Made by a program: the position numbers and the translations under genes
NCBI RefSeq assembly: GCF_009792355.1
Contig: NZ_CP047045.1
Coordinates: 1,302,001-1,366,000, forward strand
Direction of reading: 5' to 3'
Source: Terricaulis silvestris
GTDB taxonomy: Bacteria > Pseudomonadota > Alphaproteobacteria > Caulobacterales > Aquidulcibacteraceae
DNA: 64,000 nt
Shown: positions 1 through 64,000 of the stretch, one piece after another
Position numbering within the stretch: the stretch's first letter is position 1
Layout: every line of letters starts with the position of its first letter
Notes under the pieces: generated by a model
Database searches by the model: none
What the model was told of the DNA's origin: nothing
What the model saw: only the letters and a program-made list of their open reading frames with translations

Positions 1-13
1 TCGCGTCCGCCGC

Positions 14-1327
14 CTACTCGTTCTTGTGCGTAAAGCCCCGCGCCATGACGAAGCGGATGTTCATCAGCACGGCCACGTCCTGGGTTGGATCGCCGTCGAC
101 CGCGATAATGTCGGCCGCATAACCCGGCGCGATGCGGCCGGCGATATTGTTCAGCTGCAGGTGATCGGCGGCGTCGATGGTAGCCATGCGGATGGCCTGC
201 ATTGGCGTGTAGCCGCCTTCGACTAGGAACTGGAATTCGCGCGCGTTCTGGCCGTGGCGGGAGACCCCGGTGTCGGTGCCGAATGCGACCTGCACGCCGG
301 CGCGGCGCGCGTTTTGGATGTTTTGGCGCATGCGCGTGCCGACTTCGCGGGCCTTGTTCGCTTGCGCCGGAGTCAACACGCCGCCCTGCGCCGCCATTTC
401 TTCGACCGTGACACCGGCGAGAATAGTGGGAACGAGGTAGGCGTGGTTGCGGCGGAAGAGGCGGATGGAGTCCGCATCGGCGTATGAGCCGTGCTCGATC
501 GAATCCACGCCAGCCCGGAGCGCCGCGTTTATGCCGCCGGCGCCGTGCGCGTGCGCGGTGACACGGCGTCCCATGGCGTGCGCCGCATCGACGATGGCTT
601 CGAGTTCGGTGTCGCTGAATTGCTGATCGAGCCCTGCGGAGGTGTTGGAGAGCACGCCGCCTGTTGCGGTGATCTTGATGACGTCGGCGCCAGCCTGAAT
701 TTGACGGCGCACGGCGCGGCGGCAGGCGTCGGCGCCAGAGCATGCATTCGGGCTACGCAGGGCATCGTTCACAGCCGGCGAAAAGCCGTTGACGTCGCCG
801 TGGCCGCCATCAGGCGTGATCGCCGCGCCAGACGCGATAATACGTGGCCCAGGCACGCGGCCCTCGGCGATCGCGCGGCGGAGCGCGAAGATGGAATCGT
901 TCATTGCGCCCAAGTCAGCGACCGTGGTGAAGCCCGCCAGTAGCGTGGTTCGCGCGAAGCCCGCGCCACGCAGGGCGCCGTCCGCCGCGGTGAGCGTCAC
1001 TTCTTCGATCAGTTGATCGGGGCCGAGTTCGCCGGTGAGGTGGACGTGGTTGTCGATCAGGCCCGGCAGTACGAAGCGGCTGCGCTGATCGATAATCGTC
1101 GCGCCCTGACGCTCCACGTAGCCGGCTTCGATGCCGATGATATTGCCCTCGGCGCCGACGAGGATGGATTGCTCACTGAGAATGCGGCCAGTCGAAGCGT
1201 CAGCGAGCAGGCGGCCCGCATGGATGATGCTGGCGACACGCGGTTCGGTTTCTTGCGCGAAACCCGAAGCGCTGAGCGCTGTCAACGCAACGAAAGCGGT
1301 GAGTGCCGTGATGGCGCGGTGCAGCAT
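14..1327 (-). CDS. Exported metal-dependent amidohydrolase (imidazolonepropionase/prolidase-like)
   Basis: The predicted protein has 437 residues: a signal peptide (Met-Leu-His-Arg, hydrophobic core, Ala-X-Ala-like end near SGFAQ) and an amidohydrolase TIM barrel. Visible metal motifs are HVHL after the first strand, IKITATGG (the usual carbamylated Lys position), AHAHG, IEHGS and the late FGTDTG Asp. This is the periplasmic Xaa-Pro dipeptidase/imidazolonepropionase-like subgroup; the substrate cannot be read from sequence. I chose the ATG at 1327 over an upstream in-frame start (1378) because GAGGGG lies about 6 bases before it and the signal peptide begins there. It stands alone on the minus strand, with a gap of about 100 bases to the next gene. 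Confidence 0.85.
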   Translation of the reverse strand: MLHRAITALTAFVALTALSASGFAQETEPRVASIIHAGRLLADASTGRILSEQSILVGAEGNIIGIEAGYVERQGATIIDQRSRFVLPGLIDNHVHLTGELGPDQLIEEVTLTAADGALRGAGFARTTLLAGFTTVADLGAMNDSIFALRRAIAEGRVPGPRIIASGAAITPDGGHGDVNGFSPAVNDALRSPNACSGADACRRAVRRQIQAGADVIKITATGGVLSNTSAGLDQQFSDTELEAIVDAAHAMGRRVTAHAHGAGGINAALRAGVDSIEHGSYADADSIRLFRRNHAYLVPTILAGVTVEEMAAQGGVLTPAQANKAREVGTRMRQNIQNARRAGVQVAFGTDTGVSRHGQNAREFQFLVEGGYTPMQAIRMATIDAADHLQLNNIAGRIAPGYAADIIAVDGDPTQDVAVLMNIRFVMARGFTHKNE

Positions 1328-1429
1328 GGATTGTCCCCTCGATCGGCCTTGAATCGAACCGCCCGCTGATCGCGTCAAGCGCTTACCCGCGTCGCACGAC
1401 GCGCTTCATCGATTTGCGCCGCCGTTCGT

Positions 1430-2509
1430 TCACTTCAGGCCGGCCTTCTGCGCGTACATGAATGCGGCGGTCGCGAGGGGGCGGATGCGCTGGATCATTT
1501 GCAACGCGTGCGCGCTCGCCGCCGTGCCGTCACGCACGCGGCCGGCAATGCCTTGGAGGATGCAGGCGAGGCGGAAGGCGTTGTAGGAGAAGTACCAGTC
1601 GAGCGCGGGGATGCCGTCGCGCCCTGTCTGTTGGCAATAGAGCTCGACTGCTTCGTCCTGCGTCGGGATCCCCAAGCTAGCGACATCGACGCCGCCAAGT
1701 CCGGCGCGGCCGTCGTGCGGCATCACCCAGTTGATCAGATAGTAGGTGAAATCGCCGAGCGGATCGCCGAGCGTTGAAAGCTCCCAATCCAGCACCGCGA
1801 TCACGCGCGGCTCGGTCTGATCCAGGATGAGATTGTCGAGCCTATAGTCGCCGTGAACGATCGAGGTGCGCTCACCGGACGGGATGGTTTGCGGCAGCCA
1901 TTCGATCAGACGGTTCATCTCGTCGATCGTTTCGGTTTCGCTCAATTTGTATTGCTTCGACCAGCGATCGATCTGACGTGCGAAATAATTGCCTGGTTTG
2001 CCGTAGTCACTCAGGCCGATCTTCTCGTGGTCGGTGTTGTGAAGCTTCGCCAGCGTGGCGATCTTGTTTTCATACACGGCGCGACGCTCAGCCTTGCTCA
2101 GCTCCGGCAGCGCGCCGTTCCAGAGCACGCGGCCTTCCACCATCTCCATCACGTAGAACATCGCGCCGAGGACGCTGTCGTCCGTGCACAGCGCGTACTG
2201 GCGCGCGACCGGAAAGCCTGTGGGGTACAGCGCCGACATCACGCGAAACTCGCGGTCCACCGCATGCGCCGACGGCAGCAACTTTCCCGCCGGCTTCTTG
2301 CGCAACACGTATTTCTTCGCGGGCGTGACGAGCTGATAGGTTGGGTTCGATTGCCCGCCCTTGAACTGGTTGATCGTCAGCGGCCCCGCATAGCCCTCGA
2401 CGTTCGATTGAAGCCACACCGTGAGCGCCGCTTCATCGAGTTGATGGCGTTCCTCAACAGGCTTCACGCCCTTGAAGTTGGCATGTGGGTCTTCGGTCGG
2501 TTCAGTCAT
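1430..2509 (-). CDS. Phosphotransferase family protein (APH/choline-kinase fold, ACAD10-like)
   Basis: This 359-residue protein has a protein-kinase-like aminoglycoside phosphotransferase fold. The catalytic loop reads HGDYRLDNLILD and the metal-binding segment VLDWELSTLGDP, both typical of the APH branch that resembles the kinase domain of human ACAD10. Members of this branch in proteobacteria usually sit near acyl-CoA dehydrogenases and probably phosphorylate hydroxyacyl substrates rather than antibiotics; that role is family knowledge, not shown here. No acyl-CoA dehydrogenase gene is adjacent. No clear Shine-Dalgarno precedes the ATG, and a palindromic repeat lies 11 bases upstream of it. 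Confidence 0.85.
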   Translation of the reverse strand: MTEPTEDPHANFKGVKPVEERHQLDEAALTVWLQSNVEGYAGPLTINQFKGGQSNPTYQLVTPAKKYVLRKKPAGKLLPSAHAVDREFRVMSALYPTGFPVARQYALCTDDSVLGAMFYVMEMVEGRVLWNGALPELSKAERRAVYENKIATLAKLHNTDHEKIGLSDYGKPGNYFARQIDRWSKQYKLSETETIDEMNRLIEWLPQTIPSGERTSIVHGDYRLDNLILDQTEPRVIAVLDWELSTLGDPLGDFTYYLINWVMPHDGRAGLGGVDVASLGIPTQDEAVELYCQQTGRDGIPALDWYFSYNAFRLACILQGIAGRVRDGTAASAHALQMIQRIRPLATAAFMYAQKAGLK

Positions 2510-2520
2510 TTAGAACAATC

Positions 2521-2626
2521 TCGTCATTCCGGACGCGCGAAGCGCGATCCGGAACCCAGGGGCGACCAGCGCGTCGTTTGCCCCTGGGTTCCGGGTTCAA
2601 TGCTTCGCATTGCCCCGGAATGACGA
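2521..2626. repeat. Palindromic repeat, family B copy 1 (TCATTCC...GGAATGA)
   Basis: An imperfect inverted repeat bounded by TCGTCATTCCGG and CCGGAATGACGA, with an inner pair around CCGGAACCCAGG / CCCTGGGTTCCGG. It fills the space between purD and the phosphotransferase gene. Related copies are at 30631-30733 and 61588-61687. The folded RNA would form a long branched hairpin and could act as a transcript boundary or stabiliser. Confidence 0.85.
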
Positions 2627-2645
2627 CAAGGGTTGAGTATCGCGG

Positions 2646-3923
2646 CTACGGTGTAAGCGCGCGCCAGGCGATGTCGCGGCGGCAGAAGCCGCCCGGCCAG
2701 TCGATCACGCTGACCGCTGCATATGCCTGGGCCACGGCGTCTTTCAGCGTGGCGCCGGTCGCGGTGACGTTGAGCACGCGCCCCCCGGCGGCGCGCAGCA
2801 GGCCAGCATCATCCACTTTAGTGCCAGCGTGGAAGATCACGACATCCTCCACCGCGTTGGCTTGCGGAACGCCGCGGATCACGGAGCCCGTCAGTGGTTC
2901 GTCCGGATAGCCTTGCGCCGCGTAAACGACAGTCACCGCCGGCCGGGCATCCCACTCCACAGGCGCGGCGCCAGCGAGTTCACCTTTCGCCGCCGCCAAC
3001 AGCACTGGCGCGAGATCGCTCTTCAGCCGCCGCATCAATGTTTGGCACTCTGGATCGCCAAAGCGGACGTTGAACTCGATCAGCTTCGGCCCATCTGGCG
3101 TGATCATCAGCCCCGCGAACAGCACGCCGACGAATGGTCGGCCTTCCGCCTTCATCCCGCGCAATGTCGGCAGGATGATGCGCTCCATGGTTTGATCGCG
3201 TGCATGGTCCGTAAAGATCGGCGCCGGCGAGTAGGCGCCCATGCCGCCGGTGTTCGGTCCTTTGTCGCCATCGTAAGCGCGCTTGTGATCTTGCGCGGCG
3301 CCGAACGCGATCGCGGTCTCGCCGTCGCAGAGTGCGAAGAAGCTGGCTTCTTCACCTGGCAGAAAATCCTCGATGACGATGCGCTGACCAGCGCTGCCGA
3401 ATTTTCGCCAGAACAGGATTTGATCGATCGCCTCGTCGGCTTCGCGGCGCGTCGCGGCGATGACAACGCCTTTGCCGCCCGCGAGGCCGTCGGCCTTGAT
3501 CACGAATGGCGGTTCGCGATCACCCAGGTACGCCTTCGCGTGGATCGCATCGTCGAATACTTTGTAACCGGCGGTGGGAATGCCGTGCCGCGCACAGAAG
3601 TCCTTCATGAAGGCCTTGGAGCTTTCCAGCTCCGCCGCGGCTTGCGTCGGGCCGAAACAGGCGACGCCGACTTGCGCGAGGCGATCCGCTAACCCCGCTG
3701 CCGCCGCAGCCTCCGGCCCGATCACAACAAGATCAATCTGCTCGCGCATCGCGAACGCGGCCAACTCCGCGGCGTCATCCGATTTGATCGGCACGGTGCG
3801 GCCAAGCTCGGCCAAGCCCGGATTACCGGGCGCGGAGATCAGCTCCGAAACGAGCGGGCTCTGCTTCAGCTTCCAGCCCAGCGCATGTTCACGCCCGCCC
3901 GACCCGACGATCAGAATCTTCAT
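2646..3923 (-). CDS. purD: Phosphoribosylamine--glycine ligase
   Basis: PurD catalyses ATP-dependent joining of glycine to 5-phosphoribosylamine in de novo purine synthesis. The 425-residue protein starts with the family signature MKILIVGSGGREHALGWKL and carries the ATP-grasp core: DGLAGGKGVV, the NTGGMGAYSPAP segment and EFNVRFGDPECQ. Length is normal. I chose ATG at 3923; an in-frame TTG at 3932 would add three residues. Neither has a visible Shine-Dalgarno, because a palindromic repeat starts at 3933. The gene is monocistronic here. In many alphaproteobacteria purD lies close to xseA and the lpxK/waaA region, as in this window. Confidence 0.97.
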   Translation of the reverse strand: MKILIVGSGGREHALGWKLKQSPLVSELISAPGNPGLAELGRTVPIKSDDAAELAAFAMREQIDLVVIGPEAAAAAGLADRLAQVGVACFGPTQAAAELESSKAFMKDFCARHGIPTAGYKVFDDAIHAKAYLGDREPPFVIKADGLAGGKGVVIAATRREADEAIDQILFWRKFGSAGQRIVIEDFLPGEEASFFALCDGETAIAFGAAQDHKRAYDGDKGPNTGGMGAYSPAPIFTDHARDQTMERIILPTLRGMKAEGRPFVGVLFAGLMITPDGPKLIEFNVRFGDPECQTLMRRLKSDLAPVLLAAAKGELAGAAPVEWDARPAVTVVYAAQGYPDEPLTGSVIRGVPQANAVEDVVIFHAGTKVDDAGLLRAAGGRVLNVTATGATLKDAVAQAYAAVSVIDWPGGFCRRDIAWRALTP

Positions 3924-3932
3924 GGGCGCCAA

Positions 3933-3997
3933 TATGGACCGCCGGCGCCCTCGCCGGCAAACACTGGCGTTGGCCGGCGAGGCGCCGGCGGTCCATA
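3933..3997. repeat. Palindromic repeat, family A copy 1 (TATGGACCGCCGGCG...)
   Basis: An inverted repeat whose left arm begins TATGGACCGCCGGCGCC and whose right arm ends GGCGCCGGCGGTCCATA, with a short loop. Arms are about 25 bases and nearly perfect. It occupies almost all of the space between the M1 peptidase stop and the purD start. Other copies: 49995-50096, 56195-56263, and a variant inside rsmE at 32353-32426. Confidence 0.9.
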
Positions 3998-4003
3998 GTC
4001 AGA

Positions 4004-5875
4004 TCAAGCCGGCGTGACGATGCGGTCGACGCCAGCCTGCACGATCGGGTGATAACCCGCGCGGGCGCGGGCGTAGATACGCCGCGCGATCGGCTGGCCC
4101 CAATCGCCTTGGCCCATCAGCGCCGTATAAAGCGGACGCACGAACTTGCCGCGGCCCTGGCTGGTGAGGAACGTCTCCAGGGCGGGGACGGCCGGCTGGT
4201 AGCGGTTGCGCACGGCGAGCGCGAGCCAGTCGAACAGCACTTCACTGTTGCCGGTTTCGTTGAGGTGGAGCGCGGCCTGCAGCGCATCGAGACGCGCGCG
4301 CGAAAGTTCGCGCGGCAGCGTTTGCAGATAACGCTGGCGCTGCGCCGTATTCCAGTTCGCCCAAGCCGCTGCTGGCGCGCCACCGCCAGCGAAGGCCTGC
4401 ACAGCTTGATCGACTTCAGTGAAGCCCGACGCCACCGGCGCTTGCGCGTTTGACGGCAGCCCAGGCTGGTACACCCATTGGTCGAGCATCAATTGTGCTT
4501 CGAGGGCTGCGTCGCCACGCACGGCGTGCTGACGGAAGTCGGCGAGGAACCACTCCGACGTCATTGGCCCGAAGGCGTGACGGTCGAAATACCCACGCAA
4601 GTAAGTGTCGATCTGGTTGCGACCGATGATGCGTTCGATCGTCCGCAGCATCCAGGCGCCCTTGTCATAGACGATGGTGCTGGGCGGGCCGTCGGCGCCC
4701 GGCGCCGGATCTTGGTGCAGCACGGTTTGTGCCGGTTGCGCGGTTTGCAGTGTCTGCTGCAGCGCGGCCCAGCTCAGCACTTCGGCCATGCGCGTTTCTT
4801 CGATGCCGAAGAGTTCTTCGCCGATGCGGTCCTCGATATAGGAGGTGAAGCCTTCGTTGAGCCAGCTATCGCCCCAGACCGCGTTGGTGACAAGGTTGCC
4901 GGACCACGAGTGCGCCAGTTCGTGCGCGATCAGCGACACGAGGCTGCGGTCGCCGGCGAGGAAAGTCGGCGTCAGGAAGGTGAGGCGCGGGTTTTCCATG
5001 CCGCCATACGGGAATGACGGCGGCAAGATCAGCACGTCGTAGCGGCCCCAGCGGTATTCGCCGTAGAGCGCTTCAGCGACGCGCATCATGTTGCCCATGT
5101 CGGCGCATTCGTAAGCGGCGCGTTCGCGCACGCTTGGCTCGCACCAGACGCCGGTGCGGTCGGTGACGGCGTGATGCACGAGATCGCCGATGGCGATGGC
5201 GATGAGATAGGGCGGAATGCGCTGCGGCATGCGGAAGCGGAACGCGCGTTTGCCTTCACCCGCGGTTTCGCCGTTGGGCGTCAGCATCTCGGCGCTCATC
5301 ACCACTTTCAGATCGGCGGGGCCAACGATGCGCGCGTCGTAGGTTTGGCGAATGCCGGGGCTATCCTGTGTTGGGATCCAGGAGCGATTGAGGATCGCTT
5401 GGCCCTGGCTGAACAAGAACTTCTTGTTGCTCGCGGTTTGCGCGGGCTCAAGGAATTGCAGCGCGCTGGCGCCGGGGCTGCTTTCGTAATCGATCTCGAT
5501 TTCGTCGGCGCCATCGAGTTGGACTGTAAGCGGCGCACCCAGCGTCGGGCGGCGTTCGCCGACGGTGTATTGCAGATCCCGGCCGTTTGCTTTGATCGAA
5601 CGGATGACAAGGTTGTCGTTGTCGAGGACGATCTCACGCGCGTCGGGTGCGGAGGCGATCCTGAGCTTGCACTTGCCGGTCATCACTTTGCGCGCGAAGT
5701 CGGCTTCGAGATCGAGCGAAACGTGCGTGACGCGCGCGACGGCCGGTTGAGCATGCGAGCTGTTGTCGGCCGGGAGCGGCGCCATCGGATCGACGGCGGC
5801 TCCTGTTGTTGGCGTAACGCACGCGGCCAGAACAGGCACGGCGACGGCGGAAGTCAGAAGAGTGCGGCGAAGCAT
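4004..5875 (-). CDS. M1 family metallopeptidase, predicted lipoprotein
   Basis: The 623-residue protein is a zinc aminopeptidase of the M1 (leukotriene A4 hydrolase-like) family. The zinc site is HELAH at residues 318-322 with the third ligand Glu341 in WLNEGF, giving the canonical HEXXH-x18-E spacing. The exopeptidase signature GGMENP precedes it, as expected. The N-terminus is a signal peptide ending in a lipobox (VLAAC, Cys19), so it is probably anchored in the envelope and degrades exported peptides. The C-terminal part resembles the LTA4H helical domain. The ATG at 5875 is preceded by GGGGACG. Confidence 0.93.
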   Translation of the reverse strand: MLRRTLLTSAVAVPVLAACVTPTTGAAVDPMAPLPADNSSHAQPAVARVTHVSLDLEADFARKVMTGKCKLRIASAPDAREIVLDNDNLVIRSIKANGRDLQYTVGERRPTLGAPLTVQLDGADEIEIDYESSPGASALQFLEPAQTASNKKFLFSQGQAILNRSWIPTQDSPGIRQTYDARIVGPADLKVVMSAEMLTPNGETAGEGKRAFRFRMPQRIPPYLIAIAIGDLVHHAVTDRTGVWCEPSVRERAAYECADMGNMMRVAEALYGEYRWGRYDVLILPPSFPYGGMENPRLTFLTPTFLAGDRSLVSLIAHELAHSWSGNLVTNAVWGDSWLNEGFTSYIEDRIGEELFGIEETRMAEVLSWAALQQTLQTAQPAQTVLHQDPAPGADGPPSTIVYDKGAWMLRTIERIIGRNQIDTYLRGYFDRHAFGPMTSEWFLADFRQHAVRGDAALEAQLMLDQWVYQPGLPSNAQAPVASGFTEVDQAVQAFAGGGAPAAAWANWNTAQRQRYLQTLPRELSRARLDALQAALHLNETGNSEVLFDWLALAVRNRYQPAVPALETFLTSQGRGKFVRPLYTALMGQGDWGQPIARRIYARARAGYHPIVQAGVDRIVTPA

Positions 5876-5948
5876 GCGTAACGTCCCCTACGAAGTTTGA
5901 GCGTACCCAAACCCCTAGTCGGGGGCCGACGCAAGCCGTGATGCGCGG

Positions 5949-8075
5949 CTATTCGTCCTTCGGCTTCATCACTCCGGAAAACGTGATCACAGCCAGGGCG
6001 GTAAGGATCGCGCCAAGAATGGCGTAAAGCGCATGCGCCCACTTCCAAACCGCCGCGCCCTCGAACAAGCGCCAGTCGGTGTCGCCGATTGGCGCGCCCG
6101 CCGAAAGTTCCGCGCGCGCCGTGCGGCCGGGGCCGCAGCGGCTCTCTTGGCCGAGATCGATCACCGGTAGCGCCACGTCCACCGCGTAGAGCGCCGGCTC
6201 GATCGCGCCATTACATTGCGTGCCGCGCGGCGTGACGAGTGCGCCCTGCGCGTTCATCGTCAATACACCGGCGACGCCGAGCGCCAGGAACAGCGCCAAC
6301 GCCCGCACGATGCGGATCGGCGCCAGGCCGTAGCCCGCGATGATGCCGAACAGCGAAGACAAGAACCACGTGATCGGCCCCGCCGACGCCACAACGGTGC
6401 GCTTGTCGTGCTGCGCCAGCAGGATGCGCCGCGCATCTTCACGGCGGCCCGCACGCGCATACACTTGCGCCGCATGCGTGAACGGCTGCGGCGAGAAGCG
6501 TTCGCCGTAACGGTTGAGCCAATGCAAACGCTGGCGCCATTTCTCGTCGCGATTGTCGATGCGCTGATAGTCGAAGCCCTCAAGATCAAGCCGCGCGCCA
6601 TCCACGCCCCAGCCAGCTTTCAGATCGTCATCCAACGCAGCGCAGCTCGCGCCAGACGCATCGATGCGCGCGTCTTGCTGCGTCACCAACCCTCGCGCCT
6701 GCACTGCGCCTTCGATGGTGGCGTCCGCAAACGAGAACAACGCGCCCTTGGCGCCATCCGGCCCAGGTCCGCGCAGTTCCAGATTCGTCCACCCGAGCGC
6801 GCCATCAATCCGCGCGCGGTCGAACTTCGCGCCGCCTTCGATCACTGTTTTCTGCCCAAGCGGCGCAAAGCCGTTGTCCGCGATCTTGAACGTCAGATTG
6901 CCACCGACGCGCACGTTCGGCGCACGAATGGCCCAGGCGCCGCCATTGATGAAGCGCCCGCCGCCAAAGGAGAGATAACCCGCGATCCGCGCATCAGCGA
7001 GAAACACTTCGCCTTTGATATTTGCGCCCTGCAGCAGCGCCGCGCCGCCAACGCTCATGCTGGCGCCTTCGATGGCGCGCCCATAGGTGTCACCGCGCGG
7101 CGTGCTTTTGTGCGTAATCTCAGCGCCGCGCAGATCGAGATTGCGCGCGATTGCCGCGCTCTGCAGCCAAAGCTGGCCCGCGATCTTGGCGCCGTCGCCG
7201 AAAATCTGTCCGCCGATCTCAGCGTTGCCGAGCATCAGCGCGATGCTGAATTCGTTCTTGAAGGATGCGCCTTCGCTGATGTCGAGATCGCGCACGATGC
7301 GCGCGCCATTAAACCGAACTAGCCCTTCGACCTTGGCCTTACGCATCAGCACGTTGGCGATCTCGGCGGCGTCGGCGTTGAGCGCTTCGCCCAGGCCGTC
7401 CTCAGTGCGGTTCAGCAGCGTAGCGCCTTCGCACGACATCCCGCCGGTGATCCGCGCGTTCTGCATCCAGACGCAGCCAAACGCTTCGAAGCCCTGATCG
7501 ATCAACAGATTGCCGGCGATCTCGGCGCCCTGCAGCATCAGCGCGTCTTCGTCGCTATCGACCGCGCGCGCGAACTTGGCGCCGCGCGCCAACACGTCGC
7601 CATCGATGCGCGCGCCACGCAGCTTCGCCGTCAGCGTCTCCAGGCCCGGTGCGCCGAGCGGCGCGACATCGCAAAGATCAAGCTCGCCATCGACTTGCGT
7701 TTCGATCGCCACCAGCTTCACCAGCCGGCTGCCCTTGAGCGAGAAGCGCGCGAGTCGCGCGTGGCTCACATCCACAAGGTCGGGCAGCTCGCACTCGACC
7801 AGCGCCAGCGCCGGCAGCCCGGCGCCGCCAGCCCCTGAACAATCCGTAAGGTCGAGCGCGCCTTCGATCTTGGTGCCGCGCAGCCGCACACCCGGCGTCC
7901 GCACCGCCCAATTTGGGTCCAGTTGCAGCATCAGCTTGCGCAGAAAACCGGCCCGCACCGGCGGTTTGGCCCCGCCAGGGCCGGCCATCGCTGTAAAATC
8001 GGCCACCTCGCCGGCGCGCGTGCGCTCGACCACGAAATGCTCGTGCGGCGACAAATCGTTGGCGTCGAACGCCAT
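5949..8075 (-). CDS. Large beta-helix-repeat membrane protein of unknown function
   Basis: About 708 residues. Roughly residues 60-480 are irregular repeats of about 20 residues (patterns such as GARIDGDVLARGAKF, GAEIAGNLLIDQG and GAKIAGQLWLQSA) that suggest a right-handed beta-helix like pentapeptide or bactofilin proteins. The C-terminus has two predicted membrane segments (around FLSSLFGIIAGYGLAP to ALALFLALGVAGVL, and WAHALYAILGAILTALAVIT) flanking a loop with two Cys and a YAVDVALPVIDLGQ segment. Similar proteins are sometimes labelled membrane-associated oxidoreductase, but no cofactor motif is visible. I chose the ATG at 8075 because GGGGA lies upstream; an in-frame start at 8117 would add 14 residues. 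It is divergent from xseA. Confidence 0.75.
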   Translation of the reverse strand: MAFDANDLSPHEHFVVERTRAGEVADFTAMAGPGGAKPPVRAGFLRKLMLQLDPNWAVRTPGVRLRGTKIEGALDLTDCSGAGGAGLPALALVECELPDLVDVSHARLARFSLKGSRLVKLVAIETQVDGELDLCDVAPLGAPGLETLTAKLRGARIDGDVLARGAKFARAVDSDEDALMLQGAEIAGNLLIDQGFEAFGCVWMQNARITGGMSCEGATLLNRTEDGLGEALNADAAEIANVLMRKAKVEGLVRFNGARIVRDLDISEGASFKNEFSIALMLGNAEIGGQIFGDGAKIAGQLWLQSAAIARNLDLRGAEITHKSTPRGDTYGRAIEGASMSVGGAALLQGANIKGEVFLADARIAGYLSFGGGRFINGGAWAIRAPNVRVGGNLTFKIADNGFAPLGQKTVIEGGAKFDRARIDGALGWTNLELRGPGPDGAKGALFSFADATIEGAVQARGLVTQQDARIDASGASCAALDDDLKAGWGVDGARLDLEGFDYQRIDNRDEKWRQRLHWLNRYGERFSPQPFTHAAQVYARAGRREDARRILLAQHDKRTVVASAGPITWFLSSLFGIIAGYGLAPIRIVRALALFLALGVAGVLTMNAQGALVTPRGTQCNGAIEPALYAVDVALPVIDLGQESRCGPGRTARAELSAGAPIGDTDWRLFEGAAVWKWAHALYAILGAILTALAVITFSGVMKPKDE

Positions 8076-8146
8076 ATGCTGATCCCCCGGCTCCCCAGCC
8101 CGGGGAATGTTAAGCATTCCCGGCGCGCGCGGGCGAGTCGGCTTAT

Positions 8147-9583
8147 ATGAAACTGATGTCAGAGACGGCAGAGAGCACCCAGGCCGCGAATTCCAACTTG
8201 CCGGAATTGACCGTCAGCGAGTTGTCGCAGGCGGTGAAGCGGTCGGTCGAGACCAATTTCGACCGTGTCCGCGTGCGCGGCGAACTCGGCCGCGTGATGA
8301 TCGCCAAGTCCGGCCATCTCTACGTCGATCTCAAAGACGCCAACGCCACCATCTCGACGGTGATGTTTCGCCTCGAAGCGCAGAAGCTCAACTTCAAGCC
8401 GGAGGAAGGCTTGGAGGTCGTCGCCGAGGGCAAGCTCTCGACCTTTCCCGGCCGCTCGCAATACCAGCTCATCTGCGACCGCATGGCGCCCGCCGGCGCC
8501 GGCGCGCTGTTGGCGCAACTCGAGAAGCTGAAAGCGCGGCTGCAAGCGGAGGGCCTGTTCGCGCGCGAGCGCAAGAAGCCGATCCCGTATCTGCCGCAAA
8601 CCATCGGCGTAGTGACATCGCCCACCGGCGCTGTGATCCGTGACATCCTGCATCGCCTGCGCGAGCGCTTTCCGCGCCGCGTCATCATCTGGCCGGTGCT
8701 GGTGCAGGGGCCCGAGGCCGCCGGCCAAGTCGCGCGCGCCATCAAGGGCTTCAACGCGTTGCAAGGCCGTGACCGCCCCGACGTGCTGATCGTGGCACGC
8801 GGCGGCGGGTCGATCGAGGATCTCTGGGCCTTCAACGAAGAGGCCGTCGTCCGCGCCGCCGCCGAAAGCCAGATCCCGCTCATCAGCGCCGTCGGCCACG
8901 AGACCGACACCACTTTGATCGACTACGCCTCCGATCTCCGCGCGCCAACGCCGACCGCCGCCGCTGAACGCGCCGTGCCGGTGCGGTCGGAGTTGATCGA
9001 GCGCGTCACCAGCGCTGATGGCCGGCTAAAGAATGGCCTGGTCCGCGGCCTCGAACGCCGCCGCACCGAACTCCGCGCCGCGGCCGGGAAGCTGCCGCGC
9101 CTGGAGACGCTGTTTCAAATCCCGCAACAGCGTTTCGATCGCGCAGCCGAGCGTCTCAACGCGGCGCTCGTCGCTAACACGCGCGCCGCGCAATCCAAAC
9201 TCGATCGCGTCGCCGCGCGCCTGCGCCCCGAAGCGCTGGTGCAAGACATCGCCCGCCGCCACGACCATCTCGTCCGCACCACAGCGCGCCTGCAGCCCGC
9301 GATCAAACGCACGTTGGAAGGTCACCGAAAGCATCTCGATGGCGCCACACGCATGTTGGAATCGCTGTCGCACAAAAGCGTGCTGGCGCGCGGCTTCGTC
9401 ATGGTTCACCGCGATGACGGCACGCTTGTCCGCGCCGCCAAGGATCTGAACGCCGGCGACGTGATCGACCTCACCTTCGCCGACGATCACAAGAAAGCGG
9501 TGATCGATCCGCCTGCGGATGGCGCGGCAAAGCCGAAAGGTAAGAGCACCAAGCCCGGCGGCGATCAGGGTCAGCTGTTCTAG
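8147..9583 (+). CDS. xseA: Exodeoxyribonuclease VII large subunit
   Basis: XseA is the catalytic subunit of exonuclease VII, which degrades single-stranded DNA to oligonucleotides together with XseB. The 478-residue protein shows an N-terminal OB fold (LPELTVSELSQAVKRSVE, VRVRGELGR), then the conserved catalytic segments GVVTSPTGAVIRDIL, VARGGGSIEDLWAFNEE, SAVGHETDTTLIDYASD and RAPTPTAAAE, followed by the long coiled-coil region and a basic C-terminal tail. A second in-frame ATG lies three codons downstream. xseB is not in this window. The alphaproteobacterial neighbourhood with DUF2093 and purD is preserved but interrupted by other genes. Confidence 0.97.
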   Translation: MKLMSETAESTQAANSNLPELTVSELSQAVKRSVETNFDRVRVRGELGRVMIAKSGHLYVDLKDANATISTVMFRLEAQKLNFKPEEGLEVVAEGKLSTFPGRSQYQLICDRMAPAGAGALLAQLEKLKARLQAEGLFARERKKPIPYLPQTIGVVTSPTGAVIRDILHRLRERFPRRVIIWPVLVQGPEAAGQVARAIKGFNALQGRDRPDVLIVARGGGSIEDLWAFNEEAVVRAAAESQIPLISAVGHETDTTLIDYASDLRAPTPTAAAERAVPVRSELIERVTSADGRLKNGLVRGLERRRTELRAAAGKLPRLETLFQIPQQRFDRAAERLNAALVANTRAAQSKLDRVAARLRPEALVQDIARRHDHLVRTTARLQPAIKRTLEGHRKHLDGATRMLESLSHKSVLARGFVMVHRDDGTLVRAAKDLNAGDVIDLTFADDHKKAVIDPPADGAAKPKGKSTKPGGDQGQLF

Positions 9584-9595
9584 GCGCGGAAGCGG

Positions 9596-9616
9596 GGATA
9601 GAGGCGCCCTCTATCC
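9596..9616 (+). other. Perfect hairpin just after xseA
   Basis: GGATAGAG pairs with CTCTATCC around a five-base loop, 12 bases after the xseA stop. No T-run follows, so it is not a classical intrinsic terminator; it may stabilise the 3' end or assist Rho-dependent termination. Confidence 0.5.
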
Positions 9617-9635
9617 AACAAACGCGCGCGGTGCA

Positions 9636-9728
9636 TGCAGGTTGGAGCGCGCGGCTCCGCCGCGCATTTTCACCACACGCTCAATCGCTTGCACCCATGC
9701 GCGGCGGAGCCGCGCGCTCCGACCTGCA
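9636..9728. repeat. Palindromic repeat, family D (GGAGCGCGCGGCTCCGCCGCGC)
   Basis: A near-perfect inverted repeat: the left arm 9636-9667 (TGCAGGTTGGAGCGC...) matches the reverse complement of the right arm 9697-9728 (...GCGCTCCGACCTGCA) with one or two mismatches, around a loop of about 29 bases. It is immediately followed by the 10-base palindrome CAAATATTTG at 9727-9736. It lies in the 496-base gap between xseA and the GNAT gene. Confidence 0.8.
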
Positions 9729-9773
9729 AATATTTGCGCGGATCAATCCGACCGACTTCAGCCACCGATAATA

Positions 9774-9910
9774 TGCCCGCATCTCTCACACGGGAGGTTC
9801 AAGTGCTAGCCGAACACCTGAGCGTGAGAGACGTGATCGAACGTGAGTTAGCCAGCGGGGCTTGAAACCGCTGGGGTCCGGACGAAGGCATCGCCCGCAC
9901 GTCTCAAGCC
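9774..9910 (+). other. Structured gap segment with a possible 20-30 residue ORF
   Basis: A GGGAGG lies 5 bases before a GTG at 9803 that opens a 20-codon frame ending in TGA at 9865 (last residues ERELASGA); an in-frame ATG at 9774 would make it 30 codons. The segment also contains possible stems (TCTCTCAC with GTGAGAGA; CCAGCGG with CCGCTGG around the ORF stop). It could be a leader peptide, a small protein or a structured RNA; I recognise none of these. The rest of the gap to 10079 holds only short frames with no clear start signal. Confidence 0.25.
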
Positions 9911-10079
9911 TTCGGCTCCGGAGTGAACAGCTCCTCAACCGTTAGGCCAGAGCCAAACGATTGCGCGGGACGTGTCGTGTTCGCAAAACACTCACTCTCC
10001 CTTGGTCCAGCGCTCACGGCGCGTCCCGCTCTCCCGCTTCGAGAGCGCAAAGCAAAAACGGAGCGCGATGCGCGTCCGG

Positions 10080-10559
10080 TCATTCTGCGTGTAGATCCTT
10101 CTCGTACCGCCACGTCTCCAGCGCGAACGGCCCCGCCGATGTCTCGACTTCATTCATCATCACGCCCGCGCGCCGCCAGCCGAGTTTTTCGTAGAACCGC
10201 GCAGCGCGGTCGTTGCCGATCGCGCACGAAAGCCACGTCGTCGCCACTCCATTCGCTTTCAGCCGCGCTTCACCGTCCGCCATCAGCATCGCCGCCGCAC
10301 CCGTGCCTTGCGCGGCAGACGAGACGAACATCTGGTAGAGTTCATCGTCCTTGATGGCGCAAAAGCCGATCGGCGCACCGGGAGGTCCGATGACGCGGAC
10401 ATCGCTGATCATGTGCGCGAGCCGTTCGTGGAAACTCTCCAGCGTCCGCAGCTTGATCAGCGCCTCCGGCATCAACGGCGCATGTGAGGCGGTCCACACC
10501 TCGCACCAGAGCCGCGCCAGGGCGTCGAGATCATCTGGTTCTGCTGGCCGAACGTTCAT
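10080..10559 (-). CDS. GNAT family N-acetyltransferase
   Basis: A 159-residue single-domain GNAT protein. It opens with the common MNVRPAEPDDLDALARLW motif, and the acetyl-CoA region is around YQMFVSSAAQGTGAAAMLM, followed by GNDRAARFYEKLGWRRAG, the usual C-terminal motif B. Substrate is not predictable. It is oriented away from the DUF2093/M23 pair, with 67 bases between them. Confidence 0.88.
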   Translation of the reverse strand: MNVRPAEPDDLDALARLWCEVWTASHAPLMPEALIKLRTLESFHERLAHMISDVRVIGPPGAPIGFCAIKDDELYQMFVSSAAQGTGAAAMLMADGEARLKANGVATTWLSCAIGNDRAARFYEKLGWRRAGVMMNEVETSAGPFALETWRYEKDLHAE

Positions 10560-10626
10560 GTTTTTGCACCCGAAACCCGGCTTCGCGCCGCCCCGCGCGC
10601 TTGGTCTTAGGGGCGGGGCGGGCTAA

Positions 10627-10857
10627 ATGGAATCCATGAACAAGCACGATCCGGGCGGCGCCGAGGCCAAGCTCCATTACGGTGACAACGAGATCACGAT
10701 TCTAAAGCACGGGACGCATGTCCTGTGCGCCGTATCGGGCGAGCGCATTCCGCTGGACGAATTGCGCTATTGGAACGTCGACCTGCAGGAAGCCTATCGC
10801 AGCCCAAAGGAAGCGACGCAGCGCTGGAAAGAACTCCAGGAGAAGAAGCAGCGATGA
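10627..10857 (+). CDS. DUF2093 domain-containing protein
   Basis: A 76-residue protein that matches the alphaproteobacterial DUF2093 family: PGGAEAKLHYGDNEITIL, then CAVSGERIPLDELRYWNVDLQEAY. The conserved CAV-S/T-G and LRYW motifs suggest a small zinc-ribbon-like or nucleic acid-associated protein, but its function is unknown. In other alphaproteobacteria it sits between lpxK and xseA; here it is a few kilobases from both. A purine-rich GGGGCGGGG precedes the ATG. Its stop overlaps the start of the M23 peptidase gene by ATGA, so the two are probably co-translated. Confidence 0.9.
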   Translation: MESMNKHDPGGAEAKLHYGDNEITILKHGTHVLCAVSGERIPLDELRYWNVDLQEAYRSPKEATQRWKELQEKKQR

Positions 10858-11813
10858 AACTGGTCGGGGGGATACTCGCACTTCTGCTCGTCGCCTGCGC
10901 CGCGCCGGACGCGCCGGCGCAACCGGAACAGCCGCCGGTTGCGACGCCGCCGATCCAGGTCGTCAGCCCCGTCGATCCTCCGCCGCCCGCGACGCTTTCG
11001 CTCAATTGCGCCGGCGCCTTCACCCAAGGCGGCGTGGCGCTTTGTCGGACTCTGCCCGGCGCAGTCATCAACGTGGACGGTGTTTCAAGCGGCATCGCCG
11101 ATGCGCAAGGCTGGGCCGTGATTGGCTTCCCGCGCGATCATGACGCCGAAGCTGTCGTAGCCGCGAGCGAGCCTGTCCGCACAGACGGCGTTCGCCAAGA
11201 TGTCTATCGCACTGTCGAAGGGCGCTACGCGATCGCGCCGCGCCAGTTCGACATCCAGCGCGTCGACGGCCTGCCGCAGCAAACCGTGACGCCCACCGAT
11301 CCCGAAGTGATCGCACGCATTCAGCGCGAAGCGGCGGTGAAGCAGCAGGGTTGGAACAGCTACGCCGACATCGAAGGCTTTCTCGACGGCTTCATCATCC
11401 CTGTCGAAGGCGGCCGCGTCTCCGGCACATGGGGCAACCAGCGCGTCTTGAACGGCGTGCCCGCTTCACCGCACTTCGGCTACGACATCGCAGCCCCCGC
11501 CGGCACGCCGATTCGCGCGCCTGCCGCCGGCGTTGTCACGCTGGCGCAGCCGGATATGCATTACGAAGGCGGGCTCGTGTTCATCGACCACGGCCAGAAT
11601 CTCATCACCATGTATCTGCACATGAGCCGGCTCGACGTTCAGGTCGGCGATCGCGTGGAGCAGGGCCAAGGCATCGGCGCCGTCGGCTCCAGCGGCCGCG
11701 CCACCGGCCCGCATCTTTGCTGGCGCATGAAGTGGCGCGACCGCCAACTCGATCCAAGCGTGGCGCTGCAGGGCCTGAGCGCTGCGCGCGCTGCGTTGAT
11801 CAGCGCGAACTAG
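10854..11813 (+). CDS. M23 family peptidase lipoprotein with a His-to-Cys change in the HxH motif
   Basis: A 319-residue predicted lipoprotein (ALLLVAC lipobox) with a C-terminal LytM/M23 domain, the fold of zinc endopeptidases and divisome activators acting on peptidoglycan. The first motif HFGYD has His207 and Asp211, and YLHM has His256, but the usual GPHLHW reads GPHLCW with Cys289 in place of the zinc-ligand His. Cys can bind zinc, so activity is possible, but a regulatory, non-catalytic role is equally plausible. I chose the ATG at 10854, four bases overlapping the DUF2093 stop, because AGGAG precedes it and the signal peptide starts there. The stop overlaps the convergent cupin gene by CTAG. 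Confidence 0.85.
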   Translation: MKLVGGILALLLVACAAPDAPAQPEQPPVATPPIQVVSPVDPPPPATLSLNCAGAFTQGGVALCRTLPGAVINVDGVSSGIADAQGWAVIGFPRDHDAEAVVAASEPVRTDGVRQDVYRTVEGRYAIAPRQFDIQRVDGLPQQTVTPTDPEVIARIQREAAVKQQGWNSYADIEGFLDGFIIPVEGGRVSGTWGNQRVLNGVPASPHFGYDIAAPAGTPIRAPAAGVVTLAQPDMHYEGGLVFIDHGQNLITMYLHMSRLDVQVGDRVEQGQGIGAVGSSGRATGPHLCWRMKWRDRQLDPSVALQGLSAARAALISAN

Positions 11814-12316
11814 CTCCGCGGCACCACGTGGGTCACCAGGATCACCGCCGGATAGCGTGACGTGTTGCGCCAGCCGTGTGCGGTTTGCGCGTCTTCGCGC
11901 GCGACATCGCCGGCGCGGTAGACGATCGGGTCGAGACAGGTGTTGCGGAATTCCGTGATCTCGCCCGAAAGCACCAACGCCATGCCCTGCACACCGTCAT
12001 GCGCGTGCCAAGCGATCGCCCCGCCCGCCTGAACCGTGATGCGCCGCAGCCGCACCGCGCGGCTCGGATCGCTGGCGAGCGGGACTAGGCCAATGTCTTG
12101 CGTGTCGACACCGCGGGATTCGTTGTCGCTGCCGATGCGCGCATTCGCCAAGGCGCGACCCTCCGGGCATTCGTGGAAATGCGCGCTCTGGATCGCGCGG
12201 AGCGTATCGTCGGCCCGGGGCGCGCGGTCTGGACTGATGCGGTCCATGGTCGAGCAACCGCCGCCCAAGGCAAGCAATGGCGCAAGCGCCGCCAGCGCAA
12301 TCGGCAAACGTGACAT
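11810..12316 (-). CDS. Cupin domain lipoprotein
   Basis: A 168-residue protein with a signal peptide and lipobox-like end (LALGGGC), then a small cupin barrel. Possible metal ligands are in AWHAHDGVQGMALVLSGEI (motif 1) and TAHGWRN (motif 2). Proteins of this type bind small molecules or metals in the periplasm; the ligand is unknown. It converges on the M23 gene, sharing the four bases CTAG that hold both stop codons. Confidence 0.75.
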   Translation of the reverse strand: MSRLPIALAALAPLLALGGGCSTMDRISPDRAPRADDTLRAIQSAHFHECPEGRALANARIGSDNESRGVDTQDIGLVPLASDPSRAVRLRRITVQAGGAIAWHAHDGVQGMALVLSGEITEFRNTCLDPIVYRAGDVAREDAQTAHGWRNTSRYPAVILVTHVVPRS

Positions 12317-12373
12317 GAAGCCCTCCCACGACCCTTGTAGCGAAGGCGGCGGAGCAGCGAAACCGGAATGGGT

Positions 12374-12853
12374 TCAAGTTCCGTTGAAGATCTCGCGTAG
12401 CGCGCGCTCCTGCTTCTCGGCCTCGAACCAAAAGCCCCAGAGCACGCCGCCATAGGCGAGCGCGGGCAGCAGGACGAGCGAGACCAAGCCCATGGCGTCA
12501 GCCGCGAAAGCGGCCGCGCCGACGATCAGCAGCAACATTGCCATGATCACGATCAGCAGAACGACCACGAGCGAGTGCAGCTTCATTTCGACGTCGATTG
12601 TCGATCTCGATCCCGTCCCTCGAACCTTCCCCGTGACGTTCGGCAGGAACGAGTTCCGGTATCCGGTGATCCGGCTGATGCTGAAACTGTCGGCGCTGAC
12701 GTCGCCGTGGAAGCGCTTGTCGTTCGCGGGGTTTGGGAAGACGCCAACGCGAAACATCCGCCGTTCCTCAACATGAGCTTTGAGCGCTTCGATCGCGGCC
12801 TGGGGTGAAAGCGCCGATTGGATTTCGAACCGGTGATACGGCGTCCATTTCAT
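12374..12853 (-). CDS. Two-TM membrane protein of unknown function
   Basis: 159 residues. The first 95 residues form a soluble domain with no motif I recognise (MKWTPYHRFEIQSALSPQ... through IDVEMKLHS), followed by two hydrophobic segments (LVVVLLIVIMAMLLLIVGAAAF and LVSLVLLPALAYGGVLWGF) and a short charged tail. The start overlaps the stop of the lpxL-type gene by ATGA, so it is the last gene of the lipid A operon. That position suggests an envelope role, but only by context. An ORF extension upstream to 12910 lies within the acyltransferase gene and is rejected. Confidence 0.7.
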   Translation of the reverse strand: MKWTPYHRFEIQSALSPQAAIEALKAHVEERRMFRVGVFPNPANDKRFHGDVSADSFSISRITGYRNSFLPNVTGKVRGTGSRSTIDVEMKLHSLVVVLLIVIMAMLLLIVGAAAFAADAMGLVSLVLLPALAYGGVLWGFWFEAEKQERALREIFNGT

Positions 12854-13764
12854 ACCAGGCCCGCCGCCTTCCACGCTTCCTTCGGCCAGCGCCGATGCGC
12901 CCAGAACCATTGGCCGGGCGCCTCCCGAACGCGCGCTTCCATGAATTCGTTGATGCGCTTCACGCCGTCGAACACAGTCTGCTCGTCGTCTGGTTTGTCG
13001 TAGTCGAGCGGGACCGCGGGATAGGCGGTGGCCACGAACTTGGTGCCTTCGATGCGACGCCCGGTGATCGGGATCAGTGGCACGCCAAACTTGAGCGCGA
13101 GCCGTGTCGGACCATCCGCCGTCATGCAGTCATGTCCGAACATCGGCACGGCCAAGCCCTTGTTGTACTTCTGGTCGTTCATCAGCGCGATGCTGCGGCC
13201 TTTCTTCAGCGAGCGCAGCAGGCCCATGCCGCCCTCCTTACCCTTCGCCGCCTGCAGCGCGAGCCCAAACCTGGCACGAGTATCGACAATGTATTTGTCG
13301 ATGATGGGATTGTTGGCGGGGCGATAGGTGAAGTGGCAGGTCGGATCGACTTGCGCGAGGCAGAGCGAGGTCACTTCCCAATCGGTGAAATGCCCGCCAA
13401 TGAACACTGCGCCCTTGCCGAGCGTCGCCTCCACGCGCTCCTTGCCCTCGAACGCGAGTTCGCCGGAGCGATACTTCTCCAGAAACTTGCCCATATGCGG
13501 AAATTCGCCGGACATGCGGCCGAGTTCGTTGAACGTCTCCGCGCGCACTTCGCGGTGCCAAGCGTCGCTCTCGTTTGGGAACGACATCTTGATGTTGCGG
13601 ATCGCCGTTTTCCACGCACTGGACGCGCGCGCCACCACCGGCACGATTGCGCCACCCCAGCGCGAGGCGCGGTCAAGGCCAAGCGCGCTCAGCCCGCCGA
13701 TGTAGGCGTTCCACGCGATCGCCTCGAGGCGGAAACCAAAATTGAGCGGCTTTGACTTAGCCAT
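12850..13764 (-). CDS. LpxL/HtrB family lipid A late acyltransferase
   Basis: A 304-residue lysophospholipid acyltransferase-fold protein. The catalytic H-x4-D/E motif is HFTDWE within AVFIGGHFTDWEV, and the substrate-binding region includes PLIPITGRRIEG and the C-terminal RRWPKEAWKAAG. These enzymes add secondary acyl chains to Kdo-lipid A from acyl-ACP. The gene overlaps lpxK by 8 bases upstream and the small membrane protein by 4 bases downstream, so the whole lipid A cluster is one transcript. Whether it is LpxL or LpxM type cannot be told from sequence. Confidence 0.9.
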   Translation of the reverse strand: MAKSKPLNFGFRLEAIAWNAYIGGLSALGLDRASRWGGAIVPVVARASSAWKTAIRNIKMSFPNESDAWHREVRAETFNELGRMSGEFPHMGKFLEKYRSGELAFEGKERVEATLGKGAVFIGGHFTDWEVTSLCLAQVDPTCHFTYRPANNPIIDKYIVDTRARFGLALQAAKGKEGGMGLLRSLKKGRSIALMNDQKYNKGLAVPMFGHDCMTADGPTRLALKFGVPLIPITGRRIEGTKFVATAYPAVPLDYDKPDDEQTVFDGVKRINEFMEARVREAPGQWFWAHRRWPKEAWKAAGLV

Positions 13765-14749
13765 GCGTGGCCGTCATCCGCGATTGGATCGGCGCGAGCA
13801 AGGCGTCCAGCGCGGCCTCATCGCTGAAACGCGCCGCCACCGGAAGCACCGCCACGCGCGCGCGCCACGCGGGCGTGAGGCGTGCCGCATCTTTCTCCGT
13901 AGTGATCAACGTTGCGCCGCGTTCCTCGGCCATTTGCGCCAGCATTTCCAAATCGTCTTCCGAATAGACATGGTGATCTGCAAAGGGGACGGCTTCCTCT
14001 ACTTGCACATCCATCGCTTCCAGCGTGTCGAAGAATTTCTCCGGCCGCGCCAGCCCCGCGAACGCTACCAGCTTGCCGCGCGGCGCCTCGCCCGTCGGCG
14101 ACAGGCGTGCGCGCAATATGGGACGCTGAAACCGCTCCAGCCAGCGCGGGGTATGCTCTTCGCCATCCCCGATCAGCACGATGGCGTCGGCGCGGCGTAA
14201 CCCGTTGTGGAGGCGCTCGCGTAGCGGTCCTGCTGGAAACACTTGGCCGTTGCCGATCCCATAGCCCGCATCCACCGCGACGAACGACAGATCCTTCCCA
14301 AGTTCGGGGTTCTGAAAGCCGTCGTCCATGATGATGACGTGCGCGCCGGCGGTTGCCGCCGCCATCGCGCCAGCGACGCGGTCGCGCGATATCCATGCCG
14401 GACCATCGGCGGCATGCAACAGGGGCTCATCGCCAACTTCGCGCGCATCCATATCCGGCGTGACGCGCAGCGGTCCTTCAACACGTCCGCCATAGCCGCG
14501 CGATAGCGTATGGGCGTTGGGCCCAAGCTTCGCACGCAAGGCGCGCGTGACTGGCGTCTTGCCGGCGCCGCCGACGGTGAGATTGCCGACGCAGATCACC
14601 GGCGCCGGCGCATGACGCGGACGTGTCGTCGCGATGCGCTGCGCCGCGGCCCACGCATACGCCCACGAAACGGGCGTCAGCAGGCCGCGTAGGACCAGCG
14701 CGCTGTCGCGCCCGCGCGCGTCTGCGCGCCAGAACTCAGGCGGTCGCAT
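13757..14749 (-). CDS. lpxK: Tetraacyldisaccharide 4'-kinase
   Basis: LpxK phosphorylates the 4' position of the lipid A disaccharide. The 330-residue protein has the family N-terminus MRPPEFWRADARGRDSALV, a P-loop in GNLTVGGAGKTPV, LSRGYGGR and the IIMDDGFQNPEL segment with the catalytic Asp pair. Membrane anchoring through an N-terminal helix (LVLRGLLTPVSWAYAWAAA) is typical. It overlaps waaA upstream by 14 bases and the acyltransferase downstream by 8 bases. Confidence 0.96.
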   Translation of the reverse strand: MRPPEFWRADARGRDSALVLRGLLTPVSWAYAWAAAQRIATTRPRHAPAPVICVGNLTVGGAGKTPVTRALRAKLGPNAHTLSRGYGGRVEGPLRVTPDMDAREVGDEPLLHAADGPAWISRDRVAGAMAAATAGAHVIIMDDGFQNPELGKDLSFVAVDAGYGIGNGQVFPAGPLRERLHNGLRRADAIVLIGDGEEHTPRWLERFQRPILRARLSPTGEAPRGKLVAFAGLARPEKFFDTLEAMDVQVEEAVPFADHHVYSEDDLEMLAQMAEERGATLITTEKDAARLTPAWRARVAVLPVAARFSDEAALDALLAPIQSRMTATHG

Positions 14750-16031
14750 GCGCCGGCCTCACATCCGCGCCCTGCGGCAGCAACGCGATGAGCTGTGTCA
14801 CCGTCGCGTCGAACGCCTCCACGCCGTGCGCGATCACGCCGCGCGCCGCCGCAATTTGCGCGGAGCGCGCTGCTTCATCACTCCAAAGGCGCGTTACGGC
14901 GTTCGCGATTGATGCTGCATCGTTCACAGTGGTCACACCACCCGCCGCCGTAAGCGCATCGAACAAGTCCTGAAAGCTCTCAACGTGAGGTCCCGAGACG
15001 ATCGCGGCGTCGAGTTTGGCTGGCTCGATCGGGTTGTGCCCCTTGAGGTCAGGCCGCAGGCTGCCTGCGACCAGCGCCGTCGGTGCGAGATCGTAGAACA
15101 ACCCCAACTCTCCCAGCGTATCGGCGATGTAGACAGGCGCATGCCCGATCGGCTCGGCTTTCGAACGCCGTGGCGCATTGTCAGCCCGCGTGGCAATTGC
15201 CGCGCCGCGTTCAGGATGACGCGGCGCAATCACCAGCAGCGCGTCCGGCGATTCAGCGCGGATCAGGGCGTGCGCCGCGAGCGCGATCTCGTCCTCGCCT
15301 AGATGAGTGGAAGCCGCAAGCCAGAACGGCCTGGCGCCGATCTCCTGCGCCAAGGCCGCTCGCGTGTTTGCATCGACGCGCAGCGCAGGCGCCGCCAGTT
15401 TCAGATTGCCAAGCGCCGGGACGCTTTCGCCTCGAACCTCGGTGAGCGCCGCCGATGTTCGCGTGTCTGCGGCCGAGACGAACGCGAACGCCCTGAGCAG
15501 TCGCGCACCCGCTTTCGGCCAATCGCGCCAGCGTTGCAGTGAGTTAGGGCTCATGCGCGCGTTCACGAGCGCCAGCGGCACGCGCCGCGCTTCGGCGGCC
15601 AAGATCAGATTTGGCCAAATCTCGCTCTCGACGAACACGCCGAGGTCCGGCCGCCAATGATCGAGGAAGCGCCGCACCACGCTGCCGCGATCTAGCGGCG
15701 CATAGATATGCGTCACGCGGGGCAACGCACGCCGCGCAACGAGGTCGGCCGACGTGCGCGTGCCGGTGCTCAACAAGAACGAGAGCGACGGATCGCGCAC
15801 GCTCATCGCCTCAATCAGCCCTAACGCCACGCCGCTCTCGCCCACGCTCGCCGCATGTAGCCAAATCAGAGTCCCAGCCGGCCGGTCGCGGATGTAGCGG
15901 CCGAAACGCTCGCCCAAACGCGCTTTGTCTTCCTTGCCCTTATCCGCACGGGCGCCAAGCCACAGCCCCGCGAAGGCGCCGACGACGCTTGTCGCCGCGC
16001 GATAGGCGGCAAGGGCGGGTGAGAAGCTCAC
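14736..16031 (-). CDS. waaA: 3-deoxy-D-manno-octulosonic acid transferase
   Basis: WaaA (KdtA) transfers Kdo from CMP-Kdo to the lipid A precursor. The 431-residue protein is a GT-B glycosyltransferase with LIWLHAASVGESGVALGLIEA near the N-terminus, the ESEIWPNLILAA motif, VNARMSPNSLQRW, and the C-terminal LFYDLAPTALVAGSL. It overlaps the DUF374 gene upstream by 4 bases and lpxK downstream by 14 bases, in the usual alphaproteobacterial order. Confidence 0.96.
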   Translation of the reverse strand: MSFSPALAAYRAATSVVGAFAGLWLGARADKGKEDKARLGERFGRYIRDRPAGTLIWLHAASVGESGVALGLIEAMSVRDPSLSFLLSTGTRTSADLVARRALPRVTHIYAPLDRGSVVRRFLDHWRPDLGVFVESEIWPNLILAAEARRVPLALVNARMSPNSLQRWRDWPKAGARLLRAFAFVSAADTRTSAALTEVRGESVPALGNLKLAAPALRVDANTRAALAQEIGARPFWLAASTHLGEDEIALAAHALIRAESPDALLVIAPRHPERGAAIATRADNAPRRSKAEPIGHAPVYIADTLGELGLFYDLAPTALVAGSLRPDLKGHNPIEPAKLDAAIVSGPHVESFQDLFDALTAAGGVTTVNDAASIANAVTRLWSDEAARSAQIAAARGVIAHGVEAFDATVTQLIALLPQGADVRPAHATA

Positions 16032-16789
16032 GAGGCCGTCGCCGCGGGCTCGGGCGTCGTGGTCTCAAACTTTGGTGGTGCGGGCTCGATCACCGGAACG
16101 CCAGCGATGCGATCGGCCTCCGCAGAGATGCGGTTCATCTCTGTCTCGAGTGCGAGTCGAATGCGCTGCACCTCTTCGTCGCCCGCATCGGGCGCGGGCG
16201 GTGCGATCGGATTGCCCCAGATTTTCGCGCCACGACCGAAAGGCAGCGGAAGAACAAAATTGTCCCAGCTGTTGAGCACGATCCGATTTGACGTCGCCCA
16301 CGCCACCGGAAGTAAAGGTGCGCCAGCGAGCTTGGCGACCTGGACCGGTCCCTTCTTGGCGCGCATGCGAGGACCGCGCGGGCCATCCGGCGTCACGCCG
16401 ACGATGCCGCCGCTTTCGATGTGGCGGGCCATGGCGCGAACCGCCTCCAGGCCGCCTTTGGCCTGGCGGCCCTTGGCGGCAGAGCCTCGAATGACTCCGG
16501 CGCCGACCGTGCGCGAGGTGTGCGCCACGATGCCGCCCTCGCGGGACTGCGAGATCAGCATTTTGCCTTTTGGCGCGCCGCGCTTGAACGACCACATCGT
16601 ATGAATCAGAGGAAAGCGCCCGTGCCAGATGCAAAGAATCAAACGGCCAGCGCCGGGCGCCCAGAACGGCTCGACCGCGGCGCGGTTGACCTTTTGCCAG
16701 CGCGTGGTCACGCCCACGAACAGCATGTAGCTGCCGATCAGGCGCCCCAACAGGAACTGGACGACCGGGTTGCCGAGAATGCTCTTCAA
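16028..16789 (-). CDS. DUF374 lysophospholipid acyltransferase family protein
   Basis: A 253-residue protein with the DUF374 core: LILCIWHGRFPLIH (where the acyltransferase His sits), ISQSREGGIVAHT, RGSAAKGRQAKGG and VTPDGPRGPRMRAKKG. The family is common directly upstream of waaA in alphaproteobacteria, where it is thought to acylate an envelope lipid; the substrate is not established. It is the first gene of the lipid A operon here. The C-terminal 30 residues are Pro/Glu/Ala-rich. The divergent phosphatase gene starts about 100 bases upstream. Confidence 0.88.
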   Translation of the reverse strand: MKSILGNPVVQFLLGRLIGSYMLFVGVTTRWQKVNRAAVEPFWAPGAGRLILCIWHGRFPLIHTMWSFKRGAPKGKMLISQSREGGIVAHTSRTVGAGVIRGSAAKGRQAKGGLEAVRAMARHIESGGIVGVTPDGPRGPRMRAKKGPVQVAKLAGAPLLPVAWATSNRIVLNSWDNFVLPLPFGRGAKIWGNPIAPPAPDAGDEEVQRIRLALETEMNRISAEADRIAGVPVIEPAPPKFETTTPEPAATAS

Positions 16790-16891
16790 AATGGGTCCGA
16801 TGGGGGACCGCCTTCCGGGTTGCGGCCAACGCCCTTATACGGGGCCGCGCCCGGTTCGCGCCAGACGCCCAAGCAAGCACTAGGTAAGCAG

Positions 16892-17578
16892 ATGAATTCA
16901 GGGACCGATCCGGCCAAGCCGTCGCGTTTCGACCTCGCCACCCCGGAAGGGCGGCGGGCGGCCGAGCGCGATCTGGTCTGGATCGACCACGGCTTTCTGC
17001 GCGCCCGGTTCTCGAACTTCCACTGGATCGAGCCTGACGTGATGGCCCGGGCCAACCAGCCGTCGCCGCAAGCGGTCGCCCGCTACGCGGCGCAAGGGTT
17101 CAAGACCATCCTCAACCTGCGTGGCAAGTCGGACACCGGCTACTATGCGCTCGAGCGCGAAGCCTGCGCCGCACACGGCATCGACATGATCGATGTGCGC
17201 ATGCACTCGCGCGAACCGCCCAGCCGCGCCCAAGTCAACGGGGCCAAAGAGATATTCGACACGATCCGCTATCCCGCGCTGATGCACTGTAAGTCCGGCG
17301 CGGATCGGGCCGGGGTGATGGCGGTGCTCTACAAGCACTTCAAAATGGGCATGCCGATTGAAGACGCCGTCGAGCAACTGGGCCTGCGCTATCTGCACGT
17401 GAAGCAGGGCAAGACCGGCATGATCGATTTCTTCTTCGGCACGTATCTAGCGCAGGCAAACGGCAAGCCGTTCCTGCAATGGGTGAACGAAGACTACGAT
17501 CAGAAGACCGTCAAAGCCGCCTTCATGGGCGAGTGGTGGGCGAACATCCTGACCGACAAGATCCTGCGGCGCGAATGA
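16892..17578 (+). CDS. Tyrosine/dual-specificity phosphatase-like protein
   Basis: A 228-residue protein with a Cys-phosphatase signature HCKSGADRAG: nucleophile Cys133 and Arg139 in C-x5-R. An N-terminal segment (RFSNFHWIEPDVMARANQPSP) and KTILNLRGKSD match the bacterial DSP/PTP group that acts on phosphoproteins or phosphoinositide-like substrates. Its divergent position next to the lipid A operon hints at an envelope role. I chose the ATG at 16892; a longer frame from 16421 overlaps the DUF374 gene and is rejected. A bidirectional terminator follows the stop. Confidence 0.85.
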   Translation: MNSGTDPAKPSRFDLATPEGRRAAERDLVWIDHGFLRARFSNFHWIEPDVMARANQPSPQAVARYAAQGFKTILNLRGKSDTGYYALEREACAAHGIDMIDVRMHSREPPSRAQVNGAKEIFDTIRYPALMHCKSGADRAGVMAVLYKHFKMGMPIEDAVEQLGLRYLHVKQGKTGMIDFFFGTYLAQANGKPFLQWVNEDYDQKTVKAAFMGEWWANILTDKILRRE

Positions 17579-17592
17579 TGCCCGCATAAATG

Positions 17593-17618
17593 AAACGGCG
17601 GCCGTCGGGCCGCCGTTT
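17593..17618. terminator. Bidirectional intrinsic terminator
   Basis: AAACGGCGGCC pairs perfectly with GGCCGCCGTTT around a GTCG loop, with A-rich and T-rich flanks. It sits between the convergent phosphatase and UrcA genes and can serve both. Confidence 0.85.
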
Positions 17619-17627
17619 GTGTCGCTG

Positions 17628-18020
17628 CTACTTCTTTTGAACATCGAGATAAGGCTCGTGCGCGTACGGATCGGCAGAGCCCTCCTCGATAATGACTTCA
17701 GGCGAGAGGCCCTGGTGCAGCGCGTTCACCATTGGATGATTGAGGTCATTGACGGTGTTGTCGGCTGTTTCATCTCCACACTCGGCGCTCACGCGGCGCT
17801 CCAAAGCGTTTTGCGGGCGGTCTTCGTCGCTGCAGACGCGGTAGGCCGCCGCGTCGATGCGTGTGAGCAATTCCTCTGCGTCCTTCGGCTCATAGAGATC
17901 GAGATCGCCGATATAGATGCGTTCGGTCTCGCGCGTCGGATTGCGGTTCTGCGCGAAGGATGGGGTGGCGGCTGCAGCGACCAAGAGGGCGGCGCACAAC
18001 AGGGGCACGGTGCGTGACAT
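17628..18020 (-). CDS. UrcA family protein, exported
   Basis: A 130-residue protein with a cleavable signal peptide (MSRTVPLLCAALLVAAAATPSFAQ). The mature part has the UrcA pattern: IYIGDLDLYEPKDAEELLTRIDAAAYRVC, with a second Cys (SAEC) that could form a disulfide. UrcA proteins are small periplasmic proteins of unknown role, abundant in Caulobacterales and sphingomonads. I chose the start at 18020, where GGAG lies about 8 bases upstream, rather than a longer frame from 18137. It lies 70 bases after the ABC exporter gene on the same strand. Confidence 0.8.
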   Translation of the reverse strand: MSRTVPLLCAALLVAAAATPSFAQNRNPTRETERIYIGDLDLYEPKDAEELLTRIDAAAYRVCSDEDRPQNALERRVSAECGDETADNTVNDLNHPMVNALHQGLSPEVIIEEGSADPYAHEPYLDVQKK

Positions 18021-18090
18021 TCTGAATCTCCAGTTGTCCCGCCCGACTGCGTGAGAAACACACGCGGCCTTGGCCGGTTCCGGAGTTCCG

Positions 18091-19821
18091 CTATTCGGCG
18101 CGAAATTGGAGAACGTTGAGCCGGGCGTAGAGGCCATTCTGGGCCATCAGATCGCCGTGCGCGCCCATTTCCGCCACGCGCCCGTCATCCAGCACCAGGA
18201 TGCGGTCAGCGTCGCGCACGGTGGCGAGCCGGTGGGCGATAACCAGCACTGTGCGGCCTTTGGCCAAGCGCGCGAGCGCCTCTTGCACCTTGGCTTCGCT
18301 CTCAGCATCGAGCGCGCTGGTCGCTTCGTCCAACAGCAGGATCGGCGCGTCGCGCAGAAACGCGCGCGCCAAGGCAATGCGCTGCCGCTCGCCGCCCGAG
18401 AGATTGGCGCCGCGTTCACCGACGACGGTGTCGTAGCCATTCGGCAATGCGGTGATGAACTCATGCGCGGCCGCGCCGCGTGCGGCTTCTTCGATCTCGG
18501 CATGTGTCGCGCCTTCGCGGCCGAGCGCGATGTTGGCGCGGATGGTGTCGTTGAACATCGCGGCTTCCTGCGCGACCAGCGAGAGCGAGGCGCGCAGCGA
18601 CGCAACGGTGACGTCGCGCACGTCCTGGCCATCGATCCGCACCGCGCCGCCCGTGGCGTCATAGAGGCGGGGCAGCAGGTTGAAGATCGTCGACTTGCCG
18701 GCGCCCGAGGGTCCCACGAACGCGACGGTTTCGCCGGGCTCCACCGTGAAGCTCACGTGCTCTAGCGCTGGACCTTCGCCATAGGAGAACGAGACATCCT
18801 CGAACTCGACGCGGCCATTGGTGATCGCAATCGGCTTGGCGTCCGGCTTGTTGTTTATCGTCATCGGTTCATCGAGCAGGCCGAAAATTCGCGCCAGCGC
18901 CGCGTTGGCTTCGCCCATCGCCGTGTTGAACTGCCCAAGCGCCCGCGCCGCCGGCGTCGCAACGCCCACAGCGCCGATCATGCCGATCAGATCGCCGACA
19001 GTCATGACATCGGCGATAATGCGCAGCCCCGCAATCCAGAGCACGCCCGCCAACGCTATGCCGCCGATGATCTCCATCAGCGGCACGGTGCTGGCGCGAT
19101 TGTAGGCGAGCTTCATCGAAAGCCGGCGCCGCTCCTCGAATGACGCATCCGTCCGCGCAATCTCGTGATCTTCCAGGCTGTAGGTCTTCACGAACCGCGC
19201 CGCACTGAACGTCTCCGTCAGCAGCGTGGTCAGCGAGCCAATCTGGATTTGCGCTTCCTTGGTCTTGTCGCGTGCTTTTTTGGCGATCAGCTGCAATGGC
19301 CAAGCCGCCGCCGCGAACACGACAAAAACGACCAGGGTGAGCACCCAATCGAACCAGAGCATCGACGCAATCGCGCCGATCAGGGTCAGGGCATCACGTA
19401 TCGTGGCCTGAGCGCCGCGCACCAGCGCTTCGCTGACGACGTTGATGTCGTTGGTGAAGCGCGACACCAGCTTGCCCGGCTCTTCACGCGCGTGGCGCGC
19501 GAAATCCACCTTCATCAGCTTGGCGAACATCGCGCCTTGCAGGTCGCGCAGCACCTTGAGCGCCAACCCTTGTGACAATACCGCCTGCGCCCACATCCCG
19601 AACGCCCGAAGTGAAGTTGCAATCAACACTGCGACCGGCGCGAGGAACACCACGTTCGGCTGATCGTTGGCGACGCCGTCGGTAGTGTACTTCAAGATCA
19701 GCGCATACGAGACTCCGGCCGCCGCCACCAGCGCCAACGCCGGCACGAGCAATGTGAAATCGCTGGCGTAGCGCGAGACGTAGTCACGCCACAGGCGGCC
19801 GAAGAGTCCGCGCGTTTTCAT
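18091..19821 (-). CDS. ABC exporter half-transporter (MsbA-like candidate)
   Basis: A 576-residue fused permease/ATPase. The N-terminal half has about six membrane helices (for example LLVPALALVAAAGVSYALIL); the nucleotide-binding domain has Walker A GPSGAGKST, signature LSGGERQRIALARA and Walker B ILLLDEATSALD. Length and architecture fit the MsbA/lipid exporter group. Its position beside the lipid A genes and pmbA-cysQ-DUF4170 suggests lipid A or lipid flipping, but drug export cannot be excluded. The start overlaps the DUF4170 stop by 4 bases. Confidence 0.88.
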   Translation of the reverse strand: MKTRGLFGRLWRDYVSRYASDFTLLVPALALVAAAGVSYALILKYTTDGVANDQPNVVFLAPVAVLIATSLRAFGMWAQAVLSQGLALKVLRDLQGAMFAKLMKVDFARHAREEPGKLVSRFTNDINVVSEALVRGAQATIRDALTLIGAIASMLWFDWVLTLVVFVVFAAAAWPLQLIAKKARDKTKEAQIQIGSLTTLLTETFSAARFVKTYSLEDHEIARTDASFEERRRLSMKLAYNRASTVPLMEIIGGIALAGVLWIAGLRIIADVMTVGDLIGMIGAVGVATPAARALGQFNTAMGEANAALARIFGLLDEPMTINNKPDAKPIAITNGRVEFEDVSFSYGEGPALEHVSFTVEPGETVAFVGPSGAGKSTIFNLLPRLYDATGGAVRIDGQDVRDVTVASLRASLSLVAQEAAMFNDTIRANIALGREGATHAEIEEAARGAAAHEFITALPNGYDTVVGERGANLSGGERQRIALARAFLRDAPILLLDEATSALDAESEAKVQEALARLAKGRTVLVIAHRLATVRDADRILVLDDGRVAEMGAHGDLMAQNGLYARLNVLQFRAE

Positions 19822-20057
19822 CGGCTGTCGGGATCGCTCCCCGGATCGAGCAGGCGGTGCGCGTGGATGATGAAGTAGCGCATGCGCGCATTATCGACCG
19901 TGCGCTGCGCCGCGCCTTTCCAGGCATCGTAAGCGGCGCGATAGTTCGGATAGGCGCCCACGAAATCCACCGCCGGGAGATCGCTAAACTCCGGCCGGTC
20001 GAGGTCCTTCAACTCCCCGCCGATAACGAGGTGAAGCAGTTGGCGGTGTTCGGTCAT
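19818..20057 (-). CDS. DUF4170 domain-containing protein
   Basis: A 79-residue soluble protein that fits the DUF4170 family: QLLHLVIGGELKDL, VDFVGAYPNYRAAYDAWK, AQRTVDNARMRYFIIHAH and a terminal LLDPG. It is widely conserved in alphaproteobacteria next to cysQ-like and waaA-region genes; function is unknown. The ATG at 20057 overlaps the cysQ-like stop by ATGA, and its own stop overlaps the ABC exporter start, so the three genes are coupled. Confidence 0.9.
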   Translation of the reverse strand: MTEHRQLLHLVIGGELKDLDRPEFSDLPAVDFVGAYPNYRAAYDAWKGAAQRTVDNARMRYFIIHAHRLLDPGSDPDSR

Positions 20058-20872
20058 GGCGTAGCTCTTGGATCGGGGAAGGCGCGGGAGCGCTCGATTA
20101 GCAAAGGGTGCAACGCCGCGCCAGAGAGCGCGACGCCCGGCGCCCGTGCGGGGTATTGGTTGAAGCGGAGCGGCTCGCCCCACAAATCCGTAACCACGCC
20201 GCCGGCTGCCTCCACCAATGCCGCGCCCGCCGCGATATCCCATTCGTGCTTGAAGCCGAACAGCAAGGCCGCGTCACCCAGTCCCGCGGCGACGAGCGCC
20301 ATACGGTAGGCGATCGATTGGCGTTCGATCACGTCCATTTTCGGCCACGGCGTGGGCCAGCGCTTCGGCGTGAAGCGGAAGAGCTGGGCGATCATCCGCG
20401 CGCCCTCGAGCTTGTCCGTGGTGGTGACGTGCGCTGGGCGGCCGTTCAGCGTCGCGCCGTGGCTGATGGCGCCGACGAACATCTCGTCGGTCATCGGATT
20501 GTAAACCGCGCCCGCAAACGCGCGCTCGCCTTCAACAATGCCGATGCTGATGGTCCATTGCGGCGCGCGTCCGATCATCGCGGCGGTGCCGTCGATTGGA
20601 TCGATCATGAACGTGCGCGCCTTGCCGATACGGCGGATAGGTTGGTCAGGTGTCTCTTCAGAGAGCCAGCCATAATCCGGCCGCGCGCCGAGCAGCTTTT
20701 CTTCCAGGAACGCGTCCACGGCGAAGTCGACGTTGGTCACCGGCCCGGCGGCGCCCTTCGATTGGACCTCAAGCGGCTTCAGCAGCAGCGATCGCGCCAG
20801 CGCGCCGGCTTCGCGCGCGGCTTCTTCGAGGAGGGAGAGTTCAGACGCCGCCGATTGCAAGGTCATCCACAA
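20054..20872 (-). CDS. cysQ: Inositol monophosphatase/3'(2'),5'-bisphosphate nucleotidase family protein
   Basis: A 272-residue member of the lithium-sensitive phosphatase superfamily. Metal-site motifs are visible: Glu in WLSEET, DPIDGTAAM (Asp-Pro-Ile-Asp-Gly-Thr) and WDIAAGAALVEAAGG. CysQ-type enzymes remove the 3' phosphate from PAP; inositol monophosphatase activity is the alternative. The gene name rests on the neighbourhood as well as sequence. It overlaps pmbA by 32 bases, so the start could also be the ATG two codons further in. Confidence 0.85.
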   Translation of the reverse strand: MWMTLQSAASELSLLEEAAREAGALARSLLLKPLEVQSKGAAGPVTNVDFAVDAFLEEKLLGARPDYGWLSEETPDQPIRRIGKARTFMIDPIDGTAAMIGRAPQWTISIGIVEGERAFAGAVYNPMTDEMFVGAISHGATLNGRPAHVTTTDKLEGARMIAQLFRFTPKRWPTPWPKMDVIERQSIAYRMALVAAGLGDAALLFGFKHEWDIAAGAALVEAAGGVVTDLWGEPLRFNQYPARAPGVALSGAALHPLLIERSRAFPDPRATP

Positions 20873-22187
20873 TCAAGCTGGGAATTTCGAGCGAACCGCG
20901 ATTGTCGAGGTCCGCGCCGCACCGGAGCCGCGCGAAGATGTCGAGCAGATTGCCCGCAACCGTCACTTCGCTGACGGGATGCACGGCCTCGCCGCTCTCG
21001 AACCAATAGCCCGCCACGCCCACCGACCAATCGCCGGTGTTCATGTTGAGCGATGGCGAGAACATGTCGGTGACAAGAAGGCCCTTGCCCGCGCCGCGCA
21101 TCAGCGCCGGCAGATCGCCTTCGCCGGGTTTCACGAACAGGTTCGACGATGTGATGCCCGGCGGTCCGCCGTGACCGGCGGACGCGTGGCCGTTTGGCTC
21201 AAGTCCGAGCTGACGCGCCGTTGATGCATTCAACGTCCACATCGTGATCACGCCGTCATCCACCAATGTTGCCGCCCGCACCGCGCTGCCTTCGCCGTCG
21301 AACCAGCGGCTGCCCATGGCGCGCTTGACGAACGGATCTTCGTGCACGCGGAAGCCTGGCGCGAACACACGCTGGCCGAGCTTATCCTTCAGGAACGAAA
21401 CACCGCGCGCCACGGCTGCGCCGGAGATGCCTGAGAACAGCGGCGAGAGAATGCGCCCCGCCAACCGGTTCTCGAAAATCACGGACGCCTTTTGGCTCGC
21501 GACCTTTTTCGCACCCAGGCGACGCGCCGTGCGCTCGCCGGCGATGCGGCCGATCTCTTCGGGCGAGGGCAGGTCAGCAAAGAAGCGTTTGGTGCGCCAC
21601 TCGTAGTCGCGCTCCATCTCATCGTCTTTTTCGGCCACCGGCTGCGTGCCGAGGCTATAGGCGGTCGAACTCTCCGCGCCTTCAAAGCCATTCGAGGTCG
21701 CGTAAACGAACGTCGAGGTTTCGCTCGACGCACCGCCGCCGCTCGAATTGGCGATCCCCGGAATGGCCAGCGACGCCGCCTCGCAGCGCTTCGCAAGCTC
21801 AAGCAATTGCTCCGGGTTCGGTCGCGCCGTGTCCGATTGCTCAAGATCAGGCGCCGCGCCCTTGGCGTGATAGCGCTCATCCAGCAGCCCGCAGAATTTG
21901 TCCTCGGGCGCGGCCCTGGCCATCGCCACGGTCCGCTCGGCCAGATCGCGCATGCCCTTGGTCGAGAGATCGGTGGAGGAGGCGGCCGCCTGGCGCTTGC
22001 CGAGGAAGGCCCGCAGCGCCACCGAGCGCGCTTCCTCGCGCTCCATGCCCTCGAGCTCGCCCATCCGCACCTCGGCGGAGATACTCTCGCGGGCGGCGTA
22101 AGAGGCTTCCGAGGCGTCGGCCCCGGCTTTCTTGGCGTAGTCGATCAGGGCCGCCAGGGCGGCATGGGAATCAGCGTCAAAGGCCAT
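20841..22187 (-). CDS. pmbA: TldD/PmbA family protein (PmbA/TldE)
   Basis: A 448-residue PmbA (TldE) homologue. In characterised systems TldE partners TldD, which carries the zinc site, to degrade or mature peptides; this copy shows no HEXXXH, as expected. Conserved family segments include AEVRMGELEGMEREEARSV, GISGAAVARGVSFLKDKLGQ, and the C-terminal VGVAGYWFESGEAVHPVSEVTVAGNL. Its TldD partner is encoded separately at 41527-42948. It is the first gene of an overlapping pmbA-cysQ-DUF4170-ABC operon. Confidence 0.95.
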   Translation of the reverse strand: MAFDADSHAALAALIDYAKKAGADASEASYAARESISAEVRMGELEGMEREEARSVALRAFLGKRQAAASSTDLSTKGMRDLAERTVAMARAAPEDKFCGLLDERYHAKGAAPDLEQSDTARPNPEQLLELAKRCEAASLAIPGIANSSGGGASSETSTFVYATSNGFEGAESSTAYSLGTQPVAEKDDEMERDYEWRTKRFFADLPSPEEIGRIAGERTARRLGAKKVASQKASVIFENRLAGRILSPLFSGISGAAVARGVSFLKDKLGQRVFAPGFRVHEDPFVKRAMGSRWFDGEGSAVRAATLVDDGVITMWTLNASTARQLGLEPNGHASAGHGGPPGITSSNLFVKPGEGDLPALMRGAGKGLLVTDMFSPSLNMNTGDWSVGVAGYWFESGEAVHPVSEVTVAGNLLDIFARLRCGADLDNRGSLEIPSLIVDDLAIGGV

Positions 22188-22235
22188 GGCCCGAACATGG
22201 GCTTGGGTAGCCCGCGCGGCAATCGGGCGATGCCG

Positions 22236-22247
22236 GTATTATAATAC
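22236..22247 (-). promoter_or_regulatory. AT-rich palindrome containing TATAAT upstream of pmbA
   Basis: GTATTATAATAC is a perfect 12-base palindrome in an otherwise GC-rich 60-base gap. On the minus strand it contains an exact TATAAT, about 50 bases before the pmbA start. No good -35 is visible, so this is a possible -10 element or operator only. Confidence 0.35.
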
Positions 22248-22652
22248 TCAAAGCTGCTGAGCGAACCCCGCATAGATCAACCCGCCAGCGATGAGCAGGA
22301 ACGAAATCCAGGTCAGCAGGATGCCCGCCCCTCGGCCGGCGTTGAGCGCCCCGGTATGGAGGCCGACACCGTGAAAAATTCTGCCGGCCGTCAAAAAAAG
22401 TCCGGCGGCGTGCAGCAGCCACAGCGGGACCGCTGGGTCCAAGAGCGCCAGCAACACCAGCCCGATCAGGCCCGCGGGGATGTATTCCGCAGCGTTAGCG
22501 TGCGCGCGGACGGCGCGGTTGAAATCCTCATTCGCGCCATCGCCTAACACGATCTTGTGCTTCCGCCGGCCCATCATCACCAGCACTGCGAGCACCAGCA
22601 GGATGAGAATGTTTACGCCCGCATAGAGCGCGACGACTTCAAGACGCAGCAT
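22248..22652 (-). CDS. MAPEG family membrane protein
   Basis: A 134-residue four-helix membrane protein of the MAPEG (eicosanoid/glutathione metabolism) superfamily. Indicators are the first helix LRLEVVALYAGVNILILLVLAVLVMMG, then the conserved NEDFNRAVRAHANAAEYIPAGLIGLVLLALL and FHGVGL segments. Bacterial members may have glutathione S-transferase or peroxidase activity, but this is not proven for this group. A second MAPEG-like gene is at 63321-63758. Confidence 0.88.
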   Translation of the reverse strand: MLRLEVVALYAGVNILILLVLAVLVMMGRRKHKIVLGDGANEDFNRAVRAHANAAEYIPAGLIGLVLLALLDPAVPLWLLHAAGLFLTAGRIFHGVGLHTGALNAGRGAGILLTWISFLLIAGGLIYAGFAQQL

Positions 22653-22785
22653 TCGGCTTCTCCCTCGCGCTCACCTCTAGTCTGCACACAATCCGCATTT
22701 CAACGTTTTGTTTTGCTTTCGGAAACCGCGCGTTCACGACACGGCGTCATAGTCGTCCTCAACAAGATGCCTCGAAGGCAACGGG

Positions 22786-22959
22786 ATGGGTGGTTTGACA
22801 GACGCGAGCTTCATCGGCGTCGTCGCATGGGCGATCATCGCGGTAGTCGCGGGCATGGGCCTGGCGGTTGCCGCGATTACGCTCGTCCGCCGCGCGCGCG
22901 ATTGCGACTACGATTTCGAGGCCGGCTACAACGCGCTGGCGCCGGTCACCGAACGCTAA
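22786..22959 (+). CDS. Small single-span membrane protein (57 residues)
   Basis: A short frame with one strong hydrophobic segment (FIGVVAWAIIAVVAGMGLAV followed by AAITLVRRARD) and an acidic/aromatic tail DYDFEAGYNALAPVTER. Positive residues after the span suggest an N-out/C-in topology. A CGAAGGCAACGGG segment before the ATG gives a weak ribosome site. I do not recognise the family. It points the same way as the lipoprotein gene 74 bases downstream. Confidence 0.5.
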   Translation: MGGLTDASFIGVVAWAIIAVVAGMGLAVAAITLVRRARDCDYDFEAGYNALAPVTER

Positions 22960-23033
22960 AGGTTCCCGAACATTTTCTGAACGACCGCGCCCGTCCGCTC
23001 CGCTAAAGCTTCGCGCTTGGTGGAGGTGACCTC

Positions 23034-23519
23034 ATGAAATTTCGCGCGATCCTGTTGGCCGTAGCCTTGGCCGCCTGTGGACAATCCGGCCAGACGGGGC
23101 CTGAAGCGCCATCCGCCTCGGACACCCCCAACGCCATCGATCTTGGAATCGACATCGGCCGCGCCGGCGCGATGCTCAATAGCGTCGAAAGCCTGACGGC
23201 TGAGCGCCCCGGCGCCGATCCGGACGCCACCACGGAAGCCGACCTCGCCCGCCGCCTGCGCGAAACGGTCTGGGAGTACAACGCCCAGAGTTCGCAACTC
23301 TGCGCCAAGGGCTTGTTCGCCGAAGTATCGTGCGGACCAGCGTATGCGCCGGTGTGGCTGTCTGAGCCCGCCAACGCGACGCCTTCACTCGAAGACATCC
23401 AGCTCCGCACCATCGCCGTGCACGAAGAAGTGCAGCGCCTCTGGGCCGCCGTCTGCGACGACGCCCGCTCGCGCGTGACGGACGAACAAGAGAAGATGTC
23501 TGTCTGTCCGATGGAGTAG
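23034..23519 (+). CDS. Hypothetical lipoprotein with four or more Cys
   Basis: A 161-residue protein with signal peptide and lipobox (ALAAC, Cys15). The mature part is acidic and has Cys in SSQLC, EVSC, AAVC and MSVC, probably paired in disulfides. No domain is recognised. TGGAGGTGACCTC before the ATG is a strong ribosome site. It ends 3 bases before the convergent methyltransferase stop. Confidence 0.75.
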   Translation: MKFRAILLAVALAACGQSGQTGPEAPSASDTPNAIDLGIDIGRAGAMLNSVESLTAERPGADPDATTEADLARRLRETVWEYNAQSSQLCAKGLFAEVSCGPAYAPVWLSEPANATPSLEDIQLRTIAVHEEVQRLWAAVCDDARSRVTDEQEKMSVCPME

Positions 23520-23522
23520 GGT

Positions 23523-24170
23523 TCAGGCGCGCAGCCGCCAAACGGCTGCGCGCTTCACTTCCGCGTCTTCCAGCGCGCGTGTGACAGGAATGTCGTACGC
23601 CGCGATCTGCTCAAGGTTGTCGCGCGGCAAATAAGTGCGACCAGGATCGCCGATCAGCACGGTCTTGCCGTCGCTCTGTTGCGCGATCAGCCATTCGAGT
23701 ACGCGCGGCGCCAGGTCGCGATCGTAGAACAAATCGCCGACCAAGATGATCTCCGCATCCGTTGGCGCGCCGACCGGATCCGAGTCGCTCGTCGCTACAA
23801 CGACATCGTTGAGCGCCGCGTTCAACACCGCCGCGTGCGCCGCGAATGCATCGATGTCGACCGCCAGCGCCGTCGCTGCGCCCGCCTTCATCGCCGCGAT
23901 GGCGACGAGGCCAGAGCCAGACGCCACATCAAGCACGCGCTTGCCGCGTGCGGTCTCCGGTTGATCCAGAACGTAGCGCGCGAGCGCTTGTCCGCCCGCC
24001 CACGCAAACGCCCAGAACGGTGGCGCCAAACCGAGTTCGCCTAGCTGTTCCTCTGTCATCTGCCACAAAGCCACAGCGTCATCGGCGAGATAAAGCTTCA
24101 ACTCCGGCACATGGCTCGGCGCCAGCACGCGCGTGTTCTCGCGGATGAATGCGGGGACGTCGGAGATCAA
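23523..24170 (-). CDS. Class I SAM-dependent methyltransferase (METTL20/PrmA-like)
   Basis: A 215-residue methyltransferase. The SAM-binding motif I is VLDVASGSGLVAIAA, motif II region AVDIDAFA, and the acidic motif IV is LVGDLFYD. The upstream PPFWAFAWAGGQALARY segment is characteristic of the ETFB-lysine methyltransferase (METTL20) and nicotinamide methyltransferase-like group, so the target may be a protein Lys. The start is a TTG (24168-24170) overlapping the Imm53 stop by TTGA. It is the last gene of the ArsR-desaturase-Imm53-methyltransferase operon. Confidence 0.82.
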   Translation of the reverse strand: MISDVPAFIRENTRVLAPSHVPELKLYLADDAVALWQMTEEQLGELGLAPPFWAFAWAGGQALARYVLDQPETARGKRVLDVASGSGLVAIAAMKAGAATALAVDIDAFAAHAAVLNAALNDVVVATSDSDPVGAPTDAEIILVGDLFYDRDLAPRVLEWLIAQQSDGKTVLIGDPGRTYLPRDNLEQIAAYDIPVTRALEDAEVKRAAVWRLRA

Positions 24171-24475
24171 GCGGGCTGATCCAGCAAATCCAAGATCGTC
24201 GCCAGCGCCTCTGACAGGTTTTCAGGACCACATGCGCAAACCAAGAAGGTGTCATGGCCATTTTTCTCGGTCGCTAGATGGATCCAGTCTCGGTCCGACC
24301 GCTCGGTCATGCGTGGAGAAACGATGAGGTGATCAAACGGCGTGCCGTCCAAGCAAACACGGATCGACCATCCCGGGTTGTCAAGATTCTCTATCGTAAT
24401 GCCTAATCCGTGTTCCCATTCGCCGTCGGAAAGGGAGACGAGGAGCTGTTCGAGACGTTTGACGAGGTCGGTCAC
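24167..24475 (-). CDS. Imm53-like immunity family protein (no toxin nearby)
   Basis: A 102-residue protein whose core SDGEWEHGLGITIENLDNPGW, then SIRVCLDGT, matches the pattern I know for immunity protein 53 (conserved DG-WEH and TLDNPGW). Imm53 proteins are normally found beside polymorphic toxins. No toxin gene is visible here; instead the gene is sandwiched between a desaturase and a methyltransferase with GTGA and TTGA overlaps on either side. It may therefore be an exapted small-molecule or protein-binding domain. The start is a GTG at 24475. Confidence 0.7.
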   Translation of the reverse strand: MTDLVKRLEQLLVSLSDGEWEHGLGITIENLDNPGWSIRVCLDGTPFDHLIVSPRMTERSDRDWIHLATEKNGHDTFLVCACGPENLSEALATILDLLDQPA

Positions 24476-25398
24476 GCGAGTTGCACTACAGGTTTCGACG
24501 ACGCTTCACCCAACACCGCAGCATAGCCGGGCGCGATGCGCATGCGTGACCAATACCCTTTGTCCATCAGCGAGCGGTGCATGCGTTCGAGCCGATAGCA
24601 GGGCACGTGCATGAAGACGTGGTGCTCGCCGTGGAAGTGCACCCAGTACGGCGCGATGAAGAGCCGCTCGATCGCATTCGCCAACGTCGTGCGCGCATGC
24701 GTGAACGGATCGTCCTTGGTGTTGACGACGGCGTGCTCCGCGATGTTGCGCAGGCGCGTCACCAGCGGCAGCCACGTCGCCATCGGCACGAGCCAAAGCG
24801 CCGGATACGCCCACCAATAGCCGGCAAGCGCCAAGCCACCGAACAGGATTGCATTCGTCAGCAAGAAGTGACTCGTGCTCGAGTTCACGACTTCGCCGGG
24901 CTTTCGGCCGCCGAATAGCTGCGCGCCGCGTTGCTTCGAGAACGTCTGCCCAGTCAGATCGCGCACCACCTTCCGCCACAGCGACGCGCGCGTGATCGGG
25001 AAGGGCGCTGACAACGCGAGGTCTGGATCTTCCGGTTGCTCGGTGAAGCGATGATGCTTCAGATGATACTCTCGGTACGAAGCCAGCCGCGCGCCCACCG
25101 GCGCCGCGCACAGCCATTCGCCGACCCAGTTGTTCACCTTCATGTTCGAATGCAGCGCGCCGTGCGCTGCGTCATGCATTAAGATCGCCAGCCCCAATTG
25201 CCGCGCGCCGATCAGCATCACCGCCAGCACGTATGTCAGCAGGTTCGGCCACAGCACGAACATCGCGCCTGCCGCGAAGATTAGCCCCCAGGCGCCCGCC
25301 ACCAGCACAAGTCCGAGCCACGACGAGCGCGCCGAGAACCGCGCCCATTCTTCCGGGGCGAAAACGTCCTTGGGGTCGATGCGTGCAACGGCAGGCAT
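24472..25398 (-). CDS. Membrane fatty acid desaturase family protein
   Basis: A 308-residue di-iron membrane desaturase. The three His boxes are HDAAH (75-79), HLKHH (112-116) and HGEHH (256-260). Hydrophobic segments flank the first box and lie between the second and third. Substrate could be an acyl lipid or another hydrophobic molecule. It starts 7 bases after the arsR stop and overlaps the Imm53 gene by GTGA, so expression is probably set by the ArsR-type regulator. Confidence 0.9.
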   Translation of the reverse strand: MPAVARIDPKDVFAPEEWARFSARSSWLGLVLVAGAWGLIFAAGAMFVLWPNLLTYVLAVMLIGARQLGLAILMHDAAHGALHSNMKVNNWVGEWLCAAPVGARLASYREYHLKHHRFTEQPEDPDLALSAPFPITRASLWRKVVRDLTGQTFSKQRGAQLFGGRKPGEVVNSSTSHFLLTNAILFGGLALAGYWWAYPALWLVPMATWLPLVTRLRNIAEHAVVNTKDDPFTHARTTLANAIERLFIAPYWVHFHGEHHVFMHVPCYRLERMHRSLMDKGYWSRMRIAPGYAAVLGEASSKPVVQLA

Positions 25399-25405
25399 GG
25401 CGCCA

Positions 25406-26104
25406 CTATAGCGCGTTCAGATCGAACATAAACGCCCGCTGCAGCGCTGTTTCGCCGTAGCGCGTGAATTCGACGATACGGGAAGTGCCCCGCTGCGCCG
25501 CCCAGCCGCGCTCGAAGATGTTTTCCAGCAGCGCAGCGCCCAGGGCGCCCGCCAAGTGGTGGCGCCGCACGCTCCAATCCAAGCAGGCCCGGCACACCGG
25601 CCGCGCGCCTTGCTCCAACTCCGCGATGTCGACGCCGAACGTCGACACCTTCACGCGCCCCAGTCGCGTCAGCGCGAACGTTTTCTCCGGACCCGGCACG
25701 ATCCACTTGTTTTTCTTGAACGCGTCGAACAGCGCCACGCCCAGTTCGCCGGCGAGATGATCGTAGCAAAGTCGCGCGCGCCGCAGCGCCGGCTCCTTCG
25801 GACCCGGCCGTGTACGCAACGCCTTCGCCCGCGCCGCCACGCCCATCAGCGTTTCCAGCAAGCCCGCAACGTCGGCGTCAGCGAGCCTGTAATAGCGATG
25901 CCGCCCCTGCGCCTCGACCGCGATCAGGCCGGCTGCTTCCAGCTTCGACAGATGCGAACTCGCGGTTTGCTTGGTCACGCCGCCTTCGAGCGCAAGCTCG
26001 GTCGCCGTCAACGCTTCGCCGTTGACGAGCGCCGTCAGCATGTTGGCGCGCGCTGGATCGCCGACCATGGCGGCGATCGCTGCGATGTTTGGGCCTTCTC
26101 TCAT
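25406..26104 (-). CDS. ArsR family helix-turn-helix regulator
   Basis: A 232-residue regulator with an N-terminal winged HTH (IAAMVGDPARANMLTALV, TATELALEGGVTKQTASSHLSKLEAAGLI, GRHRYYRL) typical of ArsR/SmtB proteins, and a longer C-terminal half with Cys in VCRACLDWSVRR that could sense a ligand or redox state. I chose the ATG at 26104 because GGGAG lies just upstream; a longer start at 26137 would place the operator palindrome inside the gene. It is the first gene of a four-gene operon and is divergent from the NIPSNAP/ABM pair. Confidence 0.9.
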   Translation of the reverse strand: MREGPNIAAIAAMVGDPARANMLTALVNGEALTATELALEGGVTKQTASSHLSKLEAAGLIAVEAQGRHRYYRLADADVAGLLETLMGVAARAKALRTRPGPKEPALRRARLCYDHLAGELGVALFDAFKKNKWIVPGPEKTFALTRLGRVKVSTFGVDIAELEQGARPVCRACLDWSVRRHHLAGALGAALLENIFERGWAAQRGTSRIVEFTRYGETALQRAFMFDLNAL

Positions 26105-26112
26105 CGGGCTCC

Positions 26113-26138
26113 CATGGTTCGACCGTAGTCGAACCATG
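26113..26138. promoter_or_regulatory. Perfect palindromic operator between arsR and NIPSNAP genes
   Basis: CATGGTTCGAC and GTCGAACCATG form a perfect 11-base inverted repeat with a CGTA spacer. It sits 9 bases upstream of the arsR ATG and 41 bases upstream of the NIPSNAP ATG, the position expected for an autoregulatory ArsR-type site controlling both directions. Confidence 0.75.
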
Positions 26139-26178
26139 TAGTCGCTGCAATACGCTATGCAAGCCTCCGGAGGCCAGC

Positions 26179-26484
26179 ATGCTGACGTGTTTCATTCGTT
26201 ACCAAATCGATTCGTTCAAAAAGCCGGAATTCGAGCGCTACGCCCGCACCTGGGGCGAAGCGATCCCCCGTTGCGGCGCCGATCTGATTGGCTATTTCGC
26301 GCCGCACGAGGGCTCGGCGACCTTGGCGTACGGTGTGTACAACATCGAAAACCTCGCCGCGTACGAGGAGTACCGCACTCGTTTAGCGGCCGATCCGCAG
26401 GGCCGCGAGAACTACGAGTTCGCCAAGCGCGAACGCTTCATCCTGCGCGAGGACCGTACGTTTCTGAAACTCTGCTCGCGATGA
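26179..26484 (+). CDS. NIPSNAP family protein
   Basis: A 101-residue dimeric alpha/beta-barrel protein of the NIPSNAP group: LTCFIRYQIDSFKKPEFERYARTW, LIGYFAPHEGSATLAYGVYNIENL and a C-terminal RFILREDRTFL. Function in bacteria is unclear; members often accompany monooxygenase-like ABM proteins. CCGGAGG precedes the ATG. The stop overlaps the next gene by ATGA. Confidence 0.88.
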   Translation: MLTCFIRYQIDSFKKPEFERYARTWGEAIPRCGADLIGYFAPHEGSATLAYGVYNIENLAAYEEYRTRLAADPQGRENYEFAKRERFILREDRTFLKLCSR

Positions 26485-26819
26485 TCGCGGTGATCTTCGA
26501 AGTCGAACCGGCGGCGCGCGACGACTACTTCCGCATCGCTACCGAACTGCGCCCGCTCCTGGGAGAGATAGACGGCTTCATCTCCATTGAGCGTTTCCAG
26601 AGTTTGAACGATGACAGCCGCATCCTCTCGCTCTCGTTTTGGCGCGACGAAGCCGCTATCGCGCAGTGGCGCACACTCGAAGCGCACCGAGCGGCGCAAG
26701 CTGAGGGCAGGGCACGAATCTTCCACGACTATCGCCTGCGTGTAGCGAATGTGGTTCGGGACTATGGGATGAGGGCGCGCGACGGGGCGCCAGAAGATTC
26801 TCAGGCGGCGAACGGATAG
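26481..26819 (+). CDS. Antibiotic biosynthesis monooxygenase (ABM) domain protein
   Basis: A 112-residue single ABM (dimeric ferredoxin-like) domain: MIAVIFEVEPAARDDYF, GFISIERFQSLNDDSRILSLSFW and EAIAQWR-like AAIAQWRTLEAHR. Such proteins include quinone- and heme-acting monooxygenases. The start overlaps the NIPSNAP stop by ATGA, so the two are coupled and both probably answer to the divergent ArsR regulator. A longer frame from 26157 reads through NIPSNAP in another frame and is rejected. Confidence 0.87.
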   Translation: MIAVIFEVEPAARDDYFRIATELRPLLGEIDGFISIERFQSLNDDSRILSLSFWRDEAAIAQWRTLEAHRAAQAEGRARIFHDYRLRVANVVRDYGMRARDGAPEDSQAANG

Positions 26820-26820
26820 G

Positions 26821-27543
26821 TCACGCGCGCCGTTTGGCCTTCTTGGCGGCTTTCTTCTTAGGGAGCTTTTTCTTCGCGACTTTCTTGGCCGGTTTCTTCG
26901 TCGCCTTTTTCTTTGCCTTTTTCGTTGGCGAGCGATCAGGCGTCAGCGTGTCGGCGATGCGCCAGAGGTGCCAGGCAGCCGCGCTTCGATAGGGCGTCCA
27001 TCGTTCGCCGTACGCGGCGAGCTCTTTCGGCGTGAAGCCGCGGCTGTAGAGTTTCTCGGCGCCCTTGCGCACGCCGAGATCGTCGACGGGCAATATGTCC
27101 GGTCGGCCTAACGTGAACATGAGGTACATCTCAACCGTCCAGCGCCCGACGCCCCGCGCGGCCGTCAGCCGTTCGATAATCTCCTCATCGCCCAACTTCG
27201 AGAGCGCGCGCGCCTCAGGTATGATGCCGTCAAGGCGCTTCTGAGAAATATCGCGCAGTGCAGCAATTTTCTGGCGCGAGAGGCCCGCGCCGCGCAGCAG
27301 CTCGTCGCTGACGCTTAGAATGTCGCTCGGCTCGGGATGATCTTTGTCGGCAAACAACGCCAGCACACGGCCGTGAATGGTCTGCGCCGCTTTGCCGGAC
27401 AGCTGCTGAAAGACGACAGCGCGGATCAGTGCGCGGTACGGATCGTTTTGCCGTTCAAATTTGGTCGGGAAGGGCTCGTGCTTGGCCACGACGCCGGCGA
27501 AGCGTTTGCAGATCGTCGAGAGATGTTCTTCCGCGTCGCCCAT
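26821..27543 (-). CDS. DNA-3-methyladenine glycosylase 2 family with Lys-rich tail
   Basis: A 240-residue HhH-GPD base-excision glycosylase of the AlkA type: AVVFQQLSGKAAQTI, then the helix-hairpin-helix AARGVGRWTVEMYLMF and PVDDLG with the catalytic Asp. It removes alkylated bases from DNA. The last 34 residues (207-240) hold 18 Lys and 2 Arg with Ala/Pro, like a histone H1 tail, and may add non-specific DNA binding. The ATG at 27543 shares one base with the ubiA stop (TGATG). A longer frame to 28161 reads antisense to nothing but inside ubiA and is rejected. Confidence 0.92.
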   Translation of the reverse strand: MGDAEEHLSTICKRFAGVVAKHEPFPTKFERQNDPYRALIRAVVFQQLSGKAAQTIHGRVLALFADKDHPEPSDILSVSDELLRGAGLSRQKIAALRDISQKRLDGIIPEARALSKLGDEEIIERLTAARGVGRWTVEMYLMFTLGRPDILPVDDLGVRKGAEKLYSRGFTPKELAAYGERWTPYRSAAAWHLWRIADTLTPDRSPTKKAKKKATKKPAKKVAKKKLPKKKAAKKAKRRA

Positions 27544-28496
27544 CACACACCCAGGATCGGCCTCACTGTGCGCCAGATGGGTTCGAGCGCAAACGCCAGC
27601 AAGACCGCCGCGCCGATCATCGCATTGCGTTTGAACGCCGCAAGCGCCGTTTCCGGACGTGCGTCGTCGACGCTCTCCAGCATCGGCCAGATCATCGCGG
27701 CGCCGATCATGGAAAGCGACGCCGCCATCAGCACGCTCGAGCCTGCAATCGCCGCCGCCGCCGTCCAGAGCGCCACTGCGGCGACGTAAAACACGCTCGT
27801 CCACATCCGCCATTTGTCCGCGAACAACCGCGCTGTCGAGCGCACGCCGACGAGTACATCGTCCTCGCGATCCTGCAGCGCGTAGATGGTGTCGTAGCCA
27901 ATGGTCCAGCAGATGCAGCCTGCGTAAAGCGCGATCGCTTCGAACGGCACGCCCGGCAGATAGCTCACCGCCGCGCCGCCCACGAGCGCGCCCCACGAAA
28001 ACACAATGCCGAGCCATGCCTGCGGCCACCACGTGATGCGTTTCATCAAAGGATAGAGTGCGACGAACGGCACGGCGATCGACGCCACGATCTGCGCCGT
28101 GCGCGGAAGCAGCACTAGCACGCCCAGTCCTACGAGACACTGCGCGATCAACCACACCCAAGCGCCACGCGTCGTCACCGCACCCGAAGGCAGCGGCCGC
28201 GCCCGCGTGCGCTCGACTTGCGCGTCGATATCGCGATCCAGAATGTCGTTATACGTGCAGCCCGCGCCGCGCATCGCGATCGCGCCAACGAGAAACGCAA
28301 ACGCCAGCGCCAGATCGCTCCAGAAAAATCCAAAGCCGGTGCGCGAAACCGCGATCCCCATCCAGCACGGCAACAACAGCAACTGCCACCCAATTGGCCG
28401 GTCCAGCCGCGACAGCTGCGCGAACGGCTTCCACGCGCGCGGCAGCGCGTCGGTCCAATGTTGCGCCAACGCATCGGCGGGTTTCAAATCGGTCAC
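27543..28496 (-). CDS. ubiA: 4-hydroxybenzoate polyprenyltransferase
   Basis: UbiA prenylates 4-hydroxybenzoate in ubiquinone synthesis. The 317-residue membrane protein has both Asp-rich motifs: NDILDRDIDAQVERTR and YALQDREDDVLVGVRSTA, with about eight membrane helices. The start is a GTG at 28496 without an obvious ribosome site; an upstream ATG (28507) is closed after four codons. It is transcribed with the downstream glycosylase gene by a TGATG junction. Confidence 0.94.
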   Translation of the reverse strand: MTDLKPADALAQHWTDALPRAWKPFAQLSRLDRPIGWQLLLLPCWMGIAVSRTGFGFFWSDLALAFAFLVGAIAMRGAGCTYNDILDRDIDAQVERTRARPLPSGAVTTRGAWVWLIAQCLVGLGVLVLLPRTAQIVASIAVPFVALYPLMKRITWWPQAWLGIVFSWGALVGGAAVSYLPGVPFEAIALYAGCICWTIGYDTIYALQDREDDVLVGVRSTARLFADKWRMWTSVFYVAAVALWTAAAAIAGSSVLMAASLSMIGAAMIWPMLESVDDARPETALAAFKRNAMIGAAVLLAFALEPIWRTVRPILGV

Positions 28497-28813
28497 GAGG
28501 GCGTCATGCGGCGCTCTTTTGCTTTACGCAAGACGACACAAACGCTATGTGACCGGCTCCAAAATACTAGGAGCAGCGGTCCATGGCGGTCCGATTTAAG
28601 TAAGTACGGCGTAGCGAATGGACGCCGCTGAGCTTTGAGGCCAACGCCTCAGTTCCAAATCCCCAGACCGATTGCGGAAAAGCAATCGTGCGCGGGAGCC
28701 TCCGTTTCGCCGAGCCGTGCTGAAGGACGCCTTCCGCTCTCAGCTTCTCGTTCCAATTCAATTGTGCAACGCCGCCCACGTAGCGCGGCCGCGCCTTCAT
28801 CCTTGGTGCTCAC
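28497..28813. other. Divergent intergenic region between ubiA and ABC exporter
   Basis: 317 bases with no convincing gene. It holds short possible hairpins (TGAGGC/GCCTCA near 28636-28650 and GATTGC/GCAATC near 28670-28687) and must contain the promoters of ubiA and the ABC exporter. I see no repeat of the families found elsewhere. Confidence 0.5.
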
Positions 28814-30625
28814 ATGAGCGACGCATACGACATCGACGACGAGTCTGGCCGCCGCAAAGCAACATTCGGCCAAGTCGCCAAGTATTTGTGGAAGCACTGG
28901 TCCAGCCAGCCGCTGAAGCTCGCCTTGTTCGGCGCTTTTTTCCTGTTCGCGATCGCCGCGGACCTGGCGTTTCCGTTCGCCTCGGCGCGTTTGGTGGAGG
29001 CGCTCGCCGCTGGCCCGACGGCCGAAGGGACGCGCGAGGCCGCGTTTGGGTACGGCGTGGTCGCCTTCGTAGCGTTCATCTTCTACGTCTCGCGCAATAT
29101 CGGCGTGCGCTTCTGGCTGCCCTACGCGGCCAACAACATGGAGCGGATCGTCTCGAACGGCTTCCGCGACGTGCAGCGTTTCTCGTCCGACTGGCACGCT
29201 GACAACTTCGCCGGCGCGACGGTGCGACGCGTCTCGCGCGCGATGAACGCCTACGACCAAATCTCGGACACTTTGGTCTGGTACATGCTGCCGGCGATGG
29301 GCGTGCTGATCGGCGTCACCGTGCTGACGTTTATCCAATGGCCGCTCATCGGACTCTTCACCGGCGGCACGATCGCGCTGTTCCTGCTCAGCGCCTACCT
29401 GTTCGGCCGCTACCTGATCGCGGGCGCCGTGCGCCGCTACATCAAGGCCGACACTGAGATCGGCGCAGCGCTGGCCGACGCTGTAACCTCCAACGCGACG
29501 GTGAAGGCGTTCGGCGCGGAAGAGCGTGAGCAGAAGCGCTTCGATGCCGTGGTCAGCGTTTGGCGCGTCGAAGCCATCAACACGTGGACGCTGTGGACCA
29601 ATTCCTGGATTCTGCAGAACATGCTGCTGTTCATCCTGCAGGCGGGGCTGCTTGGCCTCGTGCTGCTGGAATGGAGCAAAGGTCGCGCGACCGCTGGCGA
29701 TGCGGTGTTCGCGATCACGTCGTTCCTGTTGGTCTCGGGCTACCTCCGCACGCTCGGCGAGAACGTGCAGAACCTGCAGAAGGGCATCGCCGATATCGAA
29801 GACGTCGTCGGCTACGACCTTGAGCAGGCAGGCGTCGTCGATCGGCCCAGCGCACCTGCTTTCAATGCAGGCGCAGGCGGCATCGCGTTCGACAAAGTCT
29901 CGTTCGGTTACAAGAACGCGTCCGAGGCGCTCTACAGCGATTTCTCGCTGGAGATCACGCCCGGCGAGACCGTGGCGCTGGTCGGGCCGACGGGCTCCGG
30001 CAAGTCGACGTTCGTGAAGCTGGTGCAGCGCCTCTATGACGTTGACGCGGGTGAAATTCGCATCGACGGCCAGGACGTGCGCGCGGTGACGCAAGCCAGC
30101 TTGCGCCAATCGCTCGCGCTGGTGCCGCAGGACCCGTCGCTGTTCCACCGTTCGCTGAAGGAGAACATCTCCTACGCCAAGCCTGACGCGACGATGGATG
30201 AAATCATCGATGCGGCCCGGCGCGCTCGCGCCCACGACTTCATCGAAAAGCTGCCGTTCGGCTACGACACCGAAGTCGGCGAGCGCGGCGTGAAACTCTC
30301 CGGCGGCGAACGGCAGCGCGTCGCGCTGGCGCGCGCCTTCCTCGCCGGCGCGCCGATCCTGATCCTCGACGAAGCGACGTCTTCGCTTGACGTAGAAACC
30401 GAACGCGAAGTGCAGGCAGCGATGGCGGAGCTAAAGCGGGGGCGCACCACGATCGTGATCGCGCACCGGCTCAGCACGATCCGCGAAGCCGACCGCATTC
30501 TGGTGTTCAACCAGGGACGGATCGTGGAGCAGGGCAAGCACGCGGAACTGATCTCCGCGCGCGGGCTCTACGCGCGGCTGAATGCGATGAGCGTGGGAGA
30601 TACCATCGCTGACGAAGCAGCATAG
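28814..30625 (+). CDS. ABC exporter half-transporter
   Basis: A 603-residue fused membrane/ATPase protein. The membrane half begins around LKLALFGAFFLFAIAADLAF; the ATPase has Walker A GPTGSGKST, signature LSGGERQRVALARA and Walker B ILILDEATSSLD. It belongs to the multidrug/lipid exporter branch; several features (KYLWKHW, RNIGVRFWLPYAANNMER) set it apart from the copy at 18091. No accessory gene is adjacent, so substrate is unknown. It probably works as a homodimer. Confidence 0.88.
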   Translation: MSDAYDIDDESGRRKATFGQVAKYLWKHWSSQPLKLALFGAFFLFAIAADLAFPFASARLVEALAAGPTAEGTREAAFGYGVVAFVAFIFYVSRNIGVRFWLPYAANNMERIVSNGFRDVQRFSSDWHADNFAGATVRRVSRAMNAYDQISDTLVWYMLPAMGVLIGVTVLTFIQWPLIGLFTGGTIALFLLSAYLFGRYLIAGAVRRYIKADTEIGAALADAVTSNATVKAFGAEEREQKRFDAVVSVWRVEAINTWTLWTNSWILQNMLLFILQAGLLGLVLLEWSKGRATAGDAVFAITSFLLVSGYLRTLGENVQNLQKGIADIEDVVGYDLEQAGVVDRPSAPAFNAGAGGIAFDKVSFGYKNASEALYSDFSLEITPGETVALVGPTGSGKSTFVKLVQRLYDVDAGEIRIDGQDVRAVTQASLRQSLALVPQDPSLFHRSLKENISYAKPDATMDEIIDAARRARAHDFIEKLPFGYDTEVGERGVKLSGGERQRVALARAFLAGAPILILDEATSSLDVETEREVQAAMAELKRGRTTIVIAHRLSTIREADRILVFNQGRIVEQGKHAELISARGLYARLNAMSVGDTIADEAA

Positions 30626-30630
30626 TGTCT

Positions 30631-30733
30631 GAGTCATCCCGGCCGACCGAAGGGAGAGCCGGGACCCAGGGATCGTAGAACTCAGTGTTTGTCTCTGGGT
30701 CCCGGATCGCGCTCCGCGCGTCCGGGATGACTC
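30631..30733. repeat. Palindromic repeat, family B copy 2
   Basis: Inverted repeat bounded by GAGTCATCCCGG and CCGGGATGACTC, with an inner GGGACCCAGG / CTGGGTCCC pair. It lies between the ABC exporter stop and the convergent gshA stop and may act as a bidirectional transcript end. Relatives: 2521-2626 and 61588-61687. Confidence 0.85.
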
Positions 30734-30749
30734 TGAAGCCATCGATCGA

Positions 30750-32114
30750 TTAATAAGCGCACGCCTCAAACACGCGCTTCACGTCTCCGCCCCACTCTGT
30801 GCGGTAGCGCTCAATCAGCCGCTCGGCCGGCGTGACGCCGCTCGCCGCAATATCATCCAGCTCCGTCAGAAAATGCGTTTCATCCTGGCCCGAGCCGTCC
30901 GCCTTCGCGCGCGACTTCAAACCCTGCCGCGCTATCGCCAGCGCCGCCTGCGCGATGTTCTGCGCCGAGTTGCCGCGGATCGGCGCGCGCAGCCCCAGCA
31001 CCGGCACGGCGCGGCGCAGGCTTTCGCGATCTTCCGCGGTCCAGCTCTTCACCAGCGACCACGCCGCCTCCAGCGCCGCGTCGTCATAATAAATGCCGGC
31101 CCAGAACGCCGGCAGTGCGCACAGGCGCGACCACGGCCCCGCATCGGCGCCGCGCATTTCGAGATATGTCTTCAACCGCACTTCGGGGAAAATCGTGGTG
31201 AGGTGATCTTCCCAATCCTTCGCGGTCGGCCGCTCACCAGGCAGCGTGGACATCTTGCCGTCCATGAAGGCGCGGAAGCTCTGGCCCGAGCAATCGACGT
31301 ACTTGCCATCGCGATACGCAAAGTACATCGGCACGTCGAGCGCGTACTTGGCGTAGCGTTCAAAGCCCATGCCGTCTTCGAACACGAACGGCAGCATGCC
31401 GGTGCGATCGGGATCGGTGTCGGTCCAGATGTGAGCGCGATAGGAGAGGAAGCCGTTTAGCCGCCCTTCCGCGAACGGCGACGCCGCAAACAGCGCCGTT
31501 GCGATCGGTTGCAGCGCTAGGCCGACGCGAAACTTTTTCACCATGTCGGCTTCGGATGCGAAGTCCAAATTGGTCTGCACCGTACACGAGCGGAACATCA
31601 TCTGGCGGCCAAGGCGTCCGACCTTCGCCATGTAGTCGCGCATAATCTTGTAGCGGCCCTTCGGCATGATCGGGATGTCGTCCAGCGCCCACAGCGGTTG
31701 GAAGCCGACGCCCAGGAAGGCGATGTTCATGTCGTCGCAAACGTCGCGCAGCTGCGAGAGGTGCGAGCCTGTTTCAGCGCACGTCTGATGCAGATGCTCA
31801 AGTGGCGCACCGGAAAGCTCAAACTGACCGCCTGGCTCCAGCGTGATCGACGCCATGCCCTGCTTCAGCGCGATGACGTTTTCGCCTTCGTACGTGCGCT
31901 CCCAGCCGTACTTGTCGGCGAGCTTGTTCAGCAGCGCGCCGATGCCGTTCTCGCCTTCGTAGGGAACGGGTTTCAGCGTGTCGCGATAGAAGGCGAACTT
32001 CTCGTGCTCGGTGCCGATGCGCCAGGTGGAGCGGTCCGGCTTCGGCCCACTCTCCAAATGCGCGACAAGATCGCGAAAGCCCGTCAGCACCGGGGCTGTT
32101 TCAGTTTTGGCCAA
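30750..32114 (-). CDS. gshA: Glutamate--cysteine ligase (GCS2/plant type)
   Basis: GshA makes gamma-glutamylcysteine, the first step of glutathione synthesis. The 454-residue protein has [12 protein letters not shown] near the N-terminus, [34 protein letters not shown] and [13 protein letters not shown], all typical of the alphaproteobacterial/plant enzyme. The best start is a TTG at 32114 preceded by GGGAGGAAGCGC; a GTG at 32159 would add 15 residues rich in Arg and has no such site. Length from the TTG equals the family norm. Confidence 0.93.
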
Positions 32115-32182
32115 GCGCTTCCTCCCGGGGCGTTCTTGGCGGTGATGTGGAGCTTTCACCGCGCCGCCGCAAGGCGCAACGC

Positions 32183-32995
32183 CTACCGCCAGTCGCCCCA
32201 GGTCGACTGAATGACGCTTAACGCTGCGATCACCGCCGTCTCCGCGCGCAAGATACGCGGGCCAAGCGAGACCGGCGTTACAAACGTTAACGCGCGTAGC
32301 ATGCGCCGCTCCTCTGGCGTGAAGCCACCTTCGGGTCCAATCAGAAGCGCGAGCTTACTTGGACCGCCGGCGTCTCGCCGGCCGGCTCCGGCGATGGCCG
32401 GCGAGACGCCGGCGGTCCAAGTAAGCAGTGCTTGCGCAATTGGAGCCGCGCGTCCGCTCTCTCCACCCCAAGCTGCGTTCGCATCATCACCCGCTTCATC
32501 GGCATAGATCAGCGGCCGCGCCGCATCCCAGCCATCGACAATTTTCGCAAGCGATACCGGGTCCATGATCTCCGGCGCGTCGAACCGCTCCGTCTGCTCT
32601 GCCGCCTCGCGCGCAATACTCTGCAATCGATCGAGCCGTACCGTTTCGACGATCGTGCGCTGCGTAATCACTGGGCGTATGCGGCGCACGCCAAGCTCAG
32701 TCGCCTTCTCCACGATCAAATCCGTCGCGTGCCGCTTTACCGGCGCGAACAGCAAATCCAAATCCGGCGTCGCGCGCGCCTCGCGCAACAGTGCGTCCAC
32801 CGCCACTATCATCCCGCGCTTCGTTTTGGCGCTAACCTTCGCGCTCCATTCGCCGTCGCGCGCGTTGAACACGCGAAGCGTGTCGCCTTCATCCAACCGC
32901 AACACAGTGCCGACATGGCGCGCCTGCGCCTCGTCCAGCGCGATCGCGGCGCCGGGCCGTAAATTTTGATCTATCAACAGGCGCGGATTGGCCAT
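32183..32995 (-). CDS. rsmE: 16S rRNA m3U1498 methyltransferase with in-frame repeat insertion
   Basis: RsmE methylates U1498 of 16S rRNA. The 270-residue protein has an N-terminal PUA-like part ([18 protein letters not shown]) and a C-terminal SPOUT knot domain with [43 protein letters not shown]. About 24 residues ([12 protein letters not shown] to AGGPSK) immediately before the SAM-binding LIGPEGG are encoded by a palindromic repeat and are absent from the normal family; the protein is longer than the usual 245-250. The ATG at 32995 is preceded by AAGGGC. Activity with the insertion is likely, because the frame is kept and all motifs are intact. Confidence 0.93.
32353..32426. repeat. Palindromic element (family A variant) inside rsmE
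   Basis: A perfect inverted repeat with 30-base arms (GCTTACTTGGACCGCCGG... / ...CCGGCGGTCCAAGTAAGC) around a 14-base loop, within the rsmE reading frame. Its core GGACCGCCGGCG...CGCCGGCGGTCC is shared with the intergenic family A copies. No stop codon or frameshift is introduced. Confidence 0.92.
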
Positions 32996-33096
32996 GATGT
33001 GCCCTTGCTGCCGCGCTCCGGCGCTCCTTACAAGCCCGCCTCTTGACCCAAGGCGCGGCCAGGCGCTCATTCCGCCCGCCAAAAGCGGAGGGGACG

Positions 33097-33795
33097 ATGG
33101 CGGCGCAGACGCTCCTGATTTCAGCCGGTGACGTGATCGACGTGCAGCTCACGTCGGAAACGGTGGTGATCGAATCCCGCACCGGCCGGCACGAGGAAGA
33201 GGGCCACATCACCAACCGCATGCGTCTCTTCGTGAAGGAGACTGACGGCGCCGAGAAGAAATACGATTTCGAAGACACCGAACTCGGCGTGCGCGAAACG
33301 CAGCGCGTCGCCATCGTGCGCGGCAAGCTGAAGAAGATCGAGCAGCCGATGCATCTCATCCTGTTCAATCTTTCTAGCGGCGAGCACGACACGTTCGAAG
33401 GTGGCCTGCGCGCCTATCTCGGCCACAAGCCGTTCTTTGGCCCGCTCTGGAAAGCGGCGACGCTGTCGCTTGGCATGGCGTTGGTGTTTTGGTTCGTGTC
33501 GAATTTCATCATCCGTAACGGCAATGGTGGGCTGGGCTCAATCTCGCTCGCGCTCATGTTCGCGTTTCTCACCTATCCGGTGTTCTGGTGGCTGAGCCGC
33601 ACCTGGGACCGCATCACCGAGCGCATGCGGTACAAGGCGGCGCGCAAGCGCTTCATCAAGGACTTGGCTGGCCGTGTCCGCGCCTACGCGCCGAGCGCTG
33701 CCCCCGCGCCTGTTGCGCCGCAGCAAGCGCCGGCGCCGGAATCCGCCCCGCCCGCGAGTCCCGAGGCGCCAGCGCCCGAACCGAGCGCTAGCTAG
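33097..33795 (+). CDS. Two-TM membrane protein with Pro/Ala-rich tail, unknown function
   Basis: 232 residues. The N-terminal 115 residues form a predicted beta-rich cytoplasmic domain (LLISAGDVIDVQLTSETVVIES, RMRLFVKETDGAEKKYDFEDTE). Two hydrophobic segments follow (LWKAATLSLGMALVFWFVSNF, SISLALMFAFLTYPVFWWL), then a basic linker and a 45-residue Ala/Pro tail. No family is recognised. GCGGAGGGGACG precedes the ATG at 33097. It is divergent from rsmE. Confidence 0.7.
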   Translation: MAAQTLLISAGDVIDVQLTSETVVIESRTGRHEEEGHITNRMRLFVKETDGAEKKYDFEDTELGVRETQRVAIVRGKLKKIEQPMHLILFNLSSGEHDTFEGGLRAYLGHKPFFGPLWKAATLSLGMALVFWFVSNFIIRNGNGGLGSISLALMFAFLTYPVFWWLSRTWDRITERMRYKAARKRFIKDLAGRVRAYAPSAAPAPVAPQQAPAPESAPPASPEAPAPEPSAS

Positions 33796-33852
33796 CCGCC
33801 AACTGCGCGTGTGCGGTTGCCCGAGCGGATGTCTTGCGTAAGGTCCGCCCCC

Positions 33853-34383
33853 GTGACCGCGCTCGATCATCCGATTTACACGTCGCGCCTCCGGCTCGAG
33901 CCGGTGACGCCGGCATTGGCCGATGCAGCGCGCGCGGGGCAGGCGGCATTCGCCGACGTGATTGGCGCCGAAGCGCCGGCCGAATGGTGCGCCGCAAGCC
34001 TTGGCCTGGTCGCACGCTCGATCAATCACGCCTGGGGCCCATCGCCCGCGCCGACACGCGCAATCGCTATTTTGCGCGGTGAAGACGCCGTTATTGGCGA
34101 TGTGCGCTTCGAGCCCTCGCTCCGCGCGGCCAAGGAATTCGAACTCGGCTATGGTGTCGCGCGCAGCCGCCGCAATCAGGGCTACGCCACCGAGGCCGCG
34201 GGCGCGGTGATTGACTGGCTATTCGAGGAGGGCGGCGCCGACAGCATTCTCGCTGGCTGCGATCGCAGGAACCTTGCCTCGGTGCGAACCCTGCGCCGTC
34301 TCGGCTTTTGGCTCGACTCCAATCCCGGCGAGACCTTCTGGTGGGTGCTCACCCCGGACCTTCGTGTGTCGCCGCGCGCTTGA
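33853..34383 (+). CDS. GNAT family N-acetyltransferase (RimJ/RimL-like)
   Basis: About 176 residues: IYTSRLRLEPVTPALADAA at the start, VIGDVRFEPSLRAAKEFELGYGVARSRRNQGYATEAAGAVIDWLF (acetyl-CoA pocket around RRNQGYA), and NLASVRTLRRLGFW. This is the ribosomal-protein acetyltransferase-like branch. I chose the GTG at 33853, with AAGG upstream; ATG at 33829 or 33811 is possible. Substrate is unknown. Confidence 0.82.
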   Translation: MTALDHPIYTSRLRLEPVTPALADAARAGQAAFADVIGAEAPAEWCAASLGLVARSINHAWGPSPAPTRAIAILRGEDAVIGDVRFEPSLRAAKEFELGYGVARSRRNQGYATEAAGAVIDWLFEEGGADSILAGCDRRNLASVRTLRRLGFWLDSNPGETFWWVLTPDLRVSPRA

Positions 34384-34464
34384 CCGGCAATTCCATGACT
34401 GCTTTGTGAGAATTCATGGGACGCTGGCGCCGGGACCAACCGCGCGCAGGGAGGATTTTGCCGT

Positions 34465-36312
34465 ATGTGGAACATCGTCGTAGCAGGCGGCATCGCGATC
34501 ACGTTGATCACGGCCGTCCCGGTCTTCCTGCAGCTGCGCAAGCACCCGCAGGGCATCCACATCCTCTTCTTCACCGAGATGTGGGAGCGGTTTTCCTACT
34601 ACGGCATGCGCGTGTTGCTGCTGACCTACATGACGCAGCACTTCCTGTTCTCCGACACCTACGGGCAGGGCACCTACGGCGCCTACACATCGCTCGTGTA
34701 CCTGCTGCCGCTGATCGGCGGCTTCCTCGCCGACAAATATATCGGCACCCGCAAGGCCATCGCTTTCGGCGCATTGCTGCTGGTTGCCGGCCACCTCACC
34801 ATGGCGATCGAGCAGCCGCAGGTGCAGCAGACGCTCACCTACCAAGGCCAAGCCTACGACTTTGAGATCACCGGCCGCCAAGATCAGCGCGCGACTCGCA
34901 TCATGGTCGGTGGCCAAGCCTACGATTACGGTCCAGCCGACGGCGGCGGCATCGCCATCGAAGGCCTGCCGGCCAACGCTGCGTTGCCGAGCACGCTCGA
35001 GGCCGGCTCGTACACACTTGCCGAAGAGGGCCGCAATCCGCTCTTTGTGAACATCTTCTTCTTCGCCATGGCGTTGATCGCCATGGGCGTCGGCTTCCTG
35101 AAGCCCAACATCTCGACCTCGATCGGTCAGCTCTATGAGCCTGGCGATCCACGTCGCGACGCCGGCTTCACGCTCTACTATTTCGGCATCAATCTCGGCG
35201 CGTTCTGGGCGCAGGTTTTGTGCGCAGGCCTCGGCGCGACATTCGGCTGGGCCTACGGCTTCGGCGCCGCGGGTATCGGGATGGCGATTGGCTATCTTGT
35301 GTTTGTGAACAAGCGGCTCTTGTTCTTCATCCCCGGTCCGAAGCAATTGCCCGATCATGTCGGCGCCCCGCCGGAGCCGGAGCTGATCAAAAAGCCGCTG
35401 TTAGGCCCCATCAACCGCGAGTGGCTGATCTACATTCTGGGCCTCGCGGGCGTCGCCGGCGTTTGGGTACTGCTGCAACGTGAGCCGTGGGTGAACACCG
35501 CGCTGACATGGTCGTCCGTGATCATGCTCGGGTACTTCTTGTTATACATGATCCGGAACTGCTCCTGGATCGAAAGCCAGCGCATCATTGTCGCTCTGGT
35601 TCTCGTTCTGGCATCGACTGTGTTCTTCGCGCTGTTCGAACTTGCGGGCTCGGCGCTCAATCAGTTCGCCGAGCGCAACACCGCGCTGCCAAACGACGGC
35701 TTCTTCTCGATGACGTCCGGCCAAACGCAGAGCTTCAACGGCGCCTTTATCCTGCTGTTGGCGCCCGTGTTCGCGATGATGTGGAGCTGGATCAACAAGC
35801 ACAATCTCGATCCGGGCGACGGCTTCAAGTTCGCGCTCGCTCTGATCCAAGTCGGCGCTGGCTTCCTGGTGCTGGTCTGGGGCGCGCAATACGCTGACGA
35901 AAGCGCGCGCGTGCCGCTCATCTTCCTGGCGCTGCTCTATCTGCTCCACACCACGGGTGAGCTCTTCCTCTCGCCGGTTGGTCTCTCTGCCATGACCAAG
36001 CTGGCGCCCGCGCCCATCGTGGCGACCATGATGGCGACCTGGTTCCTGGGCTCGTCTGGCGCGCAAGCGTTGGCGGCCCAGATCTCGAAGCTGACGGCGC
36101 AGGAGACTGTGGGCGGCCAAGTGCTCGACCCGCACGCGGCGCTCGCGACCTACGTCCAGGTCTTCAACCAGATCGGCTGGTTGTCGATTTGGATCGGCGT
36201 TGGTTTGGGCGTGGCGTCGCCGCTGCTCCGCTACATGGCGCACCTGAAGGTCATCGACGCCCGCAAGCGCTCAATCCGCGAAGGCGAGGCCGGCTCGCCA
36301 GTCAAAGGCTAG
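34465..36312 (+). CDS. Proton-dependent oligopeptide transporter (POT/PTR family)
   Basis: A 615-residue secondary transporter of di/tripeptides. The ExxER motif is EMWERFSYYGMR in the first helix and the family signature includes FYFGINLG-like YYFGINLGAFWAQ. About 12-14 helices are predicted. Residues 118-190 form an extra hydrophilic segment between early helices, with two similar pieces (TYQGQAYDFEITG and MVGGQAYDYGPAD), probably periplasmic. An intrinsic terminator follows directly. No peptidase gene is adjacent. Confidence 0.92.
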   Translation: MWNIVVAGGIAITLITAVPVFLQLRKHPQGIHILFFTEMWERFSYYGMRVLLLTYMTQHFLFSDTYGQGTYGAYTSLVYLLPLIGGFLADKYIGTRKAIAFGALLLVAGHLTMAIEQPQVQQTLTYQGQAYDFEITGRQDQRATRIMVGGQAYDYGPADGGGIAIEGLPANAALPSTLEAGSYTLAEEGRNPLFVNIFFFAMALIAMGVGFLKPNISTSIGQLYEPGDPRRDAGFTLYYFGINLGAFWAQVLCAGLGATFGWAYGFGAAGIGMAIGYLVFVNKRLLFFIPGPKQLPDHVGAPPEPELIKKPLLGPINREWLIYILGLAGVAGVWVLLQREPWVNTALTWSSVIMLGYFLLYMIRNCSWIESQRIIVALVLVLASTVFFALFELAGSALNQFAERNTALPNDGFFSMTSGQTQSFNGAFILLLAPVFAMMWSWINKHNLDPGDGFKFALALIQVGAGFLVLVWGAQYADESARVPLIFLALLYLLHTTGELFLSPVGLSAMTKLAPAPIVATMMATWFLGSSGAQALAAQISKLTAQETVGGQVLDPHAALATYVQVFNQIGWLSIWIGVGLGVASPLLRYMAHLKVIDARKRSIREGEAGSPVKG

Positions 36313-36318
36313 AATCGG

Positions 36319-36355
36319 GTCCCGCCGGCCTTTGGAGGGCCGGCGGGACCGTTTT
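36319..36355 (+). terminator. Intrinsic terminator after the POT transporter
   Basis: GTCCCGCCGGCC (36319-36330) pairs perfectly with GGCCGGCGGGAC (36338-36349) around a 7-base loop, followed by CGTTTT. It starts 7 bases after the transporter stop. Confidence 0.88.
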
Positions 36356-36697
36356 CCAAATCCGGTATGGGCGGCCTCGGCGCCCGCCACGCCTTGTAAT
36401 CATTTCGCTTTCGACGCGTCGGTCGCCTTTGGGGTTAACCACAGGCGCGGCCGAAAAATATCAAGATAAATCCTGTCGTTACGAGATTTCCTCGGCCGCC
36501 TGCTGGTGTCGCTTATTGCGCGCGCTTAGCTTTCCGGATGAACTGATGGAGCCGAGGGGCGGGGACGCCTTCAAAGCCGCCGGTCCGCCCGAATTGGTCG
36601 CTTCCCAGCCTCAATCCGGAACGGCTCTGGTCCAGAATCGAGAACTACACGTGATGCCCGGTCGTCTCCCCAGGACCGGCGCTAAGGAGGTGCTGAC
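36356..36697. other. Leader region of the VirD4-like ATPase gene
   Basis: About 340 bases between the terminator and the next gene, with no convincing ORF. It holds a locally AT-rich stretch (AAAAATATCAAGATAAATCC near 36465) that may mark the promoter, and GGTTAACC at 36434-36441, which resembles a CtrA half-site but lacks the second half. AAGGAGGTGCTGAC at its end is a near-perfect Shine-Dalgarno. Confidence 0.45.
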
Positions 36698-38077
36698 ATG
36701 TCTCGGCCGCGCACGACCCGCTCCCGCAAGAAGCCTCCGGTGGCTTCCGAGCAGGTATTGCGCCCAGAGGTCATGGACCTCCTGCTGGGGTGGAAGCACG
36801 AAGACCAGAAGGACCCGATCGGCTTCGGCGCCCCGCGCGCCAACGAGGCCGCGATCCAGGGCGAGGTCCCGATCCTCTACAGCGAGGATCGCCACCTGCT
36901 GACCATCGCGCCCACGGGCGCGGGCAAGGGCCGCGGCGTCATCATCCCGAACCTGCTCCGCTTCGAAGGCTCGGTGATCGTCATCGACCCTAAGGGCGAG
37001 ACTTGGCACGTCACCCATCGCCGCCGGAAGGAGATGGGGCAGGAAGTGCGCCTGCTCGATCCGTTCGGCGCCGTCTCCAAGAAAACCGATGCCCTGAACC
37101 CGTTCGATCTGTTCGATCGCCCCGGAGCGCTGCTCGACGCCGACGCCGAAATGCTGGCCTCGCTGCTGGCGGGCGACGTCGGTTTCCACAAGGAGCCCTT
37201 CTGGGACAATTGGGGCCGTTCGCTGATGGCCGGCGTCATCGCCGCCGTCGCCGAAACCGCGCCGAAGAGCGAGCGCCATTTCGGCCGCGTCCGCGAAATC
37301 CTGATGAGCGACGACGCGGTGTATAATCTCGCCGCGTTGATCGAGAACCACGAGCAGCTCAACCGGTTGTCGAAGCAGAACATCTCGAGCTTCCTGCCGA
37401 TCACAGAGCAAACCCGTTCCGGCATCCTCTCCACCGCGCAGAGCTATCTGAAGGTGGTGAACTCGGATTCTGCGCTGCGTTCGCTGTCGAAGTCGACCAT
37501 CGATCTCGGCGCGGTGCGTCGCGGCGATCCGATGACGATCTACATCGTCATCCCGCCGGACAAACTCGAAAGCCACGGCGCGTTGCTGCGTCTCTGGGTC
37601 GGCGCGCTGATGCTGACGGTGATGGGCCGCAAGCGCCGTCCGAAGCGCTCGACGCTCTTTCTGCTGGACGAGTGCGCGCAACTCGGCGAGTTCGGCCCGC
37701 TGCGGCAATCGATGACGCTGCTGCGCGGCTACGGCCTACAAGTGTGGCCGTTCTTCCAAGATTTGTCGCAGCTGCAGCGGCTCTATCCGAAAGACTGGCG
37801 CACCATCTTCAATAACGCCGGCGTGTTTCAACTCTTCGGGGTCGCCAACCACCTGATGGCGAAAGAGAGCTCAGAGCTGATCGGCGACATCAACGCAGAC
37901 GTTCTCCGCGCCATGGCCAAGGACCGCCAGATTATCTCGGTGTCGAACGAGAAGGCGATGAGCGCGCGCTTGCCGGATTATCTGATGGACGCGCCCTTCG
38001 CTGGCCAGTTCGATCCGAACCCGATGTTCGAACCCGACCCTGGCCCGACCAAACGCCGGCCCTCGCGCGCCCGCTAA
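36698..38077 (+). CDS. Orphan soluble VirD4/TraG-type coupling ATPase
   Basis: A 459-residue P-loop ATPase of the conjugative DNA transfer coupling-protein family. Walker A is APTGAGKGRG (Lys77) and Walker B LFLLDECAQLG (Asp324-Glu325), with VIVIDPKGETW and LRGYGLQVWPFFQDLSQLQ typical of TraG/VirD4. The usual N-terminal membrane helices are missing; the protein begins with a short basic tail. No relaxase, VirB or other conjugation gene is within the window, so it is not part of a visible transfer system. The Shine-Dalgarno AAGGAGG is very strong. Its stop overlaps the convergent beta-lactamase gene by CTAA. Confidence 0.88.
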   Translation: MSRPRTTRSRKKPPVASEQVLRPEVMDLLLGWKHEDQKDPIGFGAPRANEAAIQGEVPILYSEDRHLLTIAPTGAGKGRGVIIPNLLRFEGSVIVIDPKGETWHVTHRRRKEMGQEVRLLDPFGAVSKKTDALNPFDLFDRPGALLDADAEMLASLLAGDVGFHKEPFWDNWGRSLMAGVIAAVAETAPKSERHFGRVREILMSDDAVYNLAALIENHEQLNRLSKQNISSFLPITEQTRSGILSTAQSYLKVVNSDSALRSLSKSTIDLGAVRRGDPMTIYIVIPPDKLESHGALLRLWVGALMLTVMGRKRRPKRSTLFLLDECAQLGEFGPLRQSMTLLRGYGLQVWPFFQDLSQLQRLYPKDWRTIFNNAGVFQLFGVANHLMAKESSELIGDINADVLRAMAKDRQIISVSNEKAMSARLPDYLMDAPFAGQFDPNPMFEPDPGPTKRRPSRAR

Positions 38078-38988
38078 TTCGCGGCGGCGGTTTGGCGCGC
38101 CAGTTCAGCTTCAAACGTCGCCTGAAGCCGCGTGTTCAAGCGCTGCAATTCGCCCGCGTCCACGAACGCGTTGGCGTCGCCGGCGATTTGACGCGCACGC
38201 TTGCCGACAAGATCGGCAAACTCCGGATGGTTGGTCAGCAGCACGTCTGCTTCAATCGTGCGGAGACGCGCAAACGTGGCGCGAAAATTCTCCGCGATGC
38301 CGGGGTAGGCGGGCGGCACGAGTGATCGGCCGGCCAACGTCGTGCTGCAGTGAAAGAACGCACGATGTGGCGCGCCGTCCGCACCGCGCACATCCATGCT
38401 CCATGACGTGCAGCCAGGGGTGTGGCCCGCGGTGATCAGCGCCGTCATCGTGACGCCGCCCAGCGTCAGCGTTTCGCCGTCGCCGATCACACGGTCCACG
38501 CGCACCCGCGGCGCAATCGCGCCAAACCCGACGCGGCCGGACTCTAACGCCTCGCGGTCGCCCTCGCTCGCCACCATCGTCGCACCGCTTGCTTGTTGAA
38601 GCCGCGCCAGGCCGCCGGCGTGATCGATGTGCGCGTGTGAGTTCAGCAGATATTTCACATCACGAATGTTGAAACCGAGCGCCTCGATGTTTGCGATGAT
38701 CGCCGGCGCACTCTGCGGGAAGGCGCCGTCGAGCAGGAAATGCCCGTCCGGCGTCGTGATCAGAAAGGCGCTGACCCCGCTGACGCCGACATAGTGGATG
38801 TTGCCGATCAGCGCGTAGGGCGCGACCGGCGCATTCCACTCGCCCCAATCGTCCTCAAGCGGCGCTTGCTCCGCCGCCGCCATTTCGGCTTCGCTGGCGA
38901 GTGGGGGAAGGGGCGCGGGCTCCGGCGCGCTTGGCGCCGCACACGCCGCCAGAGCCACACAAACGAAGAGCGCGCGCAGAGGGATCAT
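38074..38988 (-). CDS. Subclass B3-type metallo-beta-lactamase, predicted lipoprotein
   Basis: A 304-residue metallo-hydrolase with a signal peptide and lipobox (VALAAC). Zinc ligands of a B3 enzyme are visible: SHAHIDHAGG (His-x-His-x-Asp-His), GHTPGCTSWS (second His) and NHPEF (third His). NIHYVGVSGVSAFLITTPDGHFLLDG is the typical B3 N-terminal strand region. B3 enzymes hydrolyse beta-lactams, but similar lactonases and housekeeping hydrolases exist, so a resistance role is not established. It converges on the VirD4-like gene. Confidence 0.85.
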   Translation of the reverse strand: MIPLRALFVCVALAACAAPSAPEPAPLPPLASEAEMAAAEQAPLEDDWGEWNAPVAPYALIGNIHYVGVSGVSAFLITTPDGHFLLDGAFPQSAPAIIANIEALGFNIRDVKYLLNSHAHIDHAGGLARLQQASGATMVASEGDREALESGRVGFGAIAPRVRVDRVIGDGETLTLGGVTMTALITAGHTPGCTSWSMDVRGADGAPHRAFFHCSTTLAGRSLVPPAYPGIAENFRATFARLRTIEADVLLTNHPEFADLVGKRARQIAGDANAFVDAGELQRLNTRLQATFEAELARQTAAAN

Positions 38989-39027
38989 GCGCGCGCTCTA
39001 ACGGTCTTCGTCCCTCTGATCAAACGA

Positions 39028-41145
39028 TCAGAACGAGCCGCTTAGTTCCAGGATGAACCACGGACTGGTCGCGAATTCCCGGTTGGTGAGCTGTTGGGCA
39101 ACGAGCGGGCCGTTGCGGTCTGGGCCGAAGATGCGGCGATCACGCAACACTTCGCCGTTGCCGATGTTGGCCGCCCACAGACGGAGCTTCATGTTGTTGG
39201 GCAACGCTGTCGTTTCCCACCACAGATCGACCCACGGGCCTTCTTCCTGCGTATCGACGTCGGTCAGGCGATAGCCCTGAACTTCGCCTTGCTTGTACGC
39301 TTCGATGCCCCAGGACCAGCGCTGCTCGGGGAAGTCTTGTCGGAAGGCGATATCGACCTCCGATTCCGGTTGCCACGAAATGATCCGAGGATTGCCGGTC
39401 ACTGGGTCGGTGACTTCCGTGTCCCAGAACTCCGCCTCAACGGTGAGCCGCGAATTCGGGATAAAGGGAATGCGCGACGAGAAGTTGAGGTCGAGGCTCC
39501 ATGCCTCGGCGTCCCCGATATTGCCGGGCGCGTCGAACGGCTCATCGTCACCCGGATCCGGCGTACCCTGGGTATTGATCAGGACAACCAGATCGTTGAC
39601 GTCGCTGATCTGGTGGTGGACGAGCGCGAAGCCCAGCGCGGCGCCGCCGGGGAATCTCAAGTCGCCGCCCACCTCCGCGCGCCAATCGGTCTGTGGTTGG
39701 AGGTCAGGGTTGCCGCCATCGATCAGATCGTCGGCGAGCGAGGTGGATGAAACGAAATCGTCGAAATCAAGCTGGCCGACATCCCGATAGTAACGGAGGC
39801 GCAGCTGGTTGTTGCCGCCGAATGTGCGCGTGAGCTGGAATGACGGCTTCCAGAATGAAAGCTCCGTCGTCTGATCGGCGTCACCAGTGAAGGTGAGCGT
39901 GGATGTTTCCCACGCCACGCGGGACTCGAGTGACCAACGGTCGTTGGGCCGCCATGTGTGGACAGCGAAAAGGTCTGCGCGTTCTTCTTCGACGGTAACG
40001 TTCGAGTTCGGGATTGGGATCACGCTCGGCCCGCCGCCGGTATCGAGTATGAATTGAAACTCGGAATCGAGCGTGTTGACCGCGCCTTCGCCGCCAAACT
40101 CGATGCGGTGCTGCGGGCCGAAACTGCGCGAAAGCGTGCCACGCAAGATCGTCTCGATGGTCTCGCGTTCGGAGTTCACGACCGCCGTTTCCGTGACGAC
40201 GCCTAGCGCATCATACTCGACCGCCGTTTCGTTGTACTCGAACGGGTGCTGCGTGCGCAGGCCAACCAAAGCGAGCGACCACGGACCGAAATCGCGGTCG
40301 TAGTTCAACCCAACTTCGGAGAGCGTGCCTTCTTCCTTCCAACGCTGCGTGAGAGAGCCGTCGGGATCGCCCGTGGGCGTTGTGAAGTCGAACGTCTGGC
40401 GCTGTGCGTTGAACCAATCCGGATTGATCATGCCGGTGGCGCTAAAGCGGCCGCCAAACAGCGGGAAGGCGATGTTGGCGTTGTAGTAGGGATCCCAGAG
40501 ATTGCGCGGGTTCGTCATGTCGGCGTGGCGCTGAAGCACGCCTGCGCCATCGTAGAAATCGCGTTCGCCGATGAGATCGCGGTTTTGCGTGATCAGACGC
40601 AGACCGACGCCCCATTCGAGTTGCCCGTTGCGCCCGTTGTAGCCGATGTCGGCGCGCGGCATCAGCCGGTCTTGGTTCTGGTTGGAGTACTCAAAGCCGA
40701 CTTCGTAGACGCCGCTGCCGGCCGTTGGCGCGCGCACGATGTTGATTAGCGTGGCTTGGCCCGATGCGTCGCCCGCGACTTCGGCGCCGCGAAGCACTTC
40801 AAGGCGCACGATTTGGTTCGCCGGAATGCGCGCGAGGATGCTGTCGATGCTCTGGCCTTTTGCGGTGGGGCGCAGGCCGTCGACTAGGACGTTGCCGACC
40901 GCTCCCGAGAAGCCGCGCCGTTCATCGCCGGAATTGAGCGTGAAGCCAGGCGTGTTGTTGACCATGTCCATCGCGTTCTGCGGGTTGAACCGCGCGTAGA
41001 ACGCCACCTCATAGACCACCCGATCGTTCGTCGCGCTGGCCGGTGCGCTCGTCGGCGCCGGAACGGGCGTTTCAGTCGGCGCGGTTTGCGCATATGCGAC
41101 GCCACTCATCAGCGCCAGCGCCGATACCATCATTCGACCAAGCAT
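39028..41145 (-). CDS. TonB-dependent receptor
   Basis: A 705-residue outer-membrane receptor. After a signal peptide (MLGRMMVSALALMSGVAYAQ) and a Pro/Thr/Ala-rich linker, a plug domain is seen (MDMVNNTPGFTLNSGDERRGFSG, NVLVDGLRPTAKG, LEVLRGAEV), followed by a 22-strand barrel ending in the aromatic FILELSGSF. No clear TonB box is visible. The ligand is unknown; no siderophore, vitamin or sugar gene is adjacent. The ATG at 41145 is preceded by GGGAGGG; an upstream in-frame start at 41208 is rejected. Confidence 0.9.
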   Translation of the reverse strand: MLGRMMVSALALMSGVAYAQTAPTETPVPAPTSAPASATNDRVVYEVAFYARFNPQNAMDMVNNTPGFTLNSGDERRGFSGAVGNVLVDGLRPTAKGQSIDSILARIPANQIVRLEVLRGAEVAGDASGQATLINIVRAPTAGSGVYEVGFEYSNQNQDRLMPRADIGYNGRNGQLEWGVGLRLITQNRDLIGERDFYDGAGVLQRHADMTNPRNLWDPYYNANIAFPLFGGRFSATGMINPDWFNAQRQTFDFTTPTGDPDGSLTQRWKEEGTLSEVGLNYDRDFGPWSLALVGLRTQHPFEYNETAVEYDALGVVTETAVVNSERETIETILRGTLSRSFGPQHRIEFGGEGAVNTLDSEFQFILDTGGGPSVIPIPNSNVTVEEERADLFAVHTWRPNDRWSLESRVAWETSTLTFTGDADQTTELSFWKPSFQLTRTFGGNNQLRLRYYRDVGQLDFDDFVSSTSLADDLIDGGNPDLQPQTDWRAEVGGDLRFPGGAALGFALVHHQISDVNDLVVLINTQGTPDPGDDEPFDAPGNIGDAEAWSLDLNFSSRIPFIPNSRLTVEAEFWDTEVTDPVTGNPRIISWQPESEVDIAFRQDFPEQRWSWGIEAYKQGEVQGYRLTDVDTQEEGPWVDLWWETTALPNNMKLRLWAANIGNGEVLRDRRIFGPDRNGPLVAQQLTNREFATSPWFILELSGSF

Positions 41146-41318
41146 CTTAGTCCCTCCCGTCGCGCCGTCTCCCGCGGCGTGCGGCGTCCGCTTCATGCGG
41201 TGCTGCATGTTTCAAGATGATTGCAGCACGTTTCACAGATGCAGATGCGCGGGCTTTTTCTAGGCAAATGGCAGCGTTTGCGACGAAGCAGCGTCTGGGC
41301 GCGACGATCACTAACGAA

Positions 41319-41350
41319 AACGCCGCCGAAGGTTGCCCCTCGGCGGCGTT
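41319..41350. terminator. Intrinsic terminator after the Lys/Ala microprotein
   Basis: AACGCCGCCGA pairs perfectly with TCGGCGGCGTT around a 10-base loop. On the minus strand it is followed by TTCGTT after the stem (TTTTCGTT in total) and on the plus strand by CGTTTT. It lies 27 bases after the microprotein stop. Confidence 0.85.
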
Positions 41351-41376
41351 CGTTTTCTCTGGAAGGAGAAGAAGTC

Positions 41377-41448
41377 CTACTTCTTCTTTTTCGCCTTGGC
41401 CTTCTTGCCAGCCTTAGCAACCTTCGCAGCTTTCTTTTTCGCAGCCAT
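41377..41448 (-). CDS. 23-residue Lys/Ala microprotein
   Basis: A complete tiny frame: Met-Ala-Ala, then alternating Lys and Ala blocks, with 12 Lys, 8 Ala, one Val and one Gly, ending in four Lys and TAG. GGGAGG lies 8 bases before the ATG and a strong intrinsic terminator follows, so it looks like a real expressed unit. Composition resembles histone H1-like tails and the C-terminus of the DNA glycosylase at 26821-27543. Nucleic acid binding is a reasonable guess. It lies 78 bases after tldD on the same strand and may have its own promoter. Confidence 0.7.
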   Translation of the reverse strand: MAAKKKAAKVAKAGKKAKAKKKK

Positions 41449-41526
41449 AGTATCAACCTCCCCAGACCATTGGGATGCTCATAGTCTCTGCGTCGATTCT
41501 CTAAATTGTAAATGCACGCTGACGAA

Positions 41527-42948
41527 CTAGCCGCCGCCGACAGTCAGCCCGGTGATGTACAAAGTGGGCTGTCCGACGCCCACCGGAACGCTCTGTCCGG
41601 CCTTCCCGCAGGTGCCGACTCCTTCGTCGAGTTGCAGGTCGTTGCCCACCATCGTCACGCGTGTCAGCGCGCTCGGACCATCGCCGATCAACGTCGCGCC
41701 CTTGATCGGTGCTTTGATCTTTCCGTCCTCCACCAGGTACGCTTCCGTGCATTGGAAAACGAACTTGCCGGAGGTGATATCGACCTGACCGCCTCCGAAA
41801 TTAACCGCATAAATTCCGGACTTCAGGCTGGTCAGGATCTCGCCAGGGTCTTTGTCGCCGGCGGTCATGAAGGTGTTGGTCATGCGCGGCATCGGCCGGT
41901 GCGCGTAGCTTTCGCGGCGGCCGTTTCCGGTCGCGGCGACGCCCGAGAGACGTGCGTTCATGCGGTCCTGCAAATAGCCTTTGAGGATGCCGTCTTCGAT
42001 CAAAACGGTGCGCTGAGTCGGCGTGCCTTCGTCGTCGATCGTTAGAGAGCCGCGACGATTTTCGATCGTCCCGTCATCCACAACTGTTACACCGGGTGCG
42101 GCAACTCGCTCACCCACCATGCCGGCAAAAGCGCTCGTGCCTTTCCGGTTGAAGTCGCCCTCAAGACCGTGACCGACCGCTTCATGCAGCAGCACGCCAG
42201 GCCAGCCCGGACCGAGCACCACATCCATCTCGCCGGTCGGCGCCGGAATCGCGTCGAGGTTCACCAGCGCGATGCGCAGCGCTTCGTCCGCCAGCTTCTT
42301 CCAGCGCTCGGGTGAGATGAACACTTCGTATGGCTCGCGACCGCCTGCGCCGGCAGAGCCAGACTCGCGGCGGCCATCACGCTCCACCGTCACCGAGACG
42401 TTCACCCGCACCAGCGGCCGGTGGTCTGTCAGTTTCGCGCCGTCCGGCCGCAGGATCGTCAGCCCGCGTCGCGCGCCAGCCAGCGTCGCCGCGACCTGCA
42501 CGACCTTGGGATCTTTGGCCCGGCAATACGCGTCAATCTCGGCCAGAAGCGCGGTCTTGTCTGTGAACAGCGGAGATTCGATCGGGTCGAAGTCGGCATA
42601 GAGCTGCCGGTTCACCTTGGCGGGGCTCACATCGAGCGTGCCCTGATGTCCCATCTTGACCGCGGCGGCGGCTTCGGCCGCCCGTGAGACAGCGTCCGTC
42701 TCCAGCACGCTGGCATGCCCATATCCGGCCCGCTCACCTGCCACGACCCGCAGGCCAAAGCCCTGGGTGGCGTCGAATGAGGCCGACTTCAGTCGGCCGT
42801 CGTCCCAATAAAAGCTCTCGGTGCGGCTATCTTCCATGAAGATCTCGCCGTCGTCGGCGCCTTGGGTGGCGTTGGCCAGAATGCGCGCGGCGGCGTCCCA
42901 GTCCATTTCAGCAGCTTGTTCAGGGGCGGCGCGCAGACCGTCGGCCAT
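41527..42948 (-). CDS. tldD: Metalloprotease TldD
   Basis: TldD is the zinc-bearing half of the TldD/TldE (PmbA) protease that processes short peptides. The 473-residue protein has the zinc motif HEAVGH (His255, Glu256, His260) within GVLLHEAVGHGLEGDFNRKG, and the C-terminal GTCGKAGQSVPVGVGQPTLYITGLTVGG. GGAG precedes the ATG at 42948. Its partner pmbA is at 20841-22187. In alphaproteobacteria tldD usually lies next to the ctaC operon, as here. Confidence 0.96.
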   Translation of the reverse strand: MADGLRAAPEQAAEMDWDAAARILANATQGADDGEIFMEDSRTESFYWDDGRLKSASFDATQGFGLRVVAGERAGYGHASVLETDAVSRAAEAAAAVKMGHQGTLDVSPAKVNRQLYADFDPIESPLFTDKTALLAEIDAYCRAKDPKVVQVAATLAGARRGLTILRPDGAKLTDHRPLVRVNVSVTVERDGRRESGSAGAGGREPYEVFISPERWKKLADEALRIALVNLDAIPAPTGEMDVVLGPGWPGVLLHEAVGHGLEGDFNRKGTSAFAGMVGERVAAPGVTVVDDGTIENRRGSLTIDDEGTPTQRTVLIEDGILKGYLQDRMNARLSGVAATGNGRRESYAHRPMPRMTNTFMTAGDKDPGEILTSLKSGIYAVNFGGGQVDITSGKFVFQCTEAYLVEDGKIKAPIKGATLIGDGPSALTRVTMVGNDLQLDEGVGTCGKAGQSVPVGVGQPTLYITGLTVGGG

Positions 42949-43032
42949 AAGTCATTTCTCCGGTGGCGGGGGTGTCGGCCCAATATAGGCGCCGAGTCGG
43001 CCGATGGCGTCCCCGAAACGGAGATGTGTCCC

Positions 43033-43680
43033 TTACGGCGTGGGCTGGTCGGCCAGTACGGTAGCCAAATGATCCCGGCGATTTCGGGCAAACCGGGCCA
43101 ATTCGGCGTTGGCAGGCCCCCAATCGGGCTGAATTTCCAGGGCTGTGGAATAATCCTCGTACGCCCCGCGCAGGTCGCCCAGGGCCTCACGGGCCGCGCC
43201 TCTGTTATAATAGGCCTTGTGCGGCTCTTGAACGCCGAGCCCCAGCGCTTCCGTAATGGCTGCGATCGCGAGCCCATGCCGGTTGAGCTGAACCAGGGCC
43301 GCGCCGCGGTTCAGATGCGCTTCTGCGTTGCGGGGTTCGCGAGCGATTACCGCGTCGAAATCAGCCAGCGCCAGTTCACCGTCGCGCCGGCGCAAGTAGA
43401 CGATGCCGCGATCCACCAGCAATTGGCGTTCGCCGGCGCGGGTGAGGCGCCGATAGCTCAGCGCGCGCGTGCACGCGTCGAGCGTCGCGTCGCTCGAATC
43501 GCCTGCGGCGACGTTTGCGATGCACGCCCGGCCGTTGCGGTCGTTGCCAATCACCGTCACGGCGCTCGCGCCGCCGCCACCCATCTGCGCTGACGCGCTC
43601 TCAACGCCGAAGGCGATGAAGGCGATCAGCGCTACAGGAATCCAGACGCGAATGCGCATTGGAAGCCAAGCGCGGCTCAT
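43033..43680 (-). CDS. Exported TPR protein
   Basis: A 215-residue protein with a signal peptide (hydrophobic IPVALIAFIAFGVESASA) and three or more tetratricopeptide repeats (LVDRGIVYLRRRDGELALADFDAVIAREP, AEAHLNRGAALVQLNRHGLAIAAI, KAYYNRGAAREALGDLRGAYEDYSTALEIQP). Two Cys in the mature N-terminal part (RACIANV, LDACTRAL) may form a disulfide. It probably mediates protein contacts in the periplasm. An alternative start is the ATG at 43659. It lies between tldD and the divergent cytochrome oxidase genes. Confidence 0.8.
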   Translation of the reverse strand: MSRAWLPMRIRVWIPVALIAFIAFGVESASAQMGGGGASAVTVIGNDRNGRACIANVAAGDSSDATLDACTRALSYRRLTRAGERQLLVDRGIVYLRRRDGELALADFDAVIAREPRNAEAHLNRGAALVQLNRHGLAIAAITEALGLGVQEPHKAYYNRGAAREALGDLRGAYEDYSTALEIQPDWGPANAELARFARNRRDHLATVLADQPTP

Positions 43681-43806
43681 GCTAGCAACCCACCCCGTTA
43701 GAGAGTTACAGAACCGACAGGCGCGGTCGAATGCCGCGCCCGGCGACTATAGGCGGGGCGCGTCGAGCGCGCCATACCGGCGCTGAATCTCATGGGAGGA
43801 GCAGGC

Positions 43807-46355
<2,549 letters not shown>

Positions 46356-46362
46356 GGCGACG

Positions 46363-47271
46363 ATGGCGATTGCCGACGTCACGCATGTAAGGCCAGCCAG
46401 CGCGAGCGATTACATCGCGCTGCTGAAGCCGCGCGTGATGTCGCTGGTCGTATTCACCGGCCTCGTTGGCTACATGGTTGCGCCGGGGCAGGGCGACGCT
46501 GTCCTCGGTTTCGCTGCTATCCTCGCTATCGCGGTCGCCGCCGGCGCCGCCGGCGCGCTCAACATGTGGTACGATTCCGACATCGACGCGATCATGTCGC
46601 GCACGCGGACGCGCCCCATTCCCGCTGGCCGCGTTGCGCGCGAAGAAGCGCTCGGCCTCGGCCTCACGCTCTCCATTCTTTCAGTGCTGACCATGCTGCT
46701 CGCGGCGAATGCGCTCGCGGCAGCCCTGCTGGCCTTCACGATCTTCTTCTACGTCGTCGTCTACACGATGTGGCTGAAGCGCTCGACGCCGCAGAACATC
46801 GTCATCGGCGGTCTCTCCGGCGCGCTGCCGCCCGCGATCGCGTGGGCCGCCAAGACCGGCGCACTGGCGCTCGATCCGGCGATCATGGTCGCCATCATCT
46901 TTGTATGGACGCCGCCGCACTTCTGGGCGCTGTCGCTGCTCTCGCACAAGGATTACGCCGACGCGCGCGTGCCGATGCTGCCGGTGACGCACGGCGCCAA
47001 GTCCACGCGCCGCCACGTCTTCGCGTACTCGCTGCTGCTTGCGCCGATCGGCCTCGCACCGATGCTGACGGGCCTTGGCGGCCCAATCTATGGCGCCATC
47101 GCCGGCCTCGGCGGCGCGCTCTTCCTGTTCCTCGCCTTCCGCGTCCTGAACTCACGCGCCGGCGAGGGCGACAAAGCACAAGACAAGCCAGCGCGCGATC
47201 TGTTCGGCTTCTCGATCCTCTATCTCTTTGCGCTGTTCGCCGCGCTCCTGGCTGAGCGAGGTTTCGCGTGA
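46363..47271 (+). CDS. ctaB: Protoheme IX farnesyltransferase
   Basis: CtaB converts heme b to heme O for the oxidase. The 302-residue membrane protein has the UbiA-type motifs NMWYDSDIDAIMSRTRTRP and a second Asp region around YADARVPMLPVTHG. Seven or more helices are predicted. The stop overlaps the next small gene by GTGA. Confidence 0.96.
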   Translation: MAIADVTHVRPASASDYIALLKPRVMSLVVFTGLVGYMVAPGQGDAVLGFAAILAIAVAAGAAGALNMWYDSDIDAIMSRTRTRPIPAGRVAREEALGLGLTLSILSVLTMLLAANALAAALLAFTIFFYVVVYTMWLKRSTPQNIVIGGLSGALPPAIAWAAKTGALALDPAIMVAIIFVWTPPHFWALSLLSHKDYADARVPMLPVTHGAKSTRRHVFAYSLLLAPIGLAPMLTGLGGPIYGAIAGLGGALFLFLAFRVLNSRAGEGDKAQDKPARDLFGFSILYLFALFAALLAERGFA

Positions 47272-47426
47272 ACGAGACCGTGATCCTCACGCCCGAGCAA
47301 GTGAAAGCGCGCAAGCGCCGCAATCTTTGGATCGCGCTCACGATTGGCGGCTTCATGGCGCTCGTGTTCGCCATCACGCTGGCGCAGATGAACGCCGGTG
47401 TCATCGCGGGGCTGGCGGCGCAATGA
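47268..47426 (+). CDS. Small membrane protein of the oxidase operon (CoxF-like)
   Basis: A 52-residue protein with a basic N-terminus (TPEQVKARKRRN) and one membrane helix (LWIALTIGGFMALVFAITLAQM). Proteins of this size and position between ctaB and ctaG occur across alphaproteobacteria, sometimes called CoxF; their role in oxidase assembly is assumed from context. It starts at a GTG overlapping the ctaB stop and its stop overlaps ctaG by ATGA. Confidence 0.82.
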   Translation: MNETVILTPEQVKARKRRNLWIALTIGGFMALVFAITLAQMNAGVIAGLAAQ

Positions 47427-48013
47427 ACAAGAAGCTCGTCACCGCCGCGATCGCCACGGCAACCGTGCTGGGCATGACCGGCATGGCCTTCGCCGCCGTG
47501 CCGCTCTACCAGGCGTTCTGCAAGATCACCGGCTACGGCGGCACCACCCAGGAAGCAACCGCCGCGCCGTCGCACATCCTCGATCGCCGCATCGAAGTCC
47601 GCTTCGACGCCAACATCGCCAATGATCTGCCCGTCGAGTTTGAACCGAAGCAGATCAGCGAAAGCCTTCGCATCGGCGAAACCGGCCTCGCGTTCTATCG
47701 CATCCGCAATCTCTCGGATCAGCCCATCGTCGCGCGCGCCACTTACAATGTGACCCCGCACATCGCCGGCCAATATTTCGCGAAGCTCGAATGCTTCTGC
47801 TTTCAGGACCAAGTGATCGCCGCCGGCGCCGAAGCCGATTTGCCGGTGGTGTTCTTCGTTGATCCCGAACTGGTCAACGATCCCGATACGCGTGATCTCG
47901 ATACGCTCACGCTGAGCTACACATTCTTCCGCGCCACCTATCAATCGGCGGCGGCGGGACCACCCACTTTGAACCAACGTCAGGCCGAGCCTGGCAACGC
48001 GCGCGAGGGATGA
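47423..48013 (+). CDS. ctaG: Cytochrome c oxidase assembly protein CtaG (Cox11 family)
   Basis: CtaG/Cox11 delivers copper to the CuB site of subunit I. The 196-residue protein has one N-terminal membrane anchor (LVTAAIATATVLGMTGMAFAAVPLYQAFC) and a periplasmic Ig-like domain with the copper-binding CFCF motif (LECFCFQDQ) plus the FC of QAFCKITGYGG. The C-terminal tail is Ala/Gln-rich. It is coupled to both neighbours. Confidence 0.96.
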   Translation: MNKKLVTAAIATATVLGMTGMAFAAVPLYQAFCKITGYGGTTQEATAAPSHILDRRIEVRFDANIANDLPVEFEPKQISESLRIGETGLAFYRIRNLSDQPIVARATYNVTPHIAGQYFAKLECFCFQDQVIAAGAEADLPVVFFVDPELVNDPDTRDLDTLTLSYTFFRATYQSAAAGPPTLNQRQAEPGNAREG

Positions 48014-48014
48014 G

Positions 48015-48923
48015 ATGTCGCACGGCGATGTGAAACACGACTATCACTTGGTCAATCCGAGCCCGTGGCCGGCCGTCGGCGCAATCGGCGCTTTTCTCGC
48101 GGCGACAGGTTTTGTCGTGTCGCAAAAAGGCCTCGTCGCCGACGAGACCAACTTTCTGCTCGGCCAAGGTCAATGGGCGCTGTTCTGGATCGGCGCACTG
48201 GTGCTGATCGTCACCTGCATCGGCTGGTGGGGTGACGTCATCAAGGAAAGCAAAGCGGGCGATCACACGCCGGTCGTCGATATCGGCCTGCGTTACGGGA
48301 TGATCCTCTTCATCGCGTCGGAAGTGATGTTCTTCGTCGCCTGGTTCTGGATGTTCTTCGAACTGGCGATCTTCCACGGTCATCGCGCCGACTGGATCGT
48401 GCCGCTCTGGGATGAAAGCACGACCGCCGCGTGGGCCAACTGGCCACCGCCACACGTCGAAACCTTCGATCCCTTCCACCTGCCGCTGATGAACACGCTG
48501 ATCCTGCTGCTCTCGGGCACGACGGTGACGTGGGCGCACCACGCGCTGCAGACTGGCGACCGAAAGGGCGCACGCAACGGCCTCATCCTCACCGTGCTGC
48601 TCGGGATGATGTTCACCTACATCCAGTTCGGTGTTGAGTACCCCGAAGCTGGCTTTGCCTTTGGCAATGAAGGCGATGTGAGCACGGCCAACGTCTACGG
48701 CGCGTCCTTTTTCATGGCGACGGGCTTCCACGGCGCGCACGTCATCATCGGCACGATCTTCCTTGCGGTCTGCTTGATGCGTCTGCTCGCCGGTCAGTTC
48801 ACGCCGACCAAGCATTTCGGCCTCGAAGCCGCGGCTTGGTACTGGCACTTCGTTGACGTGGTGTGGCTCTTCCTCTTCACCTTCGTCTACGTGATGCCGT
48901 ACCTCACGATGCAGTCGAATTGA
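48015..48923 (+). CDS. ctaE: Cytochrome c oxidase subunit III
   Basis: The 302-residue subunit III stabilises the core and may guide oxygen entry. It has seven predicted helices and family motifs EVMFFVAWFWMFFE, TVTWAHHAL and WYWHFVDVVWLFLF. It begins one base after the ctaG stop. The next gene may start at a TTG overlapping its stop. Confidence 0.96.
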   Translation: MSHGDVKHDYHLVNPSPWPAVGAIGAFLAATGFVVSQKGLVADETNFLLGQGQWALFWIGALVLIVTCIGWWGDVIKESKAGDHTPVVDIGLRYGMILFIASEVMFFVAWFWMFFELAIFHGHRADWIVPLWDESTTAAWANWPPPHVETFDPFHLPLMNTLILLLSGTTVTWAHHALQTGDRKGARNGLILTVLLGMMFTYIQFGVEYPEAGFAFGNEGDVSTANVYGASFFMATGFHGAHVIIGTIFLAVCLMRLLAGQFTPTKHFGLEAAAWYWHFVDVVWLFLFTFVYVMPYLTMQSN

Positions 48924-49294
48924 CGGATCACGCACGTCCAAGCGCATGGGTGGCGGGGTTGAAGCTCCGCTGCCCGCAATGCGGGGAGGGCGAGGTGTTC
49001 CAAAGCTATCTCAAATTCCGCGATCACTGCCGCGTGTGTGGCGCCAATTTCAAGGCCGCCGACGCGGGCGATGGCCCAGCCGTGTTCATCATCCTGATCG
49101 TCGGCGCCATCGTCACGCCGCTGCTGATTATCCTGCAATTCGGCACGCCGCTTCCAGACTGGCTCGCGCTCACCATCACCATGATCGCCGCGATCGTGCT
49201 GTGCCTGGCGCTATTGCCGCCGTTCAAATCCGTCCTTTTTGCGTTGCAGTGGAAACACAAGGCGCGCGAAGCCACAAACGAAGACATCCAATGA
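48920..49294 (+). CDS. DUF983 domain-containing protein
   Basis: About 124 residues. A zinc-ribbon-like Cys pair CPQCGEGEVF plus CRVCGANF is followed by two membrane helices (VFIILIVGAIVTPLLIIL, LTITMIAAIVLCLALLPPF). DUF983 proteins occur in oxidase operons of alphaproteobacteria between ctaE and SURF1; function is not known. The start is uncertain: a TTG at 48920 overlapping the ctaE stop is the most upstream reasonable choice, a GTG near 48950 is another. It overlaps SURF1 by ATGA. Confidence 0.85.
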   Translation: MTDHARPSAWVAGLKLRCPQCGEGEVFQSYLKFRDHCRVCGANFKAADAGDGPAVFIILIVGAIVTPLLIILQFGTPLPDWLALTITMIAAIVLCLALLPPFKSVLFALQWKHKAREATNEDIQ

Positions 49295-49983
49295 TCCGTT
49301 TCCGTCCGCTTCTCGTGATGACCATCTTCGCGCTCGTCGCGCTCGTGTTTCTGGTCATTGCCGGCCGCTGGCAGTGGGAGAAGTACGAACTGAAAACCGC
49401 CGCCGCTGACGAGCCGGTCGCTGAGATGACAATCGCCAGTTACCAGCCGGTGCCCGACGCGATCCAGTTCGTCCACGGCGTCCGCCCCGATACCCGCGAG
49501 CAGGGCTGGCGCGTGTTCGCGCCGGTGCAGTACGGCGACACCACAGTGTTCGTTGATGCCGAGTTCATCCCCGAAATCACACCACCCGAACCGAGCGAAG
49601 TGCGCGTGCCCGCGCTGCTGCGCCTCGGCGCGCCGATCAACGGCGCCTCGGTGCGCCCCGAGCCGCCAGCGCCGTTCACGCTGTCGCCCGAGCCGTTGCG
49701 CCGGCTTTGGTTCGCAATTGATCTCGACGCCATGGGCCGCAACGGCGGCCTCGCCAACGTCGCTGACTATTACATTGCCAGCTCCTATGTCGGCGCCGAC
49801 GGCCGCGCCACGCCCAACCCGTTCGCCGCAGCGCCCGGCGCCGACGCGCTGCCGCCCGCGCGCCATCTCGGTTACGCGCTCACCTGGTACGGCCTCGCGC
49901 TCGTGCTGCTCGTGATCTACTTCGCCTACCACGCCAGCGTCGGCCGTTTCTCACTGCGCCCACCGCGCCCGCCGGAAGAGTGA
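49291..49983 (+). CDS. SURF1 family oxidase assembly protein
   Basis: A 230-residue protein with the SURF1 layout: an N-terminal helix (LLVMTIFALVALVFLVIAG) ending in GRWQWEKYELK, a periplasmic domain (GWRVFAPVQYGDTTVFVDAEFIP), and a C-terminal helix (HLGYALTWYGLALVLLVIYFAY). SURF1 helps heme a insertion or retention in subunit I. The family NR-HxxYAxxW pattern is seen as PPARHLGYALTWYGLA. Last clear gene of the oxidase operon. Confidence 0.94.
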   Translation: MIRFRPLLVMTIFALVALVFLVIAGRWQWEKYELKTAAADEPVAEMTIASYQPVPDAIQFVHGVRPDTREQGWRVFAPVQYGDTTVFVDAEFIPEITPPEPSEVRVPALLRLGAPINGASVRPEPPAPFTLSPEPLRRLWFAIDLDAMGRNGGLANVADYYIASSYVGADGRATPNPFAAAPGADALPPARHLGYALTWYGLALVLLVIYFAYHASVGRFSLRPPRPPEE

Positions 49984-49994
49984 TGGTGCAGTAC

Positions 49995-50096
49995 AATATG
50001 GACCGCCGGCGCCCTCGCCGGCATCGCTGTTTCAATGTGCATAGTCATGTCCGGATATGGCCGTGCTGGCCGGCGAGGGCGCCGGCGGTCCATATT
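49995..50096. repeat. Palindromic repeat, family A copy 2
   Basis: Inverted repeat bounded by AATATGGACCGCC and GGCGGTCCATATT, with arms of about 28 bases and a loop of about 45 bases. It starts 12 bases after the SURF1 stop and ends two bases before the chosen ATG of the M16 peptidase gene. Confidence 0.9.
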
Positions 50097-50098
50097 TT

Positions 50099-51358
50099 AT
50101 GAGCGAACTCGAACTCATCCGGCTCCCCAACGGCGTCCGCATCGCGCTTGACCCGATGCCCGGCCTTGGCACCGCGTCGCTCGGCGTCTGGCAGCGCGTC
50201 GGCGCGCGCTGGGAGCCGCCGGAACTCAACGGCATTGCGCATCTGTTCGAGCACATGGCCTTCAAAGGCGCGGGTTCACGCGATCCGCGCCAGTTCGCCG
50301 AAGCCATCGAGAACGTCGGCGCCATCATGAACGCCGGCACCGGCTACGAGCGCACTGCGTACTACGCCCGCGTCCTCGCTGAGCATGCGCCGTTCGTGCT
50401 TGGCCTCATCGCCGACGTCCTGTTTGAACCGCACTGGGCGCCGGACGATCTCGAAAAGGAAAAGGGCGTCGTTGCCCAAGAACGCGGGGAAGCCTTCGAT
50501 GCGCCCGACGACCGTATCTTCGAACTGCACCAAGGCGTGCTCTATCGCGGACAGCCGCTTGGCCGCCCCATCCTCGGCGAAGAGGCGACGCTCGCCAACG
50601 TCACCGTCGAAAAGCTCCGCGCTTTCCACGATGCGCACATGACGCCCGAGCGCGTGGTCATCGCCATCGCCGGCGCGTTCGATCGCGACGCGTTTGTGGA
50701 AGCGGCGGAAAAGCGCTTCGGCCATCTCACAGCCCGCGCGCAACAACAGCGCCCAGACGCTCGTCCGCAATCCGGCGCCGCGGGCGAGACCCGCAAGCTC
50801 GAGCAAACCCATCTCGTGTTCTCATGGCCAGCGCCGCCGCAAGGCAGCGACAAGCTCTTCGCCGCGCGTTTGCTCAGCGAAATCTTCGGCGGCGGCATGT
50901 CATCGCGGCTCTTCCAAGAAGTCCGCGAAACCCGCGGCCTCGTTTACGCGATCGATTCCTTCATCGACACGGTCGAGGACGACGGCCGTCTCCACGTCTA
51001 TGCCGGCTGCTCGGCGAAGAACGCCGCCACCGTCGCCACCATCGTCCGCGATCAGCTCGCGCTGATGGCCGAGCACGGCCCGACACCCGCCGAACTCACG
51101 CGCGCCAAGGCCGTCGCGCGGGCGTCGATGTTGATGGGCCTGGAAGCGCCGTCCGCGCGCGCCGAAGCCCGCGTCAGCCAAGTTTTCCTCCGCGACCGCC
51201 TCGTCGCGTTCGATGAAATCCGCGCAAGAATGGACGCTGTCACAGCCGAGGAAATCCAGGCGCTCGCCCGCGCCGCGTTGGAGGGCCCCGCATGCGCCGC
51301 CGCCATCGGCCCTAAGGCGGGGCATGGCGCGCTCGCCGCGTTTGAGGCAAACTCCTGA
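50099..51358 (+). CDS. M16 family zinc peptidase
   Basis: A 419-residue processing-peptidase-like protein. The inverted zinc motif HLFEH (His48, Glu51, His52) lies in GIAHLFEHMAFKG, and the third ligand Glu is expected in KGVVAQERGEAF. The C-terminal half is the second, inactive M16 domain. Such proteins degrade signal or small peptides. The ATG at 50099 follows a palindromic repeat and no Shine-Dalgarno is visible; a start at 50057 within the repeat would add 14 residues. Confidence 0.92.
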   Translation: MSELELIRLPNGVRIALDPMPGLGTASLGVWQRVGARWEPPELNGIAHLFEHMAFKGAGSRDPRQFAEAIENVGAIMNAGTGYERTAYYARVLAEHAPFVLGLIADVLFEPHWAPDDLEKEKGVVAQERGEAFDAPDDRIFELHQGVLYRGQPLGRPILGEEATLANVTVEKLRAFHDAHMTPERVVIAIAGAFDRDAFVEAAEKRFGHLTARAQQQRPDARPQSGAAGETRKLEQTHLVFSWPAPPQGSDKLFAARLLSEIFGGGMSSRLFQEVRETRGLVYAIDSFIDTVEDDGRLHVYAGCSAKNAATVATIVRDQLALMAEHGPTPAELTRAKAVARASMLMGLEAPSARAEARVSQVFLRDRLVAFDEIRARMDAVTAEEIQALARAALEGPACAAAIGPKAGHGALAAFEANS

Positions 51359-51362
51359 CGTC

Positions 51363-51935
51363 ATGGCCTTGATGCGTAAAGACAACGAAGGCTCGCGCCG
51401 CATCGACGGCGAAGGAATCTACCTGCGCTCGCCGGAGCTGCGCGACTACCAGGAATGGGCCGATGTGCGCGAAGCCAGCCGCGCCCACCTGATCCCCTGG
51501 GAGCCCACCTGGGCGCAGGACGAAACCTCGCGCGGCTCCTACCGCTACAAACTCCGCCGCTACGCCGAAGACGCGCGCGACGACAAAGCCTACGCGCTGT
51601 TCGTGTTCCGCGAAGATGACGATGCGTTGGTCGGCGGCGTCACGCTCTCCAACATCCGCCGCGGCGTCGCGCAGATGGCCTCACTCGGCTACTGGGCCGG
51701 CGCTGCGTTCACAGGGCAGGGCTACATCACCGCCGCCGTGCGCGCGAGCGTGCGCTACGCCTTCGAAGACTTGGATCTCCACCGCGTCGAAGCCGCGTGC
51801 CAGCCCGACAACATGCCCTCACGCCGCGTGCTGGAAAAAGCCGGCTTCACGCAAGAAGGTTCGGCGCGCGCCTATCTGAAGATCAACGGCAAATGGCGCG
51901 ATCATTTGTTGTTCGGAATCGTGAACGGGGCCTAA
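51363..51935 (+). CDS. RimJ-like GNAT acetyltransferase
   Basis: A 190-residue GNAT protein of the ribosomal protein/alanine acetyltransferase branch: GEGIYLRSPELRDYQEW, VGGVTLSNIRRGVAQMASLGYWAG and GQGYITAAVRASVRYAFEDLDLHRVEAACQPDN, then SRRVLEKAGFTQEG. It starts 4 bases after the M16 gene, so they are co-transcribed. It converges with the YqgE/AlgH gene, the two stops overlapping by 4 bases. Confidence 0.92.
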   Translation: MALMRKDNEGSRRIDGEGIYLRSPELRDYQEWADVREASRAHLIPWEPTWAQDETSRGSYRYKLRRYAEDARDDKAYALFVFREDDDALVGGVTLSNIRRGVAQMASLGYWAGAAFTGQGYITAAVRASVRYAFEDLDLHRVEAACQPDNMPSRRVLEKAGFTQEGSARAYLKINGKWRDHLLFGIVNGA

Positions 51936-52492
51936 GCGCTGCCGCCATCGCCCATCAGCTGCGACGGTTCAAAGCCCAGCGTCTTGATCGCGGCGCCCCA
52001 TTTATCTTCGTGCTCATCGCCAAAGATGATTGCGTTGTCGGCATCGACCACGAGCCACGCATTGTGCTTCAGCTCGTCCTCAAGCTGTCCGGCGCCCCAA
52101 CCCGCGCAACCCAGCGCCAGCAGAAAACGCTCCGGCGCTTCGTGCCCAGCGACTGCCGCCAACACGTCGCGCGTCGCCGTCAAGCGAATGCCCGGCGCCA
52201 CGTTTTGCGTTGCGTCGCCCGCCGCGAAATCTTCCGAGTGCAACACGTAGCCGCGATCGGGACGCACCGGCCCGCCATCAAGCACGATGCGATCTGCGAT
52301 CTCCTCATCGGCTTCCAAGCCGAGTTGCTCCAGCACTTCGCTCAGCGTCAGCTCTTCCTTCGGCTTGTTGATCACCACGCCCATGGCGTGCTCGGCATCA
52401 TGTGCGCACATCATGATAACGGTGCGGTCGAAGCGGGGATCGCTCATCCCCGGCATGGCCACCAGAAGCTTGCCTTGCAGCGTGTCACTCAT
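51932..52492 (-). CDS. YqgE/AlgH family protein
   Basis: A 186-residue protein with the YqgE/AlgH core: GKLLVAMPGMSDPRFDRTVIMMCAHDAEHAMGVVINKP, LDGGPVRPDRGYVLH and ALGCAGWGAGQLEDEL. The molecular role is unknown; in Pseudomonas AlgH influences alginate regulation. I chose the ATG at 52492 over 52528, because the conserved sequence starts there. Confidence 0.95.
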   Translation of the reverse strand: MSDTLQGKLLVAMPGMSDPRFDRTVIMMCAHDAEHAMGVVINKPKEELTLSEVLEQLGLEADEEIADRIVLDGGPVRPDRGYVLHSEDFAAGDATQNVAPGIRLTATRDVLAAVAGHEAPERFLLALGCAGWGAGQLEDELKHNAWLVVDADNAIIFGDEHEDKWGAAIKTLGFEPSQLMGDGGSA

Positions 52493-52587
52493 GGAACCAA
52501 TGGTCCCGCGTCCGGCTCTTTCGCGCAAGAGGGCGCTCGCATACCGGCGTCCGCCGCCCTACATTAGCCGCGAAAGCGAGGATAGAC

Positions 52588-53070
52588 ATGATCAAAGTTG
52601 GCGAAAAACTCCCGGATGTGACCTTCAACGTTCCGACGTCGGAAGGCACCAAGCCAATGACGACATCGGACGTGTTCGGCGGCAAGACCGTGGCGCTGTT
52701 CGCCGTCCCCGGCGCATTCACACCGACATGCTCAGCGCGTCACTTGCCGAGCTTCCGCGACAAGGTTGCCGAGTTCAAAGCCAAGGGCGTCGATACGATC
52801 GCGTGCACCGCGGTCAATGATCACTTCGTGATGGGCGCGTGGGCGCGCGATCAAGGTGTTTTTGAGGATATCGTCATGCTTGCCGACGGCTCCGGCGAGT
52901 TCGCGCGCGCTGTCGGCCTTGATGCTGACTTCTCAAAGTTCGGTATGGGACCGCGATCCAAGCGCTATTCAATGATCGTCAAGGATGGCGTGGTATCTCA
53001 GCTCAACGTCGAAGAAGGTGGTGAATACAAGGTGTCTAGCGCCGAGTATTTGCTCGATCAGTTAAGCTGA
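52588..53070 (+). CDS. Peroxiredoxin (Prx5 type)
   Basis: A 160-residue peroxiredoxin that reduces hydroperoxides. The peroxidatic Cys48 lies in VPGAFTPTCS and a second Cys73 in DTIACTAVNDHFV, where atypical resolution or glutaredoxin reduction is possible. Domain layout is Prx5/AhpE-like (GEKLPDVTFNVPTSEG, MVKDGVV-like MIVKDGVVSQLNVE). It is 58 bases upstream of the SPFH gene. Confidence 0.95.
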   Translation: MIKVGEKLPDVTFNVPTSEGTKPMTTSDVFGGKTVALFAVPGAFTPTCSARHLPSFRDKVAEFKAKGVDTIACTAVNDHFVMGAWARDQGVFEDIVMLADGSGEFARAVGLDADFSKFGMGPRSKRYSMIVKDGVVSQLNVEEGGEYKVSSAEYLLDQLS

Positions 53071-53127
53071 TCGCAACGCGCGCTAACACGGCATGAACCG
53101 CCGCAGAAGCGGCTGGAGGGCAGGGAA

Positions 53128-54072
53128 ATGACGCCGGTTCTTATTTTCGCCGCGATGGCGCTCGTGCTCGCGTTCAGCGCCATCAAGGTTGTGAACCAGG
53201 GCCAGCAATGGACCGTCGAGCGCTTCGGCCGCTACATCCGCACGCTGAAGCCCGGCATTTCGTTTCTTATTCCTTTCGTCGATCGCATCGGCCGCCGCCT
53301 ATCGATGATGGAAACCGTGCTCGACGTGCCGCGCCAAGACGTCATCACCAAGGACAACGCCGTCGTTTCCGTTGACGCCGTGGTGTTCATTCAGATCATC
53401 GACGCGGCCAAAGCCGCCTACGAGGTGCAAAACCTCAATCACGCCATTCTTAATCTCTGCGTCACCAATGCGCGGACCGTCGTCGGCTCCATGGATCTCG
53501 ACGAAGTGCTGTCGCAGCGCGACTCCATCAACGCGCGCCTGCTCTCGGTGATTGACGCCGCGACTGGCGCGTGGGGCACTAAGGTGCTGCGGATCGAGAT
53601 CAAGGACCTGGCCCCGCCCGCGGACATTACCCAGTCAATGGCGCGGCAGATGAAAGCCGAGCGCGAACGCCGCGCACAAATTCTCGAAGCGGAGGGCGAC
53701 AAAGCCGCCGCCGTGTTGCGCGCCGAGGGCGCCAAGCAATCCGCGATCCTGCAAGCCGAAGGCCGCCGCGAAGCCGCCTTCCGTGACGCCGAAGCGCGCG
53801 AACGCTCCGCCGACGCCGAAGCCAAGGCGACGGCTGCGGTGTCGGAAGCGATCGCCAAGGGCGACGTCAACGCCATCCGCTACTTCCTCGGCCTGAAATA
53901 CGTCGAAGCGTTCGGCCAGCTCGCCAGCTCGAACCAGCAGCGCACCGTGATCATTCCCGCCGATCTCTCCGGCCTTGCCGGCCTTGTCGAGGGCCTGCGC
54001 GCGCTCAATGCGCAGGGCGAGGGCGCAACGCCGTTGACCGCGCCGCGTCCGCCCACACCGGCGCCGCGCTAG
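53128..54072 (+). CDS. SPFH/band 7 family protein (QmcA/stomatin-like)
   Basis: A 314-residue membrane-anchored protein: one N-terminal helix (VLIFAAMALVLAFSAIKVV), the SPFH domain (VNQGQQWTVERFGRYIRTLKPG, LDVPRQDVITKDNAVVSVDAVVF) and a long coiled coil rich in Glu/Ala (RRAQILEAEGDKAAAVL onward). Such proteins form membrane microdomains and act with NfeD partners. The downstream NfeD gene fits this pairing. GCAGGGAA precedes the ATG. Confidence 0.95.
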   Translation: MTPVLIFAAMALVLAFSAIKVVNQGQQWTVERFGRYIRTLKPGISFLIPFVDRIGRRLSMMETVLDVPRQDVITKDNAVVSVDAVVFIQIIDAAKAAYEVQNLNHAILNLCVTNARTVVGSMDLDEVLSQRDSINARLLSVIDAATGAWGTKVLRIEIKDLAPPADITQSMARQMKAERERRAQILEAEGDKAAAVLRAEGAKQSAILQAEGRREAAFRDAEARERSADAEAKATAAVSEAIAKGDVNAIRYFLGLKYVEAFGQLASSNQQRTVIIPADLSGLAGLVEGLRALNAQGEGATPLTAPRPPTPAPR

Positions 54073-54114
54073 GAACCACTCGCGCAAGCGCGTCCGCATC
54101 GCTACATTGGCGCC

Positions 54115-54567
54115 ATGGATAGCTTGATCTCCCTGCTCACGAGCCTCGGCCCGCAGCACTGGGTTATTCTCGGCCTCATTCTTCTAATCGCCGAAATGGC
54201 GAGCGGCACGACGTATCTGCTTTGGCCCGCTGTCGCCGCGTTCATCACCGCGCTAGTGGCGTGGCTTGCGCCCACCGGTTGGATCGCGGAGATCGCGCTC
54301 TTCGCCGTCCTTATCCTGGCGCTTACCTATTTCGGCCATCCCCTTGTCAAGCGCTTCCGCAACGATGGCGTCGCCAATGGCTTGAACGAACGCGCCGCCT
54401 CGCTCGTCGGCGTACGCGGGGTAGTGGCGAATTTCGCCAACGGCGCCGGCGCGGTGAAGGTGCAAGACACGGTCTGGCGCGTGCTGAGCGATGACGCGCT
54501 CGAAGCCGGCCAGGAAGTGGAGATCACCGCCGTCGACGGCCCGACGCTGCGGGTCAAGCGCGTCTAA
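54115..54567 (+). CDS. NfeD family protein
   Basis: A 150-residue partner of SPFH proteins: two to three membrane helices (HWVILGLILLIAEMAS, WPAVAAFITALVAWLAP, WIAEIALFAVLILALTYF) followed by an OB-fold (RAASLVGVRGVVANF, VKVQDTVWRVLSDD, VDGPTLRVKRV). Lies 42 bases after the SPFH gene and is probably co-transcribed. It converges with marR; the stops overlap by 4 bases. Confidence 0.93.
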   Translation: MDSLISLLTSLGPQHWVILGLILLIAEMASGTTYLLWPAVAAFITALVAWLAPTGWIAEIALFAVLILALTYFGHPLVKRFRNDGVANGLNERAASLVGVRGVVANFANGAGAVKVQDTVWRVLSDDALEAGQEVEITAVDGPTLRVKRV

Positions 54568-55016
54568 TCCCGCGCCGCGTCCAGCACTTGGCGCAGCTTC
54601 ACCAGAAAGGGCATGGCGTCCGCGAACGCGTCCGCGCCCAGCGCATCGATCAGCGCCCGCATGCCGCGATCGACGCGCCGAATCGCATCCTCACGCGCCC
54701 GCACGCCAGCGTTAGTCAGCCGTACGATCTTCGCGCGTGCATCAGCAGGATCAGCCTCGATCTTCACGTATTTCAGCCCTTCAAGCTGCTGCAGCGTGTA
54801 CGTCATCCCGCCCTTCGTCACCTGAAACGCCCGCGCCAGCTTGGTCGGGCTTTCGCCCTCGATGCCCAGCCGTGCGAAATGGTTCAGCACGCCAAATCCC
54901 GCCACCGAAAGCTCCGCCGGCAACGTCTGCCGCAGAGCCGCATCCGCAAGCTGGCCGATGATCGCGATTTCTGAGAGCGCCTGAAATGCCGTGCGCATGG
55001 CGTCGACGTGCTTCAT
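54564..55016 (-). CDS. MarR family transcriptional regulator
   Basis: A 150-residue winged-helix regulator: VLNHFARLGIEGESPTKLARAFQVTKGGMTYTLQQLEGLKYV, then ARAKIVRLTNAG in the wing. It is downstream of the nitroreductase gene and overlaps it by ATGA. The tandem palindromes in front of that operon are good candidates for its binding site, so it probably represses its own operon and responds to an aromatic or redox ligand. Confidence 0.93.
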   Translation of the reverse strand: MKHVDAMRTAFQALSEIAIIGQLADAALRQTLPAELSVAGFGVLNHFARLGIEGESPTKLARAFQVTKGGMTYTLQQLEGLKYVKIEADPADARAKIVRLTNAGVRAREDAIRRVDRGMRALIDALGADAFADAMPFLVKLRQVLDAARD

Positions 55017-56137
55017 GTCCGGACGAACGCCGCGGCGTCGCGGCGCGGCGCGGGCGGCACAGGATCGGCATAACCAACGCGCACCAGCATCTGCGCTGTT
55101 TGATCATCCGTGTTCAGCAGCTGACGCGCTTCCGCGTAGAGATCGGCCATCTCCTCGTATTCCTGCAGCGCCTGGCTCCACGGATGGATCGACAACCCCA
55201 GCGCCGTCGTCGCCAAATTCAGCCGCGCGTACGCCATGCCGACCAAGAGCCGCGTCTCGGGTCGATCATCCGGCGTCGCCAGCCACATGAACGCGGGCGA
55301 ACTATCCGCCTTTTTCTTCCAATCCTTCGCCGCCGATTGGTTCATCATCGAGTCCGGATCGATGAAGTCCGCTTCATCCATCATGCCCGCCGCCTTTAGC
55401 AAGCCGATCATCGGCCCCTCAATGCCCAACCCGTCGCGATGCTGCGCCATCTCTTCGCGCCCAAACCTTAGCCAGCGATACGTCTCCTCCTGCGCCCCAC
55501 GCGTCCGCAGCTCGCGGTCAAACGCGCGCCACACCAGATCGCGCAGCGCCGCGACCCGTTCCGGCTGCACCGTCCATTGTGCTCCACCCAGAAACGCCGC
55601 GATCGTACTCACCGCGCGTAGCAGCAGCGCGTCGTCCGGCACGCGCTCTACGTCATAAACATTGCGATTGGTGCGCCGCTCGGTGATGAAACGAAACAGC
55701 GGGTCCGGCGCTGCGTTCGCCACCGGCGAGAACGTGACATGCGCGATCGGCCGCTCATCCAAGCGTGGCGTTGGCGCGCCCTCGGGAAACATCGTGATCT
55801 CCGCGAACTGCCCGATGCTTGAAGCGGCCACGCGATAGAGCTCAAGAAACGCCCCGCACCCCAACGTGATCTGCCGGTCATTCGGATCGGTGAACGGAAG
55901 CCGCCGCTCCAGATCGCAATAGAGCGTCATGCCGGTGTCGCCGTCGAACGCGACTTGCCACGGCTGCGTGTTGTGCGGATTGGGTGCGAGGATTGCGTGC
56001 GCCAATGCAAAACGGCGCGGATCAGCCAAGCCGGCGCCGAGATCGCGCCAGCTCGCGGCGGCATCGGGACCGGCGCTGCAAGACGCCGCAAACGGCGTGG
56101 CGGCGAGCAAAGCAAGCGCATGGCGGCGGGTCGGCAT
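55013..56137 (-). CDS. Exported nitroreductase-family protein (Tat-like signal)
   Basis: A 374-residue protein of the large nitroreductase-like group (NPHNTQPWQV, RRTNRNVYD and the C-terminal LLVGMAYARLNLATTALGLSIHPWSQALQ). The N-terminus PTRRHALALLAATPFAASC combines a twin-Arg pair with a possible lipobox Cys, suggesting export through Tat with bound flavin. Substrate is unknown. The ATG at 56137 is preceded by GGAG. First gene of the nitroreductase-marR operon. Confidence 0.85.
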   Translation of the reverse strand: MPTRRHALALLAATPFAASCSAGPDAAASWRDLGAGLADPRRFALAHAILAPNPHNTQPWQVAFDGDTGMTLYCDLERRLPFTDPNDRQITLGCGAFLELYRVAASSIGQFAEITMFPEGAPTPRLDERPIAHVTFSPVANAAPDPLFRFITERRTNRNVYDVERVPDDALLLRAVSTIAAFLGGAQWTVQPERVAALRDLVWRAFDRELRTRGAQEETYRWLRFGREEMAQHRDGLGIEGPMIGLLKAAGMMDEADFIDPDSMMNQSAAKDWKKKADSSPAFMWLATPDDRPETRLLVGMAYARLNLATTALGLSIHPWSQALQEYEEMADLYAEARQLLNTDDQTAQMLVRVGYADPVPPAPRRDAAAFVRT

Positions 56138-56152
56138 GACGCAACTCCATTG

Positions 56153-56186
56153 GTTCAATATTGAACTAGATAGTTCGATATTGAAC
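56153..56186. promoter_or_regulatory. Tandem palindromic operators upstream of nitroreductase-marR
   Basis: GTTCAATATTGAAC (56153-56166) is a perfect 14-base palindrome; GTTCGATATTGAAC (56173-56186) is a near-perfect one with a single mismatch. Their centers are 20 bases apart, two helical turns. They lie 15-50 bases before the nitroreductase ATG, a typical MarR operator position. Confidence 0.8.
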
Positions 56187-56194
56187 CATAGTCA

Positions 56195-56263
56195 AATATG
56201 GACCGCCGGCGCCCTCGCCGGCATGCACCGGCGTCAGCCGGCGAGGCGCCGGCGGTCCATATT
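56195..56263. repeat. Palindromic repeat, family A copy 3
   Basis: Inverted repeat from AATATGGACCGCC to GGCGGTCCATATT with a short loop. Its last base is the first base of the rnhA stop codon on the minus strand. It separates the operator region from rnhA. Confidence 0.9.
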
Positions 56264-56697
56264 CACCGCACCGTATCGATCGCCGACCGCGCGAGTTCAT
56301 CAGCGCGGTTGTTCATAACATCGTCGGAATGGCCCTTGACCCATTTCCACGTCACCTCGTGGCGCGCGTTGGCCGCATCGAGCCGCTTCCACAAATCTTC
56401 GTTCTTCACCGGCTTCTTATCGGCTGTTTTCCAACCGTTCTTCTTCCAGCCGTGGATCCACTTGGTCAGGCCATCCATCACGTATTTGGAATCTGTGTGC
56501 AGCCGCACGGTGCTCGGCTTTGTCAAAGCCTCCAGCGCCGAGATCGCCGCCATCAGCTCCATACGATTGTTCGTCGTCGCCGCTTCGCCGCCGGAGATTT
56601 CCTTCTCCGTTTCGCCATAGCGCAATACCGCCCCCCAACCACCCGGACCAGGGTTTCCACTGCAGGCGCCGTCGGTCCAGATATCCACTGTGCTCAT
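56263..56697 (-). CDS. rnhA: Ribonuclease HI
   Basis: RNase HI cuts RNA in RNA-DNA hybrids. The 144-residue protein has the complete active site Asp9 ([12 protein letters not shown]), Glu47 (NNRMELMAA), Asp69 (LHTDSKYV), Asp133 (NNRADELA) and the accessory His123. Length is normal. It is the last of four overlapping genes with ispH, a kinase and a small membrane protein. Confidence 0.98.
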
Positions 56698-57140
56698 GAC
56701 GCAGGTGTAGGCGGATTCGGCGGATCGCGATCAGGGCGGCGGATGAGCCATGCGAAAACCGCAGTCAGTCCGCCAAGCGAGGCGCCCAGCGAGAGTAGAT
56801 TAACGACGCCTACGAAGGTGCTGTACCTTGGCTCCGGCGCGCGGTTCTCGGTCACGACTATCAGGGTCAGCGCCAACAGCGCGCCCACGGCGACCGCCGG
56901 CAACGCATAGGCCAGCAGACCCCGCAGGCCGAAGACACGGGCGGACGCATGCCAGAATAATCCAATAGTGCTCGCAATGCTGAGGTTGGCGAAGAGCGCG
57001 AGTACGCCAAAAGTCGCCATCGCTTGCGGGAAGTCGACGCTTCGCCCGTCGGACGTGACAACATTCAAGATCGCAAACGCTGCAGTCACGATCACCGCCG
57101 AAGCAGCGCTACCTACGAGCAATGCGATCAGTATTCTCAT
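56694..57140 (-). CDS. Small four-helix membrane protein, unknown function
   Basis: A 148-residue protein with four predicted membrane segments ([87 protein letters not shown]) and a Pro-rich tail. No family is recognised. It overlaps the kinase gene and rnhA by 4 bases on either side, so it is expressed with ispH. Confidence 0.7.
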
Positions 57141-57928
57141 TTCGCGACACCTAAGACACGCCGCTCCTCGTCTAACTCCACCACTACATCCGCCACATGC
57201 CCACCCGCCATCATGCTGCGCGTAATGCGCTCATAGTGCATCACGAACCGGTCCAGCTTCGCGCTTTCCTCCGCCGACAGCGCGCGCCCCAACAGCTGCG
57301 CTTCCTGCTCCCCCCGCCAGCGCCGCACCACATCCCAGCTCGACGGTTTCAGATAAACGATCGCATCAAACCGCGCGAACAACGGCGCGTAGTCGTCTTG
57401 CAAAAACACGCGCTGCGCATTGCGCCAGCGCCCGTCGCTATCGATCGACTCCACCGGGTTGAGCGGCCGGCCATCCTCCGGCGCCGTCGCGCCCAGGCAC
57501 CAACCATCGAACAAAATCGCCTCCGGCCTGCCGCGATAGACCGGCCAATCGCTCTTCGGCTCAGGCTCATCGCGCGCCTTGTCGAACCGCGGCAGCCGCG
57601 TCTCGCTTTTGGCGCTCGCGCGCATTAGCGCCGCAATGGTCGCGTTCGCCAAATCCAGATCATGCGTCCCCGGCGGACCGCGTGTCACAAAGAGCGGATG
57701 GATCAGCCGCGCCAGATCCGCGCGCTCTTCCTTCGACCAATACACGTCGTCCAACGAGAAATGCGCAAACCGCGGCCGGTTGGACATTTCCAGCAACTGA
57801 CACGCCGTCGTCTTGCCCGACCCTTGCGCGCCAGCAACGCCAATCAGCACCGGCCGATCGGCATGCAGCGCGCGCTGTTGTTGGATGACGCCGAAAATGA
57901 TCTCAGCGACGGCAGTGACGTCGCTCAC
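57137..57928 (-). CDS. P-loop kinase of the D-glycerate 3-kinase/Tda10-like group
   Basis: A 263-residue kinase with Walker [10 protein letters not shown] and the family segments [36 protein letters not shown] and [10 protein letters not shown]. These match glycerate 3-kinase and yeast Tda10 proteins. The start is a GTG overlapping the ispH stop by GTGA; a longer upstream frame is rejected. In many alphaproteobacteria homoserine kinase thrB occupies this place between ispH and rnhA. Confidence 0.82.
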
Positions 57929-58878
57929 TCCGCCAACACCCGCGGCAGCTTGAACACCACGTCCTCGCGAGTCACCGCCACTTCTTCCACGCGCGCGTCG
58001 AACCGCGCCGCGATCGCCGCAATCAGCTCTTCCACCAAATCTTCCGGTGCGCTCGCACCAGCCGTCACGCCAACCACGCGCACGCCTTCGAACCAAGCCC
58101 AGTCCACATCCTCAGCCGAACCCACCAAACGCGCATCCCGCGCGCCCGCGCGCTTGGCGACCTCCACCAACCGCACCGAGTTCGAGCTCTTCGGCGAGCC
58201 GATGACCAGCACCATGTCCGCATCGCGCGCCATCGCTTTCACCGCGTCCTGGCGGTTGGTGGTCGCGTAGCAAATGTCTTCCTTGTGCGGCGCCGCGATC
58301 CCTGGAAAGCGACGTTGCAGCACGCCCACCATCTCGGCGGTGTCGTCCACCGACAGCGTCGTCTGCGTCACGAACGAAAGCTTCGCGGGATCGCGCGGCT
58401 GAAACACCTCCGCGTCCTCAACCGTCTCCAGCAGCGTGATCGCGCCCGGCGGCAATTGCCCCATCGTGCCGATCACTTCGGGGTGTCCCGCGTGCCCGAT
58501 CAGCACGATCTCGCGCGCGGCCTCGAAGTGGCGCTGCGCTTCCACGTGCACTTTCGACACCAGCGGGCAGGTGGCGTCGACGAAGATCATTTCGCGCGCC
58601 CGCGCCTCCGCCGGCACCGATTTCGGCACGCCGTGGGCGGAGAACACCACCGGCCGATCCTGCGGGCAGTCATCGAGTTCTTCGACAAACACGGCCCCCA
58701 GCCGCTCCAGGCGCTCGACCACGTGCCGGTTGTGGACAATCTCGTGGCGGACATAGACCGGCGCGCCCCACTTGCGGATCGCCTGCTCAACGATCTGGAT
58801 CGCCCGGTCGACGCCCGCGCAGAACCCGCGCGGGGCGGCTAACAGGATTGAAATCTGGCGTTTTTCGGGCAGCGTCAT
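57925..58878 (-). CDS. ispH: 4-hydroxy-3-methylbut-2-enyl diphosphate reductase
   Basis: IspH makes isopentenyl and dimethylallyl diphosphate in the last MEP pathway step with a 4Fe-4S cluster. The three cluster Cys are Cys20 ([12 protein letters not shown]), Cys104 ([11 protein letters not shown]) and Cys203 ([11 protein letters not shown]). The 317-residue length is normal. First gene of the ispH-kinase-membrane protein-rnhA operon. Confidence 0.98.
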
Positions 58879-59030
58879 CGGCTTTGGGGCGAACTTTTCG
58901 TGGCAGGCGCCCGGCCGTGTTGCGGGGCGTCACGGGCGAAGCTATCACGGCCCGTCGCCAAATGCCTTCGGGGCGGGGTGAGACACGCAGCCGCCGCTGC
59001 GAAGGTCCCCGAAGGGTCGAAGAGGTCAGA

Positions 59031-59699
59031 ATGAAACTCCGCGCCGCAATCGTCCTTTCGCTCGCCGTTTTGGCGCTTGGCGCCTGCTCAAGCCGCAGCG
59101 GCCGCACCGTTGAACTCCCTGGCGGCGTGACGCCTGAGCAGGAACGCGCCGCGACCGGCGCAAACAACGTGAGCTTGTTCGACCGCCTGACTGGCAACGA
59201 TCCGCGCCGCAACGTCGGCCCGTGCCCATTGATGGGCGTGCTCTACGACACGTCGCGCATGGTCGACTTCGCTCAGCCCAACAATGAGCGCTACGCCAAC
59301 ATCGAATTCACCGGCGAAGTTCAGGGCGTGCGCGGCCTTTGCCGTTACGTCGACGCCGACCCGATCCGCATGTCGATCGAAGTCGATATGGCCTTCGGTC
59401 GCGGCCCGGCCTCCACCGCCGAGCGCCAGACCTACCGCTATTGGGTCGCCGTCGCCCGCCGCGGCTACGCACCGATCGAGAAAGTCTATTTCGACGTCGA
59501 AGCGCGCTGGGACCGCGACGAGCAAGTCGTGCGCTACACCCAGGAAATCGAGGACATCATCATTCCGCGCGCCAACGCGGAAACCTCCGGCGAGAACTTT
59601 GAAGTGCTGGTCGGCTTCGACCTGACGGCCGAGCAACTTGCTTTCAACCGCGCCGGCAAGCGCTTCCGCCTCGACGCCGTCACCGGCGCGCCGTCGTGA
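59031..59699 (+). CDS. Hypothetical lipoprotein
   Basis: A 222-residue protein with a lipobox (LALGAC) and an Ig-like beta-rich body (YANIEFTGEVQGVRGLCRYVD, MSIEVDMAFGRGPAS, KVYFDVEARWDRDEQV, NFEVLVGFDLTAEQLAFNR). No enzyme motif is visible. Similar small envelope lipoproteins of unknown function occur next to argS in relatives. GAGG precedes the ATG at 59031. Confidence 0.75.
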   Translation: MKLRAAIVLSLAVLALGACSSRSGRTVELPGGVTPEQERAATGANNVSLFDRLTGNDPRRNVGPCPLMGVLYDTSRMVDFAQPNNERYANIEFTGEVQGVRGLCRYVDADPIRMSIEVDMAFGRGPASTAERQTYRYWVAVARRGYAPIEKVYFDVEARWDRDEQVVRYTQEIEDIIIPRANAETSGENFEVLVGFDLTAEQLAFNRAGKRFRLDAVTGAPS

Positions 59700-59711
59700 T
59701 CTTGAGGCAGT

Positions 59712-59783
59712 CGGCGGTAGGCAATCGGCAGTAGCGCCGCTTTTCTTGCTTTCCGGCTGCCCACTGCCTACTGCCTACCGCCC
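59712..59783. repeat. Inverted repeat, family E (GGTAGGCAGTAGGCAG type)
   Basis: Left arm near CGGCGGTAGGCAATCGGCAG and right arm near CTGCCTACTGCCTACCGCCC form a long imperfect stem around a 30-base loop. The right arm ends directly at the argS ATG (59784), so argS has no separate ribosome site. Confidence 0.8.
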
Positions 59784-61574
59784 ATGAAAGATCTCGCCAG
59801 CGCACTGACGGCGGCCAACGCCGCCGTGTTCACGTCCCTTGGCCTCGACGCAAAGCACGCGGACGTACGCCGTTCGGATCGTCCGGACCTGGGCGAATTC
59901 CAAGCCAATGGCGCGCTGGCCGTCGCAAAAGCCGCCGGCAAGAAGCCGCACGAAATCGCCCAAAGCGTCGCCGCTGGCTGGAGCGCGACCGATCTCGCGC
60001 CAACGCCCACCATCGCCGGACCTGGCTTCCTCAATTTCAAAGTCACGCCGCAAGCGCTGAACAAGCGCGCGCAAGCGATCGCCGACGACGTCCACGCCGG
60101 CGCTTCGCCCGTTGAGAAAAAGCGCCGCGTCGTCGTTGATTACGGCGGGCCGAACGTCGCCAAGGGCATGCATGTCGGGCACCTGCGCGCTTCCATCATC
60201 GGCGAGAGCATCAAGCGCATCTATCGCTTCCGAGGCGACGAAGTCTGGGGCGACGCGCACTTCGGCGACTGGGGCTTCCAGATGGGCCTCGTCATCACCG
60301 CGCTCGAAGACGAACTCGGCGGCTTCGACGATCGCGCCAAACTCGATGCGCGGCTCCAATCACTGACGCTCGATCAGCTTGAAGCGATCTACCCGACTTA
60401 CGCAGCCAAGGTTCGCGACGGCGACATCGAAACCCGTGACCGCGCCCGCAAAGCCACCGCCGCACTTCAAGGCGGCAGCGCACTGCATCGTGAAATCTGG
60501 AAGGTCATGCACGACGTCTCTATGTCGGCGCAAAAGCGCGATTTCCACGCCCTCGGCGTCGATTTCGATCTCTGGCTCGGCGAGAGCGACGCCGATCCGT
60601 TGATCCCCAACATGGTCAAGGACCTTGAGAAGCAGGGGCTGCTGGAGGATGACCAAGGCGCTCGCATCGTCCGCGTCGCCGGCCCTGGCGAAACCAAGAA
60701 GAAGAAGCTGGACGACGGCACGGTCGTCGAAGTCGAAAGCCCCGATCCGCTGTTGGTGGTGTCGTCCGAGGGCTCGGCCATGTACGGCACCACCGATCTC
60801 GCCACCATCCTGCAACGCGTCCGCGATCAGAACCCCGACCTGATCCTCTACACGGTCGATCAACGCCAAGCCGATCACTTCGAGCAAGTTTATCGCGCCG
60901 CCGCCAAGGCCAACTACATCGCCCGCGACAAGCTCGAACACGTCGGCTTTGGCACCATGAACGGCCCCGACGGCAAGCCGTTCAAAACCCGCGCCGGCGG
61001 CGTGCTCAAACTGCAAGACCTGATCGGCCAAGCCGAAGAGAAAGCGCGCCTGCGTCTGAAAGAGAACGAGATCGGCGCGGATTTCTCAGCGGAAGAATTC
61101 GAAGATGTCGCCCACAAGGTCGCCATTGCCGCGCTGAAGTTCGCCGATCTTTCGAACTATCGCGGCACCAGCTACGTCTTCGATCTCGACCGCTTCATGA
61201 GCTTCGAGGGCAAAACCGGCCCGTATCTGCTCTACCAAGCCGTCCGCATCAAAAGCATCCTCCGCCGCGCCGAAGGCGAGGGCGCCAAACCAGGCTCGAT
61301 TCAAATCGAGCACGATGCCGAACGCGCGCTTGCGCTTGCGCTCGATGCCTTCGATGGCGCGCTGAAAGCCGCCTACGATAAGAAGGCGCCGCACTTCCTC
61401 GCCGAGCACGCCTACACTCTCGCGCAAGCCTTCTCCGGCTTCTACGCCAACTGCGCCATCATGCAGTCCGAAGGCGCCACCCGCGCTTCGCGCTTGGCGC
61501 TCGCCGGCGCCACCTTGAACCAGCTGACGCTGACGCTCGACCTTCTCGGTATCGAAGTACCGGAGCGGATGTAG
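59784..61574 (+). CDS. argS: Arginine--tRNA ligase
   Basis: ArgS charges tRNA-Arg. The 596-residue class I synthetase has the N-terminal tRNA-binding domain ([29 protein letters not shown]), the HIGH-type HVGH at residues 130-133 in [15 protein letters not shown], the KMSKS-equivalent region KPFKTRAGG, and the anticodon domain ending in IEVPERM. The start at 59784 is directly after a repeat arm; no Shine-Dalgarno is visible. Confidence 0.97.
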
Positions 61575-61587
61575 CGGATGTAAAGAA

Positions 61588-61687
61588 GAGTCATTCCAGG
61601 CGGCCGGAGGCCGATCTGGAATCCAGGGCAAACGCACTCCCGCTGGCCCCGGATTCCAGATCACGCTCCGCGTGTCTGGAATGACTC
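61588..61687. repeat. Palindromic repeat, family B copy 3
   Basis: Inverted repeat from GAGTCATTCCAGG to CTGGAATGACTC with inner GGAATCCAGGG / CCCGGATTCC pair, between argS and the dioxygenase gene. Related to copies at 2521 and 30631. Confidence 0.85.
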
Positions 61688-61775
61688 GTCTTTCTTACAT
61701 GCAGTTCCTCTGCACCGCGCCGTGGCCCCGACTCTGCATGCGTGCGAAATTGGAGTCGTGCTGTGGAAAGCGGTG

Positions 61776-62621
61776 ATGCCGGGCGCGGTTAACGAAGCCA
61801 TCGAACGCTATCGCGAGGAAGGCTACGCCATCGTGCGCGGCTTCTTCGCGCCTGATGAAGTCCGTGAGATGGCCGCCGCTTTCGATCTCCACTGGTCGGT
61901 CGGCATGTCCCACCGCGCCAGCTGGCGCCATGGCAATCTGTTCTATCGCCTGGGCGAGGACGCCGCTCTTGGCAAGGTGCTGAAGATGGTGCAGTGGCCG
62001 GCCTACGAGGACGCTGTGCTCGAACGCATCCGACGCGATCCGCGCTGGTTGCCGCTGCTGAAGCCGCTGCTCGGCGGCGACATCAAGCAGATCATCAACC
62101 AGATGCATTGGAAGCCGCCCGGCGCGGCCGCTGCCGAGTTCGCGTTCCACCAGGACGTGAAATCCCGCCGGCCGCGTTCGGCCTATCGCAATCTGCCTGA
62201 CAGTTACGTCCAGACCGGCATTGCCATCGACCCGCACCGCGCCGCCAATGGCGCCATGCGCATTTTGCCTGGTTCGCATCGTCTGGGTGAAGTGCAGCTT
62301 GGCGACATGGGCCATTCGCTCGGCCAGGCGCTGGCTGACGATGCACTCACCGCCGCAGGCCTCGATCCCTCCAAGGTGATCGACCTCGAACTCGATCCCG
62401 GCGACGTCGCGCTCTGGAACGTGTTTACTGTCCACGGCTCGGGCCGCAACACGACGCAAGGCGATCGACGCTTCTACCTGAACGGCTACGTCCGCGCCGC
62501 CGATTGCGACCGCGGCGAGTACACGTTCCGCAACAGTGAACCGGTCGTGCTCGGCGATCCGGTCCTCGTTCACTACGAGGACCTCCACCGCCGTCCCGAA
62601 CCGCATTTCATCGACGACTAG
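61776..62621 (+). CDS. Phytanoyl-CoA dioxygenase family protein
   Basis: About 281 residues of an Fe(II)/2-oxoglutarate oxygenase fold. The iron ligands are the HQD in EFAFHQDVKSRRP and His in TVHGSGRN, with GRNTTQGDRRFY holding the 2-oxoglutarate Arg; GAMRILPGSHRLGE is typical. Substrate is unknown. I chose the ATG at 61776, with GGAAAG upstream; an earlier ATG at 61722 is possible. Confidence 0.88.
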   Translation: MPGAVNEAIERYREEGYAIVRGFFAPDEVREMAAAFDLHWSVGMSHRASWRHGNLFYRLGEDAALGKVLKMVQWPAYEDAVLERIRRDPRWLPLLKPLLGGDIKQIINQMHWKPPGAAAAEFAFHQDVKSRRPRSAYRNLPDSYVQTGIAIDPHRAANGAMRILPGSHRLGEVQLGDMGHSLGQALADDALTAAGLDPSKVIDLELDPGDVALWNVFTVHGSGRNTTQGDRRFYLNGYVRAADCDRGEYTFRNSEPVVLGDPVLVHYEDLHRRPEPHFIDD

Positions 62622-62626
62622 CTGCA

Positions 62627-63193
62627 TCATTTGCTCGAATAGCGGTGGTGCACTTCGTGCGCCTTCTCTTCCAGCCAATCCATGGCCGCGACGCACACGC
62701 CCGAGAAGATGAACGTCACGTGGATGATCACGTACCAGCGCAGCTGCTGCTCGGTGTAGTTGCTGAGATTCATGAAGATCTTCAGCAGGTGGATGCCGCT
62801 GATCGCGACGATCGAGGCGATCAGCTTGATCTTCAACCCACTGAAATCGATCGTGCCCATCCATTCCGGCCGGTCGCGATCCTTGTGCGCCATCTCCATC
62901 TTCGAGACGAAATTTTCATAGCCCGAAAACAGAATGATCAGCACCAGATTGCCGGCGAGCGAAAGATCGACCAGCGTCAACACTAGAAGAATGATGTCGG
63001 TCTCATCCATGGCCAGCACTTGCGGCGCCTGGATGTAGAGTTCGCGGAAGAACGTCACGATCAGGATGCCGAGCGCCGCGATCAGACCGAGATAGACCGG
63101 CGCCATCAGCCAGCGGCTCGTATAGATCAGCCACTCGATGGTCGCTTCGAGGAAGTTGGTGCGGTGTCTCGGCGTGTCGTCGTCGCGGCTCAT
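62627..63193 (-). CDS. YqhA/UPF0114 family membrane protein
   Basis: A 188-residue membrane protein with four predicted helices and the YqhA pattern: FLEATIEWLIYTSRWLMAPVYLGLI, LLVLTLVDLSLAGNLVLIILFSGYENFVS and WMGTIDFSGLKIKLIASIVAISGIHLLK. Function is unknown, perhaps ion-related. It converges with the dioxygenase gene, 5 bases between the stops. Confidence 0.93.
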   Translation of the reverse strand: MSRDDDTPRHRTNFLEATIEWLIYTSRWLMAPVYLGLIAALGILIVTFFRELYIQAPQVLAMDETDIILLVLTLVDLSLAGNLVLIILFSGYENFVSKMEMAHKDRDRPEWMGTIDFSGLKIKLIASIVAISGIHLLKIFMNLSNYTEQQLRWYVIIHVTFIFSGVCVAAMDWLEEKAHEVHHRYSSK

Positions 63194-63235
63194 CGTTTCC
63201 CTCGCAAAAAAGTTGGCGGAAAACTAGGGGCGCCA

Positions 63236-63288
63236 GCGAGCCCCGCCAACCCCGCTCGCGTTAGGGGAGGGTTGCGGGGCGCGGGAAC
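63236..63288. repeat. Short GC-rich palindromic element upstream of MAPEG
   Basis: CAGCGAGCCCCGCCAACCCC and GGGGAGGGTTGCGGGGCGCGG form an imperfect inverted repeat between yqhA and the MAPEG gene. It resembles half of the family C element at 63770. Confidence 0.5.
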
Positions 63289-63320
63289 CGGGCGGATGAT
63301 CTCGCCAAGGGGAGGAAACT

Positions 63321-63758
63321 ATGTACGAACATGGAATGATCACGCCGGTCGTTGCGCTTATCGCATGGTCGCTGCTGATGCTGCTCTGGCTCTACGCCAC
63401 GCGCATCCCGGCGATGTCGAAGGCTAAGGTGAAACCCGGCGAAGCCACCAAGGCGCAGATGGAAGCGCTGTCCAGCGCCAACGTCGCCAACAACTACAAT
63501 CACCTGATGGAGCAGCCGACGCTGTTCTACGCGCTCTGCTTTGCGCTGCAGCTGCTCGGCCAAGGCGATCACCCGATCAATATCGGGTTGGCGTGGACCT
63601 ATGTCGTCATCCGCATCATCCACTCGCTGGTGCAAGCGACGGTCAACGTCATCCTGATCCGCTTCTCGATCTTCATGCTGGGCACGCTCGTGCTGATCGC
63701 GCTCTGCGTTCACGCCATGATCGCGGTCGGCATGATCCAGTGGGATTTCACGCACTAG
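63321..63758 (+). CDS. MAPEG family membrane protein
   Basis: A 145-residue four-helix protein of the MAPEG superfamily: ITPVVALIAWSLLMLLWLYATRIPAM, NNYNHLMEQPTLFYALCFALQLLG, and RIIHSLVQATVNVILIRFSIFMLGT. Glutathione-linked activity is possible but not proven. AAGGGGAGGAAACT upstream is a strong ribosome site. A second member is at 22248-22652. Confidence 0.9.
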   Translation: MYEHGMITPVVALIAWSLLMLLWLYATRIPAMSKAKVKPGEATKAQMEALSSANVANNYNHLMEQPTLFYALCFALQLLGQGDHPINIGLAWTYVVIRIIHSLVQATVNVILIRFSIFMLGTLVLIALCVHAMIAVGMIQWDFTH

Positions 63759-63769
63759 CTTCGCAGCGC

Positions 63770-63916
63770 ATCCCTCCCCGCTCAGGGGAGGGTGTCGCGA
63801 AGCTCGCTTCGCGACGGGAGGGGCGGCAGCGCCAACGTCTGCAAGCTTTTGCGCTTCCATCCCTCCCGTCAGTTTGTGCTTCGCACAACCTGACACCCTC
63901 CCTTGGCAGGGAGGGA
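63770..63916. repeat. Double palindromic repeat, family C (ATCCCTCCC...GGGAGGGAT)
   Basis: Two hairpins nested in one large inverted repeat: ATCCCTCCCCGCTCAGGGGAGGG with TCGCGAAGCTCGCTTCGCGA, then CATCCCTCCCGTCAG with GACACCCTCCCTTGGCAGGG. It ends at the stop codon of the truncated gene at the window edge. Confidence 0.85.
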
Positions 63917-64000
63917 TCAGTTTGCGCCTTCGTCCATCTCCGCGATCCACGCGCGGATCAGCGCAACGCCGCGCGCATCGACGCGCTGGCGGCCAAGCTC
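63917..64000 (-). CDS. C-terminal fragment of a gene cut by the window edge
   Basis: The last 27 codons of a minus-strand frame ending in TGA at 63917-63919. The sequence LGRQRVDARGVALIRAWIAEMD resembles the end of planctomycete-type or diheme cytochrome c domains (pattern LG...VD..GV.LI..WI). The rest lies beyond base 64000. Confidence 0.5.
   Translation of the reverse strand, partial: ELGRQRVDARGVALIRAWIAEMDEGAN

Follow-up and report, generated by a model that had tools for sequence, protein, structure and literature searches.

What does a perfect palindrome do in the middle of an rRNA methyltransferase gene, and how did it get there? The question is raised by rsmE in Terricaulis silvestris, whose genome (G000 below) is a single contig of 3.86 Mb. 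The gene lies in a stretch of 64,000 nucleotides, here called the window, and was compared with its counterparts in related genomes, numbered in the same way.

A palindrome in the RsmE linker

RsmE of the window is a 16S rRNA methyltransferase whose substrate position we take to be uracil1498-N3. The longest open reading frame (ORF) of the gene spans 32183–33082 on the minus strand, and its start was placed by homology at the MANPRL of position 32995 (Table 1). The protein matches the RsmE fold and contains the conserved motifs of the family. A preliminary description, made from the sequence alone, had reported a perfect inverted repeat lying in frame in this gene with the motifs intact, and this holds: the arms, 31 nt each, are 100% complementary with 12 nt between them, the palindrome directly precedes the codons for LIGPEGG, and the reading frame is open throughout. 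As RNA, the 74-nt hairpin is predicted to fold with −73.9 kcal/mol. The same description credited the insert with about 24 extra residues. That many are indeed encoded, but some native linker has been replaced: the compared loop segment has 41 residues in the window and 23–26 in 12 of the 13 insert-free loops of the genus (the shortest, in G017, has 13), so that the net gain is only about 17 residues.

An AlphaFold2 model of the window RsmE, built with 54 RsmE sequences, has a mean pLDDT of 88.4. The core of the insert (residues 197–207) falls below 50 and lies between a helix (residues 186–194) and a strand (residues 214–219). Solved RsmE structures match the fold, 4j3c best of all, and the linker is far shorter in the three solved-structure alignments shown. 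The model suggests that the insert-bearing enzyme keeps its confident fold and carries the insert as a floppy surface loop, and it may well remain active.

Table 1. Features of the window that bear on the rsmE insert
Feature	Position	Strand	Evidence or remark
rsmE, 16S rRNA (uracil1498-N3)-methyltransferase, 270 aa, insert inside	32183..32995	-	ORF, genus-wide homology, PDB RsmE matches
Family A REPIN-like palindrome, read in frame within rsmE	32353..32426	-	two perfect arms and loop
Arm 1 of the rsmE insert	32353..32383	.	inverted-repeat search
Arm 2 of the rsmE insert	32396..32426	.	inverted-repeat search
gshA-like glutamate-cysteine ligase, next gene, same strand as rsmE	30750..32159	-	name read from sequence
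Family A copy	3931..4001	.	2-nt overlap with a minus-strand ORF start, otherwise outside ORFs of at least 150 aa
Family A copy	49990..50099	.	over the start of plus-strand ORF 50057-51358
Family A copy	56195..56265	.	outside ORFs of at least 150 aa

The family A repeat

The core of the palindrome had been assigned to a family of repeats, family A, found elsewhere in the window. The assignment is confirmed by matches at three further places in the window (Table 1) and by genome-wide counts far above those of reversed controls. In G000, a 24-nt pattern of the family A core with up to three mismatches matched 59 times, against once for the reversed control, and a 25-mer of the rsmE type matched 20 times, against none. 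When the 79 arm matches are merged, 48 places result, of which 31 have two arms and 17 a single one; the single-arm places with the poorest fit, at three mismatches, may be chance matches. A family of 48 places is high in copy number, and it is mostly intergenic. Five of the places are within genes confirmed by Pfam or close to the ends of such genes, and others coincide with ORF starts or with ORFs of weak coding signal, placement in or between genes having been judged by coding score. A 15-nt arm pattern, run against 61 genomes, has matches in every one of the 30 that belong to the genus (1–285 each), while the 31 from outside it have 0–3, which is within the level allowed by the controls.

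A REPIN, as defined in the available part of PMC8049555, consists of two REP sequences in inverted orientation, separated by a spacer that is short and diverse, and can form a hairpin. The 31 two-armed copies of family A are such doublets, with inverted arms and spacers of differing length. Each arm makes up a small hairpin of its own, preceded by the tag GGAC or GGAG, which is present on 30 of the 31 left arms. The tags of both arms agree in 28 of the 31 copies, and the arms agree in 30 of 31 at the arm position that varies between copies; the arms thus change together, which fits the doublet as an evolving unit. The 5' tetranucleotide of REP sequences is GT(A/G)G according to the accessible text of PMC3686654. 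No such tag is found in family A, which is accordingly named REPIN-like and not canonical REP; nor did inspection of the copies in G000 reveal the terminal CGTC of the CGTC class of REP.

The long perfect arms at rsmE might be taken as the mark of a special insertion mechanism, and this was rejected: the ends of family A copies pair to about position 5 and at chance level from position 6 outward, so that the 8-base extension in rsmE is unremarkable among 31 copies. Other inverted repeats were also seen in the window. One, at 61582–61693, has 53-nt arms (79%) with the sequence GTCATTCCAG...CTGGAATGAC and overlaps a minus-strand ORF start; another, at 9636–9728, has 32-nt arms (97%) and lies outside ORFs of at least 150 aa.

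RAYT transposases in the genus

RAYTs were sought through the Y1_Tnp domain, which has no match in the window's own genome. Across the 61 genomes, this one included, there are 44 matches in 25 genomes, 34 of them in 16 of the 30 genomes of the genus. Twenty-four of the 44 genes were examined. In two tree groups, 10 of the 11 RAYTs have a family A arm at the gene or no more than 600 bp from it, three of the ten on one side only; none of the 13 remaining genes does, two of these having been too short to be placed in the tree. The arms flank these RAYTs of relatives in inverted orientation, and in several relatives the family A arm is the end of the RAYT reading frame itself. The frames at L149:1207-1845 and L161:1198-1779, for instance, end in REP-coded tails (..AGEDAGGP and ..SAGEGAGGP), the flanking arm providing the C-terminus of the RAYT. 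Taken with the dispersal of family A, this association lends good support, at the level of sequence, to the earlier proposal that a mobile or amplifying repeat has become protein sequence.

Five relatives have a RAYT no more than 3 kb from rsmE. It lies behind gshA in G001 and G005, before rsmE in G021 and G025, and by a neighbouring gene in G012. A sixth genome, G007, has a RAYT fragment about 4 kb from rsmE. The five RAYTs form one group (SH-aLRT 97 in a quick tree), separate from the other RAYTs of those genomes. About 0.07 RAYTs would be expected near rsmE by chance, and the probability of three or more is 4e-5, a figure to be read with their shared ancestry, which points to one old association more than to five events. 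Beside rsmE in the window there is no RAYT remnant at E 1e-6, and a search at E 5 returned only weak scraps. Just behind the gshA-like gene, at 30628–30736, the window has a repeat of another kind, an inverted repeat with 45-nt arms (80%) that contains GTCATCCCGG; it lies on the gshA side, where G001 and G005 have their RAYTs.

Contents of the linker across the genus

The linker is readable in 28 of the 30 genomes of the genus, the contig of G021 ending in the linker and G028 being without an rsmE match; the sequences from G012 and G013 are partial. Thirteen of the 28 loops are insert-free, including that of G002, which has ordinary length and a short hairpin of its own. The other 15 carry an insert of at least three kinds, all in one linker of about 25 residues before LIGPEGG. 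The segment of the G000 type is thus not carried by all relatives and is not a fixed part of RsmE, which agrees with the preliminary view of it as an addition. The insert-free loops of the genus are joined in this by the 30 non-genus relatives with an rsmE match (of 31 searched), none of which has a long loop as judged from match coordinates, and by the shorter linkers of the solved structures.

Family A fills the linker in G000, G003, G005 and G007, with 3' junction and frame in common, and in G025, in another frame. A C/T-rich hairpin is present in nine genomes (G008, G009, G012, G013, G015, G018, G024, G027 and G029). G010 alone has a CTGAG-TGTCGAAG repeat, a pattern with four matches in its genome and none in the control. 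In L101, a relative of uncertain genus, yet another insert, with a 20-nt inverted repeat, lies at the same place in the linker. That related species carry other repeat kinds in this linker goes beyond the earlier reading of the locus. The C/T-rich class was assigned by eye in G008, G012, G015 and, weakly, G027, and the insert of G009 matches the C/T-rich core pattern. That pattern is a weak probe, with 0–24 matches per genus genome against up to 5 for reversed controls, and a search with a 126-nt dispersed element was therefore relied on. This element matches at rsmE itself in four of the nine C/T-rich genomes (G013, G018, G024 and G029). If overlapping and opposite-strand matches are included, it is matched 16 times in G029 and 29 times in G000.

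Thirteen of the 15 inserts are read through in frame; that of G015 is out of frame, and the contigs of G012 end in the insert. Across the rsmE inserts the junction sequences differ, the 5' boundaries vary by several nucleotides and the frames differ. The suggestion that repeats spread into genes by codon-compatible length is right only in part, since native codons are replaced and G025 reads its family A copy in a different frame. In G015, both rsmE (L183) and rsmA (L222, L238) are out of frame at repeats, which may reflect real inactivation or a hairpin-related sequencing error. The contigs G012:C247, G012:C229 and G021:C13 break off within the rsmE linker, which is what a dispersed repeat at that point would be expected to cause, and short-read MAGs may hide further inserts at contig ends.

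No comparable insert was found in the RsmE body, where alignments of 184 and 57 columns face 183 and 57 query residues, or in GshA, used as the insert-free control across relatives, where 474 columns face 469 residues; these alignments comprise single best matches that cover at least 80% of columns in 27 or 28 genomes, and inserts at the ends could escape them. The presence of family A in rsmE follows its copy number: it is found there in five of the eight genomes with at least 50 arms and in none of the 20 with fewer (Fisher p 0.0006, for a threshold chosen after the counts were seen and a test that ignores kinship). Yet G022, which has the most family A arms (285), has an insert-free rsmE.

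Family A copies in other genes

In G000, family A also lies in frame in the inter-domain region of dnaX (G000:C1:1250738-1250860, L061), in rsmA just before NLPYN (G000:C1:2240431-2240494, L077), close to where an mtaB-like gene ends (radical SAM, UPF0004; G000:C1:2140097-2140157, L191) and, as a single-arm remnant, in the inter-domain region of mutL (G000:C1:1156846-1156869, L197), the names being assigned from Pfam matches; together they make up a group of core genes within one genome. The rsmA gene was read in 17 genomes of the genus: 12 are without a family A copy, four have one at a common junction (G000, G003, G007 and, as a remnant, G005) and G015 has a separate copy. Copies that overlap nothing but a called ORF start (e.g. 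2146083 and 2070434) may be outside the gene proper and were not taken as intragenic. The gene count further excludes an ORF of 655 aa that spans the copy at 289122, together with the related ORFs L070 and L198; none of the three has a Pfam match. In L070:1263-1919 and L198:997-1836, family A occupies about the same place, between ..SFRCF and SAWPLAER, which is perhaps a second landing site.

Changes in the linker on the tree

The linker states were placed on a tree of GshA and of RsmE without its linker, with 28 rows, 27 of them with states; G012 and G013 were left out. At least 10 changes are needed with four states and at least 8 when insert is set against none, gains and losses being indistinguishable on this tree. 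These counts are conservative, since all C/T-rich inserts were treated as one state. Shuffled labels gave a mean of 11.7 changes, and 22 of 200 draws were as low as the tree. Kinship thus explains little of the pattern, with some clustering of states by kinship possible. In one clade of six species (support 100/99), two have family A, three a C/T-rich insert and one none. Horizontal exchange of whole rsmE alleles was also considered and gained no support: the RsmE-only tree, of low resolution, does not group by insert type. It needs 12 changes, whereas the GshA tree and the combined tree need 10 each.

Origin of the insert

The best explanation for these observations, and in our judgement a probable one, is that a REPIN-like copy mobilised by a RAYT landed in a tolerant linker, random seeding being followed by selection that spares tolerant sites. 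The segment would be one copy of a dispersed element composed of two inverted mini-palindromes with GGAC or GGAG tags, and a RAYT-type HuH transposase would have mobilised that element in this lineage or its ancestors. It would have landed in frame between the helix of residues 186–194 and the following strand, and the extra residues, if translated, would be taken up as a floppy surface loop, leaving the fold of the enzyme, and probably its activity, intact. The same linker takes other repeats in related species, and its content appears to change fast. Random seeding would be raised by high copy number, perhaps also by an adjoining RAYT locus, and purifying selection would afterwards spare tolerant sites only; such tolerance could explain why the linker is filled repeatedly. 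Counted against this explanation are the missing Y1_Tnp in the genome itself, the single junction of four family A inserts and the empty linker of G022. It is rather doubtful that the linker beside the RAYT acts as a landing pad, where several repeat families enter, leave and replace one another within about 25 codons and selfish DNA goes on rewriting the surface loop, with the RAYT seeding locally and the linker serving as a safe harbour in a densely packed genome.

The junction and frame that are identical in G000, G003, G005 and G007 would also follow from one ancient insertion of family A in their ancestor, with later losses and replacements, in which case family A would not enter this linker with any special frequency. 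The inserts of G003 and G007 are clearly one insertion (102 nt each, 85 identical), and the four genomes also have the rsmA copy at one junction. Reads that fit the excision of REP doublets have moreover been reported in Pseudomonas, in the part of PMC3116915 that was available. This history would require losses or replacements in G004, G024, G027, G029, G001/G011/G020, G014 and G019/G023, as counted on a tree blind to gain versus loss, and it leaves the differently framed copy of G025 and the other repeat kinds unexplained; we regard it as a genuine possibility, though not the expected one. A DNA target site of the mobilising enzyme, which would steer several repeat families into the linker, is unlikely. 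It could explain why the ends of the inserts fall no more than a few codons from the strand that precedes LIGPEGG, and it would suit the RAYT lineage adjoining rsmE in five relatives and the 23 family A arms found in 17 rsmE regions against 4.6 expected, a count that includes the rsmE inserts and the RAYT-flanking arms. Filtering for tolerant sites fits better than a strict target because junctions and frames at rsmE differ, as do the 5' boundaries; one target would also have to serve different repeat kinds, and the other intragenic copies of family A lie likewise in linker-like places.

The hairpin might instead be kept for its RNA, which could act on rsmE or the gene after it by pausing, processing or attenuation. 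It is very stable, and all five family A loops and five of the seven C/T-rich loops tested (of nine) fold below codon-shuffled controls, with z from −2.7 to −10; RNA effects of REP/BIME elements are known in E. coli, as far as the available sources go. Most insert-bearing loops, though not all, can be told from insert-free ones by their folding: the inserts of G010, G018 and G027 are of no unusual stability (z −0.6 to −0.1), and insert-free loops reach z −2.4 (G017) and −2.3 (G022). With 13 of 28 relatives insert-free, and no Rfam family match in the window between 29000 and 36000, such a role of the RNA is very unlikely. It is highly improbable that the insert-bearing genes are broken or are artefacts of assembly: against the out-of-frame rsmE and rsmA of G015 and the contigs of G012 and G021 that end in the linker stand 13 of 15 insert-bearing loops read through in frame and, in the window, an rsmE that is intact, belongs to a genome of one contig, and encodes a protein with the RsmE motifs and a confidently predicted fold.

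Tolerant-site filtering of a RAYT-mobilised repeat thus remains the preferred reading. One genus offers empty sites, several repeat kinds and apparently rapid turnover at one codon stretch, with a likely mobiliser lineage adjoining. Strain collections and bench experiments can thereby be used to test gain, loss and tolerance, and the rsmE linkers form a set of naturally occurring loop insertions in a single enzyme.

Comparison with known systems

Family A resembles the REPIN/REP and RAYT (TnpA_REP) system in its inverted palindrome doublets, variable spacer, many copies and position beside RAYTs. It differs in its GGAC/GGAG tag, in the lack of a Y1_Tnp match in G000 and in having one copy that is protein-coding. 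Intragenic REP dimers are a further close parallel. In the available text of PMC3733652 they are described as coding in frame for 20–30 residues, often in genes for DNA repair and RNA modification, and insertion at the same site is described there for one case, recB of two Xanthomonas species. The rsmE insert is likewise a repeat doublet that codes for residues in frame; RsmE is unnamed in the main text of that paper, as far as available, and here several repeat kinds occupy one linker within one genus.

The preliminary description had compared the insert with the palindromic elements of Rickettsia. The analogy is apt for the outcome, palindromic repeats in frame within genes, at sites that are solvent-exposed in the Rickettsia and Wolbachia elements (RPE and WPE); the element itself resembles a REPIN. 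In the portion of PMC3767692 available, Rickettsia and Wolbachia elements are described in the same region of one gene, hotspots are left open, and each Rickettsia ortholog of an affected gene carried an insert. The present case differs in belonging to another bacterial group and in showing empty linkers alongside linkers with different contents. Nematomorph mitochondria also have perfect inverted repeats within protein-coding genes, as described in the accessible part of PMC6649704; these are alike as coding palindromes and differ in being mitochondrial. No description of repeat inserts in RsmE was found by title or abstract among the top-ranked papers of the literature searches, which leaves absence from print unproven. 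In-frame palindromic repeats are thus of a known kind, represented by Rickettsia RPEs and intragenic REPs. Judged by the top-ranked papers, the new part is the turnover of several repeat families at one linker with a resident RAYT lineage alongside.
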